From assembly GCF_030540775.2 (NCBI RefSeq), contig NZ_CP141266.1, positions 2,901,001-2,965,000 on the forward strand: a stretch of 64,000 nt of DNA, in the 5' to 3' direction. Made by a program: the position numbers and the translations under genes. The notes beneath the pieces were generated by a model. It was not told the origin of the DNA and did no database searches. It saw only the letters and a list, made by a program, of their open reading frames with translations. This DNA comes from Flavivirga abyssicola (GTDB lineage Bacteria; Bacteroidota; Bacteroidia; Flavobacteriales; Flavobacteriaceae). How positions within the stretch are numbered: the stretch's first letter is position 1; each line of letters begins with the position of its first letter. Positions 1-64,000 of this stretch are shown piece after piece.

Positions 1-3
1 CTA

Positions 4-1212
4 TTATTCCTTATTTACACCCTTTGCAACATGTCTTTTCACATTCCAAGTTGTAAATCTTCTAATATATTGATAATCCGAAGTTTTATATTCATGCGTT
101 AATCCCCATCTTAAAATTTCTGTTGGGTTCTTGTCATTATCTGCAGTTCTATTTAAACCAATAGCATGTGGCGCACCTTTAATAACACTTTTAATTTCAA
201 AATTAATACCGTCTGGAGCCCATTGTACCGTATTTTTTTCAGGACCATCGGTTGTTATTAAAGAAGCTATCCCTTCCTTATAGGGCCAAACACAAATTTC
301 ATGACCACTATTGCTAATGGGATTGTAAGGTGATTTTATATAGGGCCCTTTTGGATTATCTGCTATAGCTACACCATGTCTAATTTGACGCCCACCAAAA
401 GTAATGGCTTCCCCCATTTGTTCACCTTTGTAATACAAATAAAATTTCCCATTGTAGGGTAAAATACAAGGGTCATGGACTTTATGACTATCAAAATCTC
501 CTTTTTTCTCTACAGCGAATCTATTTTGGACTTCACCTTTCCAAATTCCATTATCCGCAGGGCTTAATATAGGTTCTTCACTTTTGGTCCATGGACCATT
601 TGGAGAATTTGACCATGCCAAACCAATTTGATTCTTAACCCTAATATTATAAGGCGATTTTACCGTTTGATAGCATAAATAGTACATGCCTTCATGCTCC
701 ATAATTTCAACTGTAAAAACAGAACGATCATCATAAGCGCCTTTTTCACCACGAGCCACTGCTAACCCTTCTTCTTTCCATGTCCATCCATCTTCTGAGG
801 TAGCGTACCAAATATCACATCGATCCCAAGGAAACACCTTCTCATTTTCTATATCGCCTCCGAAGCCTTGAGAAGGTCCAGTACTTTTGCTATACCAAAC
901 ATAATATTTGCCATCATGTTTAATCATGGCACTTGGATCTCTTCTAACAACACCTTCTTCATATGCCAAATCACCTTTTAAGTCTTCAACTTCGTGTTCG
1001 AAAAACCAATCATTACCTAAATCTGTTGGCCATTTTAAAGCTCTCTTAGAGGCTGCACTTAACGTATCTTTATTAGTAATGCCTAAAAAGTCAAGTTGTT
1101 CATCAGAAATTTCCATTTGATTACTTTCTTTTATCGATTCTTTTTTTTCTTTATTGCAGGAAATTAATGAGATTCCCAGAGATGCTAATAATATGCATGA
1201 CATTTTTTTCAT
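4..1212 (-). CDS. GH117 alpha-1,3-L-(3,6-anhydro)galactosidase, lipoprotein
   Basis: The 402-residue protein looks like family GH117, which removes 3,6-anhydro-L-galactose from the non-reducing end of neoagaro-oligosaccharides. Visible family signatures are [11 protein letters not shown] (about residue 56), the RRDPSA segment (Asp92), KVHDP (Asp247), the GGRQI segment (about 273) and NSGHE (301-305), the last containing the His and Glu of the family active site. Asp92, Asp247 and Glu305 fit the acidic residues of the five-bladed propeller site. A lipobox LISC with Cys19 predicts a membrane-anchored protein, probably periplasmic or surface-exposed. It is the last gene of the minus-strand operon that starts at 8662. 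Neighbouring anhydrogalactonate cycloisomerase and dehydrogenase genes support an L-anhydrogalactose substrate. The family is seen from motifs; exact specificity (agar against porphyran-derived oligosaccharide) is inference. Confidence 0.92.
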
Positions 1213-1230
1213 CTTAATCTTTCTTATTTA

Positions 1231-2244
1231 TTAAACGGCTCCGTTTCCAATGGCAACTATTATAATACCACTAACCATACAGATTAAGCTTAAATACAAG
1301 TATTTCTTTGCCTTAGAAGACGCATTGATCCATTCTTTAGTTATAATCCCACTTACAATGGCTGTTACTACACATGAGGTATTAAATATGGCATACCCAA
1401 CAGTATTTCCGCTTTCTCCCAATTTAAAAGCTGCAAATGCAAATAAGGCTGAAGCTGCATAGTGAAACACCGCCATGATTAAAATAAGCACAAAGTTTTT
1501 ACCAAATGCAGGCGTTTTAAAATCTCTCCATGCTTTTTTCTGAGATAATTGCCATAAAAAATAAGCTGTCATTACAATCCCCCCGCTTAAAAAAATAGGA
1601 AACATAACAGCTACTGCGGTAACCCATTCAGGGTTTCCAGCTGCCTGACAAACTTCATGTAAATAGGGTCTTCCAGCAGCATTAGCATAAGCAAATCCTG
1701 TAGCAAGCAAACCGCCTATCACAGCAATTAAGATTCCTGTAACCATGGCTCCTTTACCTTCTTTCTTTTCGCTAGCATCTGCTTCATCTTTCTCTCTAAT
1801 CAATCCTGCTTTACCATTGGCAAAAACACCTATTAAAACGACTCCCAAGCCAATTAATATGGTAATTAAGACATTGTTTGCTGGTAAACCTTCTTCCAAA
1901 TACGGTAGTAAGGAACCTACTAATATTATAGTTCCTATAAATAATGAAAAGCCTAATGATAAACCAATATGATTGATGGCTTTACTCCACATCATTACAC
2001 CAATTCCCCAAAGGAAACTTGTTAGCCCCATTTTTATCCAAATATCGGTAGGCATGTTGCTAAAAATATCTCCAAAACCATTGATTAAAGTCATTGAAGC
2101 AATAATGGGAACAACAAACATGGTTAGTAAAAAGAATAAACTCCAAGTGTTTTCATACTTAAAATCTTTTGTGAATTTTTCAGGGAGTGCATATAATCCC
2201 AACATTAATCCTGCAAAAACTGCTAATAATACACCTTCAATCAT
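1231..2244 (-). CDS. RhaT-family sugar:proton symporter, candidate anhydrogalactose permease
   Basis: The 337-residue protein is almost entirely hydrophobic, with about ten membrane segments and one charged cytoplasmic loop around residues 150-168. The pattern LWGIGVMMWSKAINHIGLS followed by a glycine-rich helix resembles the L-rhamnose:proton symporter RhaT of the drug/metabolite transporter superfamily. It should act in the inner membrane. It lies 18 bases downstream of the aldose epimerase and just upstream of the GH117 gene, so it is cotranscribed with the anhydrogalactose genes. From this context I infer that it imports 3,6-anhydro-L-galactose or galactose; the family itself only indicates a small sugar. 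No truncation or oddity is visible. Confidence 0.78.
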   Translation of the reverse strand: MIEGVLLAVFAGLMLGLYALPEKFTKDFKYENTWSLFFLLTMFVVPIIASMTLINGFGDIFSNMPTDIWIKMGLTSFLWGIGVMMWSKAINHIGLSLGFSLFIGTIILVGSLLPYLEEGLPANNVLITILIGLGVVLIGVFANGKAGLIREKDEADASEKKEGKGAMVTGILIAVIGGLLATGFAYANAAGRPYLHEVCQAAGNPEWVTAVAVMFPIFLSGGIVMTAYFLWQLSQKKAWRDFKTPAFGKNFVLILIMAVFHYAASALFAFAAFKLGESGNTVGYAIFNTSCVVTAIVSGIITKEWINASSKAKKYLYLSLICMVSGIIIVAIGNGAV

Positions 2245-2273
2245 AATTGTTTGGTTTTAGTTATAAAATGGTT

Positions 2274-3314
2274 TTATTTCCATCCAAATTTAAAGATGGT
2301 TGTACTCTTAAACGCTTCTTCAGCCTTGGTTATTGACTTTGGCGAGTTCTCTATATTTGGTCCGTTTTGATAGCGATGTGTTTCGCAACAAAACCCTCTA
2401 TATTTTCCGTATTGTTCTCCGTTTTCTCTTTTTATGGTATCTGAAGTATATTTTCCTGTATACAAAAGCATACATGGTTCGGTAGAAAAGACTGTTAAAC
2501 TTCGTCCTGATTCTTTTGAAATAATTGAAGCGACTTGATTTAATTTGAAATCAGGGTTATCGAAAACATAAAAATGCTCAAATCCATCTCCCATGTCTTT
2601 ATGGACGTTTCCAATTCTTTTACCTTCTCTTAAATCATCTGCTTTGCCCGAGACATTTATAATTGTACCTGTTCCTGCGCCTGTTTCGTCCATTTCTTGC
2701 CGCTTATTGGTATTTACAGTTACAATATGATCTTCAACAGTACCTGAAAAAGCATCTAAATTAAAATAAGTGTGGTTAGTTAATGATAGAGGAGTGTCTT
2801 GATCTGGTATAGCATGGTAATCAATTTTTAATTCGTTTTCTGGAGTTACTGTGAATAACACCGACACTTCTACATTTCCAGGGTATCCTTCTTCTAAATC
2901 TTTACTCGTTAAATGCATTTTTAGCGAGTTATCATCTATAATTTCGACTTCCCATATTTTTTTATCAAACCCTACTGTGCCTCCATGCAAATTATTATTT
3001 CCACAATTTGATGCTAATGTATATGCTTTGCCGTTTAATGAGAATTTTGCATCTTTAATTTGAGAGCAGTAGCGACCAACGGTGCTTCCAAAATAGGGTG
3101 AGTTTTCAACATAGTCTTTTCCAAAATATCCTTCAAGCGTGTCAAAACCACAGGCAATGTTTTCTAATTCCCCTTTTGAATTTGGAATGATTAACGAGGT
3201 TATGGTTGCCCCGTAGTTCGTAATTTTAACTTCCATTCCATTTGCATTTTTAAGCGTAAATAGGTCTATGTTTTGGTTGTTATAAATACCAAATTTGTTT
3301 TTAGTAATTCCCAT
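2274..3314 (-). CDS. aldose 1-epimerase (galactose mutarotase family)
   Basis: This 346-residue cytoplasmic-type protein carries the aldose 1-epimerase signatures: NNLHGG near residue 108, TNHTYFNLDA near residue 181 (catalytic His) and the C-terminal ETHRYQNGPN stretch with the general-base Glu. The family interconverts alpha and beta anomers of aldoses such as galactose. No signal peptide is visible. It sits 13 bases downstream of the cycloisomerase gene and upstream of the permease. In an agar or porphyran operon it would speed the anomerisation of released galactose or of anhydrogalactose before oxidation; the family is clear, the substrate is inferred. Confidence 0.9.
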   Translation of the reverse strand: MGITKNKFGIYNNQNIDLFTLKNANGMEVKITNYGATITSLIIPNSKGELENIACGFDTLEGYFGKDYVENSPYFGSTVGRYCSQIKDAKFSLNGKAYTLASNCGNNNLHGGTVGFDKKIWEVEIIDDNSLKMHLTSKDLEEGYPGNVEVSVLFTVTPENELKIDYHAIPDQDTPLSLTNHTYFNLDAFSGTVEDHIVTVNTNKRQEMDETGAGTGTIINVSGKADDLREGKRIGNVHKDMGDGFEHFYVFDNPDFKLNQVASIISKESGRSLTVFSTEPCMLLYTGKYTSDTIKRENGEQYGKYRGFCCETHRYQNGPNIENSPKSITKAEEAFKSTTIFKFGWK

Positions 3315-3327
3315 AATTAATTCATTA

Positions 3328-4419
3328 TTAAACTTTAAAAGGATTTAATTTTTCCCAATTAAAAATAACACCAACTCCAGGATAATCAGGAGCTACCGCT
3401 TTGTGATTTTCAACGACCAATGGTCGCGTTGTATATTCATCAATAGGAAAACTGTGTACTTCTAACCAACCTGCATTTGGTTGTGATGATACTAAACTTA
3501 CATGCAATTCTTGCATGCCATGTGAGCAAGCTGGAATATTGTGTTTTGCTGCTAATTTAGCAGCAGCCAACCAGCCTGTTACACCACCACAGTTTGAAGC
3601 ATCAGGTTGTACAAACGATAATTTTGCATCTTCCATGGCATATTCAAATTCGTGAATGGTATGCAGATTTTCACCCATTGCCAAAGGAAACCCTGTTTTT
3701 TCAACGATCTCTCCATAGCCTTTATAATGATCAGGAATGATGGGTTCTTCAAACCAGGTAATGTTGTATTGCTTGAAGCCTTCAATAGCTTTGATGGCTT
3801 TTTCTATAGTCATAGAATAATTGGCATCAACCATAAAAGTAATATCTGGTCCAATGCATTCGCGAACAGCCCGGATACGCTCTAAATCTTCTTCTAGATT
3901 GTCTTTTCCTATTTTAATTTTTACTGCATTATATCCATTGGCTAAATAACCTTTTATATTGTTTAGAAGTTTCTCTAATGGAAACATTAAATCGATACCG
4001 CCGCAATACGCTTTACAGGTATTATTTGCACCTCCGGCTACTTTCCAGAGGGGCAACCCTAATAGTTTACATTTTATATCCCAAAGTGCTATATCTACTG
4101 CTGAAATTGCAAATGACGCAATACCACCCCGTCCTACATAATGCACATGCCAACCTAAAAAGTCGTAAATACCATCAATATCTGTCCCGTCTTTTCCAAT
4201 TAAAACATTAGCAAAGTCATGTTCTATCATGGCTTTTATAGCATGCCCTCCTTTTCCACCGGTATAGGTGTATCCTGTCCCTTCTTCCCCATTTTCTAAG
4301 GTTATGGTAGTTGTAATTAATTCAAAATGATAGTGATCACCATGTTTAGCGTCAGACATTACCTCAGGTAATGGAACGACAAATAGCTTAACATCTATTT
4401 TTGAAATTTTTGTATTCAT
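3328..4419 (-). CDS. 3,6-anhydro-L-galactonate cycloisomerase (enolase superfamily)
   Basis: The 363-residue protein belongs to the mandelate racemase/muconate-lactonising branch of the enolase superfamily. Expected residues are present: the KIK pair Lys167/Lys169, metal ligands Asp198, Glu224 and Glu250, Asp273, and His300 in SHGMQELH. The N-terminal [17 protein letters not shown] and [10 protein letters not shown] segments are what I recall of the characterised Vibrio anhydrogalactonate cycloisomerase, and the length matches (about 362). The enzyme opens the anhydro ring of 3,6-anhydro-L-galactonate to give 2-keto-3-deoxy-L-galactonate in the cytoplasm. It follows the aldehyde dehydrogenase gene that would make its substrate. 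The D-series enzyme of carrageenan pathways is an alternative, but the GH117 gene favours the L-series. Confidence 0.9.
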
Positions 4420-4659
4420 TTATTTTTTAATATTTTATTTTAATCTAGCAAGAATTTTAACTGGTTTAATTGCAGATTCTATACTTCTTTTTTACTTATC
4501 CTTCTGAGGTGTCTTGTCGCTCATGCTTTTCTTATCGACATGACAAAATACTGTTTATTAGAAATATAAGCATTATTTGTCTATTGAAATTCACATCGAA
4601 TTCACGTTATTTAGAACTGTTTTCTTGTGTATCTTTAACATAAGCAACTCCAATTTTAA
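4420..4659. repeat. intergenic gap with interspersed 22-bp motif (4593-4614)
   Basis: This 240-base gap inside the anhydrogalactose operon holds no gene. The 22 bases at 4593-4614 (core CATCGAATTCACGTT) recur with 20 of 22 matches at 18451-18472, far away in the window. The rest is AT-rich with no clear hairpin or promoter. The gap is the only large interruption in the operon, so the cycloisomerase could have its own promoter here, but I see no good match to the Bacteroidetes consensus. Confidence 0.45.
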
Positions 4660-6105
4660 TTATGCTTTATGTTTAATGTAAAAAGTTTTCTTTTCTAAAT
4701 ATTGTTCAAATCCATATTTACCATCTTCTCCACCAGAGCCAGATAGTTTATAGCCATTATGGAAACCTTGATGTTGTTCACCATGACCTCTATTTACATA
4801 AATTTCACCGTATTCTAACTCTTCATTACATTTCATAATGGTGTTCATGTTATTGGTAAATACCATTGCTGCCAACCCATACTCACAATCATTAGCATAG
4901 CCCATGACTTCATCAAAAGAATTAAATTTTAAAACTGGTAAAATTGGTCCGAATGATTCTTCATGGACAATAGTCATATTTTGGGTAACGTTCGTTAAAA
5001 CTGTAGGTTCAAACCAGTATCCTTTTTCAAATTCGGTACCTTCTGGTCTTTTTCCACCAGTGGCAATTGTGGCACCTTCTTCAACACTTACTTTTACTAA
5101 ATGCTCCATATGCTCTAACTCATTCTTGTTTACTTTTGGCCCCATATCTGTTTCATCCAACATCGGATCACCAACTTTTAAAGCTTTTGTTTTAGCTATG
5201 AATTTTTCCATAAAAACGTCATAGACATCTTCATGAACATACATACGCTCGTTACAAGTACATACTTGTCCGCAGTTATCGAAACGAGAGTGTAAAGCCG
5301 AATCTACTGCAGCATCAATATCGGCATCTTCAAATACAATAAAAGGTGCTTTTCCACCTAGTTCTAATTGAACATGTGTTAAGTTTTTAGCTGCATTTCG
5401 GGCAATTTGCTGACCAACCGGAGTCGAGCCTGTCATAGTTACCATTTTAGTAATAGGGCTTTCTACTAATGCATTACCCATGGCTTTACCTGGTCCGGTT
5501 AAAATATTAATGACACCAGCCGGAATTCCAACTTTGTTGGCTAAATTCCCTAGTTCTAAAGTTGCTAAAGGCGTTTCAGAAGTAGGTTTGATTACAAGTG
5601 TATTCCCTGCAACTAGAGCAGGACCTAATTTTCTGCCTGCCAATGCTAATGGGAAATTCCAGGCAGTAATGGCTACAACAACTCCACGAGGTATTTTTTG
5701 AATCCAAATTTGTTCATTTGGATTATCGGAAGGGATGATGTCGCCTTCAATTCTACGGGCTCCTTCGCATGCATATTCAATAAAAGAAGCAGTAACTGCA
5801 ACTTCCATTTTTGCAACTTTTAAAAGTTTCCCTTGTTCTTTAACTAATAACTCAGCTAAATAATCTGAATTTGCTTTAATTTCATTAGCTAGTTTGTATA
5901 ATAAATCGGCTCTTGAACGTGCTGGTAATTTTTTCCAGTCTTTTTGAGCTTTTTCAGCAGCTTCCAGAGCTTCGATAGCTTCTTTAGAAGTACCATTTTG
6001 CACTCGAGCTACAAGCTCTTCAGTTGATGGGTTTATAATATCAATAGTTTCACCTGAAGTTGAAGTTTTCCATTTCCCATCAATAAATAATTTGTAATCT
6101 TTCAT
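4660..6105 (-). CDS. aldehyde dehydrogenase, probable 3,6-anhydro-L-galactose dehydrogenase
   Basis: This is a 481-residue NAD(P)-dependent aldehyde dehydrogenase. It shows the cofactor segment AWNFPLALAGRK (about 148), the catalytic Glu248 in QLELGGKAPF and the catalytic Cys282 in NCGQVCTCNERMYV. Overall it is close to lactaldehyde dehydrogenase AldA in length and pattern. There is no signal peptide, so it acts in the cytoplasm. The expected reaction is oxidation of 3,6-anhydro-L-galactose to 3,6-anhydro-L-galactonate, the substrate of the cycloisomerase encoded 240 bases downstream. The family is certain; the anhydrogalactose assignment comes from the operon (GH117, cycloisomerase, GH2). 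A lactaldehyde or glycolaldehyde dehydrogenase is the alternative. Confidence 0.85.
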   Translation of the reverse strand: MKDYKLFIDGKWKTSTSGETIDIINPSTEELVARVQNGTSKEAIEALEAAEKAQKDWKKLPARSRADLLYKLANEIKANSDYLAELLVKEQGKLLKVAKMEVAVTASFIEYACEGARRIEGDIIPSDNPNEQIWIQKIPRGVVVAITAWNFPLALAGRKLGPALVAGNTLVIKPTSETPLATLELGNLANKVGIPAGVINILTGPGKAMGNALVESPITKMVTMTGSTPVGQQIARNAAKNLTHVQLELGGKAPFIVFEDADIDAAVDSALHSRFDNCGQVCTCNERMYVHEDVYDVFMEKFIAKTKALKVGDPMLDETDMGPKVNKNELEHMEHLVKVSVEEGATIATGGKRPEGTEFEKGYWFEPTVLTNVTQNMTIVHEESFGPILPVLKFNSFDEVMGYANDCEYGLAAMVFTNNMNTIMKCNEELEYGEIYVNRGHGEQHQGFHNGYKLSGSGGEDGKYGFEQYLEKKTFYIKHKA

Positions 6106-6121
6106 ATTGTTTTATCAATTT

Positions 6122-8662
6122 TTATTCGACTTGAATTTGCAGACTGGCATCTTCGAGGCCTTTACTTTTTGCAATGATTTGAACGTCTCCAACTTTATCA
6201 GTTGTTTGTATAATTAATAGTGTTTTTCCGTTATGTGTTGTGCTTTTGTTAGATTGAAACTTTTCAACACTTTTTATCCAGCCACTATCTACTCCTAATA
6301 GCTTGGCATTTCCTTTAATTTCAAAAGCAATTTCTTTATTATCTGTTTTTACTGGATTGCCTTTATCATCTATTAGTTGAGCAATGATATGTGATACATC
6401 ATTATTATTAGCCTTTAGTTTTATTTCTTTAGAGGAAAGTTTAATTTTAGTTGCTTTTCTTGCTGTAATAATTTCTGATGTGATTTCTGTACCATCTTTT
6501 ATTCCTTTAGCTACTAGTTTGCCATCTGTGAAAGGCACTCCCCATTTGTAAATATGATCTTCAAATTCTGATAATGTCCTTTTTCCTAAAGATTTATCAT
6601 TTAAAAAGAGTTCAATCTCTTCGCAATTTGAGTATATGGCTACGGCAATCATATCATTTAAATTATAGTTCCAATGATCATTTTCATCCTGCCATTCCCA
6701 TAATGCGCGTTTCCATTTTTCGGGATCTTTAGCTACAATTTGCTTTTTGTCATTTATTATATAAAGAGATTTTTCAATATTTTGAGTGGCTATTTTTATA
6801 TGAGGTTCATCATGCCACAAGGTTTTCATCATATGGTAAGATCCTCTAGGGAAACCAGCGGAGTTTAATAAACCGGAAGGTTGTACACGCACTGGCCAAG
6901 GGTCTCTAATTTCACCCATATAATCTATTCCAGTCCATAAAAAAGTGCCCGATATAAATGGACGTTCCATTACAGCTTTCCATTCATGGTATTGTCCTAA
7001 ATTTTCTGTACCCATAATTGGTTTGTCTGGGTAATTTTCATGTCCGTAGTCATATAAAACTCTTCTATAACTATAACCTACAACATCAAGAGCATCCGTA
7101 TAACCTGATAAATGACTTGCAGATGGTAATATGCAGTTGGCAGTTATGGGGCGGGTAGTATCTAATTCTTTAGTCCATTTAGATAATTTTTGAGCCGTTC
7201 TGCCAATATCATATTTACCACTTGGAATAGCATCTAATTGCTCTTTAATTTTTTCTGTAGTGTATGGCGGTTCTGACCAAAAATAATTACCACTCCACTC
7301 CATATTATTAAAAAAACCTGTTGCAGCAGCATTTTTTGGATAGGTCCATTCAATTTCATTACCAATACTCCATTGAATAATGGAAGGATGATTACGGTGG
7401 CTTCTTACAGTGTTTTTTAAGTCTGTTTCTGCCCACTTTTGAAAGTGTTCACCATAACCTCGGGTTATATAATCTGTACTTTTGCTTTCTCCTTTATTAT
7501 GACGTTTGTCTTTGGGGTTATCCCACTCATCAAAAAATTCATCTTGAACCATGATTCCCATTTCGTCGCATAAATCTAAAAACTCTGAAGACGCAGGGTT
7601 ATGTGAAATTCTTACAGCATTACAGCCACCATCTTTTAAAGTTTGTAATCTACGCTTCCAAACCCCTTTTGGTACGGCTGCCCCTACTAGGCCACCGTCA
7701 TGATGTAAACAAACGCCTTTTATTTTCATGTTTTCTCCATTTAAGAAGAATCCTTTATTGGCGTCAAACTTAATACTTCTAATACCAAAAGTGGTTTCAT
7801 AAGTATCTAAGGTTTCATTGTCTTTTATAATGGAAGTAATGGCTTTATAAAGGTTTGGGGTTGTTGTATTCCATAGTTTTGGATTTTCAACTTGAATGGT
7901 TTGAGTGATTTGATTTGTCGAGTTCTCTTTTATATTAGAATTAGTTGAGGTTGATTTTATTTCAACATTATTATTATCTATTATTACTGTTTTAACTTTG
8001 ATATTGGATTCGGTAGAAAGGTCATTTTGTACTGTTATATCTAGTTGTATCGTAGCGTTTGTTTTAGATACTTTTGGGGTTGTTATAAAGGTGCCCCAGA
8101 TAGGAATGTGTACTTTGTTTAAAGATATTAGATCCACTTTTCTATATATACCTGCTCCGGTATACCAACGGCTATCTGCATATCTGCTATGGTCAATTTT
8201 GACTATTACTTCATTGTTCTTTCCGTTTTGATTAAGATGTTTTGAAATATTGAAATAAAAGGGAGAATAGCCATATGGGTGAAACCCTAATTTCTTATTA
8301 TTTAGCCATATTTCACTGTTGTTATATACCCCGTCAAAATGTAAATAAACAACGTTTTTATTATTAGGTTCGGTATCAAATGTTTTTTTATAATAACCAT
8401 AACCTTTACTTTTCAAATATCCAGTGGCAAGAGCGTCTTTGGCAAGTGTTGAATCAAATTCATTTTCTATAACCCAATCGTGAGGCAGGTTTATATTTTT
8501 AAATTTTGAAGCTGTGATTTTTTTTACGTCGAGGTCTTCTTGCGATAAATAGAAATTCCAATCGGAGTTGAAATCTTTGTTTTTTGAATGATTGTCAAAT
8601 GTATTAGAATTGCAACAATATGCTAGAATTGCTATAAATAAGATTTGAATTGCTTTTTTCAT
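6122..8662 (-). CDS. GH2 beta-galactosidase, lipoprotein (DUF4982-type)
   Basis: The 846-residue protein starts with a signal peptide ending in a lipobox (LAYC, Cys16). It has the GH2 order: sugar-binding domain (about 30-180), immunoglobulin-like domain (about 185-295), TIM barrel (about 300-600) and C-terminal beta-sandwich domains. The acid/base is Glu436 in WSIGNEIEW and the nucleophile is Glu553 in GTENLGQ. It is shorter than LacZ and resembles the beta-galactosidases of agar and porphyran loci that release galactose from oligosaccharides. It is the first gene of the minus-strand operon, with 16 bases to the dehydrogenase gene. With the GH117 enzyme it would alternately trim galactose and anhydrogalactose. 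Exact linkage specificity is inferred from the locus. Confidence 0.88.
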
Positions 8663-8901
8663 TTAGATCATTATGTGATACATTACAAAAATGTCAAATT
8701 TGTGCGTTTTTTTTATGTTTTTAAACTAGATATTAACTGTACAAAGCATTATTTTTTGGGTTTTATGTAATATTAACTTTAGATTTTGTTTTTGTTTTTC
8801 AACAAATTGATTTTTAGTTTTTTATGTTCTATTTTTGGTTGTTAGATTCAGTTTTGATAGTTTTTTTATGTGAGTTTTTTTTTAAAGTATAAACTAGAAT
8901 C

Positions 8902-8909
8902 TATATTTG
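8902..8909 (+). promoter_or_regulatory. putative -7 element of the TPR/LuxR regulator promoter
   Basis: TATATTTG matches the Bacteroidetes -7 consensus TAnnTTTG and lies 22 bases before the ATG at 8932. No convincing TTTG box is seen at the -33 position. It sits in the 269-base divergent region between the galactan operon and the regulator, which otherwise is AT-rich without an obvious operator. Confidence 0.45.
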
Positions 8910-8931
8910 TCATAGACATAATATATGAATT

Positions 8932-10539
8932 ATGAAGTTTTATTTTCTAAATGTTTTATTTGTTTTTTTATCTTTTTTTAATGGCTATGCTCAATCTTTT
9001 GAAACACTAACAAATGAACAAATAAAAGAAAAGGCTTTAAAACTTAAGTTTATTAACCCAGACAGTGCGGTATATTTTTTTGATAAAGGGTATCAAAAAA
9101 ATTTAAAATCAAAAGACACACTTCAGGCCATAGATTTTTTAATTGAACTTTCAAGTGTTTATGCACATACGGTTAATTATGTTAAATCTTATGATGGCTA
9201 TTGGGAGGCTTTATTATTGGCAGATATGTCTAAAGATTCTATTTCTAAGCCTAAAATTTACGAAGGATTGGGGTGGTTGTACAGTTTTTATAAACGTGAT
9301 TCAGAGTCTTTGAAGTATATTAATTTGGCCTTGAAGTTAAATAAGGAACTGTCTAAAAATAATAAAGATGTAGATAGTGAGATTTTGAGCAACTACTTTT
9401 CTTTACTGAATTTCTATAGAGTGAGGGAGGATTATAAAATGGCTAAGATTTATTTGGACAGTTGTTATCAAGTAAAAACTAAATGGAGAAAAAATTTCTA
9501 TCTTGAGGTTGAGTCAGGTTATTTAGATGCCATTGATGGTAATTATGATCAGGCTATTAGAAAAATAAAAGAAGCTAAGTCCTTTTTTGAAATTAGTGAT
9601 CGTTCATATTTAATGATTGTTCATGCCCTCTTGGGAGATATTTATGCTAGGATGGACAAAATAAATTTGAGTATTTTTCATAATAAGAAATCTTTGCAAT
9701 TATCTGAAGAGCTCAAAAGTCATTCTAATTATAAATTAAAAGTATATAAATCTTTAAGCGAATTATATCAACATAACGGAAATATAAGTGAAGCTTATAA
9801 GTACTTAAAAAAAGAAAAAGCCCTAAATGATGCCGTTTTTGGAGGTAAAAGTGTTAATAATCAATATTTATTAGGAATAAAAGATAAATATCGATTAGAA
9901 AAAGATAAGCAGGAGAATGTCCTTAAACAGCAAAGAATAACCCAATTGGAGCAGGAGGAAAAAATTTATTTTTTACAAAGAATTATACTTTTTGTTATTA
10001 TCGTTTTTTTAGTCCTTTTTGGGTATTTATTTGTTCGATATATAAGGAATAAGCATAAAATAGAGAAGAAAATATTAAAAGAGAAGCAAAAACTAAAACT
10101 TCAAAAACAAAATGAAATATTAGAATTAAAAAACAAAGAATTAACAGAATCTGCTTTAAGGTTGATTGAAAAGGATGAATTTATTTCAAGTATAAAAAAG
10201 GAATTGAGTCATCAAGCAGAGGGTTTGGTAGATGTGAATGCTATTAAAAGGTTACTGCGATCTGTTCAAGGAACACCCGATAGTAATTGGAAAGAATTTG
10301 AAGCAAGATTTACTAGCATTAATCAAAAATTCTATAAAAAGTTAAAAAAATTATACCCAAATTTAAGTGCAACAGATCAAAAAATATGTGCCCTTGTTAA
10401 ATTGAATTTTCCAAGCAAAGGCATGGCAAAGTTGTTAGGTATTTCTGTTGAAAGTGTTCATACTTCCAGGTATAGGTTGAGGAAAAAATTAGGTTTGCAG
10501 CGCAATCAGAATTTAGAGGAAGTCATAAATAAAATTTAA
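8932..10539 (+). CDS. TPR sensor with transmembrane segment and LuxR-type HTH, likely regulator of the galactan operon
   Basis: The 535-residue protein has an N-terminal signal peptide (to about residue 20, YAQ), then helical tetratricopeptide-like repeats to about residue 310. A single transmembrane helix lies near residues 350-370 and a charged coiled coil runs over 370-430. A C-terminal LuxR/sigma-4-like helix-turn-helix lies at 475-535 (LSATDQKICALVKL, then GISVESVHTSRYRLRKK). Such one-protein membrane regulators with a periplasmic TPR part and cytoplasmic DNA-binding part are common in Flavobacteriaceae. It is divergent from the anhydrogalactose operon, so control of that operon is the natural inference. 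The ligand is unknown, and no kinase or receiver domain is present. Confidence 0.8.
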   Translation: MKFYFLNVLFVFLSFFNGYAQSFETLTNEQIKEKALKLKFINPDSAVYFFDKGYQKNLKSKDTLQAIDFLIELSSVYAHTVNYVKSYDGYWEALLLADMSKDSISKPKIYEGLGWLYSFYKRDSESLKYINLALKLNKELSKNNKDVDSEILSNYFSLLNFYRVREDYKMAKIYLDSCYQVKTKWRKNFYLEVESGYLDAIDGNYDQAIRKIKEAKSFFEISDRSYLMIVHALLGDIYARMDKINLSIFHNKKSLQLSEELKSHSNYKLKVYKSLSELYQHNGNISEAYKYLKKEKALNDAVFGGKSVNNQYLLGIKDKYRLEKDKQENVLKQQRITQLEQEEKIYFLQRIILFVIIVFLVLFGYLFVRYIRNKHKIEKKILKEKQKLKLQKQNEILELKNKELTESALRLIEKDEFISSIKKELSHQAEGLVDVNAIKRLLRSVQGTPDSNWKEFEARFTSINQKFYKKLKKLYPNLSATDQKICALVKLNFPSKGMAKLLGISVESVHTSRYRLRKKLGLQRNQNLEEVINKI

Positions 10540-11145
10540 TAAAAAAAATTACAAATTTTTCAAAATTATTTCAAAAGACAATATCTCGATTTGTAATTAA
10601 TACTCGTGCCAGGACTTACTTTACTTGCGATGTCATTTAAATATATCTGAATGTTGCTGGTTAACCTGTCTGTCGGTAGCTACAGTGTCCCCACATCTTT
10701 AAAAAGATTCATTATTTACTTTTCTTTGTTCGTCCAAAGAAAAGTAACAAAAGAAAAGACGCCCCTTCGATAGGAATTTCTTCTCTCTTAAGATCGAGAA
10801 GAACCTAGCACAAAACTTCGACGTCGCGTCAATGCGCCATCCAATGCTATGCTCCTGGGTTTCGAAGCTTTTGTCCTTTATTCTTACGAAGGGTCGGGGC
10901 TTGCCTAATGGTCATTTCTTAACGAGCACCTTAAACACCTTTTTAAATCTTAAAAATTATCTATTTAGGTGGGAACGAGCTGTTAAAGGAGAGGGCTAAA
11001 CGCCACGCCTCTGGAGGTTTTGTGGGTTCACCGTAGCGGTAGACAGGGAATCCCATCCTTATGAGATTTCTCGTCACTCATACTTCGCTCTTTCGAAATG
11101 ACAAAGATTTGAAAATCATTGATTTAATGTTGGTTTATGTTAGAA
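10540..11145. repeat. 606-base intergenic region with a GC-richer structured repeat-like element
   Basis: No gene is visible. Unlike its surroundings the stretch from about 10600 to 11110 is GC-richer and built of inverted repeats. A perfect 13-bp arm pair lies at 10716-10728 and 10735-10747 with a six-base loop. ACAAAACTTCGA near 10812 is mirrored by TCGAAGCTTTTGT near 10862. The right end (about 11062-11104) reads like the CTCGTCACTC...TTCGAAATGACA motif that I associate with dispersed intergenic repeats in Bacteroidetes genomes. It is most likely a dispersed non-coding repeat. A structured RNA is possible but not shown. Confidence 0.6.
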
Positions 11146-12855
11146 TTAATCATTCCAGTGTTCATCAATAACTTTTTGAATATGTGGATATTTTTCTCCA
11201 TCTTCTTCATTAAGTTCTTTTCGTTTTGCAATAAGTTGTTCCTTTAAGTTGGCTATAATATCTTTGTAATTAGGGTCTTGGTATGCATTATTCATTTCCT
11301 CCGGGTCTTTTGTTAAATCGTAAAATTCCCAGGCAGGTGGTGTATGCATAGTAAATCTATTACCCCAACTTTTTTTATTCCATTCAGCTTCTGGATCATC
11401 TGTATCTACCCAGTATTTTCCATAAAAGAAAATGAGTTTATATTCTTTAGTTCTAATACCAAAATGTGCAGGATTGGCATGGGCATGTGCCATATGCATC
11501 CAATATCTGTAATAGGTAGATTGCTGCCAATCTTTAGGTTCTTTACCGGTTTCTAAAATATGTTTAAAACTATGGCCTTGCATTTGTTCTGGTGGTGTTC
11601 CGCCAGCCATTTCTATCAAAGTCGGTGCAAAGTCAGTATTATTAATAATGGCATCCGTTCTGGTTCCCGCTTTTATTTTTTCGGGATATCTCACAAAGAA
11701 AGGCATTCTTAAAGACTCTTCGTACATCCAACGTTTATCTACGTAATCATGCTCTCCTAGCATAAAACCTTGATCTCCAGTATATACAATGATTGTGTTT
11801 TCATACAGTCCTTCGTCTTTTAAAAACTGAATCATTCGAGCAACATTATCATCAACTCCTTTTACACATCGTAAATAACGTTTTAAAAACTCCTGATACG
11901 TGGCATGTGTATATTCTTTTTCAGACATTAACTCATGGATTTTGTGTGTCGGATTGAATTCAGGATCAGAATATTTTAAAGATTCTTTATTCCAGGTTCT
12001 CATACCCTTATTTCTAATAATGTTTCGTCTGGAAACTGATGAGCCAATATCTCTTAGCAATTCTCCATTTTTACCACGTGTCGCTATAGAGCCATTATTC
12101 CCATTGTAATATAAACTTGCAGGTTCTGGTATGTAAGTGTCTTCTAAATAATCTTTATATCGAGGGGCGTATTCAAAATCGTCATGAGGTGCTTTAAATT
12201 GATACATTAAAAAGAACGGTTTATTAGGATCCCTTTTGTTTTTAAGCCAATTAATACTAATATCTGTAACGATATCCGAACTATGGCCTTTATATTGCTT
12301 TCCTTCGTAACTTTTGTCTGTAGAAGCCGCATAATGCATACCCGTTTCTGTTAACCAGGGGTCGAAATAAGATCCTTGTTGCCCATGATGCGTGAACACG
12401 TTATAATAATCGAAATTAGGTTGTGATTTTAAGTGATACTTGCCTATGAGGGCTGTTTGGTATCCTAATTTTTTAATTTCTATTGGGAGGTATTGATTTT
12501 CTGTGGGCAGTACACCTTCTAAATCTAAAACCCCATTTGCTTGGCTATGCTGTCCAGTTAAAATGGCGGCTCTACTTGGGGTACAAATAGAATTATTAAC
12601 AAAACAATTATCAAAAATAAGTCCTTCGTTAGCTATTTTGTCTAAAGTAGGAGTTGGATTTAGTTTGGCTAGTCTGCTACCATAAATTCCAAATGCCTGT
12701 GATGTATGATCATCAGCCATGATATAAATAATGTTTGGTTTAGTCACAGAATTAGTTTTTGCTGCAGACTCTTTTTTTTGCGTATTTACACAAGAACTGT
12801 TTAGAAAAAAAAGAAAAATTGAAAAGCAGAGAATGAATACTTTGTTAATGGCCAT
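11146..12855 (-). CDS. family S1 sulfatase, lipoprotein
   Basis: The 569-residue arylsulfatase-type protein has a lipobox (NSSC, Cys22), so it is membrane-anchored and exported. The active-site motif CTPSR starts at Cys91 and would be converted to formylglycine by an anaerobic or FGE-type maturase not found in this window. Metal ligands appear as MADDH (Asp48, Asp49) and in the later VYTGDQGFMLGEH stretch. S1 sulfatases hydrolyse sulfate esters on polysaccharides. Neighbouring galactosidases and the anhydrogalactose operon suggest a sulfated galactan such as porphyran or agar, but the S1 subfamily cannot be assigned by eye. It lies alone on the minus strand, divergent from the second sulfatase. 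Confidence 0.9.
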   Translation of the reverse strand: MAINKVFILCFSIFLFFLNSSCVNTQKKESAAKTNSVTKPNIIYIMADDHTSQAFGIYGSRLAKLNPTPTLDKIANEGLIFDNCFVNNSICTPSRAAILTGQHSQANGVLDLEGVLPTENQYLPIEIKKLGYQTALIGKYHLKSQPNFDYYNVFTHHGQQGSYFDPWLTETGMHYAASTDKSYEGKQYKGHSSDIVTDISINWLKNKRDPNKPFFLMYQFKAPHDDFEYAPRYKDYLEDTYIPEPASLYYNGNNGSIATRGKNGELLRDIGSSVSRRNIIRNKGMRTWNKESLKYSDPEFNPTHKIHELMSEKEYTHATYQEFLKRYLRCVKGVDDNVARMIQFLKDEGLYENTIIVYTGDQGFMLGEHDYVDKRWMYEESLRMPFFVRYPEKIKAGTRTDAIINNTDFAPTLIEMAGGTPPEQMQGHSFKHILETGKEPKDWQQSTYYRYWMHMAHAHANPAHFGIRTKEYKLIFFYGKYWVDTDDPEAEWNKKSWGNRFTMHTPPAWEFYDLTKDPEEMNNAYQDPNYKDIIANLKEQLIAKRKELNEEDGEKYPHIQKVIDEHWND

Positions 12856-13169
12856 TTTTTGAGTGTATTATTTCAATGTAAAAGTCGAACATTTATTTGA
12901 TATTCATTAGAACATATTTTACAGATATTACCACAAATGTTTTTTTAAAGAAGTAATTTCTTTCTCTCCCATAAAAAAGATTTCTCTAACGCATATTGCG
13001 AGGTAATATTTGTAAAGTGTTTATTTTCTAATATAAGTGTTAAATTTAAAGTAAAATGATTCATTTTTTTTGTTTCTTGATCATATGGTTTGTTTATAAA
13101 TTCATTTGTATTAAGAGATGGATTTTAATTTGGCAATCTTTGATTCAGCGTTACTAAAATTTTAAAATA
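12856..13169. other. divergent intergenic region between the two sulfatases
   Basis: This 314-base AT-rich stretch separates the divergently transcribed sulfatase genes and must hold both promoters. I see no convincing TAnnTTTG element, no operator-like palindrome and no small gene. Confidence 0.4.
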
Positions 13170-14684
13170 ATGATTAAGTATTACTTCGTATTTTTTGTGT
13201 TTGTGTTTTGTTCATGTCAATCTAAAAAAAAGGAAAGCAAAGCAGAGAAACCGAACATCGTCTTTATTTTCACCGACGATCAAACCTATTCGTCTATAAA
13301 TGCTTTGGGCAATGATGAAATTATAACTCCTTCTTTTGATAAATTAGTTCATGAAGGAACAACATTTACACACGCCTATAATATGGGGGCTTGGAATGGA
13401 GCTGTTTGTGCTGCTTCCAGGGCTATGATTGTTTCCGGTAGATTTGTTTGGAGGGCAAATGAATTTAGACAGAATTGGGTTGATAATGATTCAAGTAGCT
13501 TTCAGAAAAGTTGGCCTAAGCTTTTGGAGTCCCAAGGGTATAAAACTTACATGACAGGTAAATGGCATGTAGATGCACCTGCCGAAAGGTTATTTAATAA
13601 AGTAACTCATGTTCGTCCGGGAATGCCTGATGATACATGGGAACATTTTGAAATGGTTGCGAAGTTTGATTCTTTATCAAAAGTAAAGAACGCAAATTCT
13701 GAAGATATTATGCCGAATGGATATAATCGACCTAAAAGTGAAAATGATACCACATGGTCTCCTTTTGATAAGTCCAAAGGAGGTTTTTGGCAAGGCGGTA
13801 AGCATTGGAGTGAAGTTGTAAAAGATGATGCTATAAAATTTATAGATGAAGCAAAAAATGATGATAACCCATTTTTTATGTATTTGGCGTTTAATGCACC
13901 TCATGATCCTAGGCAAGCTCCAAAAGAGTTTGTAGATATGTACCCATTAGAGAATATTTCTACGCCTAAAAGTTTTTTACCAGAATATCCATTCAGAAAT
14001 GATATCGCCAATGGTAACGATTTAAGAGATGAAGCTTTGGCTCCATTTCCTAGAACAGAGTATGCAATAAAAGTTCATAAACAAGAATACTATGCTAGTC
14101 TAACTCATTTAGATAAACAGATTGGTTTGATTATTGATGCTTTAAAAAAGTCAGGAGAACTAGATAACACCTATATATTTTTAACATCAGATCATGGATT
14201 AGCCATGGGAAGACACGGATTATTAGGAAAACAAACGTTATTTGACCACAGTATTCGTCCGCCTCTTATTATAATAGGACCTGATATTCCTAAAGATAAA
14301 AGAGTAAACTCTGATGTTTATTTGCAAGATGTTATGGCAACGTCATTAGAAATAGCTGGTATTGAAAAACCAGACTATGTTGAGTTTAATAGTTTTTTGG
14401 ATATAGCAAAGGGACAAACAAATAAAAGTAATTACAAATCAATTTATGGAGCCTATTTGGACGTACAACGTATGATAAGGAAAGATGGTTTTAAATTATT
14501 GGTGTTTCCTAAAATTAATAAGGTTCTTTTATTTAATTTAGAGGAAGATCCGGAAGAAATGAATGACATTGCAAATGATCCATTACATAAAGAAAAAATA
14601 AAGGTGTTATTTGAAGATTTAATGACATTGCAAAAAGAAATGGACGATTCGGTCGATTTACAACCTATTTATGAATTATTATAA
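13170..14684 (+). CDS. family S1 sulfatase with CxAxR-type active site
   Basis: The 504-residue protein begins with a short hydrophobic stretch ending in a cysteine lipobox (VFCSC, Cys14 or Cys16). It carries the sulfatase domain starting KPNIVFIFTDDQTY. The formylglycine motif reads CAASR at Cys80, i.e. alanine replaces the usual proline, a variant accepted by maturases (C-x-P/A-x-R). Further metal-site residues lie in TSDHGLAMGRHG (about residue 342) and KQTLFDHS. It should desulfate a polysaccharide or oligosaccharide outside the inner membrane. The LacZ-like GH2 gene follows 243 bases downstream on the same strand, suggesting joint use on a sulfated galactan. Confidence 0.9.
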   Translation: MIKYYFVFFVFVFCSCQSKKKESKAEKPNIVFIFTDDQTYSSINALGNDEIITPSFDKLVHEGTTFTHAYNMGAWNGAVCAASRAMIVSGRFVWRANEFRQNWVDNDSSSFQKSWPKLLESQGYKTYMTGKWHVDAPAERLFNKVTHVRPGMPDDTWEHFEMVAKFDSLSKVKNANSEDIMPNGYNRPKSENDTTWSPFDKSKGGFWQGGKHWSEVVKDDAIKFIDEAKNDDNPFFMYLAFNAPHDPRQAPKEFVDMYPLENISTPKSFLPEYPFRNDIANGNDLRDEALAPFPRTEYAIKVHKQEYYASLTHLDKQIGLIIDALKKSGELDNTYIFLTSDHGLAMGRHGLLGKQTLFDHSIRPPLIIIGPDIPKDKRVNSDVYLQDVMATSLEIAGIEKPDYVEFNSFLDIAKGQTNKSNYKSIYGAYLDVQRMIRKDGFKLLVFPKINKVLLFNLEEDPEEMNDIANDPLHKEKIKVLFEDLMTLQKEMDDSVDLQPIYELL

Positions 14685-14861
14685 ACATAATCAATCATAA
14701 CTAATCAGAAGAGGTGACGTGGTTATTATAAGAAAAATACGTTAAAAGTGAGGTATTTATAAGCTCTAAATCCTCTTTTATTTATATTTGATAAACAAAT
14801 TATTCAAGGCTAAGGCATTTGCTCTATAGGCTCAACTCAAATAAAAACATTGAAGTATTAA

Positions 14862-18200
<3,339 letters not shown>

Positions 18201-18205
18201 CGCTT

Positions 18206-18236
18206 AAAAATAAAAATAGATGTTTTATTTTTTTTT
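18206..18236 (+). terminator. AT-only hairpin terminator after the GH2 gene
   Basis: Perfect 10-bp arms AAAAATAAAA (18206-18215) and TTTTATTTTT (18223-18232) with a seven-base loop run into a T-rich tail six bases after the GH2 stop codon. The stem is weak because it contains no G-C pair. Confidence 0.45.
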
Positions 18237-18856
18237 GATCTACTTAACATGAGTTCGATATAAGTAATCACAATTATTACTTACAACCGACTAATATTCA
18301 GGGAAATGTCTCCTCGAGCGCAGTCCTGAGAGGTTCTTAAATGACTCCAAATTTCAATAGGTCTCGACTTTAGTTTATACTGAGCGCAGCCGAAGTACTC
18401 AACCTGACAATACATTAAATAGTTAAAAATCAAAATGTTACAAAAATATTACATCGAACTCACGTTACTTAGCATTAGTATCAGGTTGTGTACTATCTAA
18501 GCAAGTCGAAACACCAATTACATTGCCAAATAAAGAAACGATTTCTATTTCCTTTTCCCATGTAATTAGAAACACTATTCTTTAAAATATACTTAAATAA
18601 CGTGAATCTTGGATAAGAAAATTTATGTCAGTTAGAGTGATTTTTGCAAAAAATCGTATCAAAAACCTGTCTGCGACAGGCAGGCAAATAAATTTTCGAC
18701 AAAAAAAAGCTTCTCGATACATCCCGAAGCAAGTTCGGGACACTCGAAGTGATATCTTGAACTCTTAAACAAGATTTACGTTATTTTATTTAATAAAGTT
18801 ACAATTTCAAAAAAACATTCTAAAAATTGTAACTTTTAGTTTAATCTATTCGATTG
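18237..18856. repeat. intergenic region packed with small repeats and hairpins
   Basis: No gene is visible in this 620-base stretch. It holds the second copy of the 22-bp motif (18451-18472; first copy 4593-4614) and a reverse-oriented partial form near 18596 (AACGTGAATC). A CCTGTC-TGC-GACAGG hairpin lies near 18667. A hairpin with arms CCCGAA and TTCGGG lies near 18723, inside a TTCTCGATACATCCCG-type motif. Such motifs resemble dispersed intergenic repeats of flavobacteria. The terminator of the minus-strand T9SS protein gene should also lie in its right part, but I do not see a clear one. Confidence 0.5.
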
Positions 18857-19672
18857 TTATCTTAAAGCAACTTTTCTGCTAATAGTGCCATTATCAGTAA
18901 CAATTCTTGCCACATATACACTTACTGGTAATGTTGAAACATTTACAGCATTATCAGCACTAAGTAGTGTTTTAGATAAAACTTGTTTTCCAGTAAGGTC
19001 AAAAATTGTTAACTCACCTTTACCAGATGTAGGCAATGAAATTTTTAATTCTTTAGTTTGAGGATTGTTATACATTTTAAACCCTTTTTCAATTTCTTGC
19101 TCTAGACTTAATGTAGAAGTTGGTATTAAATCAATACCATTACATATCCATTTCGTACTAGATGCATCTTTGTAAAATCCAAATTCCGCTCGATTAATGG
19201 CACCAGACAAGTCAATTGTAAATACTTTAGTAACGTAAGTATCTGCGGGAACAACTATAGGAGTCATAAAAAAGTTATTTACAACTTCAGTTCCATCAAA
19301 TACATTAGCTCCAATTTCTACATCTGTTTCATTGTAAAAATGTAACGTTACTTGATACTCTTCTGCTTCTGTGTTTTGACGGAAAAGGCAATAACCACCA
19401 GATCCTGCATGGTCACTTAGCAAATTATTAGCTGCGCTTGGAACGTCTTTTGTGAAAGATAGTTTATTATCCACGTCATTTTGTCTCCAACCGTTTGCAT
19501 TTCCAGAACCATATACTCTATCTACAGGAATCTGCACATAACCTGTTTGTGCTGGTGAGTCAGATGTTCCGAAATCTATAAAATAAGATTCTGGTGTTTG
19601 CGCATTATTTGTAATTGTTAATAGCAGCATTGCTGCTATACTTAATAAAAATAGTTGTAATTTTTTTTTCAT
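18857..19672 (-). CDS. small secreted protein with type IX secretion sorting domain
   Basis: The 271-residue protein has a cleavable signal peptide (to about residue 25, NNAQ). A beta-rich N-terminal domain (about 28-185) beginning SYFIDFGTSD looks like a carbohydrate-binding or galactose-binding-like fold. A C-terminal type A sorting domain (about 190-271) follows, with KGFKMYNNP, LTIFDLTGKQV and the ending SRKVALR. It would be exported through the outer membrane by the type IX system and held at the surface or released. No catalytic motif is seen. It stands alone on the minus strand between the galactan and the acid-sugar genes. A substrate-binding role is inference. Confidence 0.82.
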   Translation of the reverse strand: MKKKLQLFLLSIAAMLLLTITNNAQTPESYFIDFGTSDSPAQTGYVQIPVDRVYGSGNANGWRQNDVDNKLSFTKDVPSAANNLLSDHAGSGGYCLFRQNTEAEEYQVTLHFYNETDVEIGANVFDGTEVVNNFFMTPIVVPADTYVTKVFTIDLSGAINRAEFGFYKDASSTKWICNGIDLIPTSTLSLEQEIEKGFKMYNNPQTKELKISLPTSGKGELTIFDLTGKQVLSKTLLSADNAVNVSTLPVSVYVARIVTDNGTISRKVALR

Positions 19673-19852
19673 GTCTTTAAAATTTTATAGTTAAAAAATA
19701 ATTTAAGTTGATTTTATGCTGAATAATTATACAAGTTTGTTTTCAATAAAATCGGATTACAATATCTGTTTATTTTAAGAATATAATGGTGGTTAAATGG
19801 TTCTATTAAGAGTGTTTTTTGTTCAGCACTGCTTTAAATCAGTCAATTGCAT

Positions 19853-19885
19853 AAAAAAGCACCTTAATTTAATTAAGATGCTTTC
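19853..19885 (-). terminator. intrinsic terminator (minus strand)
   Basis: Arms AAAGCA (19856-19861) and TGCTTT (19879-19884) are extended by an inner CTTAATT/AATTAAG stem, with a run of T on the minus-strand side. It terminates leftward transcription. The only candidate upstream is the gene remnant at 19873-20052, whose stop codon lies inside the hairpin. Confidence 0.6.
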
Positions 19886-20052
19886 ATATCTATACTAAAA
19901 TGTATAGCTTTTAATGTAAATCTTATAGTTATTAATGACCTATATGTTTTTTTCTTCGAATTCGGATCTAGATTCCAAGTATTCTCAAATACTTTACGAT
20001 TTACAGTTTCATATCTTTCTAATGGTTTATGATCTGTTAACTCAAACTTATT
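19873..20052 (-). pseudogene. possible 3' remnant of a lost gene
   Basis: Within the 650-base gap between the T9SS gene and the GntR gene, one minus-strand frame stays open for 59 codons. It encodes a plausible protein tail, with segments ELTDHKPLERYETVNRKVF and NTWNLDPNSKKK, and ends in a stop inside a good terminator hairpin. A stop lies directly upstream of the open stretch and no start or signal is seen. I do not recognise the family. The remainder of the gap (19673-19852 and 20053-20322) shows nothing else. Confidence 0.35.
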
Positions 20053-20322
20053 TTATATCCTTAATGGGGGTTTTTAGTAAAATGAATTTATATTTTAAGA
20101 ATTAATGAAACAAAGCTATTGTATATGATAAAAAAAGAGTCATACTATTTAGTCTTATATTTGGTATAGATACTGTTCAGTCTTAAATATCAACTAACTG
20201 ATTAATTTAAGAAAATTTGCATTTTATAGTATTTGTTAAACGAACATAAAATGTTATTCCAAAAGTATAACTATAAGTAAATAATAGTAATATAATTTGT
20301 TTTCAAGGATTAAAATTGTATT

Positions 20323-20348
20323 ATTGTATTTTGTATACAAAATACAAT
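20323..20348. promoter_or_regulatory. perfect 26-bp palindrome, probable GntR operator
   Basis: The half site ATTGTATTTTGTA is followed immediately by its exact reverse complement, TACAAAATACAAT. The palindrome ends three bases before the ATG at 20352 of the GntR-family gene. FCD-type GntR regulators bind short palindromes, often upstream of their own gene, so autoregulation of the operon is likely. The position also argues against the longer reading frame that would start at a TTG at 20316, because that would put the operator inside coding sequence. Confidence 0.75.
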
Positions 20349-20351
20349 TTT

Positions 20352-20975
20352 ATGATTCAACATGCAAGTATTAGTGAACCGATATACTTAAGACTTAAGG
20401 AGATGATTCTTAATGGAGAGCTCAAACAAGGTGAAAAAATAGTACAGGAAAAAATAGCAGAAAAGCTTGGTGTGAGTAGAACACCGTTAATGAAGGCGTT
20501 ATTAGCATTAGAGAATGAATACCTAGTAGAGAGTATACCAAGAAGAGGTATGTACATACGCTCATGGGATAAAAAAGAGATTATCGATATCTATATATGC
20601 AGGGAAGCAATTGAGGGAATGGCTGCACGTTTACTAGCCCAATCAAAAGATGAGGACGTTATAAAACAACTTAGAGGTTGTTTTAGTCCTTTTTTAAATA
20701 ATAAAGAGATTGACCTTGATGCATATACAGAAGCAGATGAAGTATTTCATTCATTGCTAATTAAACTTACTGGAAATGCGCCATTGGATAAAATATATTT
20801 TTTTGGAAACATCCATGAAAAAGTGATTGGTCATGGGTTAATAAGACCGCCAGAAGAAACATTGGATGAACACTTTAAAATTATTAAGGCTATAGAAAAA
20901 GGTGATGCCGATGGAGCCGAACAATTTGCCAGAGAACATATTAAAAAATCTAGAGAATTATTATTTGATCAATAA
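20352..20975 (+). CDS. GntR-family transcriptional regulator, FCD domain
   Basis: The 207-residue protein (counted from the ATG at 20352) has an N-terminal winged helix-turn-helix (about 8-70) with IYLRLKEMILNGEL, EKIAEKLGVSRTPL and the ESIPRRGMYI wing. A C-terminal helical FCD ligand domain (about 80-205) follows, with candidate metal-binding His residues in ADEVFHSLL and DEHFKI. Such regulators usually repress sugar-acid catabolic operons and release DNA on binding the acid or an intermediate. It is the first gene of the plus-strand operon and is preceded by a perfect palindrome. The likely effector is the acid sugar or phosphorylated intermediate handled by the next genes; this is inference. 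Confidence 0.9.
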   Translation: MIQHASISEPIYLRLKEMILNGELKQGEKIVQEKIAEKLGVSRTPLMKALLALENEYLVESIPRRGMYIRSWDKKEIIDIYICREAIEGMAARLLAQSKDEDVIKQLRGCFSPFLNNKEIDLDAYTEADEVFHSLLIKLTGNAPLDKIYFFGNIHEKVIGHGLIRPPEETLDEHFKIIKAIEKGDADGAEQFAREHIKKSRELLFDQ

Positions 20976-20987
20976 AAATTAAAAAAA

Positions 20988-22034
20988 GTGAAAAATTACA
21001 ATATTGCAGTAGTACCAGGAGATGGTATAGGAAATGAAATAGTACCAGAAGGGTATAGAGTTTTGGAGGCAGTAGCAAAGAAACATAATTTTAATATTGC
21101 TTCGGAAATATTTGATTGGGGAGCAGGTTATTATTTAAAACATGGAACGTTTTTGCCAGAAGATGGCTTAAACACACTTAAAGCGTTCGATGCTGTTTAT
21201 TTTGGATCTGTTGGTTTGCCAGAAGTTGACGACACCCTTCCTGCTAAAGATTATACATTTAAAGTACGTACACATTTTGACCAGTATGTAAATTACAGGC
21301 CGGTAAGAACATATGCTGGAGTACAACGCCCATTAAGAACAGAAAAGCATATAGATTTTGTAATCGTTAGAGAAAATACAGAAGGCGAATTTGTGCAGGT
21401 AGGTAGTCAATACCTTCCGGATTCTGAAAATGGTATGGGAGTAGATACCAGTATTTTTACAAGAAAAGGTACTGAGCGTATAGCGCATTATGCGTTTAAA
21501 TTGGCCAGAAAGCGGAGAAATAAAGTAACTCACATAACAAAATCCAATACACTAATTAATAGTTTGTCATATTGGGACCGCGTTATAAAAGAGGTGGCAG
21601 CTCAATATCCGGATGTGGAACATGACCAGATGTATATTGATAATTCTACAGCAAGTTTTGTTTTAAAACCAGAAATATTTGATGTGGTACTAACTACCAA
21701 CCTTTTTGGAGATATCTTAAGTGATCTTGGTGGAGCTGTTATGGGGAGTTTAGGTCTTGGTGGTAGTGGTAACATTAATCCAGAAAAAGATTTTCCGTCT
21801 ATGTTTGAACCTATTCATGGCTCGGCACCTGATATTGCTGGTGAGAATGTAGCAAACCCCTATGGACAAATATGGTCTGCAGCAATTATGTTAGAGCATT
21901 TAGGAGAAGTCGAAGCAGCCAATAATATCATGCAAGCCATAGATAAAAGTACTTCAGAAGGCGTACTTACTAGAGACTTGGGAGGAGAAGCAAGTACTAC
22001 GGATGTAGCAGATGCTGTAATTAAAAACTTATAA
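20988..22034 (+). CDS. isocitrate/isopropylmalate-type dehydrogenase, tartrate/D-malate dehydrogenase-like
   Basis: The 348-residue enzyme starts at a GTG, 12 bases after the regulator stop. It shows the beta-decarboxylating dehydrogenase signatures: PGDGIGNEIVPE at the N terminus, IVRENTEGEF (about 125), and NLFGDILSDLGG plus FEPIHGSAPDIAG toward the C terminus. Length and pattern fit the tartrate dehydrogenase/D-malate dehydrogenase subgroup rather than leucine-biosynthetic LeuB. The reaction would be NAD-dependent oxidation, usually with decarboxylation, of a 2-hydroxy-acid, requiring a divalent metal. Next to a DUF1537 kinase gene it could act where PdxA2-type 4-phosphothreonate dehydrogenase acts elsewhere; that replacement is inference. 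Confidence 0.85.
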   Translation: MKNYNIAVVPGDGIGNEIVPEGYRVLEAVAKKHNFNIASEIFDWGAGYYLKHGTFLPEDGLNTLKAFDAVYFGSVGLPEVDDTLPAKDYTFKVRTHFDQYVNYRPVRTYAGVQRPLRTEKHIDFVIVRENTEGEFVQVGSQYLPDSENGMGVDTSIFTRKGTERIAHYAFKLARKRRNKVTHITKSNTLINSLSYWDRVIKEVAAQYPDVEHDQMYIDNSTASFVLKPEIFDVVLTTNLFGDILSDLGGAVMGSLGLGGSGNINPEKDFPSMFEPIHGSAPDIAGENVANPYGQIWSAAIMLEHLGEVEAANNIMQAIDKSTSEGVLTRDLGGEASTTDVADAVIKNL

Positions 22035-22038
22035 AAGA

Positions 22039-22677
22039 ATGCACCCTATTGTTGATCTTACATTAACGTATACCAATGGTTTTACTGGGTTTTCAAAAGA
22101 AATAAGTAAAACTATTGGTGCAGATGGATGGAATGCTAGTACACTAACATTTTATTCACATTGCGGTACTCATATGGATGCTCCCATTCATTTTAATGTA
22201 AGTAATCAAACTATAGACCACATTCCGGTAACAGACTTTGTTGGAAGAGCTTGGGTTGTTGATGTAAGGCATATAGGTTCTAAAGGCTTAATAAATCCTG
22301 AGCATATTCCTCAGAAAATAAAAGATGAATTTGTGGCTGGTGATAGTCTTATTTTTTGGACAGATTGGTCTCAATATGCAAATACTCCGAAATACAGAGA
22401 CGAGTTGCCTAGAATAAGTGAAGATCTTGCCTTGTGGTGTGTTAATAAAAAGGTGAAAATGATTGGTGTGGAGCCGCCTTCAGTAGCAGATGTGAATAAT
22501 TTAAATGAGGTTACTAAAATTCATCAAATCTTATTACAGGGAGTAGTCATTATAGAAGGGCTTACTAATATAGAGGCCTTACAAACCAATTGTGTTGAGT
22601 TGATAGCCTTACCTTTAAAAATAGGAGATGGTGATGGTGCTCCAGCACGAGTGATAGCCATTGAGAAATATTTATGA
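22039..22677 (+). CDS. cyclase-family metal-dependent hydrolase
   Basis: The 212-residue protein carries the cyclase/kynurenine-formamidase motif HxGTHxDxPxH as SHCGTHMDAPIHF (about residues 41-53), which binds a divalent metal. The family hydrolyses amides, lactones and related substrates; members occur in kynurenine degradation and many sugar-acid loci. There is no signal peptide. It starts four bases after the dehydrogenase stop and overlaps the kinase start by four bases (ATGA), so it is translationally coupled. In this operon a lactone hydrolase or isomerase-like role on an acid sugar is plausible, but no specific substrate can be read from the sequence. Confidence 0.85.
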   Translation: MHPIVDLTLTYTNGFTGFSKEISKTIGADGWNASTLTFYSHCGTHMDAPIHFNVSNQTIDHIPVTDFVGRAWVVDVRHIGSKGLINPEHIPQKIKDEFVAGDSLIFWTDWSQYANTPKYRDELPRISEDLALWCVNKKVKMIGVEPPSVADVNNLNEVTKIHQILLQGVVIIEGLTNIEALQTNCVELIALPLKIGDGDGAPARVIAIEKYL

Positions 22678-24074
22678 GTTTTTCATTATCGCACATATCA
22701 AAACAGCTACCATTAGAAGATACTTCTAATTACAGACGTTTAAATAAAGTTCTTTTTAAAGAATTGAATAGAACGTGTATAGTTATTGATGATGACCCAA
22801 CAGGAAATCAAACAGTGTATGATATACCACTTTTAACACCGTGGGATTTGGAAACTTTGATTGATGAATTTAAAAAAGAAACCCCGGTATTCTTTTTACT
22901 AACAAATTCAAGAAGTTTATCGCAAAAAAAATCGTCTGAGGTTTATCAAGAAATTTCAAAAAACATTTTAGAAGCATCAAAGCTTATTAATAGGCCATTT
23001 ACCGTTATTAGTAGAAGTGACTCTACATTGAGAGGTCATTTTTCGGAAATTGATGTCATAAAAAATACTTTGAATTTTAATGATGCGATTACCGTTTTTC
23101 TTCCTGTGATGTTTGAAGGGAATCGTGTCACGGTAAACGATATACATTATATTTCTGATGGAGATCATCTAATTCCGGTTAATGACACACCGTTTTCTCA
23201 AGACCATACCTTTGCATACTCTAAAGCAAACTTAAAAGAATGGATTGAAGAGAAAACCTCTGGAAAAGTAAATGCTTCAGATGTTTTTTCATTACCAATA
23301 GAAACCGTTAGAAGTAAAAACACAGAATGGCTTAGTGAGCAAATCAAGGCTTTAAAACCTGGAACCTTTTGTATATCAAATGCATTAAATTATTATGATC
23401 TAGATAAAATAACACAAGCTTTATTATTAGCTGAAAAATGGGGTAAAAGAATCGTATATCGTACTTCAAGTTCGTTTGTACCTTCTTATATAGGATTAGA
23501 GCCAAAACCATTATTAACTTCAGAAAAAATTATTAATTCAGATAGTCAAACAGGAGGTTTAACCATAGTAGGGTCTTATGTCCCTAAATCCTCTGAACAA
23601 CTAAATTATACTTTAAATTATTACAATAAAAATAACATTATTGAAATCAATGTTGAAACCATATTAAAAGAAGATGCCGATTTGTATTTAGCATCTATTA
23701 TTACAAAAATAGATGAAAGTATAGCTAGAGGGAATGATGTTATTGTTTATACAAGTAGAAAATTAATTACAGGAAAAAATGCTGATTCCAACATAGATAT
23801 TGCGTCCAAAGTATCTGATGCTTTAGTTACTTTGGTTAAAGGTATTGGTGTATGCCCAAAATATATATTAGCCAAAGGAGGTATTACGTCACATGATTTG
23901 GCATTAAAAGGCTTAGGAATGAGACGCTCAAAGGTTTTAGGTCAAATAGAACCAGGAGTTCCCGTTTGGCAAATGGGCAAAGAAACAAAATTTCCAAAAT
24001 TACTATATATCGTATTCCCTGGTAATGTAGGTCATAAGAAATCACTTTTAACAATAACTCAAAAACTATCTTGA
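22674..24074 (+). CDS. DUF1537 four-carbon acid-sugar kinase
   Basis: The 466-residue protein has the N-terminal DUF1537 motif DDDPTGNQ (about residue 38) and the SRSDSTLRGH segment (about 113), forming the acid-sugar-binding domain. The C-terminal nucleotide-binding domain shows AKGGITSHDLALKGL and GQIEPGVPVWQMG. Characterised members phosphorylate D-threonate, L-threonate or D-erythronate at C4 using ATP. Their usual partners are PdxA2, or OtnI/OtnC with an aldolase, none of which is seen here. The start overlaps the cyclase stop by four bases and the MFS gene begins two bases after its stop. The substrate is therefore a C4 (or similar) acid sugar of unknown identity. Confidence 0.9.
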   Translation: MSFSLSHISKQLPLEDTSNYRRLNKVLFKELNRTCIVIDDDPTGNQTVYDIPLLTPWDLETLIDEFKKETPVFFLLTNSRSLSQKKSSEVYQEISKNILEASKLINRPFTVISRSDSTLRGHFSEIDVIKNTLNFNDAITVFLPVMFEGNRVTVNDIHYISDGDHLIPVNDTPFSQDHTFAYSKANLKEWIEEKTSGKVNASDVFSLPIETVRSKNTEWLSEQIKALKPGTFCISNALNYYDLDKITQALLLAEKWGKRIVYRTSSSFVPSYIGLEPKPLLTSEKIINSDSQTGGLTIVGSYVPKSSEQLNYTLNYYNKNNIIEINVETILKEDADLYLASIITKIDESIARGNDVIVYTSRKLITGKNADSNIDIASKVSDALVTLVKGIGVCPKYILAKGGITSHDLALKGLGMRRSKVLGQIEPGVPVWQMGKETKFPKLLYIVFPGNVGHKKSLLTITQKLS

Positions 24075-24075
24075 T

Positions 24076-25341
24076 ATGAGCAAGTCAATACCATCCAAAA
24101 GATATGGATTTTTCGCAGGTTCTTTTTTAATTACCCTGTTATTGTATATAGATCGTGTCTGTATTTCATCAGCCAAAGATTCTATTAGTGGGGATTTAAA
24201 TCTTACCGATATCCAAATGGGATGGGTTTTAAGTGCTTTTGCACTAGGATATGCTTTGTTTCAAGTACCAGGAGGTGCATTAGGCGATAAATACGGGGTG
24301 CGTCGGGTTATGACATCCATTATGGTATTGTGGTCTATATTTACAGCGTTAACCGGAGCAGCTTGGAACTATATCTCGATCCTTGCATTTAGATTTATTT
24401 TTGGAGCAGGAGAAGCAGGTGCATTTCCTAATATTTCAAGAGCTGCATTTTCATGGGTGCCATTAAAAGAGCGCGGTATTTTTCAAGGAATAAACTTTTC
24501 AGGATCAAGATTAGGAGCTGCTTTTGCACTGCCCTTGGTTGCTTATTTGATAGATGCCTGGGGATGGCGAGCTATTTTTTATTTTTTCGGAGCTGTAGGG
24601 ATTATTTGTTCGGTAGTATTCTATGTTTTATTTAGAAATAAACCAGAAGAACATAAAGCAATATCAGATGAGGAGAAAGCATATATTGTAGAAAATCGAC
24701 AACAAGAAGACAAAACAACAAAAAGAATACTACCATTAAGTCGTATTTTAGGCTCTAAAAATGTGATTCTGGCAATGGTTCAATATGTAGGAAGTAATTT
24801 TATTTTCTTTTTTATGCTAACCTGGTTGTTTCCTTATATCAAAGCAAAATATAACCTAAACCTTGTTACTACTGGATTTTATGCCATGTTACCTTTACTC
24901 GCTGGTGCAGTAGGTAATTGGGTTTCTGGTTATACTGTTGATGCTATTTATAAAAAGGGGAAATGGAAATTATCCAGACAAATACCAGCTATAATTGGTT
25001 TTTCTTTAGTTGTTATAGGAATTCTTACAAGTTTATATATGAAAACTGCCTTAGGTGCCGTTTTATGTTTATCGGTTGCCATTTTTGGAGCTGATATGAC
25101 ATTGAGCCCCTCTTGGTCGTTTTGCATGGACATTGGAAAAGAAAATTCCGGAAAAGTTTCTGGAATGATGAATATGGCTGGTAACCTAGGATCTTTTTCT
25201 ACGGCATTGGCATTTCCTTATTTAATGGCTTGGACAGGCTCTAACGAGCCATTCTTCTTTATCGCTGCATTTTTAGGAGTGATAGCTATCGTTTGTTGGT
25301 TATTTATGGATTCTGCTAAAGAAATACGTTATGAAAAATAA
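24076..25341 (+). CDS. MFS transporter, anion:cation symporter type
   Basis: The 421-residue membrane protein has about 12 transmembrane segments and the MFS loop 2-3 signature in GALGDKYGVRRV. The DIQMGWVLSAFALGYALFQ stretch is typical of the ACS subfamily, which takes up hexuronates, glucarate, tartrate and other organic anions. It should import an acid sugar across the inner membrane with a cation. It lies two bases after the kinase stop and overlaps the next gene by 11 bases, so it is part of the same transcript. Uptake of the kinase substrate or its precursor is the simplest reading. Confidence 0.88.
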   Translation: MSKSIPSKRYGFFAGSFLITLLLYIDRVCISSAKDSISGDLNLTDIQMGWVLSAFALGYALFQVPGGALGDKYGVRRVMTSIMVLWSIFTALTGAAWNYISILAFRFIFGAGEAGAFPNISRAAFSWVPLKERGIFQGINFSGSRLGAAFALPLVAYLIDAWGWRAIFYFFGAVGIICSVVFYVLFRNKPEEHKAISDEEKAYIVENRQQEDKTTKRILPLSRILGSKNVILAMVQYVGSNFIFFFMLTWLFPYIKAKYNLNLVTTGFYAMLPLLAGAVGNWVSGYTVDAIYKKGKWKLSRQIPAIIGFSLVVIGILTSLYMKTALGAVLCLSVAIFGADMTLSPSWSFCMDIGKENSGKVSGMMNMAGNLGSFSTALAFPYLMAWTGSNEPFFFIAAFLGVIAIVCWLFMDSAKEIRYEK

Positions 25342-26356
25342 ATTAAAAGGTGTTGCCATTGGCGCGGGATATTTTAGTAAGTTTCAATATGAAGCTTGGA
25401 CCCGTATTCCTGAGGTTGAAATGGTGGCACTTTGTAATTCTAATTTAGAAAGAGCAGTAGGTATTATGAACGCCTACGGCATTAAAAAACATTATGCCGA
25501 TTATAAAGAAATGATCATAAAAGAAACCCCTGATTTTATAGACATTATTACACCACCAGAGACACATCTTGAAATGTGTAAGTTTGCTGCAGATCATGGA
25601 GTGCATATTATTTGTCAAAAACCACTTGCCCCAACTTTTGCTGAGGCTAAGGAAATAGTAGATTATGCACAAAAAAAGGGAGTGCACTTTGTGGTTCATG
25701 AAAATTTTAGATATCAACCATGGCACAGAGAAATAAAAAAAATCATTGATCACGGGGAGATAGGAGATCTATTCAGCTTGAATTTTAGATCACGTATGGG
25801 AGACGGATGGGGAGAAGATGCCTATTTATCAAGGCAACCTTATTTTAGAGATTATGAGAGGTTGCTTATCTATGAAACTGGAGTGCATTTTATAGATACT
25901 TTTCGATATCATGTTGGAGAGATTGAAAGTGTTTATACGATACTTAAACGGTTGAATCCGGTTATAAAAGGAGAAGATTTAGGGTTGATGATTCTTAATT
26001 TTAAAAATAATGCACATGCCATTTGGGATGCAAATAGATATAATGAGAGTCATTTTAAAAATGCAAGATATACTTTTGGGGAGTATTTAATTGATGCTTC
26101 TAAGGGTAGTGTTAGACTATATTCCGATGGAAAAATCACCATTCAAAAATTAGGAGAAGCAGAGAAAAATCATCCATACGTACATAACAATATAGGTTTT
26201 GCTGGTGATTGTTGTTATATTTTTCAAAGAGATTTTGTAGATAGTTTTCTTTCAACAGGTGTTTTTGAAACGAGTGGTGTAGATTATTTAAAAACATTAA
26301 AAGCGCAAGATGCAGTGTATGAATCGGCTAAAATAAATAAACCCGTATTTGTTTAA
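25331..26356 (+). CDS. Gfo/Idh/MocA-family oxidoreductase
   Basis: The 341-residue protein has an N-terminal Rossmann motif GAGYFSKFQ and the CQKPLAPT segment (the EKP motif of the family with Gln in place of Glu). A C-terminal dimerisation and substrate domain follows, with HFIDTFRYHVGE carrying the conserved His. These NAD(P)-dependent enzymes oxidise or epimerise hydroxyl groups on sugars, inositols or sugar acids. There is no Tat or Sec signal, so it is cytoplasmic. The start overlaps the transporter gene by 11 bases. It may oxidise a larger acid sugar to feed the C4 steps; the substrate is not determined. Confidence 0.87.
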   Translation: MKNKLKGVAIGAGYFSKFQYEAWTRIPEVEMVALCNSNLERAVGIMNAYGIKKHYADYKEMIIKETPDFIDIITPPETHLEMCKFAADHGVHIICQKPLAPTFAEAKEIVDYAQKKGVHFVVHENFRYQPWHREIKKIIDHGEIGDLFSLNFRSRMGDGWGEDAYLSRQPYFRDYERLLIYETGVHFIDTFRYHVGEIESVYTILKRLNPVIKGEDLGLMILNFKNNAHAIWDANRYNESHFKNARYTFGEYLIDASKGSVRLYSDGKITIQKLGEAEKNHPYVHNNIGFAGDCCYIFQRDFVDSFLSTGVFETSGVDYLKTLKAQDAVYESAKINKPVFV

Positions 26357-26414
26357 ACCTGCATAATTTTAATAATAAGTAATGCAATCAAGCATACATT
26401 AAATTCATTATAAA

Positions 26415-28205
26415 ATGAAAAGAATATTTGTTTTAGTAGGTTTATCATTTTTATTTTTTAAACCTGTTTTTTCGCAAGAATCGAAGGTGTCCATTGAAGG
26501 CGAATTGAAAAAATGGCATAAAGTGACACTTAATTTTACAGGTAAAGAATTGGCTGAATATGGTGCAGAAAACCCATTTTTAGATTACCGTTTAAATGTC
26601 ATGTTTAAAAATAAGAATAAGACCTACGTGGTTCCTGGGTTTTATGCCGCCGATGGTGACGCTGGTGAGACAAGTGCAGACAAAGGTAATGTATGGCAAG
26701 TAAGGTTTACACCAGATGCCATAGGGAAATGGACGTATCATGTGTCCTTTAGAAAAGGAAAAGCTATTGCGGTAAGTGACGATCCTAAAGCAGGAAAAGC
26801 AGTTCAATTTGATAATATAAGCGGTGATTTTTCAATCGAAGAATCAGATAAATCTGGTCGCGATTTTAGAGGTAAAGGCCGTTTAGTTTATACTGATACG
26901 GGATATCTTCAATTTCAAGAGACAAAAGATTATTTCCTTAAAGGAGGCACCGATAGCCCCGAAAGTTTTTTAGCATATTATGAATTTGATCAAACGCCAG
27001 CATCCCATAAATATGAGCCACATGCTAAAGACTGGAAAGTTGGTGATCCAACCTGGAAAAATGGAAAAGGTAAAAACATAATAGGAGCCTTGAATTATTT
27101 GAGTTCAAAAGATATGAATGCTGTTTACTTTCTTACCATGAACGTTCAGGGAGATGGTAAAGATGTTTGGCCATGGAATGATATTAACGAGCGCTATAGG
27201 TTTGATTGTAGTAAATTAGATCAATGGGAGGTTATTTTCGATTATATGGATGCCTTAGGTTTAATGCTTCATATTGTAACTCAGGAAACAGAAAATGAAT
27301 TGTTATTGGACATAGGACAATTAGGTGTGCAACGAAAACTTTACTATAGAGAACTTATTGCACGCTTTTCTCATCATTTAGGAATAACTTGGAATTTAGG
27401 GGAAGAAAATGGACCATTGCACTGGACACCTAAAGGACAAGACGATAAAGATAGAAAAGCTATGGCAAAGTATATAAAAACTCATGATCCATATAAAAAT
27501 ATAGTTGTTTTACATTCTCATGCTAATAGTGATGCGCAAGATTTATTTCTTGAACCATTATTAGGCTATGCCTATTTAGATGGGCCATCTATGCAAACAC
27601 ATGATCCGAAAGATGTGCATGACCGAACTATTAAGTTTGTAGATGCTTCTAAAAAAACGGAAAGACGGTGGATTGTTTGTCAGGATGAAATAGGGCCAGC
27701 ACATACTGGAGCAAAACCAGATGCAGATGATCCTGAGCATAACGAGATAAGAGCCCAGGTTTTATGGGGTAATTTAATGGCTGGTGGAGCAGGAGTTGAA
27801 TGGTATTTTGGATATAAATATGCTCATAACGATTTAAAATGTGAAGACTGGCGCTCAAGAGATCTCCTATGGGATCAAACAAAACATGCTTTAGACTTTT
27901 TTCAAAAGCACGTGCCCTTTACGAAAATGCATGCCGCTGATAATCTTACCGATAATCCTAATGATTATGTGTTTGCAGAAAATGGGAGTACTTATGTTGT
28001 TTACTTGCCAACAGTTACCGATACAAAAATCGATTTATACAGCTTTAATTCTAAATTCAATGTAAAATGGTATAACCCAAGAACTGGAGGGAGCTTGCAA
28101 AAAGGAAGTGTAAAAACAATAAAAGGAGGTGGAGTTGTTTCTATTGGATTGCCACCAAGTAAAGATAAAGATTGGGTAGCCTTAATCACAGTAAAAAAAA
28201 AATAG
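26415..28205 (+). CDS. secreted DUF5060 glycoside-hydrolase-like protein (5' part of a split gene)
   Basis: The 596-residue product has a signal peptide (to about residue 21, FSQ) and an N-terminal DUF5060 beta-sandwich (about 25-110). A TIM-barrel-like catalytic region (about 150-490) and a C-terminal domain like the putative collagen-binding domain seen after DUF4038 barrels (about 515-595, KWYNPRTGG) follow. Candidate catalytic acids lie in WNLGEENG (about 328) and CQDEIGPA (about 422). The frame ends at a TAG right after a run of ten A. The frame one base back continues without a stop into 28202-29287, so this is likely the front of a ~957-residue protein. It probably releases the sugar imported by this operon. 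Substrate unknown. Confidence 0.8.
   Translation: MKRIFVLVGLSFLFFKPVFSQESKVSIEGELKKWHKVTLNFTGKELAEYGAENPFLDYRLNVMFKNKNKTYVVPGFYAADGDAGETSADKGNVWQVRFTPDAIGKWTYHVSFRKGKAIAVSDDPKAGKAVQFDNISGDFSIEESDKSGRDFRGKGRLVYTDTGYLQFQETKDYFLKGGTDSPESFLAYYEFDQTPASHKYEPHAKDWKVGDPTWKNGKGKNIIGALNYLSSKDMNAVYFLTMNVQGDGKDVWPWNDINERYRFDCSKLDQWEVIFDYMDALGLMLHIVTQETENELLLDIGQLGVQRKLYYRELIARFSHHLGITWNLGEENGPLHWTPKGQDDKDRKAMAKYIKTHDPYKNIVVLHSHANSDAQDLFLEPLLGYAYLDGPSMQTHDPKDVHDRTIKFVDASKKTERRWIVCQDEIGPAHTGAKPDADDPEHNEIRAQVLWGNLMAGGAGVEWYFGYKYAHNDLKCEDWRSRDLLWDQTKHALDFFQKHVPFTKMHAADNLTDNPNDYVFAENGSTYVVYLPTVTDTKIDLYSFNSKFNVKWYNPRTGGSLQKGSVKTIKGGGVVSIGLPPSKDKDWVALITVKKK
28193..28202 (+). repeat. A10 homopolymer at the frame break of the DUF5060 gene
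   Basis: Ten consecutive A (28193-28202) sit at the point where the upstream frame meets its TAG stop. One extra A, or a -1 shift on an A AAA AAA heptamer, joins the upstream 596-codon frame to the downstream 361 codons. The cause may be sequencing error, phase variation, transcriptional slippage or decay. Confidence 0.75.
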
Positions 28206-29287
28206 CGTCTACTACAAAGCACGATGAAGACACTGTTATAACTTTGAAAGCATTATCCGATTTTGAAATTAATAAAGCTAACGAGGCCGTATATTATGTA
28301 GATCAAGGCAATAGCGTATTATCAATAGATGCATCTAACAAATCATTAAGAAACAAGTTTGCAGGAGCAAGAACCATATTTAAAGGAAAAAGTGGCCTTT
28401 ATAAAGCCGTTCTGACTGCAATGGCAGAAAATGACGGTGAATCTGTTTACAAAATAAAAATAAATGGAAAAGAAGTAAGCACATTGGAAAACCCTTCTAC
28501 AAAATCTTCTTTTTCAACAGTAAAGCATAAGTTAGATTTATATCTTCATAAAAATGATATTATAGAAATATTATCTAAAGCAGTAACTAATGGCAAAATA
28601 CCAGAAAATGATGAAACAGCATGGTCTAGGGGTAGGTGGAGTTCTTTAATATTAAAGCCCGTTGGCCTAGAAGTAACTAATAAGCTTAAAGAAGTAAAGC
28701 CATTTCTGGAAAAAGATGGTTTTTTACAGGTCGAAGCAGAGAATTTCCACGATAAGACTAATAATGAGGTAAAGCGTGAGTGGTATATTAGATCTAACAA
28801 TGATGATATTCCTTTTTCTGGAGATACTATAGAGAATCATTCAACAACAGCTAGTAAGGGGGCTTATATTGAAGCATTACCGGATACTAGAGTAACGCAT
28901 GATGATGCACTCATAACTGGAGAAAATTTCTTTCCAGTTCCAGGCACAGGAGGGATTGTTTCTTATAAAGTTAAAATTACAAACCCAGGAATATATTATG
29001 TTTGGGCATTAGCTTATTCTACAGGTACAGAAGATAATGGTTTACACGTAGGTATCAATGGCGAATGGCCAGAAAGTGGAGCCCGTATTCAATGGTGTGA
29101 AGGTAAAGACAGATGGACTTGGTCTTCAGCACAACGTGTTCCGGAAAATCATTGTGGTATCCCGCAAACTATAACTCTTAATTTTGAAAAAGCAGGAAAT
29201 TATGTTGTTTCATTCTCAATGCGTGAAGATGGTTTTGAGTTTGATAAATGGATACTGACCAAAGATAAAAGCTTTATACCTAAATAA
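28202..29287 (+). CDS. carbohydrate-binding-like C-terminal part of the split DUF5060 protein
   Basis: This frame encodes 361 residues with no signal peptide and no credible start; the apparent TTG start at 28172 lies inside the upstream gene. Two beta-rich domains are visible. One (about the first 140 residues) contains YKIKINGKEV and WSRGRWSSLILKP. The other (about 150-361), with FLQVEAENFHDK, GIYYVWALAYSTG and DGFEFDKWILTKD, resembles the C-terminal domain found on GH115 and CBM6/35-like modules. It is best read as the C-terminal half of the preceding gene, separated by one base of frame. If expressed alone it would stay in the cytoplasm, which would make no sense for a binding module. Confidence 0.7.
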   Translation: MASTTKHDEDTVITLKALSDFEINKANEAVYYVDQGNSVLSIDASNKSLRNKFAGARTIFKGKSGLYKAVLTAMAENDGESVYKIKINGKEVSTLENPSTKSSFSTVKHKLDLYLHKNDIIEILSKAVTNGKIPENDETAWSRGRWSSLILKPVGLEVTNKLKEVKPFLEKDGFLQVEAENFHDKTNNEVKREWYIRSNNDDIPFSGDTIENHSTTASKGAYIEALPDTRVTHDDALITGENFFPVPGTGGIVSYKVKITNPGIYYVWALAYSTGTEDNGLHVGINGEWPESGARIQWCEGKDRWTWSSAQRVPENHCGIPQTITLNFEKAGNYVVSFSMREDGFEFDKWILTKDKSFIPK

Positions 29288-29341
29288 ATAGTTAGGAATA
29301 CCGCTTTAATTAAGTACGCTAAATACTATCAATCATATCTA

Positions 29342-29376
29342 AAAAGGCTCAAACACAAAATGTAGTTGAGCCTTTT
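29342..29376 (+). terminator. intrinsic terminator of the acid-sugar operon
   Basis: Perfect 11-bp arms AAAAGGCTCAA (29342-29352) and TTGAGCCTTTT (29366-29376) are followed by TATTTATTT. The hairpin lies 55 bases after the stop codon at 29287 and would end the plus-strand operon. Confidence 0.75.
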
Positions 29377-29861
29377 ATTTATTTCTACAGAAATAAAAAG
29401 GGATTAATTAATTGAAACAATACGTTTAATTATTTTGACTTGTTTGAAGTTGTCGAATTTGCAATTCAATTTTTAAAAATCTTTCTTAGGTGAAATTTTG
29501 GTGTGATTAGCTTGTCTAGATGGATATACGTTATAAGTAACATTTATAGATTTTGATAATTAGGAAATAATTTAGAAGCTAAAATAAGAACGTGTTAAAA
29601 GCTAAGTTGCAAAATAGATGAGGTCGAAATAATGTAATGTGATATTTGCTAGAACAACTTCAAAACGTATTGAATTCAAAAGGAATGCAGGAAGCCATTT
29701 TAGGAAACCTTTACCATGAAAGCCAAGAAGTGAGATATTATTTGTTTGGGTTTAAGCTAAACCCAAACAAATAATCTGTATCTAAAATTAGAGAAAAATG
29801 TCTTTCGCTATTTATTTTAAGTGTATTCCTAAACGCTCCTGCACCATCTAATATAATCGTT
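29377..29861. other. intergenic region with an 18-bp inverted repeat and a 42-codon open frame
   Basis: Perfect arms ATTATTTGTTTGGGTTTA (29737-29754) and its complement (29758-29775) flank a three-base loop AGC, with no T-run typical of a terminator. On the plus strand a frame from TTG 29646 to the TAA at 29772-29774 encodes 42 residues, including MQEAILGNLYHESQEVRYY, and stops within the right arm. It may be a gene remnant or a tiny gene. I do not recognise it. Nothing else is seen between the operon terminator and the TlpA gene. Confidence 0.4.
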
Positions 29862-31058
29862 TTATTTTTCTAATAATTCTTCCAATAAATCAAAGGCTTC
29901 TTCTCCACTACCTAAAAATCGTTTTACAATATTTCCTTTTGGGTCAATTATAAGCTTTGTTGGAAAGCCTTGTACGTTAAATCTATTTACAAAATTATCA
30001 GAGGTGTTCTTTTTGTCGCTCAATATCTGTTGCCAATCATAATTGTGCTCGTCAATAAATTTTTGAACGTTTTCTTTGGTATCACCAGAATTCACACCTA
30101 ATACAACTAATTTATCTTTATATTTTTCTTTAAAGGCTTTTACTTCTGGCATTTCTTTTACACAAGGGCCACACCAAATACCCCAAAAATCTATAAGTAC
30201 ATATTTGCCTCTTAGTGAATTGATATTGAATTCACTGCCATCTAGTGTTGCAGTTGTTTTAATTGAAGGTACAGGAAACCCTTCTTTGGTATTTTTAATA
30301 CCAGAGACTCTAGTGGCTATGATTTTATAGTCTTCGAATTCTGATAAATCATTTGATGATAGCCCATTAAACAACTCTTCAGCTTGTGTTTCATCAATTT
30401 GTCTTCTTAATAACAAATCATTTAGATACCATGTGGCACCTAATGATTTTGGGTTGTTTTTAATATGGGAAATTAATTCGTTTATGTTCTTTTTAGCTAT
30501 AGCTTCTGATTTTTCTTTATTATCAAGAATTACTATCGAATCGGTTTCACTGGTGTTTGCTATTGCCAAATTTCCTACTGTATTGTAGTTTGGAAATGCT
30601 AGTTTGTTAATAGCAGCTAAAGCATCGTTAAATTTATCACCTTCAGGATAAGCATTCATGAAATCTGTAGCTTCTCCAGATACCTTAATATCTGCCCCTG
30701 GAAACGCATAAAACATAAGATAAGAACATTTTACAGGAAAAAAACCTCTACCATTAGCAGGAACCTTAAATAGTTTTTTATCTGGACCTTGAGAACTTGG
30801 AGAGGCTCTAATGAGCGTCAATTTTGAAATAGTATCCGAAAATTGAATTTTACCATTTATAACCTTTATGGTATCTGGGAGTGTTCCTTTTTTGTATTCT
30901 TTATCAGGGTGTTTGAAAAATAAATGACCTTCAAGCCCTTTGATCTCTCCACTTAAGGTAAATTGGTTGGGATGTGTTTCTTTTGTTTCATTTTTACAAG
31001 ACACTAAAACTAGTGAAGTAAGTAAAAAAATTATAGCATATTTTAATGATTTTTTCAT
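29862..31058 (-). CDS. TlpA-family thiol-disulfide oxidoreductase lipoprotein (DUF4369 N-domain)
   Basis: The 398-residue protein has a lipobox (VLVSC, Cys21), an N-terminal DUF4369-type beta domain (about 30-150), a helical middle part and a C-terminal thioredoxin fold (about 265-398). The active site is WCGPC in FWGIWCGPCVKEMPEV, and the cis-Pro region is FPTKLIIDPKG. It should reduce or isomerise disulfides at the periplasmic face of a membrane. It lies 123 bases downstream of SusD in the module 29862-37412. Two further TlpA genes are associated with the second SusCD module. Its pairing with SusCD suggests treatment of imported peptides or proteins, which is inference. Confidence 0.88.
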   Translation of the reverse strand: MKKSLKYAIIFLLTSLVLVSCKNETKETHPNQFTLSGEIKGLEGHLFFKHPDKEYKKGTLPDTIKVINGKIQFSDTISKLTLIRASPSSQGPDKKLFKVPANGRGFFPVKCSYLMFYAFPGADIKVSGEATDFMNAYPEGDKFNDALAAINKLAFPNYNTVGNLAIANTSETDSIVILDNKEKSEAIAKKNINELISHIKNNPKSLGATWYLNDLLLRRQIDETQAEELFNGLSSNDLSEFEDYKIIATRVSGIKNTKEGFPVPSIKTTATLDGSEFNINSLRGKYVLIDFWGIWCGPCVKEMPEVKAFKEKYKDKLVVLGVNSGDTKENVQKFIDEHNYDWQQILSDKKNTSDNFVNRFNVQGFPTKLIIDPKGNIVKRFLGSGEEAFDLLEELLEK

Positions 31059-31181
31059 AACAATTTCTTTTTAAAAGCCGATGTGGCTTTTAATTTAACT
31101 ATCTAGTATTTGTTGGGTTTCTTAAAAAGAAAGGATATATATTAAACGCCCTAATTTCATGAATTAGGACGTTTTAAGTAA

Positions 31182-32663
31182 TTAATAATCTGGGTTTTGG
31201 TCTATAATGTCACCATTTAAATCTATAGAGTTTAATGGTATAGGTAGTATAAATTTATTAGGATCTGTAGCAGTTGCTTTAACATCGGATACTTGGAATC
31301 CGGTTTCAAAACCATCCGCATAATCGTAACGAATTAAATCAAACCATGTCTCACCATATTCTGTTGCTAACTCCATGGCTTTTTCAATTCTTACAGCTTC
31401 CAAAAATTGATTTAATGAAATTGATGCTGGATATGTTTCAAAACCGTCTCCTCCTGTTGTAGTAGCTCCAGATCTAACTCGAATAGCATTTAAGGCATTT
31501 AAAGCACCAGAGCTTACTGAATTTGTCGCTCTAGCATCAGATTCAGCGTAAATAAGATACATTTCAGCCATTCTTAAATAATATATAAAATCAAACCTTT
31601 GACCTAAAAATAGATTAGCATATTTACCATTTTTTCCTAAGAATCCGTTTACAGTAGAAATTCTAACACCATCGTATCTAATATCTTGTCCGTTTACGGA
31701 AATACTACCGTTAGTAGCCATATCTATATACTGACTATTTAATTTAAAAAAGAACCCCCAAAAAAGGTTTAAATCAGAAGATTCAGAGGCATCTTGATAG
31801 ATATCTAAAATAGCTTCAGAATTATCCAGAGTAGCAATACTACTATGATTGAATAGTTCATTAAATGTGGATGTAAGCGCAAAGTTACTTCCCGAATTAG
31901 TTATAACATCATTGGCTAATGCTGCAGCTTCAGCATAATCTCCTTTATACAATAATACTTTTGCTTTTAGAGCCTTTCCTAAGGTCTTGCTTACAAAATA
32001 TTTAGCTCTTAAATCTGGAGCATCACTAATAACATCATCTAAATCTGTAATTATAGCCTCATAGGTTTGGGCTACAGACTTTCTAGGAAACGCTTCATTT
32101 GATTTTGCTGGAGATAGACGAACATCTATACCATAAGTAGAGTTTATGTCATAAAATTGTCCCCATAGGCGTAATAAATCAAAATGAGCCATAGCTCTTA
32201 ACGCCTTTGCTTCGGCAACAATTTCTAAGCGTCTTCCTGGTTGGAAACCATCATCAGATAACTCTGAAACTTTTTCAATAATCCAATTAGCTCTATTTAT
32301 TTGTTGATAAAAGCTAGAGTATAAAGTTAGTAGGATACCACCTTCAACTAATGGGGAATTATTGCTAAAACCTAAGTTTTCTACTGGTGCAGTAGCATCA
32401 GAATTATTTGCGGCAGTAAAACTCATCATGGAAGGAATTAAAGGAGAGTAAACACGTCCACTTAAAAATCCTTGTGATTGCGTTGCAGAATAAGCTCCAG
32501 TCAAAGCTAATTCAGCAGATGCAGCATCTCTTATTGCAGTTTCGGCAGCTAGCCTAAACTTAGGCTCAAAATCATCTATATCATTTGCTAATTCGCAAGA
32601 GGTTAAGCATAATGTGATAACACTAAGAATGCTTGTACAAATTTTTATATTTAAAGTTTTCAT
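31182..32663 (-). CDS. SusD/RagB-family outer-membrane lipoprotein
   Basis: The 493-residue protein has a signal peptide and lipobox (CLTSC, Cys23), then the helical TPR-rich SusD fold. Typical segments are REAKALRAMAHFDLLRLWGQF-like text near residue 150 and the C-terminal MELATEYGETWFDLIRY with an ending NPDY. SusD proteins cap the SusC barrel and bind the substrate at the cell surface. The gene starts 11 bases after SusC, in the standard SusC-SusD order. The ligand is not evident. A neighbouring TlpA gene instead of glycosidases points away from a classical glycan locus. Confidence 0.93.
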   Translation of the reverse strand: MKTLNIKICTSILSVITLCLTSCELANDIDDFEPKFRLAAETAIRDAASAELALTGAYSATQSQGFLSGRVYSPLIPSMMSFTAANNSDATAPVENLGFSNNSPLVEGGILLTLYSSFYQQINRANWIIEKVSELSDDGFQPGRRLEIVAEAKALRAMAHFDLLRLWGQFYDINSTYGIDVRLSPAKSNEAFPRKSVAQTYEAIITDLDDVISDAPDLRAKYFVSKTLGKALKAKVLLYKGDYAEAAALANDVITNSGSNFALTSTFNELFNHSSIATLDNSEAILDIYQDASESSDLNLFWGFFFKLNSQYIDMATNGSISVNGQDIRYDGVRISTVNGFLGKNGKYANLFLGQRFDFIYYLRMAEMYLIYAESDARATNSVSSGALNALNAIRVRSGATTTGGDGFETYPASISLNQFLEAVRIEKAMELATEYGETWFDLIRYDYADGFETGFQVSDVKATATDPNKFILPIPLNSIDLNGDIIDQNPDY

Positions 32664-32674
32664 AGTTTATTTTT

Positions 32675-35600
32675 TTAAAAGCTTACGTTTAATCCTAATG
32701 TGAATGTTCTAAGTATTGGATACGAATTTCCTCGGTCGTCGGTTAAACCAGTAGTAAAATTACTTCTGTTTACACTCTCTGGATCTAGACCAGGATAGTC
32801 TGTAATAGTGAATAGGTTATTACCCGTTAATGTTAGGCTTAAATTTGATAGGCCTAATCGATTAATAAGCGTTTCGTTAAAGCTGTAACCAATTGAAGCA
32901 GAGCGTAACCTTATATACGAACCATCAACAATAGCAGAAGAAATTGCTGGGATTTGTGAGCCATTTTCTCTATTTCTGAAACGGGCATAAGCAGCATTAG
33001 TGTTTTCAGGAGTCCAAAAAAGATTGTCTAAAAACACAGGGCTGTTAGTTTGAAAAGATCTTCCGGTAATATCATATTGTAAAGGTTCTTGCCAATACCT
33101 TTCATTACCTTGAACATATTGAAAATTGAAAGAAGCATTCCAGTTTTTAAAGCTAAATTCATTATTCCACCCTCCAAAATAGTCTGGATTGATATCGCCT
33201 ATAACTTTTCGGTCTTGCTCTATTCCAACTCCAATATCACCACTTCCATCTACATCTTCAAAAATAAAATCACCTATTTGATTTAAGCGTGTATCATAAA
33301 CACCATTTGGTGCATTAGCATTTAAATCGTCTATTTGCTGTTGCGTTTCAGCTATACCTATAACATTTAAACCTCGAATGGAACCAATAGGGTAGCCTTC
33401 TATTATTCCTGGAGATAATCCATCATTAAGCGCATCAACATTGTTTTTAATAAATGATATATTGAAAGAAGAGTTCCATCTAAAGTCTTTACTTTGAATA
33501 ATATCTCCGCCTATGGTGATTTCCCAACCTTTGTTAGATACATCTGCAATGTTAGTATTTACAGTTGAAAAACCTGTTTCTGGTGTTGATTGACCTAAAA
33601 CGATTAAATCTGAGGTGAGTTTTTCAAAATAAATAACTTCAGCATTTAAACGGTTCTTGAATAGACCAAACTCTATTCCTAAATCTAATTGGTCTGTTTC
33701 TTCCCATCTTATATCTGGAGCTGGTAAAGCCAAAGGAGCAATACCATTAACACCGGCATAATCTGAGCCTCCAAAAGTAAGTGGGTTTAAATATGACGCA
33801 AAAGCAAAGGCTGGTAAATTATCAGCACCAGTACGTCCTAAACTCGCACGTAGTTTCAATTGACTTATAACCCTATTATTTTTTAAGAACTTTTCGTTAT
33901 GTACATTCCAAGCAACAGCAGCAGAAGGAAAGAAGCCATATTGGTTGTTTTCACCAAACTTAATTGAACCATCTCGTCTTGCTGTAAAGGTTAGTAAATA
34001 TTTGTCATCATAATTGTAATTTACACGGCCAAAAATAGAGTTTAATGCATTTTGAATGTTATTGCTATTAAGATCTAATACATCACCTGCAGATTTAATA
34101 TCAGTTAAAATATCATCATCTGGGAACCCGTAATACCTTTGGAATTCAAGATCTAAATTAGATTGATCCCAAGAAAGACCTGCAACAACATCTAGTGTAT
34201 GCTTTTTTGCAAAGGTTTTGTTGTAGCTTAACGTATTTGTAAATACTGAATTCCAAGAATCAGTTCTGTTTATGGATAAGTTGGCACTTTGGTCGGTTTG
34301 TCCTTCTCCTTCGGCATATCTAATAGCAGCTCTAGTAAATGAAGGTTGAAAATTACTTGTTTTATCGTTATTTACACCTATGCTTATTACAGACTTAAAC
34401 TTTAAGCCTTCAATTATTTCATATTCGCCATAGGCACTTGCTAAAAGGTTTTGAGATCTTGCTGTAATTACATTTTTAGCTTCATCATATAGTGGGTTTA
34501 AAAAGAATGTTGACGTATCAAAACTACCTCCAACAACTCTAAAATTTCCTGTAGGATTACCTATGTCATCTAAAACGCCTAAATCTGGTCTATAGGTAAT
34601 ACCTCTAGTTAGTGAGGAGATAGCATTTCTCTCGTTTCTAGTATTATTATAGCTAATATTAACTCCTACTTTTATTTTGTTATTTATTTGAGTGTCTATA
34701 TTAGAATTTAAAGAATATCTTTTTAGCTTGTGACCAATAATAACACCTTCTTGATTTGATGTGCTTGCAGAGAATAAATAATTAGTAGTCTTACTACCTC
34801 CAGATATTCCGATATTATGTTGTATCCAAAAAGCATCTTTATTTCTTAGTAAACTTTGCCAATCTGTGTCTTCAGTTCCAAAATAGTTGTCAGGGTTATT
34901 AAGAATAGTATTAATAGGTTCATCACTAGCTAATGAAGGGTCTAAAGCCACTGCAGCATTAGTATTTTCTATTATACGCGTTCTAAATTGACTTGCGTTT
35001 TGAGCTTCTCTTAACTCTGTTGGGTTTTGAATGGTACTATTTACAGAATAGGTAATTCTAGCCTTTTCATTTAAACGTCCTTTTTTAGTGGTTATTAAAA
35101 TAACACCGTTGGCAGCTCTAGAACCGTAAATTGCCGCAGAAGAGGCGTCTTTTAATACATCAATACGTTCAATATTAGAAGGGTTAATTGCTAATAAAGG
35201 GTTTTCTCTAGGCGCATTAGTGCCAAAATCATTGCCAGCAATTTGAGGATTAATTGTAATAGGAATCCCATCTACAACATACAAAGGTTGGTTGTCGCCA
35301 CCTAATTGGCTCAAACCACGAATGTGTACAAAACCTTCATCACCTAAACCACCACCACTGGCTCCAACAAGTACTCCCGATATTTTTCCAATAAGTGTTT
35401 GTTCTACAGATTGTGTTTGGATTTGGGCTATATCTTTACTATCCACTGAGCCAACAGAACCTGTTAAATCTTTCTTTTTGGTGGTTCCATAACCAACAAC
35501 TATAACTTCTTCTAGGTTACTAATTTCTTCCTCCAAGGTGAAATTTGCAACTGTTCTGCCGTTTAATTGTTCTTTTATGTTTTTAAAACCATACATTCTA

Positions 35601-36160
35601 ACAAATATGAATGGATTATCGTTACTCCCTGATTTATAAGTTAATTTGTACGATCCATCAAAATCTGTTGCTACACCTGTTCTGAAGAGGCTTTTTTCAT
35701 CTTCGTTTCCTATAGCGACTAATGCACCAGGTAGAGGCACTCCATTTTTATCAGTTACAATACCTGTAACTGTTTTTTCCTGTTGCACTACTTTAACTTG
35801 TTTAATGATAACAGTATTGTTTTTTGAAATATCAATTTTAAACTTCCCAGAAGACAGACTTTGCTCTAATAGTGTATTAGCGTTTATAATCCCTTTTTTA
35901 AGTAGAACCTTTGGAAAGTTTTTAAACATGTTCACTTGATAAATAAAGGTGTAATCTGTTTGACTCATAATCAGGTCAAAAACTTCATCGACAGTTACTT
36001 CTTGGCTTTTATCAATTTTAATTTTAGCGTTCTGAGACAAAATTGTATTAGGTGTGGCACTAAAAACGCTAAAGCACAATAAGAATATGAAAGTTCTCAT
36101 AATTGTTAATAGTAGTTTTTTTCTGGTGAAGAAGAAAACCTTGGTTAGTTTTAATTCCAT
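32675..36160 (-). CDS. SusC/RagA TonB-dependent transporter with STN domain
   Basis: The 1161-residue protein starts with a signal region (cleavage near TILSQ, about residue 43). An STN signalling domain (about 50-125), a carboxypeptidase-regulatory-like beta-sandwich (about 132-215), the plug starting near VVGYGTTKKKDLTGSV, and a 22-strand barrel ending LGLNVSF follow. STN domains contact FecR-type anti-sigma factors, and FecR and ECF sigma genes lie directly upstream, so substrate binding is probably signalled to transcription. An internal Met at codon 21 (MRTFIFLLC) is an alternative start giving a neater signal peptide. Substrate unknown. Confidence 0.93.
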   Translation of the reverse strand: MELKLTKVFFFTRKKLLLTIMRTFIFLLCFSVFSATPNTILSQNAKIKIDKSQEVTVDEVFDLIMSQTDYTFIYQVNMFKNFPKVLLKKGIINANTLLEQSLSSGKFKIDISKNNTVIIKQVKVVQQEKTVTGIVTDKNGVPLPGALVAIGNEDEKSLFRTGVATDFDGSYKLTYKSGSNDNPFIFVRMYGFKNIKEQLNGRTVANFTLEEEISNLEEVIVVGYGTTKKKDLTGSVGSVDSKDIAQIQTQSVEQTLIGKISGVLVGASGGGLGDEGFVHIRGLSQLGGDNQPLYVVDGIPITINPQIAGNDFGTNAPRENPLLAINPSNIERIDVLKDASSAAIYGSRAANGVILITTKKGRLNEKARITYSVNSTIQNPTELREAQNASQFRTRIIENTNAAVALDPSLASDEPINTILNNPDNYFGTEDTDWQSLLRNKDAFWIQHNIGISGGSKTTNYLFSASTSNQEGVIIGHKLKRYSLNSNIDTQINNKIKVGVNISYNNTRNERNAISSLTRGITYRPDLGVLDDIGNPTGNFRVVGGSFDTSTFFLNPLYDEAKNVITARSQNLLASAYGEYEIIEGLKFKSVISIGVNNDKTSNFQPSFTRAAIRYAEGEGQTDQSANLSINRTDSWNSVFTNTLSYNKTFAKKHTLDVVAGLSWDQSNLDLEFQRYYGFPDDDILTDIKSAGDVLDLNSNNIQNALNSIFGRVNYNYDDKYLLTFTARRDGSIKFGENNQYGFFPSAAVAWNVHNEKFLKNNRVISQLKLRASLGRTGADNLPAFAFASYLNPLTFGGSDYAGVNGIAPLALPAPDIRWEETDQLDLGIEFGLFKNRLNAEVIYFEKLTSDLIVLGQSTPETGFSTVNTNIADVSNKGWEITIGGDIIQSKDFRWNSSFNISFIKNNVDALNDGLSPGIIEGYPIGSIRGLNVIGIAETQQQIDDLNANAPNGVYDTRLNQIGDFIFEDVDGSGDIGVGIEQDRKVIGDINPDYFGGWNNEFSFKNWNASFNFQYVQGNERYWQEPLQYDITGRSFQTNSPVFLDNLFWTPENTNAAYARFRNRENGSQIPAISSAIVDGSYIRLRSASIGYSFNETLINRLGLSNLSLTLTGNNLFTITDYPGLDPESVNRSNFTTGLTDDRGNSYPILRTFTLGLNVSF

Positions 36161-36266
36161 AAATTTGTATGTTATTAGTTAGTTAAAACTTTTAATTAAT
36201 TAGTAATTTAAATAGGAGGGATGAAGCCTTATACTTTGGACGGTCTAAGCTTTGTTCCTCTTTTCT

Positions 36267-37412
36267 TTAATTTTTTAGTGTAATTGTAGTATTGTTTATG
36301 TCATAGGCATTTATAAAGTTTGTATTTTTAATTAGTATTAAGATTTCTTCTATATTTTGGTTTTTACTTAGAACACCTTTAAATTCAATTTGTTCTAATG
36401 ATTTATCTTCAAAAACGAAATCGACATCATACCATCTTGATAAAACTTTTGAGATATCTTTTAAGTTTTTGTTCTTGAAACTAAATAGCCCTCTCTTCCA
36501 AGCAATTTCCGAATAAGTATCTACTTGAATAATTTCAACTTTTTTGGTGTTAGTATTTAATATGGATTGTTGGCCTGGATTTAAGAAATTTTTATGTTGA
36601 TTGTTTGCTACAGTTACTTTTCCTTCAATTAATGTGGTATAGATGTAGGTTTCATCTTTATATGCTTTTATATTGAACTCTGTACCTAAAACTTCAACTT
36701 CTTGCCCTTGGTTAAGCACTTTAAAACGATCACCATTATGGTTTTCACTTGGTGATACATCAAAATACGCTTCTCCATATACTAATTCTACTGCTCTAGT
36801 TTCACCTTTAATAAAATTTACAGGATATTTTAGTTGAGATTCGGAGTTTAACCAAATTTGAGTACCATCGGCTAGTTTTATAAAATATTCACCACCTCTG
36901 GGTATCGTTAAGTAATTATAAGCAATTTCAGGTTTTGTGTTATTCGTATTTTTATAAACGATTTCTTTTCCATTACTAATAACATTTTCTGAAATATAAT
37001 CGTTTCCTTTCTCTAGTTCAATAGAAGTTCCATTTTCCAGAGTTAAAACAGCTTTATTGGTGCCTATTTTTATATTGTTATTTATGACGACTTTAGAGTC
37101 CGTTACACGATCTTTATTTTTTATGAAAAAATAACCTGCGGATAAAAATAGGAAGACTGCAGCTGCGTATTTAAATATACTTTTTCTATAGAAAGAAATA
37201 GTTTTGCTATCATCATTTTCAATTTGAGTTAGAACCTTATTGTAGGCGTCATCAATATTATTTTTTAGCGTAGCTAAATTCAAATCATGGTAATCTGAAA
37301 TGTAAGCTTCCAATTTAGATTGGTTTTTAGGATTACCTAACCAATCTTTAAGTTCCACTAGCTCTTTTTCTGTAATGGTATTAGTTAATAATTTTGTAAT
37401 ATGAGATTTCAT
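36267..37412 (-). CDS. FecR-family anti-sigma factor
   Basis: The 381-residue protein has an N-terminal cytoplasmic sigma-binding part, one transmembrane helix (about 82-102), the FecR domain (about 165-270) with RGGEYFIKLADGTQIWLNSESQLKYP, and a C-terminal DUF4974 domain (about 308-381). It should hold the divergent ECF sigma factor inactive until the STN domain of the SusC transporter signals substrate. It lies between the SusC gene (107 bases) and the divergent sigma gene at 37541. It is closely similar in pattern to the FecR of the second module (48725-49843), suggesting a shared origin. Confidence 0.92.
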   Translation of the reverse strand: MKSHITKLLTNTITEKELVELKDWLGNPKNQSKLEAYISDYHDLNLATLKNNIDDAYNKVLTQIENDDSKTISFYRKSIFKYAAAVFLFLSAGYFFIKNKDRVTDSKVVINNNIKIGTNKAVLTLENGTSIELEKGNDYISENVISNGKEIVYKNTNNTKPEIAYNYLTIPRGGEYFIKLADGTQIWLNSESQLKYPVNFIKGETRAVELVYGEAYFDVSPSENHNGDRFKVLNQGQEVEVLGTEFNIKAYKDETYIYTTLIEGKVTVANNQHKNFLNPGQQSILNTNTKKVEIIQVDTYSEIAWKRGLFSFKNKNLKDISKVLSRWYDVDFVFEDKSLEQIEFKGVLSKNQNIEEILILIKNTNFINAYDINNTTITLKN

Positions 37413-37540
37413 AATTTTTTACGAATATTCTTGAGGTTCTCTTATTTTAGTGTGCTTCTTTCATAGTATTGCTCTAAAATTTAAAAAAACCCCTAAAAAA
37501 TTTTAAATTTTTTTTAACCTTTGGATAAAATTTTATCTGT

Positions 37541-38107
37541 ATGAATGAAATTGATGCTGTTAAAGCATTCAAAAATGGCGATAAAAAAGCGTTCAAATAT
37601 TTGTTTGAGCTTTATTATGATAGATTGGTAGCATATATTGTTACCTATACTCATGATAAGATGAGTTCTGAAGATATTGTGCAGCAGGCATTTGTGAATT
37701 TATGGAAGGATAGAGGTAAATTAGATGAGATAAGATCTCCAAAGAATTACCTATATGCTATTGCTTATAACAGGTATATTGATAGTGTTACGAAAGAGAA
37801 AAGAAAAACTAAACTGTTTGATGTCGTTTATGAAAGAGCTTTAAGAGATAGAATAGAAGAGGATAGAGAGGTTTTAGATAAACGTATTGAAAAAATGAAT
37901 TCAATTATAAGTACTTTGCCACCACGTTGTCAAGAAATCCTTAAGATGAACAAGGTGCAGGGTTTTAGATATAAGGATATAGCAGAGACTTTAGGCATTT
38001 CAGTAAAAACGGTAGAAAGCCAAATGGGGATAGCCTTTAAAAAGATTCGAAAAGCTTTTGAAGACGACAAATTGATTTTATTGTTACTTAGAAATGTAAC
38101 TATGTGA
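37541..38107 (+). CDS. ECF RNA polymerase sigma factor (Bacteroidetes FecI-like)
   Basis: The 188-residue protein has sigma region 2 (about 10-80, EDIVQQAFVNLWKDR) and region 4 (about 125-178, LPPRCQEILKMNK and ISVKTVESQMGIAFKKIRK), without region 3. It is of the type encoded beside FecR and SusCD genes in Bacteroidetes. It is divergent from FecR, sharing a 128-base intergenic region, while the second module keeps its sigma gene on the same strand as FecR. It should direct transcription of the SusCD module, though no cognate promoter can be named from the sequence. Confidence 0.92.
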   Translation: MNEIDAVKAFKNGDKKAFKYLFELYYDRLVAYIVTYTHDKMSSEDIVQQAFVNLWKDRGKLDEIRSPKNYLYAIAYNRYIDSVTKEKRKTKLFDVVYERALRDRIEEDREVLDKRIEKMNSIISTLPPRCQEILKMNKVQGFRYKDIAETLGISVKTVESQMGIAFKKIRKAFEDDKLILLLLRNVTM

Positions 38108-38442
38108 TGACAGGTAGTTTTTCGAGAGGCCAGAATGGAAAACAATATTTTTCTATTACAATAATCCTTATAAAAAGGAGCTTATTTCGGGAAAAATAGT
38201 AGGTTCAACTATTGAGTTTATTTTACTGATAGATGATGATTTAAATAATAAAAAAAAGAGGACAACTTTTAGGAAGTTTAAAGCTATCCTCTCCTCGAAT
38301 GGAGTCCATCGAACCCATAAATACTATGTTTTGAAAAATTCTCTTGTTGTGATAATTTAATGATTTATAGAGATTAAGAGACTCTTTGGCCATTTTTAAG
38401 AAGTAAGTACCACATTTTTGCAGCGAATCTAATTTTAAACGT
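38108..38442 (-). pseudogene. decayed copy of the ssrA 3' end and its terminator (38246-38325) in an intergenic region
   Basis: The minus strand at about 38325-38246 reads GGGTTCGAT, GGACTCCA, then a hairpin GAGGATAGC...GTTGTCCTC and T8. This matches, with indels, the real tmRNA 3' end and terminator at 52065-52140. Shared blocks are AAAGAGGACAACTTT, TTTAAAG-TATCCTCTC and TGGAGTC followed by ATCGAAC. The T-stem 3' strand is lost, so it cannot work as tmRNA. Weaker similarity may extend left to about 38166. The rest of the 335-base gap shows no gene. One open frame across it has no start and is rejected. Confidence 0.6.
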
Positions 38443-39474
38443 TTATAAATCTAACTTATTTAATAATTTTGGTAACTTGGGGTCAGAAGGTCTTGGGGCA
38501 TCAGCTTTTATAACAATACCATTGGGATCTAACAGTATAAATCTTGGAATACTTCTTATAAGGAAATAATCAGTGAGAAGCTTATCTTCATTGCTGAATA
38601 ATTTAATTCCAGTTAGTTTTTTTTCTTTTACCATATTATACCACTTATTATAATCCTTCTTTTTATCTATGGATATACTAACAAATTCTATATTTTTATT
38701 ATGGTAAGCTTTTTCTATTCTTTTTAAACTTGGAAATTCTCCTATACATGGTAAACACCAAGTGGCCCAAAAATCGATATAGACATATTTGCCTTTTAAA
38801 TCATCTAAAGATGTTGTACTTGAGTCGTGGTTTTTATAATCTTCAAATTTTGGGGATGCTTTCCCTTCTAAAGCTTCTACAGTTTCTTTAAATTTATTTT
38901 TTGCTAAGTTTTGTTCACGTTTTTTATACTGGTAATCAAAAAATTTTTGATGTTCTTGAAAAATTTTCTCTTGATCGGCCAAAAATAATGAATCTTTAAT
39001 ATCTGTTTTTTTAAGTAACACTCTTAATTCTTCAATAATAGCATTGGATTTCTTTTCGTACTCTGGCTGTTCTAAAGCCATTAATTCATCGTAATCTACA
39101 CTCTCAATTTTAAGAGAAACTTCTTCTATAAAATTATTATGCTTAGCGCCTTTGCCATCAAATGTTATATCGAAAGCTGCTATCTTATTCTTTAAATTGA
39201 TTTTTAAATCGTACCCATTTTTTAAATACGTTCTAAAGGATCTATCTCCTTTATATATATCATAAAAGCCTTCTTTAACTTTAAGTGTGTCTAAAAATGT
39301 ACCATCTTCATCCAGAGTTATGAATTTACTGTTACCTTGAGTTCTCACGACTATCAAAGAGTCCATAATTGGATTTTCTACAATTCCTGAAAGTGTTACA
39401 TAGTCTATCTGCTGTTCTTTTTTACAGGATACAATTAATAATATAAGTGCTATTATGGATGTTGCTTTTTTCAT
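38443..39474 (-). CDS. TlpA-family thioredoxin-like lipoprotein (paralogue B)
   Basis: The 343-residue protein has a lipobox (IVSC, Cys17), an N-terminal DUF4369-like domain (about 25-110), a charged helical linker and a thioredoxin fold (about 205-343). The active site is WCLPC and the cis-Pro region is IRSIPRFILLDPNG. It is a tandem paralogue of the next gene, with the same length and the same ending pattern (PSDPKLPKLL against PSDNKLTQLI). The CLPC dipeptide differs from CGPC in the neighbour and would change redox potential, suggesting a split of roles. It is the last gene of the M16-TlpA-TlpA run. Confidence 0.87.
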   Translation of the reverse strand: MKKATSIIALILLIVSCKKEQQIDYVTLSGIVENPIMDSLIVVRTQGNSKFITLDEDGTFLDTLKVKEGFYDIYKGDRSFRTYLKNGYDLKINLKNKIAAFDITFDGKGAKHNNFIEEVSLKIESVDYDELMALEQPEYEKKSNAIIEELRVLLKKTDIKDSLFLADQEKIFQEHQKFFDYQYKKREQNLAKNKFKETVEALEGKASPKFEDYKNHDSSTTSLDDLKGKYVYIDFWATWCLPCIGEFPSLKRIEKAYHNKNIEFVSISIDKKKDYNKWYNMVKEKKLTGIKLFSNEDKLLTDYFLIRSIPRFILLDPNGIVIKADAPRPSDPKLPKLLNKLDL

Positions 39475-39513
39475 AATTTTAGTTTGTTATTCATTAATTT
39501 TAAGATTAATAAA

Positions 39514-40545
39514 TTAGATGTCTAATCCATCAATTAATTGTGTTAATTTGTTATCTGAAGGTTTAGGAGCATTGGCATCAATAATAGTTCCATTTGGGTC
39601 TATTAAAATGAATCTTGGTATACTGGTTATACCGTATTCTTTTTTGAAAGACTCATCTCCTTTTGCGTATAATTGTATTCCAGTAAGCCCTTTTTCTTTC
39701 ACCATCTTTTTCCATTTATCATAATCAGACAGTTTATCTGTAGAGATACTTATAAAAACTATATTTTTACCATGATATTTTTTTTCTATTTTTTCTAAAT
39801 AAGGAATTTGCTGTATGCAAGGACCACACCAAGTAGCCCAAAGATCTATAAAGACATATTTACCCTTAAAATCATCCAAAGAGTTGGTTCCGCCTGCATA
39901 ATTTTCATAGTTTACAAATTTTGGCGATGGTTTACCTTTCATATTAGAAGATAATTGTTTGCCATTATAAAGTTTTTTAATATAATTTAACCTTTTTTTG
40001 AATTTTGTAGTCTCTTTTTTTATTAGAAATGAGTCTATATTGGGGGTGTTTTTTAAGAGGTTTTCTAAATCTTGAAAACGAATCATTACCTCTTTTTCAA
40101 AATCGGTATTATTTAAAACAAATAATTCTTCTAACTTCTTGTTTAAAGCAAATCCGTTACGATTTTCCATTTCAGCAACTTTTACTAAATAATTGTTTGC
40201 TTCTTCACCTATACCCTTATGTTTAATTGATGTCTTATAATTTTCTGCATCTACAGTTGTTTTTAAATGATACCCATTTTTTAAATATATGAAGGGTAAA
40301 TCTTTAAGATTGCTTCCATCAAATAATGCATGAAGTCCAGGTTCAACTTTTAACGTATCGGAATACTCTCCTTTGTCATTTACTTTAATAGTTTTAATGC
40401 CTCCTTTTCTAAGGTCTAAAACCACTATGGAGTCAGCTTTTTGATTAGTAATAGTTCCTGAAAGTGTAACATATGTTTTGGGGTTTTGTTTATTACAACT
40501 AAGCAATAATAAAACAGTAATTAATGGGTATATTATTTTTCTCAT
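39514..40545 (-). CDS. TlpA-family thioredoxin-like lipoprotein (paralogue A)
   Basis: The 343-residue protein has a lipobox (LLSC, Cys17), a DUF4369-like N-terminal domain, a helical middle part and a thioredoxin fold (about 205-343) with the canonical WCGPC site in LWATWCGPCIQQIPYL and the cis-Pro stretch ITSIPRFILIDPNG. It would reduce disulfides at the periplasmic side of a membrane. It starts seven bases after the M16 protease stop and precedes its paralogue by 39 bases, so the three genes form one transcript. Pairing with a protease suggests it unfolds disulfide-bonded peptides before cleavage; this is inference. Confidence 0.87.
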   Translation of the reverse strand: MRKIIYPLITVLLLLSCNKQNPKTYVTLSGTITNQKADSIVVLDLRKGGIKTIKVNDKGEYSDTLKVEPGLHALFDGSNLKDLPFIYLKNGYHLKTTVDAENYKTSIKHKGIGEEANNYLVKVAEMENRNGFALNKKLEELFVLNNTDFEKEVMIRFQDLENLLKNTPNIDSFLIKKETTKFKKRLNYIKKLYNGKQLSSNMKGKPSPKFVNYENYAGGTNSLDDFKGKYVFIDLWATWCGPCIQQIPYLEKIEKKYHGKNIVFISISTDKLSDYDKWKKMVKEKGLTGIQLYAKGDESFKKEYGITSIPRFILIDPNGTIIDANAPKPSDNKLTQLIDGLDI

Positions 40546-40552
40546 AATAAGC

Positions 40553-43408
40553 TTATTCTTTAAGTGGTTTTACAATTATTTTACTTGATTTTGGATTGTC
40601 TAGAAGCTTTTTGGTCATTTCTTGAACATCTTCTATCGTTAATGATGTCATTGCTTCTAATTTTTCTTTTGCAGAAGTTCCAGGCTCTAATTTACCACCA
40701 TTGTCTATAAAATTTTTGATTTCAATAAGACTTGAGGAGTTACTTTTTTTGGTCTCTTTTTTTAAGGATTCCTCTGTATAATAACTTATGAAGCTTTGCT
40801 TTATATTGTTAAAATTTTCTTGAGAAATTTTTCCATTCTTAAAACGGTCTAATTCTTCATAAACAATTTTTACTAATTTATCAACTAAGTTAGGGTTGCA
40901 CTTAAAGTTTACTCTAAGGTTAGCTTCTTTAGTATTAAGATCTTCTTTTTGTTCATCTATTAGATCTAACCCTATATCTATACCATAAATACCTCCTTCT
41001 TTTTCTCTAAGAAGGTTTGTATAGCTTAGTCTAAGAAGTTGTGCTAAAATATAAGAAGCAAGCGTTTCTTTTGCATTAAATGATATTTGTTTTTTTAGCT
41101 TAATATCTACATAAGCTTGAGGGGTAGTCATGGGGATATAAACATCTTCATCTATATGACTTGCAGTCCATTCATTATATTCGTTCTTTTTAAATTTTTC
41201 TAGTCTACTTGTTGTCGATAAACTGCCTAGATACTTTTCTAATAATGGTTTTAGAGTTTCTTTAGTAATTTTACCAACAATTATAAAATCAAAATCTGCA
41301 GGGTTTTCAAACCTATCGTAATAAACTTTCTTTACTTTATCTAGAGTTATACTTTCTAAATTGTCTATGCGTAAACTTTGAAATAAAGGGTTGTTTTTAC
41401 CATATAGTATATCATTTACATTACGGCGTACTTTTGAGAAAATAATATTTTCGTTTTTCTTTCTCAATGTTTTTTCCTTTTCTATAATATTTTTAAAAGC
41501 TGAGACGTCAAATCTTGGCGATGAAAATGTTAGATGCATCATTTGTAGAGCTTCCTTAGCATCATTTTTGTTAAAAGAGCAACGAATTGATTCTTGGTAA
41601 TTTGATAAAGCGTAGTCTAACCTTATTTGTTTACCAGTGAGTTTTTCTTTTAGTTCTTTGGCATTAAAAGCACCTAACCCTGATTTTTTTATAACTTTAA
41701 ACAATAACTTACCAGCCAATAAATCTTCTTTGTCTAATAATGAAATTCCACCTTGGCTTATAGCTGAAAAATAAATTTTTTCATCGTCATTATCTGTATA
41801 CTTATGATGTACTCTAATGCTGTTGCTTAATGTATAGGTTGTAAAATCTAAATCGTTATTTTTTAACTGTTTAACAATTTTACCAGGAACTAGTGTTGTA
41901 CCATGCATCAAAGAACGAATGTCTTCCTTTTTTTCTTTGTAAGGCGTGAGTTTATTGTTCTTTTCTGCCGCTTCTATAATTTTCAAAGCTTTTTTCTTTG
42001 ATAAGTTTTTTTCATCAATTGTACCTGTAACAATTATTCTTCTATTATGAGTGGTATAAAGCGATCTTAATCTTTCTGTAAGTTCTTTAGGTGTAACTTC
42101 ATTTAAAATATTTTTAGCTATTTCATACTCTTCATGAGTATCTGTAGCCACTATATTATTTAAATAATCTTTTTTAATTTGGTTAGTTATAAATAAAATG
42201 TCTTTGGTTTTTAAATCTTTGATTATTGTTTTATAGTTGTTTTTGATGTCTGTTTTGGCTTTCTCAAATTCTGAAGGAGTAAACCCAAATTTGATTGCTC
42301 TGTTTAGCTCATTCATAGTAAGGCTAAAGGCTTCTTCTTGCATGTTTTGTTTTGGTGATATTTGTATACCAAAATCGTTATTTAGTCTTCCAGCCTTACT
42401 TATGTTTGGTTTTACAGAAAACATTGGAGAATTAAAGTCTATAATGGTATTAAAACGCTTAGATAACATATTTACTAACATCTTATCTAATAGGCTCTTG
42501 CGCAAACCTCCTATTGTATTTTTGTCTGTTTCAATAGCTTTATGTATATAGAACTCTATTTTAGATATGGCATCATCTTTATCTTTTGTAAGAATAAATA
42601 ATGGTTGTTCATTATTCTTAAAAGCAACTTCGTAGCGTTTTTTAGGGTTTTCTGGTTTAGGGATTTTAGAAAACGTTTTAATAATTCTTTTCTCAACATC
42701 ATCTATATCAATATCTCCAACAACAGCAATGGCTTGCAAATCTGGCCGATACCAATCCCTGTAAAAGTTTCTTAATGTTTCATATTTAAAATTATCAATT
42801 ACGCTCATTAGCCCAATAGGGCTTCTATCTTTATATTTAGATCCTGCATAAGTAACAGAGGCCTGCAGATTAGAGGTTTTAGCAGCAGAAGCATAATCTC
42901 CAGAACGCCATTCTTCTTTAACAACACCTCTTTCTTTATCAATATCTTCGTCAGATAAAGTTAGCTCATGGGCCATATTGTATAATACCAGTAAAGCTAA
43001 ATCGATTTTTTTTGATGCTACACCAAGATTTTTTATGTAATTAATTGTTTGATCATACCTCGTTGTCGCATTTATATCATTGCCAAAATTTAATCCGTTT
43101 TTTTCCAAAACCCTCAAAATTTCGTTATTGGGAAATGATGTGCTGCCATTAAAGGTCATGTGTTCTAAGAAATGAGCTAAACCGCGCTGATCTTCATTTT
43201 CTAAAATTGATCCTACGTTTTGTATCAAATAGTAATCTGCTTTGCCTTTTTTGTTATCTGTAGAGTATATGTAATACGTAAGGCCATTTGGAAGTACGCC
43301 TTTTTTTATTTTTTTATTTTTTGGTAATTGTTCTTTTAAATCTAATCCTTGACTATACACAGATAAAGTGAGTAGTAATAAAAATCCTTTTAAAAATAAA
43401 TATTTCAT
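40553..43408 (-). CDS. M16-family zinc metalloprotease, exported, two-domain
   Basis: The 951-residue protein has a signal peptide (to about residue 19, VYSQ) and the M16 inverted zinc motif HxxEH at His79-Glu82-His83 (HFLEHMTFNGS). The distal ligand Glu lies in KERGVVKEEW (about 160). The second half (from about 520) repeats the fold without the motif, as in pitrilysin-like proteases with one active and one inactive half. It should degrade peptides in the periplasm. It is the first gene of a run with two TlpA genes and lies 317 bases downstream of SusD of module 2. This gene set points to import and digestion of peptides or small proteins. Confidence 0.92.
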   Translation of the reverse strand: MKYLFLKGFLLLLTLSVYSQGLDLKEQLPKNKKIKKGVLPNGLTYYIYSTDNKKGKADYYLIQNVGSILENEDQRGLAHFLEHMTFNGSTSFPNNEILRVLEKNGLNFGNDINATTRYDQTINYIKNLGVASKKIDLALLVLYNMAHELTLSDEDIDKERGVVKEEWRSGDYASAAKTSNLQASVTYAGSKYKDRSPIGLMSVIDNFKYETLRNFYRDWYRPDLQAIAVVGDIDIDDVEKRIIKTFSKIPKPENPKKRYEVAFKNNEQPLFILTKDKDDAISKIEFYIHKAIETDKNTIGGLRKSLLDKMLVNMLSKRFNTIIDFNSPMFSVKPNISKAGRLNNDFGIQISPKQNMQEEAFSLTMNELNRAIKFGFTPSEFEKAKTDIKNNYKTIIKDLKTKDILFITNQIKKDYLNNIVATDTHEEYEIAKNILNEVTPKELTERLRSLYTTHNRRIIVTGTIDEKNLSKKKALKIIEAAEKNNKLTPYKEKKEDIRSLMHGTTLVPGKIVKQLKNNDLDFTTYTLSNSIRVHHKYTDNDDEKIYFSAISQGGISLLDKEDLLAGKLLFKVIKKSGLGAFNAKELKEKLTGKQIRLDYALSNYQESIRCSFNKNDAKEALQMMHLTFSSPRFDVSAFKNIIEKEKTLRKKNENIIFSKVRRNVNDILYGKNNPLFQSLRIDNLESITLDKVKKVYYDRFENPADFDFIIVGKITKETLKPLLEKYLGSLSTTSRLEKFKKNEYNEWTASHIDEDVYIPMTTPQAYVDIKLKKQISFNAKETLASYILAQLLRLSYTNLLREKEGGIYGIDIGLDLIDEQKEDLNTKEANLRVNFKCNPNLVDKLVKIVYEELDRFKNGKISQENFNNIKQSFISYYTEESLKKETKKSNSSSLIEIKNFIDNGGKLEPGTSAKEKLEAMTSLTIEDVQEMTKKLLDNPKSSKIIVKPLKE

Positions 43409-43725
43409 TTTTTGTTTTTAGAAATTAATTATGTTTTTCTAATTCAATTTTTATATAAAGAAGAGGCGTAGAGAAATGACCATTGCAAAAGAAATGTTAA
43501 AACTCATAAACATTCATTTTTAGAGCAAAATTAAGACAATAAAAAAAATGTTTTAAATAAATGAAAATAAAGTGCTTATGAAACTGAATGGTTTTGGGGG
43601 AAGTCCTAAATGTTAGCCATTTAGTATAATGTAGTGTACTTATTAAATTTTATAGTTTCCCACCTTTTTTTAACAGTAATAAAACAATACTGCTAAAAAA
43701 GGTGGTCTCAACTATTTTTTAAATT
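43409..43725. other. intergenic region between SusD and the M16 protease, with one hairpin
   Basis: In this 317-base gap the only clear structure is the hairpin at 43660-43705 just after the SusD stop codon, listed separately. A TAATTTTG on the minus strand near 43526-43533 could be a -7 element for the M16 gene but lies about 118 bases upstream of its start and has no matching -33 box. No gene is seen. Confidence 0.4.
43660..43705 (-). terminator. strong hairpin after SusD of module 2
   Basis: Arms CCACC plus a T-run and AACAGTA (43660-43679) pair with TACTG, an A-run and GGTGG (43688-43705). It begins about 20 bases after the SusD stop on the minus strand. No clean U-tract follows, so it may be a terminator or an mRNA-stabilising hairpin that separates SusCD from the M16-TlpA genes. 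Confidence 0.55.
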
Positions 43726-45174
43726 TTAGTATCCAGGATTTTGAGGTAATAAATTAGGGTTTTTAACTAATTCATCTTCGAAAATAGGAAATAGTAAATC
43801 CGTATCGCTCCAATTTGGTTTTACTGGGGATAATACGCTATTTGCCGTATTAGTTCTTTTTAAATCAAAAAACCGGTGTCCTTGTTCGGCAAATAATTCT
43901 ACCCGTCTTTCTTGTATGATGGCATTAATTAAATCATCAGTTGTATTAGCAACTGTATTAGGTAAACCTGCTCTAGTTCTAACTAAGTTTAAGTCGTTTT
44001 GTGCTCCTGCTATATCACCCAATCTTGCTCGAGCTTCTGCTCTAATTAAATATTGTTCTGCTAATCTAAAAATAACAGAAAATTCTAATGTGCCTGAGGA
44101 AAAAGAATTAGTAGAAGGTGTGGGTTCAAATTGTTTGTATTTGGCAGCAAAATAGACAGGGTTGTTATTAATATTTCTAAACCCTATCCATGAAGATGAT
44201 CTTAGGTCATTAGGTTCAAAAGCATCTATTAAACCTTCAGTTAAGGTTACAGAATTTATAAGGCTTGCAATATTTTCCGGTATAAAAAACGTACGCCCTT
44301 CATGAGTATTGTTATTTAAATTTGCTACGGGTCTCAACTGAAAAATAGCTGTGGAAGCGTCTTTTAAAAAGATCTTGCTTAAATCGGTTTCCCAAGTAAA
44401 AGCGTCTATTAACACAGTAGCATTTGTAGCCGCTTCAAACCAATCTTCATTATATAAGTTTACTCTGGCTAATAATGCTTCAACTACATATTTGTCTACA
44501 CGAGTACGCCCGTTTTTTCTTATTTGAGAAGCTGGAAGTGTTACTAGTTCTAAACGGGATTTAGAGTTATTTAAATCTTCGATTAATCTTTCATATACCT
44601 CATTTACTGGAGTTTTGGAAATAGATTCATTTACTACTCTATTTGAAGTTGTTACATAGGGTATATCTCCATATATCTCTACTAATAAATGGTGCAGAAA
44701 AGAACGAAGAAATAAGGCTTCTCCAATAAGTTGATTTTTATCATTCTCACTTATATTATTAGAAGCCTCTACACCTTCTATTAAGAAGTTAAGTTGAAAT
44801 ATCATTTCATAAGAAGTTCTCCATGGGGTAAAAACATTAAATTGATCTGTAGGCAGTAATTCGTTGAAGAAGAAAGGTGAAGTAAAGGAAAATAACTCAT
44901 CAGTGTATAGGCCTAAAATATAACTGCTTCCGCTAGTTTTACCAGAAACTAAACTGTTATCACGTAAATTAACATATGTATTTATTAATGCTGTTTCTGC
45001 GATAAATTTACCTTCAAATATATCGTCTGGATCTAATAAACCATTTCCATTTTCTGCTTCATCTAAAAAAGTAGAACAAGAAGAGAAAAGCAGTATAGAA
45101 AGTAGAATAAAACTATATTGGTTTAACTTAAAAGGGATTACTATTGTGTTGTTTATATACTTATTTAAAAACAT
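43726..45174 (-). CDS. SusD/RagB-family outer-membrane lipoprotein (module 2)
   Basis: The 482-residue protein has a lipobox in LLFSSC (about Cys33); the first ~20 residues before the hydrophobic core are longer than usual, so an internal start is possible. The SusD fold is recognisable from LIGEALFLRSFLHHLLVEIYGDIPY (about 150) and the C-terminal IIQERRVELFAEQGHRFFDLKR, ending LPQNPGY. It forms the surface lid of the SusC transporter encoded ten bases upstream. Ligand unknown. Confidence 0.93.
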   Translation of the reverse strand: MFLNKYINNTIVIPFKLNQYSFILLSILLFSSCSTFLDEAENGNGLLDPDDIFEGKFIAETALINTYVNLRDNSLVSGKTSGSSYILGLYTDELFSFTSPFFFNELLPTDQFNVFTPWRTSYEMIFQLNFLIEGVEASNNISENDKNQLIGEALFLRSFLHHLLVEIYGDIPYVTTSNRVVNESISKTPVNEVYERLIEDLNNSKSRLELVTLPASQIRKNGRTRVDKYVVEALLARVNLYNEDWFEAATNATVLIDAFTWETDLSKIFLKDASTAIFQLRPVANLNNNTHEGRTFFIPENIASLINSVTLTEGLIDAFEPNDLRSSSWIGFRNINNNPVYFAAKYKQFEPTPSTNSFSSGTLEFSVIFRLAEQYLIRAEARARLGDIAGAQNDLNLVRTRAGLPNTVANTTDDLINAIIQERRVELFAEQGHRFFDLKRTNTANSVLSPVKPNWSDTDLLFPIFEDELVKNPNLLPQNPGY

Positions 45175-45184
45175 AGCTTATTTT

Positions 45185-48100
45185 TTAAAATGTTAAGTTT
45201 ACTCCTAAAGATATTTGTCTTAACGAAGGCAAGGATCCTGGTCCTATTTCTGGGTCTGGGGCAAAATAATTTGAAATAACAAATAAATTTTGTCCTTGTA
45301 TAAAGAAACTTGCCCTTACATCTTTTAAGACATCTTTAGGTAAATTATATGTAAGTGAGGCTGTTCTTAAGCGTACAAAAGAAGCGTCTTCAACATTTTC
45401 ATCACTTAGAGTGATGGCTGTATTTAACAAATCAAATTCTGTGTCAAGTCTTTGAACAGATGTATTAGTGTTTCCTGGTTGTCTCCAACGATTAAGAAAT
45501 TCTACAGGCAGATTTAATGGCCTAGCCATAGCCCCTGTTCTGAGTCCGTAAAAGCTAGGGCCTTCTTGTTTACTGTATTGTAGTAAGAAGTTTAGTTGCC
45601 AATTTTTATAGGTTATATTATTGGTTACACCTCCAAAAAAATCTGGCGAAAAATCAACAAAAGTATTACCAGCTACAACATCTCTAGAGTTTATTCTACC
45701 ATCGTTATTAGAATCTTCAAAAATATATTCACCAGTAGTTGGGTTTACTTCTATAAATTTATAGGCTCTCTGACTACTAAGGGGTTGCCCTACAGTTAAT
45801 ATATCTCTGAAAGGGCTAATAGCTAGGTCATCAAACCTTACGAGTTCATTTCTGGCTCTTGTAAAATTAAAATTGGTTGTCCATTTAAATTTTTTTGTGT
45901 TTATATTAACTGTTCTCAAGCCTATTTCTAATCCTGTGTTCTCTACGAGTGCTCCTTCCAAATTGGCTGGGAATCTTGCAAATCCTGTATTTATTGGTTG
46001 TGGGATACTTACCAATTGATTACCAGATCGATTACGATACCAAGCTGCGGTTAAAAAGATATTGTCGTTAAATAACCCTATATCTATGGCTACTTCTAGT
46101 TTTGTGTTTGTTTCCCATTGTAGGTCTGGATTGCCAATGTTTCTTAATTGTGTACCAGCAATATTATTATATGTATTATTTAGCCCACCACTAACATAAA
46201 AAGGGGCGTACTGGTTAGTGGAAATATTATCACTACCAGTAAGACCATAACTAGCACGAATTTTTCCAAAACTTATAATACTTTGTTTATCTCTTATTAA
46301 TGATTCTTTAGAAAATACCCAAGCAGCTCCAATGGCTCCAAAGTTTCCGAATCTGTTATTTTTACCAAAACGAGTAGAACCGTCTCTTCTTCCTGTAAGG
46401 TTTAATATATATTTACCTTGATAATTAAAATTTAGTCTACTATAAATAGATGAAATTCTATCTATTTCTTCAAAGAAAAATCCAGGTGTTACTGTAAAAG
46501 CTGCTGAACGATCTAGTATTAACCTGTCTGTAGCAAAACCAGTTCTTGTTTCGGTGTCGGTACGACTATATCTAGACTGAAATGTAGCTCCTGTTAAAAA
46601 CTGAATCTTGAGTTTTCCAGCGGAAAAATTATAATTAATTTGAGGTTCTGCTATCCAAGATGTTCTATCTGAATTATTAATTAATAGTTCCGAAAACCTT
46701 GAACGATCGCTAACACCACCAAATAATAAAGGGTCTGATGTTCTTGTTCTCGGATTTGCCTGAAACTCTTCAAACCTCACATCTGTATATCCTAAATTTG
46801 TTTTAATTTCTAAATTATCAGTTATTTTATAAGATATAGATGCATTTGCTACTAGGTTTTTAGTCTCACTTTGAAATATCTTTTCGATAGATGCAATTGG
46901 ATTTCTAAAGGTGGAAATTCCGTTTACTCTTTGCCAGTTTAAATTACCGTCTTCATCATATAATGCAGGAGCAACAGGTGATAATTGAAGTGCAGCAAGA
47001 TACAATCCATCAGCAGGTCTGTCATTATCATCTATACCGTAATTAGTAGATAGGTTGAAACTAAAACGATTATCTTTAGATTTATGATTGATATTACTTT
47101 GGAAGGATAATCTATTATAGTTAAAATCTCCTGGAAAGACTGTAGTCTCATTAACTAAGGCACTACTAAATAAAAACTGTGTACGCTCACTTCCTCCAGA
47201 GATGGATATTTGTGCATTTCTTCTGATGGCACTATTACCAGCTAAAACTTTCTGCCAATCGGTTTCTCTATTTTGATCCCATAAACCATTAAATTCATTA
47301 TGATCTGGATTATTCCGATTTGTAGGTGAAATACCCGAATTGTTGAAAAGCTCTGCTCTAAACTCTAAATATTGTGCTCTATTCATTAATTTAATAAATT
47401 CAGGAACTGTACTTACAGTGGAGCTAAGAGTTACACCAATTGTTGTTTTACCAGCAGTTCCTTTTTTTGTGGTGATTAATACCACTCCATTAGCCCCACG
47501 GGCTCCATATATAGCTGTTGCATCGGCATCTTTTAAAATTTCTAAACTTTCTATATCTGCAGGATTAAGAGTGTTTAAAGGACTTATATTACCTGTTCCA
47601 GAAAAATTAACAGTAGTTGAAGAAAGTGAACTGCCATCATAAGGAACACCGTTAATTATATATAGTGGTTGAGAATTTCCTGGGCGGTCAGGAAGACCAC
47701 TTGCTAGGGAGTTTCCTATAGAATTTCTTCCTCGAATGGTAATATCGTAACCACCACCATTTAAACCTGAATTAGGCGTAACAATAACCCCGGTAACTTG
47801 ACCCGGAATAGCCGATAAAAAATTATTTACAGGCTGTTTTTCGATATCTTTTGCTTCTACCTTAGAAATGCTACCTGTACTTTCTCTTTCTGTTGTATTG
47901 TAATAACCTGCGTTGATAACAACACTTTTTAACTCACTAATTTCTTCTTCCAGAGTAATAGAAATTATCTCTTTTTCTCCCACTAGAGTTTCTTGTTTCT
48001 TAAAACCCAAATAGGAAAATACTAATACACTTTGGTTATCTGGAACACGAATAGTGAATTCGCCACTGTAATCTGTTGTGGTTCCTTTTACCGTTCCCTT

Positions 48101-48547
48101 AATGAGCACGGTAACTCCCACTAAAGGAACACCATTGCTATCAGTAACTTTTCCTTTGATGAGCTTTTCTTGAAGACTCTCCCTTTTCTTAATTAAAATG
48201 GAGTTGTTTTTTGTGACAACTAGTGCCAAGTTTTTATATTCAGATAAGGTTTTATTTAGAAGTGTATTTAGTCCAATAGTACCTTTTTTGAGCTCTATTT
48301 TTGGTAAGTTGTCAAATAAACCTTCTTCATAAATAAAATTGTAATCAGCTTGTTTAATGATAATAGTGAACAATTCATCTACACTAATGGTCATATCACG
48401 ATCTATTACTATCTTATTTTGAGATAAGGTGTTTTTTGGTGATAAACCTAAAGCGGTAAAGCATATAAGAAATATAGAAATCCTCACAATAAAATCTTTA
48501 TAATTCTTTCTTTTTAAAAAAGAAATAGTATTAGAAATGATTTTCAT
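45185..48547 (-). CDS. SusC/RagA TonB-dependent transporter with STN domain (module 2)
   Basis: The 1120-residue protein has a signal region (cleavage near NTLSQ, about residue 43), an STN domain (about 50-120) and a carboxypeptidase-regulatory-like domain (about 130-205) with VTVLIKGTVKGTTTDYSGEF. The plug starts near VVINAGYYNTTERESTGS and the barrel ends LGVNLTF. The STN domain predicts signalling to the FecR protein encoded upstream. A complex inverted repeat lies between FecR and this gene and may modulate read-through. It is the counterpart of the transporter at 32675-36160 but clearly diverged. Substrate unknown; peptide-like cargo is suggested by the M16 and TlpA genes downstream. Confidence 0.93.
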   Translation of the reverse strand: MKIISNTISFLKRKNYKDFIVRISIFLICFTALGLSPKNTLSQNKIVIDRDMTISVDELFTIIIKQADYNFIYEEGLFDNLPKIELKKGTIGLNTLLNKTLSEYKNLALVVTKNNSILIKKRESLQEKLIKGKVTDSNGVPLVGVTVLIKGTVKGTTTDYSGEFTIRVPDNQSVLVFSYLGFKKQETLVGEKEIISITLEEEISELKSVVINAGYYNTTERESTGSISKVEAKDIEKQPVNNFLSAIPGQVTGVIVTPNSGLNGGGYDITIRGRNSIGNSLASGLPDRPGNSQPLYIINGVPYDGSSLSSTTVNFSGTGNISPLNTLNPADIESLEILKDADATAIYGARGANGVVLITTKKGTAGKTTIGVTLSSTVSTVPEFIKLMNRAQYLEFRAELFNNSGISPTNRNNPDHNEFNGLWDQNRETDWQKVLAGNSAIRRNAQISISGGSERTQFLFSSALVNETTVFPGDFNYNRLSFQSNINHKSKDNRFSFNLSTNYGIDDNDRPADGLYLAALQLSPVAPALYDEDGNLNWQRVNGISTFRNPIASIEKIFQSETKNLVANASISYKITDNLEIKTNLGYTDVRFEEFQANPRTRTSDPLLFGGVSDRSRFSELLINNSDRTSWIAEPQINYNFSAGKLKIQFLTGATFQSRYSRTDTETRTGFATDRLILDRSAAFTVTPGFFFEEIDRISSIYSRLNFNYQGKYILNLTGRRDGSTRFGKNNRFGNFGAIGAAWVFSKESLIRDKQSIISFGKIRASYGLTGSDNISTNQYAPFYVSGGLNNTYNNIAGTQLRNIGNPDLQWETNTKLEVAIDIGLFNDNIFLTAAWYRNRSGNQLVSIPQPINTGFARFPANLEGALVENTGLEIGLRTVNINTKKFKWTTNFNFTRARNELVRFDDLAISPFRDILTVGQPLSSQRAYKFIEVNPTTGEYIFEDSNNDGRINSRDVVAGNTFVDFSPDFFGGVTNNITYKNWQLNFLLQYSKQEGPSFYGLRTGAMARPLNLPVEFLNRWRQPGNTNTSVQRLDTEFDLLNTAITLSDENVEDASFVRLRTASLTYNLPKDVLKDVRASFFIQGQNLFVISNYFAPDPEIGPGSLPSLRQISLGVNLTF

Positions 48548-48590
48548 AAATTTGTTTAGTATTTAATTAGTTTAAAATTAAGTATGTGTT

Positions 48591-48647
48591 AAAGGGAAGT
48601 ATAGTTGCAATAAAAAAACCTGCAAGTTTAGCAACTAAACTTCCTTT
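48591..48647 (-). promoter_or_regulatory. candidate attenuator with two alternative hairpins between FecR and SusC
   Basis: Reading the minus strand, a compact hairpin AAGTTTAG-TTG-CTAAACTT (48642-48624) is followed by GCAGG and a run of seven T (48618-48612). A longer, mutually exclusive pairing joins the 17 bases at 48647-48631 with 48608-48591 (GCAACTATACTTCCCTTT). The layout resembles a terminator/antiterminator switch or a processing site that would set the SusC:FecR expression ratio. No coding leader is seen. Function is inference. Confidence 0.45.
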
Positions 48648-48724
48648 ATTTTTAATTAAAAAAGTTTAAATTTTTCTATATTAGAAGGTGTATAGAGCTT
48701 CTAATAATTATGAAAAATATATTT

Positions 48725-49843
48725 TTATTTTAAAGTAACCGTTTTATCTCTAATTTCATAATTTCTTATGATCTTACTAGCTTTCATTAAAGATAAGACT
48801 TCTTCAATTTTTTCGTTTCTTCTAAAAGCACCTCTGTAGGATAATTGATCTGTAATATTTTTGTTTTTATTATCAAAAATAACATCGATATCATACCAAC
48901 GCGATAACACAATTATAAGATCTTCTAAAGATTTATTTTCAAAAGTGAAAATTCCATCTTTCCATGCTATGTATGTATATGGGTCTACTTTGGAAGATGT
49001 AATTTCATTAGTTTTTATATTTAATTGCGTTTGATGGTTGGGTGTTAAAATTTGCCTTTGTTTGGATACATTATTTGAGACTAAAACTTTCCCTTCTACC
49101 AATGTGGTAGAAATAACAGGGTCTGATTTATAGGCTTTTATATTAAATTCGGTTCCCAATACTTCAACGTGCTGATTTGAGCTTGTTACTTTAAAGGAAG
49201 AACCATGGTGATTTGTACTTGGTGATACATCAAAATAGGCTTCTCCATAAACAAGTTCTACGTTTCTAGTTTTTCCTTTAACAAAGGAGACCGGGTATTT
49301 TAATTGAGATTCGGAATTTAACCATACCTTGGTACCATCTGATAACTCTATCTGAAATTTACCTGCTCTTGGTACAGTAAGGTAATTAAAAGCAATATCT
49401 TCTTTTTTATCAATAATATTTTTATTGTATATAATATTTTCTCCATCACTTTTTAGGTTGGTTATTTCATAATCTTTACCAGACTCCAGAGATATATTCT
49501 CACCCGATGATAATGTTAAAATAGCTTGGTCTTTAATTGATTGAATATTATTATTTACAATAATTGGTGATAGCTCAACATCAGCGGTTGAAGAACCTCT
49601 TAACGTATAAATTAAAACACTAACACCTATAATAGAGGCTGCAGCTATATACTTGTAATATCGTTTAAATGGATTTTTAATGAACTTACTGTTTTGATGG
49701 TTTTTTATTGTTTTAAAGAAAGCTTGTTTTTCACTTTCAACATCAATATTAAAAACATCTTCAGCGCTAGTTACATAATTATAAATAGCCTCATTGTCTT
49801 TATGTTCTATTTCATCGATGTTTTGCTTTCTTTTAATGCTCAT
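48725..49843 (-). CDS. FecR-family anti-sigma factor (module 2)
   Basis: The 372-residue protein has a cytoplasmic N-terminal part, a transmembrane helix (about 66-84), the FecR domain with RAGKFQIELSDGTKVWLNSE (about 165-260) and a C-terminal DUF4974 domain. It parallels the FecR at 36267-37412 almost segment by segment (LKYPVSFVKGKTRNVELVYGEAYFDVSPS-type stretch in both). It should sequester the sigma factor encoded at 51242-51784. Unlike module 1 it is separated from the sigma gene by a lipoprotein gene. It precedes SusC by 177 bases containing a possible attenuator. Confidence 0.92.
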   Translation of the reverse strand: MSIKRKQNIDEIEHKDNEAIYNYVTSAEDVFNIDVESEKQAFFKTIKNHQNSKFIKNPFKRYYKYIAAASIIGVSVLIYTLRGSSTADVELSPIIVNNNIQSIKDQAILTLSSGENISLESGKDYEITNLKSDGENIIYNKNIIDKKEDIAFNYLTVPRAGKFQIELSDGTKVWLNSESQLKYPVSFVKGKTRNVELVYGEAYFDVSPSTNHHGSSFKVTSSNQHVEVLGTEFNIKAYKSDPVISTTLVEGKVLVSNNVSKQRQILTPNHQTQLNIKTNEITSSKVDPYTYIAWKDGIFTFENKSLEDLIIVLSRWYDIDVIFDNKNKNITDQLSYRGAFRRNEKIEEVLSLMKASKIIRNYEIRDKTVTLK

Positions 49844-49981
49844 TACAAGTCTATTATTATATTATATTACAAGTCTACAAATATTTTTTATAATCTGTGT
49901 AAAGTATGAAAACTTTACACAGATTATTAGGAGTTATTATTAACTCAGGATAAAAAATTGACTTACCACATTACAATTGGG

Positions 49982-50965
49982 TTAAAATGGTACAACTGTA
50001 TAGGTTCCGTTAAGATCAAATCCAGGACCTGCACCATCTTTAATTGAAAAATTAACCACAATTTCTTTTGTGGTTTCATCGTAAGTCCCTGATACCACCG
50101 TGAATCCATCTTCTTCTGCTTGATCACAAGCGTCATAATTAGAAAGGGCTATAGTACCTGTTGTTGCTCCTTCTGAATCAGGAGTTAAAGCCAAAGTTAA
50201 ATTTCTTTCAAGGCTAGTATCAGTACAGGCGGGAAGCATAAAAGGTTTTCTAATTGAAATTATACCACATCCAACAACAACATCTCCACTAGATGCTTGT
50301 TTAGTAAAATTTTGGGTGAAAAAAGCAGTTGCAAATGTCATTCTTAAACTTATATCACTCCAAACACTGGTATCAACAGTAGAGTCACATGCTGCACCTG
50401 AGGTTTCATCATATGGATCTGTATTATTAGTGACTTCCTCTCCATTTTTTGTACCATCAGAATCACAATCTGCTGAAGCCCAAAAAGCATTACTACTATC
50501 ATAGCCTGTATAACCTATGTTTTGAGCTGGAGTACAAGGATCATTATCATTTTCATCAACATCAGATAATACGCCATCTCCATCTTCGTCAACTATCGCC
50601 GATGTTAAAGTGACAGTAACGTTAGATTGTGCTACAACTTCACCGTTCATAGCATTGACCACAACATTTATTACTGGGTTTATATTAGCATCTATTAAAT
50701 TGGCATTTGCAACAGCTAAATCCCCTGTAGTCGGATTTATGTTAAAAGCGGCAACACTTTGTGATGCAATTGTAAATGTTACTACACCAGAACTAGTTGT
50801 GGCAGTAACTTGTCCTACAATATCTCCAACATTTTTGTCATCTGTTATAGCAAAATTAAAGTCTCCAGTACCTACAGTTATTTCAGGGCCATTATCATCA
50901 TCACTACTGCAAGCAGCAATAAAAATAAAGGAGAAAAGAAATAAGAATTGTTTAATGTTTTTCAT
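49982..50965 (-). CDS. lipoprotein with cadherin-like domain and calcium-binding type-3 repeats
   Basis: The 327-residue protein has a lipobox (IAACSSDDD, Cys19) with an acidic stretch after it, typical of surface-exposed Bacteroidetes lipoproteins. A cadherin-like repeat (about 35-120, with FNINPTTGDLAV) is followed by thrombospondin type-3-like Asp-rich loops (about 127-185, DEDGDGVLSDVDENDND and DCDSDGTKNGEE). The C-terminal beta domain contains several cysteines. It is inserted between the sigma and FecR genes of module 2, where module 1 has none. I do not recognise a specific function. Surface binding or adhesion is plausible, and the cysteines are notable beside TlpA genes. Confidence 0.8.
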   Translation of the reverse strand: MKNIKQFLFLFSFIFIAACSSDDDNGPEITVGTGDFNFAITDDKNVGDIVGQVTATTSSGVVTFTIASQSVAAFNINPTTGDLAVANANLIDANINPVINVVVNAMNGEVVAQSNVTVTLTSAIVDEDGDGVLSDVDENDNDPCTPAQNIGYTGYDSSNAFWASADCDSDGTKNGEEVTNNTDPYDETSGAACDSTVDTSVWSDISLRMTFATAFFTQNFTKQASSGDVVVGCGIISIRKPFMLPACTDTSLERNLTLALTPDSEGATTGTIALSNYDACDQAEEDGFTVVSGTYDETTKEIVVNFSIKDGAGPGFDLNGTYTVVPF

Positions 50966-51241
50966 AATTAGTTTAATTTTAATTAAAAGAAATAGCTATT
51001 TAGTAGTTACTTACTAAATAGGTTTAGTTTATTAGATTAAAAGCTTTGTCTCTATGTAATTACAAAGGAAGAATGAAAAAATACCCTAGGTGAATTTTAA
51101 GTTTTTTTTATGTTTTTTAATTTTTTAGCTAAAAATTTAAGAAGAGGACATGAGAGTTTTTATCTCAGATTTAAGTTTTAACTACCTGTTTTAGTGTTGT
51201 TTGTGTTGGTTTTTAGTAGAATAACTTACAGTTAAAACGAG

Positions 51242-51784
51242 TTATTTATTCTTTTTAAATTTTATTTTTTTTATTGCGTATGAAATATGATATTCAACTG
51301 TTTTAATAGAAATATCTAGTTCTTCTGCGATTTCTCTATAAGTGAGCTTATTTAATTTGGATAACAAAAAAACCTCTTTAGTCCTTTTGGGGAGTATTTG
51401 TAAAGCATTTTTTATCATGTTTTTAAGTTCTGTTGCATCAATTTCAGCAGCCATGTTTTCTATAGGTAAATTTTCATATTGAGTATATTCTTCAAAATGA
51501 ACCTTATTTTTTTTGCTTTCTCTATAGAATTTCACAATTTGACTTTTTAAAATTTTCCATAAATAAGACTCAATGAAATGTTTCTCAGGAGATATTATGG
51601 TGACTTTATCCCAAAAAAGAATAAAAGTTTCCTGAACAATTTCTTTACAATCTTCTTGTTCCTTTACAATTTTACGTACTCTAGCATATAACAAAGGGTA
51701 GTATAATTGAAAAAAATCACCAAAGGTCTTTTCGTCTCTTGCCTTTAATTTTTTCCAAAAATGTTTACTTTGTTTGAGATTCAC
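51242..51784 (-). CDS. ECF RNA polymerase sigma factor (module 2)
   Basis: The 180-residue protein has region 2 (about 15-85, CKEIVQETFILFWDK) and region 4 (about 120-178, LPKRTKEVFLLSKLNKLTYREIAE and ISIKTVEYHISYAIKKIKFKK). It is a FecI-like ECF factor as found with FecR and SusCD. It heads the minus-strand module 51784-43726 and lies about 280 bases left of the ssrA terminator. It should be controlled by FecR at 48725-49843 and drive the transporter genes. Its orientation relative to FecR differs from module 1, where the sigma gene is divergent. Confidence 0.92.
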   Translation of the reverse strand: MNLKQSKHFWKKLKARDEKTFGDFFQLYYPLLYARVRKIVKEQEDCKEIVQETFILFWDKVTIISPEKHFIESYLWKILKSQIVKFYRESKKNKVHFEEYTQYENLPIENMAAEIDATELKNMIKNALQILPKRTKEVFLLSKLNKLTYREIAEELDISIKTVEYHISYAIKKIKFKKNK

Positions 51785-52064
51785 TAATAATTTTTTTTAT
51801 TATAATAGTACTGATATTATAAGGGCATTGAGAGTAATATGTACTAAGATGTTTAGTTTAGTTGTATTTGTAAAATTAAATAAAAAAACTAAAAGGCAAT
51901 ATTACTTAAAAAATACTAAATAATGATTTAAATCCGAATGCTCTGTTTTGAAATGTTATGAAATATTTTCAACTCTATGCTTCTTAGGGGCTTATAAAAA
52001 TAATTTATTAATTAATGGAAAAATTAGCCCTGATTCATTTTCAGAAGCTTATGACCGTTATAAT

Positions 52065-52105
52065 AAAAAAAGAGGACAACTTTCTCAAAATTTAAAGTTA
52101 TCCTC
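52065..52105 (-). terminator. ssrA intrinsic terminator
   Basis: Arms GAGGACAACTTT (52072-52083) and AAAGTTATCCTC (52094-52105) pair over 12 positions with one G-U. A run of seven T follows on the minus strand (52071-52065). It begins six bases after the tmRNA 3' end. A decayed copy lies near 38250-38295. Confidence 0.85.
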
Positions 52106-52110
52106 TCAAG

Positions 52111-52502
52111 TGGAGTCGGAGAGAATCGAACTCTCGTCCAAACAAGTAACCGAAGAGCTTTCTACACGTTTATTCTTTTCTTGGGTTTTCGATTATAAGC
52201 TGGTTAAAGACAACCCACTTATAACTTATCTTTTTTAGTTTCGAAAGGGCATCAAAGCGCTACCCAATCTATGTTAACATTTACGATGCCTCAAAATGGA
52301 ACGCCGTTAACAAAGGCTTTCCGGAGACATAAAGCTTGTACACCTTGTGTACCTAGGCCAATCTTACTATAATTCAGATTATGCAGCTAAAGCGTAGTTA
52401 TTCTCGCCGTTTAAAATTTGATCTAGCCTTTAACGTGTTTCAATGTCATTACACGACGTGCTTACCGTTCAATTAATCTCGCTGTCAAAACCAGTCGACC
52501 CC
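52111..52502 (-). ncRNA. ssrA: transfer-messenger RNA (tmRNA)
   Basis: The 392-base RNA begins GGGGTCGACTGGTTTTGACAG on the minus strand at 52502 and ends with the T-arm GTTCGATTC and CGACTCCA at 52111. The 5' GGGGTCG pairs with CGACTCC as a seven-base-pair acceptor stem with one G-U; CCA is not encoded beyond the discriminator A. The tag reading frame (52408-52379) gives GENNYALAA then TAA, the tag type known in Bacteroidetes. It rescues stalled ribosomes with SmpB. A strong terminator follows. tmRNA genes are frequent integration sites, and a partial copy of this 3' end occurs at about 38250-38325. Confidence 0.95.
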
Positions 52503-52833
52503 TTAATTAATTCATTACTTCTTGATATTTTTTAATATATCGAACATAGTCGAAATAATAGAAAAAAGTATCTAGAAGCCGGCGTTATCCCTTCTTGTTT
52601 TTAATTACAAAAGGGCTAAGATTTTTGGCAATTATTTTTTTATGAAAACAAAAATAGCTCCATCAAATGCCTCAATCCTTAAAACGCGGACAGCAAAGGT
52701 ATCAAAAAGTTTGTATAACCATGCAAATCCTCTTATTTTCGTGCAAAAATTGTTCCAATATTCAGTTAACAATTTGTAATAACAGTTGTTGGTGTTTTTT
52801 TGAGAACAGTTTACTAACTAAACCAATAACCTA
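52503..52833. other. intergenic region upstream of ssrA and the 52834 gene
   Basis: This 331-base AT-rich stretch must carry the divergent promoters of ssrA (minus) and the oxidoreductase gene (plus). I see no clean TTTG/TAnnTTTG pair at the right distance from either. No gene, hairpin terminator or repeat is apparent. Confidence 0.4.
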
Positions 52834-54045
52834 ATGAACATTCAGTTTGCTATTATAAAAGAACGCAAAAATCCACCAGATAGACGTGTGGTATTCTCTC
52901 CATTAAAGTTAGCTGAAGCACAAAAAGAATTTACAGAGGCAACCTTTAAAGTTGAATCTAGCGATATTCGTGTATTTTCAGATGAACAATATAAAGAGGA
53001 AGGGTTTGAAATTACAAACCATATAGGTGATTGTGATGTGATGATTGGTGTAAAAGAAGTACCAATTGAAAACTTAATACCAAATAAAAAATACTTTTTC
53101 TTTTCTCACACGATAAAAAAACAGCCATACAATAGAGAATTATTAAAAGCCATTTTAGAGAAAAATATAGAACTCTATGATCATGAAACCATAATAGGTA
53201 GCAACGGATTTCGTTTAATCGGCTTTGGCTATTATGCAGGATTAGTTGGTGCTTACAATGGGTTTCGAGCATTAGGATTACGAGATGGATTATTTAATTT
53301 GCCAAAAGTAGAAAGTCTTGACGATTTAAATGCTGTTAAAGCAGCGTTAGATAAAATAAAACTACCTAATATTAAAATAGTACTTTCTGGGACAGGAAAA
53401 GTGGCAAGAGGTGCTAAAGAGATTCTGGATCATTTAAAAATAAAACAAATTAGTGATGCTTTATACTTAACATCTAAATTTACAGAACCTGTTTATTGTT
53501 TGGTAGATGTTATGGAGTATAGCAAACGTAAAGATGGTAAAGTTGGAAGTACGAGCGAGTTTTATAAAGATGCAACAGGTTATGAAAGTAACTTTATGCC
53601 TTATGCGAAAGAAACAGATTTTTTTATAGCAGGTCATTTCTATGGTACAGGAGCTCCCTATTTATTTACACGGGAAGATGCTAAGTCTCCAGATTTTAAT
53701 ATAAATTTAGTGGCTGATATTAGTTGTGATGTAGATGGCCCTGTAGCTTCTACATTAAGAGCATCGACCATTGCAGAACCATTTTATGGTTATGATCCAC
53801 AATCTGAAAGCGAAGTTGCTTTTAATGCAAAAGATGCGATTACAGTTATGGCAGTTGATAATTTACCATGTGAACTTCCAAAAGATGCTAGCGAAGGCTT
53901 TGGAGAACAATTTCTCGAACATGTAATTCCAGCGTTTTTTAATAATGATGCAGACGGTGTTTTAGAACGAGCTAGAATAACAAAAAACGGAAAACTAACA
54001 GAACGGTTCTCTTATTTACAAGATTTTGTAAATGGTAAAGAGTAA
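52834..54045 (+). CDS. alanine dehydrogenase/saccharopine dehydrogenase-fold NAD(P)-dependent oxidoreductase
   Basis: The 403-residue protein starts FAIIKERKNPPDRRVVFSP, the N-terminal pattern of the alanine dehydrogenase/pyridine nucleotide transhydrogenase and lysine-forming saccharopine dehydrogenase family. A Rossmann motif follows in SGTGKVARGAKEIL (about 186-199). There is no signal peptide or membrane segment. Similar proteins are widespread in flavobacteria but poorly characterised. The amino-acid substrate cannot be read from sequence. The SDR gene follows three to twenty-one bases downstream on the same strand, so the two are probably cotranscribed. Confidence 0.78.
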   Translation: MNIQFAIIKERKNPPDRRVVFSPLKLAEAQKEFTEATFKVESSDIRVFSDEQYKEEGFEITNHIGDCDVMIGVKEVPIENLIPNKKYFFFSHTIKKQPYNRELLKAILEKNIELYDHETIIGSNGFRLIGFGYYAGLVGAYNGFRALGLRDGLFNLPKVESLDDLNAVKAALDKIKLPNIKIVLSGTGKVARGAKEILDHLKIKQISDALYLTSKFTEPVYCLVDVMEYSKRKDGKVGSTSEFYKDATGYESNFMPYAKETDFFIAGHFYGTGAPYLFTREDAKSPDFNINLVADISCDVDGPVASTLRASTIAEPFYGYDPQSESEVAFNAKDAITVMAVDNLPCELPKDASEGFGEQFLEHVIPAFFNNDADGVLERARITKNGKLTERFSYLQDFVNGKE

Positions 54046-54066
54046 ATTTTGAACCTTGAAAAAGAT

Positions 54067-54855
54067 ATGATAACTAAAATAGCATTAGTAACAGGAGCAG
54101 CTTCGGGCTTAGGATATGAATTAGCATTATTACTAATAAAAGATAATTATAATCTTGTTTTAGTTGATATTGACGAACCTAAATTAAAAGAGGTAAAACA
54201 GCTTTTTAATAAAGAGTTTAAAAACGAAGTTAATTTATTAGTAAAAGATTTAAGTAAGCCAGATGCAGCACAAGATATTTATGACGAAGTCAAGCATTTA
54301 GGACCCGTAGACGTCTTAGTAAATAATGCAGGTTTTGGGTTGTTCGGTACCTTTGCAAATACAGATTGGAAACGCGAGTCTGATATGCTCCACCTTCATA
54401 TTTTAACGACTACTCATTTAACAAAATTAATTTTACCAGAAATGATTTCTAGAAAATCGGGTAAAATTTTAAACATCTCATCTTTGGCAGCATTTCAACC
54501 GGGGCCACTAATGTCTATGTACTATGCGTCAAAATCTTATATTTTATCTTTTTCTGAAGCCATAGCTAACGAGTTAAAAGGAACAGGAGTCTCAGTTACT
54601 GCTCTGTGTCCAGGACCTACTAAAACATTATTTCAAGAAACGGTTTCTAACGATTGTTCAGAAAATAAAATCAGCTTTAATATGGCCTGTGCAGCTAATG
54701 TTGCATTGTATGGTTATAATGCTATGAAAAAAGGGAAGACAGTGGCTATTCCTGGAGCTTTCAATAAGTTTTTATCTACAATACCACGTTTTATTTCAAG
54801 AAATATGGCAACAAGAATAGTTAGAAATATTCAAGAAAAGAATCGCGCGTCATAA
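54067..54855 (+). CDS. short-chain dehydrogenase/reductase
   Basis: The protein (262 residues from the ATG at 54067; a TTG at 54049 would add six) shows the SDR cofactor motif TGAASGLG, the NNAG motif, the catalytic Ser in ILNISSLA and the YASKS Tyr-Lys pair, followed by CPGPT. It is a classical NAD(P)-dependent oxidoreductase of the DltE/YqjQ-like type, substrate unknown. It is cytoplasmic or peripherally membrane-associated. I prefer the ATG start because MITKIALVTG places the Rossmann strand normally. Confidence 0.9.
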   Translation: MITKIALVTGAASGLGYELALLLIKDNYNLVLVDIDEPKLKEVKQLFNKEFKNEVNLLVKDLSKPDAAQDIYDEVKHLGPVDVLVNNAGFGLFGTFANTDWKRESDMLHLHILTTTHLTKLILPEMISRKSGKILNISSLAAFQPGPLMSMYYASKSYILSFSEAIANELKGTGVSVTALCPGPTKTLFQETVSNDCSENKISFNMACAANVALYGYNAMKKGKTVAIPGAFNKFLSTIPRFISRNMATRIVRNIQEKNRAS

Positions 54856-54860
54856 TTGTT

Positions 54861-55517
54861 TTAAGGTCTATGTAATACTTTAAACATCCAAAAACCAATA
54901 CTTAAAAATAATCCAAACAAAAAGGTAAACAACCAAGCTTCTAAATGTTGATTTGGACTTAAGAGGATATTGAAAATATCACTAAATAAATCTAAAGGGT
55001 GCTGAAGAATTTCCCAAGAGTTATAGCGTAAAAAACGCCCTAAATAAACGCCAAATCCACTAAGGAAAAGAATAAGTATCATTAAAAAATTTATTTTTTT
55101 CTTTTTCAAATATCTATTTAATAGTGTTTCCATATCTACCAGAGACAATGAAAATAGTAATAAACCATTTAAGGCAAAAGAGCTAACAACAAGTACATCT
55201 AACCACAATAAATGATTTGAACTAATTTTTAAATGCAGTAAATCTGTAATAATATAAGGGGCATTAGGTAAAAAAGTTAACCATATGCTAAACCAAATAG
55301 CAAAACCTACTTTTTTGCGTTTTGATACGGTTACTAAATAAGTTGTAATGGAAAAAGGAATGACAGCTAAAAATAAATTCCAGACTAAAAATAAGTAGAA
55401 AAAAGAATGTGTTAATTTTATTCTAACCATTAATAATACAATACTTAGCATTATAGAAATACTTAATAAAGAAAAGATTTTAAATCGGTTGAATAGAAGT
55501 GTTTTTATGGTGTTCAT
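54861..55517 (-). CDS. DUF1361 integral membrane protein
   Basis: The 218-residue protein has about six to seven transmembrane segments and the DUF1361 hallmark WLTFLPNAPYIITDLLHL (about 80-97). Its function is unknown. The start overlaps the stop of the DUF2809 gene by four bases, and it is the last gene of the minus-strand envelope cluster. It converges on the SDR gene with only five bases between. Confidence 0.85.
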   Translation of the reverse strand: MNTIKTLLFNRFKIFSLLSISIMLSIVLLMVRIKLTHSFFYLFLVWNLFLAVIPFSITTYLVTVSKRKKVGFAIWFSIWLTFLPNAPYIITDLLHLKISSNHLLWLDVLVVSSFALNGLLLFSLSLVDMETLLNRYLKKKKINFLMILILFLSGFGVYLGRFLRYNSWEILQHPLDLFSDIFNILLSPNQHLEAWLFTFLFGLFLSIGFWMFKVLHRP

Positions 55518-55912
55518 ATATTATTTGTTTTTTTAGGACTGAATTTGGTTATACTATATTCAATAATTAAAACGCTAATGATTCCTAGAGTATAAGCGAC
55601 CAGGTCTGAAATATGAAATGTGCTACCAAGAATAAGTTTCAATAAGTGGTTATTATTTAGATTTAGTGTCTCCAATATGTTTATTAGCTGTAATAGTTCT
55701 ATAACATAAGAGAATATTAAAACAGGAATCGCAACTATAATAGGAGCCGCTTTGACAAAGCTTTTAATAAAACAGTAAAGTAGCATAACGACTAAATAAT
55801 CACCAAGGGTATGACGTATAAAACCATACTTAAAATAGATGGCTATTAAGACTTCAATTGCGAATAAGACTACTGCGATGATAAAATATTTTTTGTTGAA
55901 TTGTAATATCAT
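55514..55912 (-). CDS. DUF2809 membrane protein
   Basis: The 132-residue protein has about four transmembrane segments and the DUF2809 pattern YGFIRHTLGDYLVVMLLYC near residue 30. Function unknown; some members resemble VanZ-like membrane proteins. It overlaps both neighbours by four bases (the SanA-like gene upstream and DUF1361 downstream), showing tight translational coupling. Confidence 0.82.
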   Translation of the reverse strand: MILQFNKKYFIIAVVLFAIEVLIAIYFKYGFIRHTLGDYLVVMLLYCFIKSFVKAAPIIVAIPVLIFSYVIELLQLINILETLNLNNNHLLKLILGSTFHISDLVAYTLGIISVLIIEYSITKFSPKKTNNI

Positions 55913-56538
55913 TTTATTTCTATTTTTTCACCTAAAAACTTAGGTTGTACATTAAAAAGGACATCAATTGACGCTTTTGCTCTAGCTATATATTCTCTTA
56001 ATTTTGTTTTTATACCATATCTCCCGTTTATATCTTTAGCATTATATCCAATAGCATTAATTTTGAAGTTTTTAGCGAGATAAATAGCACGTTCATTATG
56101 AAACTCCTGAGATATTATTGTTATGGAGTTTAGGCCAAATATTTCTTTTGATCTTACGACTGAATCTAGAGTTCTGAATCCAGCATAGTCTAAAAATATT
56201 TTATTTTTTGGAATGCCTTTTTTTATTAAATCATTTTTAAAATCTGTAGGCTCGTCATAGCTTTTTCTTCCGTTATCACCACTAATTAAAATGAATTCTA
56301 TTTTTTCTGATTTGTAAAGTTGATAAGCAGCTTCTAATCGATATTTATAATATAGGTTTATATTTCCGTTTAATGTAAACTTGCTTGCTCCTAAAACAAG
56401 TCCAACTTTGTTTTTAGGAATAAGAGCCATATTGTTGTAAGTGGAATCTTTTGCTTGGTATACTACCCAAACGTTTATAATTACTATATAAAAAATTAGT
56501 AAGGTTAAAAAAAGTATGATTTTTTTTAAATATTTCAT
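55909..56538 (-). CDS. SanA/YdcF-like (DUF218) envelope protein
   Basis: The protein (209 residues from the preferred start) has one N-terminal transmembrane anchor and a periplasmic DUF218 domain. GLVLGASKFTLNGNINLYYKYRL, ILISGDNGRKSYDEP and ITIISQEFHNERAIYLA match the SanA/vancomycin-exclusion type. An in-frame start at 56613 would overlap the upstream gene by 75 bases and add a non-signal leader. The Met at 56538 leaves one base of gap and gives a proper anchor, so it is chosen. SanA-like proteins affect envelope permeability; the mechanism is not settled. Confidence 0.85.
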   Translation of the reverse strand: MKYLKKIILFLTLLIFYIVIINVWVVYQAKDSTYNNMALIPKNKVGLVLGASKFTLNGNINLYYKYRLEAAYQLYKSEKIEFILISGDNGRKSYDEPTDFKNDLIKKGIPKNKIFLDYAGFRTLDSVVRSKEIFGLNSITIISQEFHNERAIYLAKNFKINAIGYNAKDINGRYGIKTKLREYIARAKASIDVLFNVQPKFLGEKIEIK

Positions 56539-56539
56539 A

Positions 56540-56914
56540 TTAATTATTTTTTGTTTTATTGCCTTTAGCCAACCAAATCCATGATTGCATTGTCGTAAAG
56601 AAAGCCGAAACAAAAAAACTTGTCGTAAATATTGATTCTAGCATTATCCCGTAAGAACATAAGCTAAAAACCACTATAGCATATAAAGGAAAATACTTTT
56701 TAAAAACACTTCTATTACTTAATCCATCGCTTTTAAGCCAAAAGAATGGCATAATTGTAAATAGGATAGTAATAGCACAACAAATTAAAATTGGAATCAT
56801 AGATAGGAAAATAAAAAGTATCATATCACTTTGAAAGTCTTCAGAAATTATAATGATCCAAAATATACAAGTGGCCAAAATGGTTGATTTAAAAATGACA
56901 GATGGAAGGCTCAT
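56540..56914 (-). CDS. hypothetical small membrane protein
   Basis: The 124-residue protein has three to four hydrophobic segments and no motif I recognise. It starts at the last base of the upstream DUF4173-like gene and is followed one base later by the SanA-like gene, so it is cotranscribed with the envelope cluster. Function unknown. Confidence 0.75.
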   Translation of the reverse strand: MSLPSVIFKSTILATCIFWIIIISEDFQSDMILFIFLSMIPILICCAITILFTIMPFFWLKSDGLSNRSVFKKYFPLYAIVVFSLCSYGIMLESIFTTSFFVSAFFTTMQSWIWLAKGNKTKNN

Positions 56915-58296
56915 TAATCTATATTTAATCTTAAATTATCATATTGTATTTCTTGCCAGTTTTTACTTTTTAATTCAATTAGGTAAGCGTGGTATTTTTT
57001 CTCAATTAAAGCTTTCTTTTCTTCGGTTAAATTATTTTGTTCAGCATAATTTTTAAGAAGAAAGGTGTTGTTTGATAAATCTAGTAGATAATTAAAATCC
57101 ATAGATTGCGCATAATTAATGTTGTAATGAGTAATGTAATTATCCCAATTAATAATACTAGATACAATCAGAATTGTGAAAGCTGTTAATGTATTTACTC
57201 TAAATAAATACCAAAAGTTTTTTATTTGTTTTATTTTAATTGATGTTGTAAATAAACCAATTATTGTAAGTAATAGGTAAATTAAAACGCCTATCCGTTT
57301 ATATGTGAAACCAAAATAATAGATGTATTGGCAATCCTTTATAACAATGTTTACTATTAATATTAGGTTAAGTATTATCCATATATAAGTTACACATTTA
57401 AGGTTTTTGTTGTCTTTATAAAAGTTTAGATTTCCTCTAAAAAAGTATAGTATAGTTATTATAGCTATAACTATGGAACCAATTAAGGCATTAATTCCAT
57501 TATGAACTTGATTAGAAAAGACAGAAGCTCTTAAATCATTGGTGGAAATTAAATAAGAGATATCAGTAATGAGAAAGAAAGCGATAAGTATGTTTAAAAG
57601 TGTTATTAAAATAAGTCCTAATTGATGTTCTTTTTTTTGCTGCTCTAGTATGATATCCCCTTTCTGGTTTAAAGAATTTCCAGTGTTTAAATCGTAATTA
57701 GTAGCAGGATCAACTTGAACCGGTTTAGAAATATTACTAAACAAATAATATCCAAGAACAGAAACTAACAACCATTGAATATTAACAAAGCTAAAATCAA
57801 TTTTAGAAATTAATTCACTAAACATAGGATTTCCATTTTTATATAAGCTTATAAAAATGATAACCATAATTAATGGAATACCTATTATTTTAAATAAATG
57901 GAGATAATCAGTTTTTTCTTTAGGTGTATCCTTTTCATCTTTCTCAATAGAATTAAAGTTTCGATGAAAGAATGCTGCTATTGATGAATAAAACCCGTTG
58001 AGCCAATTTATGTAAATAGACGAATTTTGCTCTGATACGTTTCCTATTAGTGTTAAAAATGCAACTACATATGCAATTATTGATAAGTTTGATTTGTAAA
58101 AAAATACAGAGATAGCAACTATAGCGAATACAATACTAAACACAATAGTGCTTTTTTGCTTAAAAGCATCTTTATTATAAATTATGAGTATAATAATTGC
58201 TAGCAAACAAAATAAACTTAGGTTTAAACCAAGGTCGTATTGATAAAAAAATGTGCTAAACAAAACGGAACCGATTAATAAAGGAATATTTTTCAT
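56914..58296 (-). CDS. DUF4173/DUF4153-like multi-pass membrane protein
   Basis: The 460-residue protein has about 11 membrane segments in the N-terminal 375 residues and a hydrophilic C-terminal tail. Its layout, with FYSSIAAFFHRNF followed by a charged loop, the segment SVLGYYLFSNIS and the tail NYITHYNINYAQS, fits the DUF4173/DUF4153 group often found beside small winged-helix regulators in Bacteroidetes. Function unknown. It directly follows the 95-residue membrane protein gene, one base apart. Confidence 0.72.
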   Translation of the reverse strand: MKNIPLLIGSVLFSTFFYQYDLGLNLSLFCLLAIIILIIYNKDAFKQKSTIVFSIVFAIVAISVFFYKSNLSIIAYVVAFLTLIGNVSEQNSSIYINWLNGFYSSIAAFFHRNFNSIEKDEKDTPKEKTDYLHLFKIIGIPLIMVIIFISLYKNGNPMFSELISKIDFSFVNIQWLLVSVLGYYLFSNISKPVQVDPATNYDLNTGNSLNQKGDIILEQQKKEHQLGLILITLLNILIAFFLITDISYLISTNDLRASVFSNQVHNGINALIGSIVIAIITILYFFRGNLNFYKDNKNLKCVTYIWIILNLILIVNIVIKDCQYIYYFGFTYKRIGVLIYLLLTIIGLFTTSIKIKQIKNFWYLFRVNTLTAFTILIVSSIINWDNYITHYNINYAQSMDFNYLLDLSNNTFLLKNYAEQNNLTEEKKALIEKKYHAYLIELKSKNWQEIQYDNLRLNID

Positions 58297-58297
58297 T

Positions 58298-58585
58298 TTA
58301 TATTAAATTATGAATTACTATTAAGTAGTATAGAAATGCAATAGGTATATTAAAAAGTATTATTCCTATTGATTGTATGGTCTCTCTTCTATTTCGCTTT
58401 AAGAATAATAAGGATAGTAGAATAACCAATACTAAAGAATTTATTATAATGGCTAACCCTACATAATAATAGCCGATCATAGTTACAGAACTTATCTCTC
58501 TAATAAATACTTGCAGCAAAAATAAAATAGTACCAATGCCAAATGATATTAGTGAGATTTTGGAAGAAACTTTATATATGTCCAT
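58298..58585 (-). CDS. hypothetical three-helix membrane protein
   Basis: The 95-residue protein has three predicted membrane helices and a short basic loop (FLKRNRRET). No family is recognised. It sits one base from each neighbour in the minus-strand run, so it belongs to the same transcript. Confidence 0.72.
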   Translation of the reverse strand: MDIYKVSSKISLISFGIGTILFLLQVFIREISSVTMIGYYYVGLAIIINSLVLVILLSLLFLKRNRRETIQSIGIILFNIPIAFLYYLIVIHNLI

Positions 58586-58586
58586 A

Positions 58587-59075
58587 TTAAACTTTTATAA
58601 GTATGTTAATTTGTGATTTTGAGAATATAACTTGTCTAAAATCATGTATGGAAACCGTTAACAATTCTTTATAATTGAAATGATGGAATGAATTAGCATT
58701 TTTTCCAATACAGTATGATTTATAGTAATATTTATAATAGTCAGGTAAAATGATGGTTCCCAGAATAATGGCGCCATAGAGGTATAAACTTCTTTTACCG
58801 TTTCCATAGCACAGATATTGTAACGCAATTTCGTCTTCAACTTTAGTTCCATAACCAGTTAAAGTATGATATGCATCATGTCTTTCAACTTTTGAGATCA
58901 ATTCAAAGTTGTTTTTATTAAGAAATAACCCAAGGTGTTTACCAAAAGAATCATCAGGATAGGTTAGCAATTGTTTTTTATTGATGTTCCAAGGTTCATG
59001 ATTCTTAAAAAGATTTGTGTAAATCTGTTTAGATTTTTCAAATAACCATGCTATAAATGTCTTTCTTATATTCAT
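58587..59075 (-). CDS. Coq4-like protein
   Basis: The 162-residue protein carries the Coq4 zinc-ligand pattern HDxxH-x11-E in RHDAYHTLTGYGTKVEDE (about residues 64-81). The downstream region YGNGKRSLYLYGAIILG is a partly hydrophobic helix, also Coq4-like. In ubiquinone-making organisms Coq4 organises or catalyses a step of ring modification. Flavobacteria use menaquinone, so the role here must differ or be unknown. It lies 44 bases downstream of the winged-helix gene and one base before the next gene. Confidence 0.72.
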   Translation of the reverse strand: MNIRKTFIAWLFEKSKQIYTNLFKNHEPWNINKKQLLTYPDDSFGKHLGLFLNKNNFELISKVERHDAYHTLTGYGTKVEDEIALQYLCYGNGKRSLYLYGAIILGTIILPDYYKYYYKSYCIGKNANSFHHFNYKELLTVSIHDFRQVIFSKSQINILIKV

Positions 59076-59119
59076 TTTAAAAGTACTTTGAAATTCAAAG
59101 TAATAGATTAAAAAAATAG

Positions 59120-59413
59120 TTATTGTTTTTTTATTAATTTTTCGAGTGCGTTAATGTGTTTTTTAAATTCTGCTTCTCCCAATTTAGTAGTGCTATAACG
59201 TGTGTTAGGTTTTCTACCAATAAATTGTTTTTCAACTTTTATATACTCGGCTTTCTCAAGCGCTTTTGTATGGCTGGCTAAATTACCGTCGGTAGCTCCA
59301 AGTAATTCTTTCAACATATTAAAATCGGCATATTCATTTACCATAAGAATAGACATAATGCCTAATCTAATTCTATGATCAAATACTTTATTTATGTTAG
59401 TTATTATACTCAT
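59120..59413 (-). CDS. winged-helix transcriptional regulator (HTH_27/MarR-like)
   Basis: The 97-residue protein is a single winged helix: FDHRIRLGIMSILM, then the recognition region LLGATDGNLASHTKALEKAEYI and the wing GRKPNTRYSTTKLGE. Such short regulators commonly precede DUF4153-type membrane protein genes in Bacteroidetes and are thought to regulate them. It heads the run of genes to 54861. No effector domain is present. Confidence 0.88.
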   Translation of the reverse strand: MSIITNINKVFDHRIRLGIMSILMVNEYADFNMLKELLGATDGNLASHTKALEKAEYIKVEKQFIGRKPNTRYSTTKLGEAEFKKHINALEKLIKKQ

Positions 59414-59418
59414 CTTAC

Positions 59419-59436
59419 TTCCTGCGAAGGCAGGAA
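59419..59436. repeat. short inverted repeat TTCCTGC-GAAG-GCAGGAA
   Basis: Perfect seven-base arms (59419-59425 and 59430-59436) flank a GAAG loop, immediately upstream of the winged-helix gene. The GC-rich motif stands out from its AT-rich surroundings and resembles dispersed small hairpin repeats of flavobacterial genomes. Confidence 0.5.
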
Positions 59437-59528
59437 TCTTTATTTATTTTTATAATCAAGATAAAACTTACTGTTATTGCTTATTCCACCATTATTTATT
59501 AAAATTCTCTCCATTATTTGACTTTCAT

Positions 59529-59804
59529 TTATGAATATCCAAAATTATTACTTATTGTTTTTCCTGAACCTATATTTTTATAGGTTATATTGTAATCACG
59601 ATCAAATTTAACTTCATTCATACACGTATTTATATAAATATGTTCGTCTTTTTTTATTTTAAAATATTGTGTTTTTGAGTCTGGTATTATTGAAAGTTAG
59701 TCAATATCAAAATTATTATTATTTTTTATTAAAAATTTGCCATTATCAGTACAGCAAGAATATAAAAGTAAAAAGGCAGATACTATTGCTAAAATTTGTT
59801 TCAT
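59529..59804 (-). pseudogene. small lipoprotein gene interrupted by a nonsense codon
   Basis: The frame begins with an ATG overlapping the stop of the upstream gene (ATGA), encodes a signal peptide with lipobox (LLLYSC, Cys17) and continues to a TAA at 59529. A TAA at codon 36 (59697-59699) interrupts it. After the stop the same frame continues with coherent sequence (TQYFKIKKDEHIYINT, VKFDRDYNITYKNIGSG). Total length would be 91 residues. Either one base change inactivated it, or the base is a sequencing error. Family not recognised. Confidence 0.6.
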
Positions 59805-60409
59805 TTTCTATCATACTTAAAATGCATCCATGTACCATAAATAATATGCATAATTCCAAAACCTAAAACCCAAAGCCAAAATCCATATCCCGGTAACCAA
59901 GCGCAAATTAAGCCTAATATAATTTGAATAAAACCTAAATAACGAATATCTCCAATACTATATTTTGAAGCATTTACTAAGGCTAATCCATAAAATAAAA
60001 GCATTAAAGCACCAGTTTGTCCATATTTTTGTTGCCCTAGTATGATTAAGATATAGATACCACCAGCTACTAACGGAATTAAAAAATTTATGACTAAGCG
60101 ACGCGATGAAGTATCCCACATAGTAGCACCATTCTTTTTTGCCTTTCTTGTAGTTAAGATGATACCGGTAACAACACTAAAAAATGCAATTAAGAACAGG
60201 TCCAACATGACTAATTTAAATATTTTGCCATCCAGTATAAGAGTGCCACTACTATATTCTATAACTAACCAATAGGCAATAGCTGCTCCAATAAGTGCAT
60301 AAATCCCGGCTAATATTCCTGATAAGCCACTAAGTGATATAAACCGCGAGGATTTATTCATTAAATCTTTTATCTCGCTTATGTCTTTTAAATAATCTTT
60401 TGATTCCAT
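59801..60409 (-). CDS. hypothetical membrane protein
   Basis: The 202-residue protein has a cytoplasmic N-terminal helix (MESKDYLKDISEIKDLMNKS) and about six membrane segments, including a conserved-looking SLSGLSGILAGIYALIGA. I do not recognise a named family, although similar proteins often precede DUF4153-type regulators and membrane genes. It overlaps the broken lipoprotein gene by four bases and probably heads the transcript that includes the winged-helix gene. Confidence 0.78.
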   Translation of the reverse strand: MESKDYLKDISEIKDLMNKSSRFISLSGLSGILAGIYALIGAAIAYWLVIEYSSGTLILDGKIFKLVMLDLFLIAFFSVVTGIILTTRKAKKNGATMWDTSSRRLVINFLIPLVAGGIYILIILGQQKYGQTGALMLLFYGLALVNASKYSIGDIRYLGFIQIILGLICAWLPGYGFWLWVLGFGIMHIIYGTWMHFKYDRK

Positions 60410-60507
60410 ATAAAAGTACTTTGAAATACAAAGTAAATAAATTATTTTTAATCGAGCATCATAAAATTTTGTTAAGTTTGAATTCGTAATTTAAATCTAT
60501 TAGAATA

Positions 60508-60885
60508 TTGAAACCTGTAGACGAGTATTTTTTCAATCAAAAAGAACCTTTTCAATCCATCATGCTTTATGTTAGAAGTGTCATACTAAATACCCTTCCA
60601 GAAGTAGAGGAGCGATATAGTTATAGAATTCCGTTTTATAATATTGGAAAAAAACCTATGATTTATTTAAATATTTTAAAAGGCAAAGAGTATGTAGATG
60701 TTGCTTTTGTACAAGGTATTCTATTGGAAAAGCAGTTTCCTGTTTTAAAGAACAATAATAAACGTAAACAAGTACGATCTATTCAACTAAGAACGATAGA
60801 AGATTTAGACCATGAAAATTTTGTTGAGTTGTTACATGAAGCATCAAACTCATTGAACAAAAGCAAAAAAGCCTGGTTTATTTAA
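60508..60885 (+). CDS. DUF1801-like protein
   Basis: The 125-residue protein, starting at a TTG (60508) since no ATG is available, fits the DUF1801/YdhG-like fold: the N-terminal PVDEYF and the central LPEVEERYSYRIPFYNIGKKPMIY region. The family structure is known but its function is not. It is a single plus-strand gene between minus-strand neighbours. Confidence 0.8.
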   Translation: MKPVDEYFFNQKEPFQSIMLYVRSVILNTLPEVEERYSYRIPFYNIGKKPMIYLNILKGKEYVDVAFVQGILLEKQFPVLKNNNKRKQVRSIQLRTIEDLDHENFVELLHEASNSLNKSKKAWFI

Positions 60886-60991
60886 TGAAACTTAATAGTG
60901 AAAAACTACAGAAATGGTGAATTCAATATTATACAGTTGAACTATCCCACAACTGGAGAGCAGGGTATTATAAAACACTACTAAAAGTTTT

Positions 60992-61861
60992 TTAAAGCCT
61001 AAAAATACCACCAAAAGAAATAACACGTTGCAAATAAAAGAAATATTGAGATGCACTTTCTGCAGTGTTACTAGTAGTTCTTATATCTGGCATATTAATG
61101 TAACCACCTCTTAAATCTGTTTGCACAAAAAAGTATTTGAAAAATGTAAAATTTAACCCAGCGCTCAATGATACACCATAACCAGCTAAATGAAATTCGT
61201 CATATCTGTCTTTTTGAAGTATTGTTGTATTGGTTTTTGGGTATAAGACACCAGCTCCAATACCTTCGGTAATGTTTAGCTGAAACTTATCAGTATTTTG
61301 AATATTGAATATAGATGAAATATCATCAAATCTCGAAAACTCTGCATATACATAGTTTAAACCATTGGTGTGTTCAAACAATAAGAAGTCTTCCGACACA
61401 AAAAATGCTTCATTTTCATAATTTCCATTGTATAGACTTCCTGCTTCAGAGTCCGGTAAGTTAATATGTCCGTTAATAGCTTTAATTCTATTGTTTTTCA
61501 TAACATACTTCATATGGTCAACACCAAGTGAAATAATATATTTATCAGAGATAAAATACCCAACTTTTACATTCGTTTGCGGAATTGTAATTCTTGTTGG
61601 GTTAATATAGTCTATGTGCCAACCTTTAGGTTTGTCCCTAGCAGAAACATCTTTTATGGTAAAATCATAATCGACACCTTTAAATCGGATATCCGATTTT
61701 GAAAAAGACTCTCTATTACCACCCCAGCTAATAAAGAATTTGCCTTTATTAGAAGCCGTATATTTTTGAGTGTTATCAATATTGTTTTTTTGAGCGAAAC
61801 AGTTCTGAGATAAAGTACTTATAATAAAAATTACTATAAGCTTAATAGGTTTAATGGTCAT
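60992..61861 (-). CDS. putative outer-membrane beta-barrel protein
   Basis: From the Met at 61861 the protein has 289 residues with a clean signal peptide (MTIKPIKLIVIFIIS, cleavage near CFAQ, about residue 24). It then shows alternating hydrophobic strands such as KFFISWGGNRES and ISLGVDHMKYV, ending in aromatic GGIFRL, as in outer-membrane barrels. An in-frame ATG at 61921 would add 20 non-signal residues and is rejected. Its signal-peptide region is part of a ~200-bp tandem duplication. Function unknown. Confidence 0.75.
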   Translation of the reverse strand: MTIKPIKLIVIFIISTLSQNCFAQKNNIDNTQKYTASNKGKFFISWGGNRESFSKSDIRFKGVDYDFTIKDVSARDKPKGWHIDYINPTRITIPQTNVKVGYFISDKYIISLGVDHMKYVMKNNRIKAINGHINLPDSEAGSLYNGNYENEAFFVSEDFLLFEHTNGLNYVYAEFSRFDDISSIFNIQNTDKFQLNITEGIGAGVLYPKTNTTILQKDRYDEFHLAGYGVSLSAGLNFTFFKYFFVQTDLRGGYINMPDIRTTSNTAESASQYFFYLQRVISFGGIFRL

Positions 61862-61980
61862 TAATGCTTTTTGATCGATTGTAAATAATAGCCTTTTGGA
61901 AGAATAAACATTATTCTCCAATAAGGTTTTCTGATTTTTTCTGATTGATTTTAAAAACTAGAGAGATAGAACAGTTTTTA
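61785..61980. repeat. tandem duplication, copy 1
   Basis: This copy covers the signal-peptide end of the outer-membrane protein gene and its upstream sequence, ending in CTAGAGAGAT followed by ACAGTTTTT. It aligns with 61986-62182 at a period of about 200 bases, with substitutions and small indels. Confidence 0.65.
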
Positions 61981-61985
61981 TAATA

Positions 61986-62182
61986 TTTTTTTGAGTGAAA
62001 TTTTTTCGAGAGAAAGGGCTTATAATATAAACTACTATAAGTTTAATTGGAGTAATAGTCATTTATGTTTTTTGATTTGATTGTAAATAAAAGTCTTTTG
62101 ACGAAATATATACCTATTCCTTAAAAAGATTTTGAATTTTTTTGATTGATTGTATAAAATCTAGAGAGATTGGATAGTTTTT
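61986..62182. repeat. tandem duplication, copy 2
   Basis: This copy holds a decayed version of the start of the outer-membrane protein gene (minus strand, ending near TTGAGTGAAA) and extends into the real 3' end of kdsA (CTAGAGAGAT at 62161). The order implies duplication of a segment running from the kdsA stop to the signal peptide of the next gene. The 239-base gap between the two genes consists mainly of these copies. Confidence 0.65.
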
Positions 62183-62979
62183 CTAATAGCAACTAAATTT
62201 GTGAGCAATTTTTCTAAATTATCTAAGTGTAACATATTGGCGCCATCGCTTTTTGCATTTGCAGGATCGAAATGGGTTTCAATGAATATACCATCTACAT
62301 TATTAACAATACCTGCCCTTGCTATAGTTTCAATCATATCTGGTCTGCCTCCTGTTACACCTGCAGTTTGGTTAGGTTGTTGTAGAGAATGTGTGACATC
62401 TAAAACAGTAGGAGCGTATTGACGCATTGTTGGAATACCACGAAAATCTACTATCATATCCTGATAGCCAAACATAGTGCCTCTATCTGTTATCCAAGCT
62501 TTATCACTACCAGCATCTTTAACCTTTTGTACAGCATGTTTCATGGCTTCTGGACTCATAAACTGTCCTTTTTTTAAGTTGACGATCTTGCCAGTTTTTG
62601 CTGCGGCAACCACCAAATCTGTTTGACGAACTAAAAATGCAGGAATTTGCAATACATCAACATACTGTGCAGCTAACATAGCATCAGAAACTTCATGAAT
62701 ATCTGTAACCGTAGGAACATCAAAAGTATCAGAAACTTTCTTTAAAATTTTTAAAGCTTTTTCATTACCAATTCCTGTAAAACTGTCAATTCTACTGCGA
62801 TTTGCCTTTTTAAAGCTCCCTTTAAAAACATAAGGGATTTCTAGTTTGTTAGTAATTGTAACTACCTTTTCGGCAATGCGAAGTGCCATATCTTCTCCTT
62901 CTATAGCACACGGGCCGCAGAGCAAGAAAAAATTGTTAGAATTTGTATGTTTTATTTTTGGAATATCTTTAAGCGTCAT
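62161..62979 (-). CDS. kdsA: 3-deoxy-8-phosphooctulonate synthase (KDO-8-P synthase)
   Basis: The 272-residue cytoplasmic enzyme condenses phosphoenolpyruvate with arabinose 5-phosphate to KDO-8-phosphate for lipopolysaccharide core synthesis. Family signatures are LCGPCAIEGEDMALRIAE (about 24), FKGSFKKANRSRIDSFTG (about 53), KKGQFMSPEAM (about 136), and DVTHSLQQP plus GIFIETHFDPANAKSD toward the C terminus. Length fits KdsA. It has a good Bacteroidetes promoter upstream. Its 3' end abuts the tandem duplication at 61986-62182. Confidence 0.96.
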   Translation of the reverse strand: MTLKDIPKIKHTNSNNFFLLCGPCAIEGEDMALRIAEKVVTITNKLEIPYVFKGSFKKANRSRIDSFTGIGNEKALKILKKVSDTFDVPTVTDIHEVSDAMLAAQYVDVLQIPAFLVRQTDLVVAAAKTGKIVNLKKGQFMSPEAMKHAVQKVKDAGSDKAWITDRGTMFGYQDMIVDFRGIPTMRQYAPTVLDVTHSLQQPNQTAGVTGGRPDMIETIARAGIVNNVDGIFIETHFDPANAKSDGANMLHLDNLEKLLTNLVAIRKTIQSL

Positions 62980-63008
62980 AAAGCTTTTGTTTCAACAAAA
63001 TTATGATG

Positions 63009-63038
63009 CAAATATACTACTAATGATGAATTAACAAA
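63009..63038 (-). promoter_or_regulatory. kdsA promoter (-33 TTTG, -7 TATATTTG)
   Basis: On the minus strand TTTG (63038-63035) is followed after 18 bases by TATATTTG (63016-63009) and then C, an excellent match to the Bacteroidetes housekeeping promoter. It lies about 30 bases upstream of the kdsA start codon at 62979. Confidence 0.75.
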
Positions 63039-63224
63039 TGAATCTTTTAAATTGAATTAAAAACATTTTGAAGTACTTGTATAAGCTTTTGAAGCTTTGC
63101 TATTTCTGGGTTTTAACGAATTAAAAGCTAGAAAGATAAGATAAATAGTGCTCTTTTTTTCGTATTTTACGAAGAAGGAACATCCAAAAAAATATTATTA
63201 CACATTTTATATGTTATTTATAGT

Positions 63225-63232
63225 TACCTTTG
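63225..63232 (+). promoter_or_regulatory. putative -7 element of typA promoter
   Basis: TACCTTTG followed by C matches the Bacteroidetes -7 consensus TAnnTTTG and lies 24 bases before the typA ATG. The -33 region is AT-rich without a clear TTTG. Confidence 0.55.
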
Positions 63233-63255
63233 CACGCTTAAAATAAGGCACTATT

Positions 63256-64000
63256 ATGGCTAAGATTAAAAACATTGCAATTATTGCTCACGTAGATCAT
63301 GGTAAAACTACTTTGGTTGATAAGATTATGTATCACTGTCAGTTGTTCCGTGAAAACGAAAATACGGGTGATTTAATTCTTGATAATAATGATTTAGAGC
63401 GCGAAAGAGGTATTACCATTACATCTAAAAACGTTTCTGTAATTTATAAAGACACAAAGATTAATATTATTGATACACCTGGTCACGCCGATTTTGGAGG
63501 TGAAGTGGAACGTGTATTAAATATGGCAGACGGTGTTTTATTATTAGTAGATGCTTTTGAAGGACCTATGCCACAAACACGTTTTGTATTACAAAAAGCG
63601 ATTGATTTAGGATTGAAACCTTGTGTGGTTGTCAATAAAGTTGATAAAGAAAACTGTACGCCAGATGAAGTACACGAGAAAGTTTTTGACTTAATGTTTG
63701 AACTAGGTGCAGAAGAATGGCAATTAGATTTCCCTACAGTATATGGTTCTGCAAAGAATAACTGGATGAGTGACGATTGGCAAAAAGAAACTGAAAATAT
63801 AGAACCATTGTTAGATATGGTTATAAATCATATTCCTGAGCCAAAAATAGAAGAAGGTACAACCCAGATGTTAATTACCTCTTTAGATTTTTCTTCTTTT
63901 ACAGGAAGAATAGCTATTGGTCGTTTAACTCGTGGAGAATTAAAAGCAGGACAAAACATATCTTTAGTTAAACGTGATGGAAGCATTGTTAAATCTAAAA
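63256..64000 (+). CDS. typA: ribosome-associated GTPase TypA/BipA (5' part, cut by window end)
   Basis: The frame opens with ATG at 63256 and stays open to the window end (248 codons of an expected ~600). G-domain motifs are AHVDHGKTT (G1), ERGITITS (G2), DTPGHADFGGE (G3) and NKVDKE (G4). Domain II begins with FTGRIAIGRLTRGELKAGQ. The pattern NNDLERERGIT and FGGEVERVLNMADG is that of TypA rather than EF-G or LepA. It acts on the 70S ribosome in assembly and stress or cold adaptation. Only the N-terminal part can be assessed here. Confidence 0.95.
   Translation, partial: MAKIKNIAIIAHVDHGKTTLVDKIMYHCQLFRENENTGDLILDNNDLERERGITITSKNVSVIYKDTKINIIDTPGHADFGGEVERVLNMADGVLLLVDAFEGPMPQTRFVLQKAIDLGLKPCVVVNKVDKENCTPDEVHEKVFDLMFELGAEEWQLDFPTVYGSAKNNWMSDDWQKETENIEPLLDMVINHIPEPKIEEGTTQMLITSLDFSSFTGRIAIGRLTRGELKAGQNISLVKRDGSIVKSK

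Follow-up and report, generated by a model that had tools for sequence, protein, structure and literature searches.

Does a run of ten adenines (A10) that splits a gene for a predicted secreted glycosidase in the marine bacterium Flavivirga abyssicola act as a switch between a short and a long product, or is the split an accident, either of the DNA or of its assembly? The run lies at positions 28193-28202 of the window (the whole stretch of 64,000 nucleotides that was analysed, taken from a genome assembled as a 4.68-Mb single contig) and has TAG (28203-28205) directly behind it. The split most likely arose through a chance indel of one base in a long homopolymer or through an assembly miscount, rather than as an evolved switch. 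Our leading reading, at a probability of roughly 45%, is a recent one-base contraction of the homopolymer that is private to this lineage and real in the sequenced clone.

The upstream part of the gene (ORF1, 26415-28205, plus strand) encodes 596 aa with a signal-like N-terminus and ends in LITVKKK, the tract being read as GTA AAA AAA AAA TAG with a premature stop that arises from the frame change. The remainder continues on the same strand in the -1 frame (28202-29287) and comprises 361 residues in two beta-rich modules, the second weakly resembling GH115_C. This frame extends from its previous in-frame stop at 28166 to its end at 29287; its only early starts are TTG codons at 28172 and 28244, and its first ATG (28421) falls inside the first accessory domain. 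A check for starts and signals detected neither an ATG of its own near the tract nor a signal peptide, as originally predicted. An independent downstream gene was thus ruled out, as it would lack a signal peptide and have its first ATG no earlier than midway through that domain. The third frame is shut within about 10 codons of the tract; the long frame is consequently open in just one of the three run-length classes, the other two meeting a stop within about 10 codons. The original prediction that the A10 tract splits one ancestral protein is borne out in its coordinates and its description.

In relatives, the gene is in one piece. It was found in 6 of the 11 other Flavivirga genomes (the congeners compared include F. 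rizhaonensis and F. algicola), in all six as one ORF of 956-970 aa, which agrees with the length of about 957 residues proposed for the restored protein. In a wider homologue search covering 80 loci, single ORFs were also the rule among 34 further long homologues, 30 of which have 922-979 codons counted from the match start. The continuous frame that had been proposed as a check is therefore present in both sets, and the split organisation was encountered in no Flavivirga orthologue and nowhere in the wider homologue set. The remaining four long homologues differ at places other than the linker break: a Saprospiraceae MAG has a later stop, Flavicella marina has lost the second module, the second copy in Lutibacter oricola has lost the first, and Mariniflexile fucanivorans encodes a longer fused protein of 2153 residues. 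The C-terminal modules thus appear to be gained or lost independently in the latter three. About 38 homologues end naturally at the break point; most belong to Planctomycetota, with others from KSB1, Pontibacter and one Cellulophaga.

The closest relative, F. rizhaonensis, is 94% identical over the C-terminal part and locates the change. The sister sequence reads ATC ACT GCA ACA AAA AAA ATA GCT and the window reads ATC ACA GTA AAA AAA AAA TAG CG: an AAA stands where the sister has ACA, which lengthens the run, and the frame of the window is shifted by one base against that of the relatives. At the tract position congeners carry A8 or shorter, in frame, and no run of at least 9 occurs there in any relative among the Flavivirga orthologues and the wider homologue set. 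Lys, Ser and Thr abound in the freely diverging linker, and two related Maribacter carry an A9 that is in frame, some ten codons farther along. A slippery linker conserved across the family was ruled out, the A-runs of the linker being unlike in length and place. That the break falls at a domain boundary is unremarkable in itself, AAA-rich linkers being where long A-runs arise.

What the short product would be can be judged from its domains and predicted fold. The DUF5060 profile (PF16586) matches residues 31-113 above the curated Pfam cut-off (E 1e-21) and Collagen_bind_2 (Pfam) matches residues 513-590, both wholly inside ORF1, as expected of a short product without the C-terminal accessory modules; in the C-terminal part the sole Pfam match is GH115_C, below the curated cut-off. 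ORF1 is accordingly ordered as a signal-like N-terminus, a DUF5060 beta domain, a TIM barrel resembling those of GH5 and GH140 and a C-terminal beta domain (Collagen_bind_2). Sequence searches of the PDB with the protein gave no match, and the fold was analysed on an AlphaFold2 model of the F. rizhaonensis protein (mean pLDDT 84.5), in which the GH5/GH140-like TIM barrel is present. In this model the last core strand (587-593) is followed by a linker (599-602, pLDDT < 50) and then by beta-rich modules, so that the break corresponds to a low-confidence linker directly past the last core strand. The structural matches, 4n0r (Z 30.4), ManDH5 (9gpa, Z 28.7) and the GH140 structure 8t9w (Z 25.2), span model residues 22-597 and end there, with Z of 25-30 overall. 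The beta domain, TIM barrel and C-terminal beta domain are common to our protein and to 4n0r (a Bacteroides glycoside hydrolase), ManDH5 (a GH5 mannanase) and the GH140 apiosidases 8t9w and 5msy, although sequence identity to these is only about 15-17% and the matches do not extend to the C-terminal modules. Two glutamates, E330 and E425, do not vary across 38 homologues and are putative catalytic carboxylates, assigned from this conservation. Because the structural matches stop at 597 and homologues end naturally there, the 596-aa product is very probably a complete catalytic unit, and the model suggests that it is probably a folded enzyme lacking accessory modules. The downstream part, to judge from its beta-rich modules, may plausibly bind carbohydrate. 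No paper on the function of DUF5060 turned up in the literature that was searched.

Directly upstream of the split gene (20316-26356) lies a same-strand cluster encoding a GntR/FCD regulator, an isocitrate/isopropylmalate-type dehydrogenase, a cyclase-family protein, an SBD_N/NBD_C kinase-type protein, an MFS transporter and a GFO/IDH/MocA oxidoreductase, which looks like a pathway for the breakdown of an acidic sugar. Two paralogues with unbroken frames are located at contig positions 208982-210736 (41% identity over the core) and 159918-161732 (37%). They are too distant, at 37-41% identity, to be intact duplicates of the split gene, and were ruled out as such.

Selection has acted alike on both parts of the gene. 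In the comparison with the sister, dN/dS comes to 0.105 for the part upstream of the tract and to 0.117 for the part downstream of it; private changes in the downstream part number 10 synonymous and 9 non-synonymous in the window lineage, the sister having 13 and 11. By these measures the downstream part has neither acquired a further stop nor come under relaxed selection. The decay considered in the original prediction, if taken to mean accumulated damage, is thus not seen. Since constraint on the downstream part is unchanged, the break must be of very recent date or be rescued functionally, unless it is not real; the lack of decay fits an artefact or a maintained rescue equally well as a very recent mutation.

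If the DNA truly carries A10, the sequence comparison would suggest the following path, which we infer rather than observe. A C-to-A change would have converted the linker codon ACA to AAA, fusing short A-runs into a single long stretch without interruption, on which replication slippage would then have produced A10 with a stop right behind it. Standard decoding would yield a 596-aa secreted enzyme with its catalytic unit complete and its two C-terminal modules missing. RNA polymerase slippage on the run would probably affect a minority of transcripts, an unevolved leak from which a certain amount of full-length protein would come; by analogy with known cases, such incidental transcriptional slippage probably does yield some full-length protein if A10 is real. 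With ten A the run is long enough for a transcriptional slippage site, which takes at least 9 A or T. The contraction is further supported by the natural occurrence of short forms elsewhere (about 38), by relatives that lack either module and by the depletion of long A/T runs in genes. Across 400 kb, compared with synonymous-codon shuffles, one in-gene A10 was observed where 7.9 were expected and seven A9 where 21.0 were expected, and long T-runs in genes are likewise rarer than the shuffles predict. This depletion fits the view that such runs are slippage-prone here.

Counting against a real contraction, an assembly or base-calling error in the long homopolymer would account for the same data, in which case the gene would be unbroken and its product an ordinary enzyme of about 957 residues. 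This is a serious contender, if itself somewhat short of an even chance, and on the assembled sequence the choice between a real contraction and a miscount is nearly even. The errors of long-read assemblies are chiefly homopolymer indels (PMC12007338), and two other frameshifts in the genome raise the likelihood of a miscount. A G8 run at contig 599875-599882 breaks a gene of the GSDH family (glucose/sorbosone dehydrogenase; contig position about 599139-600267) that is one ORF of 376-407 codons, devoid of such a run, in all 11 other Flavivirga genomes. A T9 run on the minus strand at contig 2768445-2768453 breaks a DUF1800 gene (contig position about 2767130-2768783), the two parts of which align to neighbouring segments of the Pfam profile (1-93 and 91-407); the genus offered no close orthologue of this gene for comparison. 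All three frameshifts found (A10, T9 and G8) are located at long runs and are not all of one sign, which replication slippage and base-calling error would predict alike. A reference-free frame-switch scan covering 1.2 Mb of this genome and, in a congener with a complete genome, 660 kb revealed no break at a run of at least 8 in the congener, and this, like the lack of decay downstream of A10, speaks for an error; the scan misses the G8 case and therefore undercounts, and its output consists mostly of ordinary neighbouring genes with non-ATG starts. Against an error, most long runs are harmless. When A/T runs of at least 9 and G/C runs of at least 6 were listed over 400 kb, only A10 and T9 coincided with a broken gene; A10 runs elsewhere in the genome sit in long open frames, and comparison of 113 ORFs with relatives disclosed no frameshift besides the A10 case. 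The assembly is therefore not generally poor at homopolymers. Other disrupted pairs among the compared ORFs were set aside: in these, short reference ORFs that are most likely non-coding meet a stop in the same frame. A G10 run was also noted, at contig 568978-568987 of this genome of 33% GC; it lies outside any long ORF and has no tRNA or Rfam match.

Far less probable than either is an A10 that has been kept through transcriptional slippage for a set mix of short enzyme and long enzyme with accessory modules. Runs of at least 9 A do slip in bacteria (PMC1088944), and poly-A frameshifts in endosymbionts are reported to be corrected in 12-50% of transcripts (PMC5009743); moreover, the break coincides with a domain boundary, the short form is natural elsewhere and decay is absent. 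Yet the organisation is common to no relative, such sharing being the criterion for function of Baranov et al. (PMC1088944), the lysine-rich linker would place the break at a domain boundary by chance, and the other homopolymer frameshifts of this genome, G8 and T9, run through domains. Still more doubtful is a species-specific switch in which A10 sets a stable ratio of short to long glycosidase, with RNA polymerase slippage tuning the module content.

Phase variation, in which reversible changes in run length would turn the accessory modules on or off between cells, is very unlikely. Homopolymer tracts are a standard contingency mechanism, and a long frame open in only one of three run-length classes is what such a mechanism would present; however, runs of at least 9 are missing from the tract position in every relative and depleted in genes here, and contingency genes do not typically encode secreted saccharolytic enzymes. 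No paper on homopolymer phase variation in Flavobacteriaceae turned up in the literature that was searched. The original suggestion of an evolved slippage or phase-variation switch is accordingly not upheld, with run and split absent from all relatives and long runs avoided in genes. Programmed -1 ribosomal frameshifting of the Escherichia coli dnaX kind, also part of that prediction, is the least credible of all: the heptamer A AAA AAA is in the right phase (0 frame) with a stop directly after it, but an RNA stimulator was ruled out, as downstream folding is no better than in shuffles (z +0.83, +1.16 and +0.90) and neither an above-shuffle stem-loop nor an Rfam match was found, no Shine-Dalgarno-like sequence precedes the heptamer, and the site and overlapping frames are not conserved, relatives having one frame and variable linkers.

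The preferred reading of a chance contraction or miscount has practical consequences. For annotation, the locus should be recorded as one frameshifted gene rather than two. Should A10 be true in the DNA, it would offer a natural reporter through which transcriptional slippage could be followed in a member of the Bacteroidota that is not an endosymbiont, together with a matched pair of short and long versions of the same enzyme with which to probe the role of accessory modules. Should it be false, the lesson would be that long homopolymers in single-contig assemblies need checks before claims of recoding or phase variation are made.

Several known systems provide a frame for this case. For a maintained mix of products, the slippage model is Shigella mxiE, and likewise Thermus dnaX with opposite polarity. 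Closer to our locus are the poly-A frameshifts of Buchnera and Blochmannia (PMC3017870, PMC5009743), in which, as here, a one-base indel leaves the gene otherwise intact and without accelerated evolution (PMC3017870), and partial rescue through transcriptional slippage is likely, as we suppose for A10; a transcriptome-wide study of Buchnera, on the other hand, saw no restoration of frame (PMC5574713). Those genomes are reduced, dense in poly-A runs and in some cases backed by transcript data, whereas the 4.7-Mb flavobacterial genome avoids long runs in its genes. Also close are the six frameshifted genes described by Baranov et al. in 2005 at runs of 9 A or T, with homologues that are single ORFs (PMC1088944). 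There, as here, two ORFs that homologues carry as one are connected through a run of at least 9 A, an insertion during transcription would restore the protein, and the split is not conserved; the difference is that the slippage capacity of Flavivirga is deduced only from the depletion of long runs in its genes. The A10 gene falls within the class of Baranov et al., frameshifted, with single-ORF homologues and perhaps partly corrected by slippage, and the case is a fresh example of an already known phenomenon.
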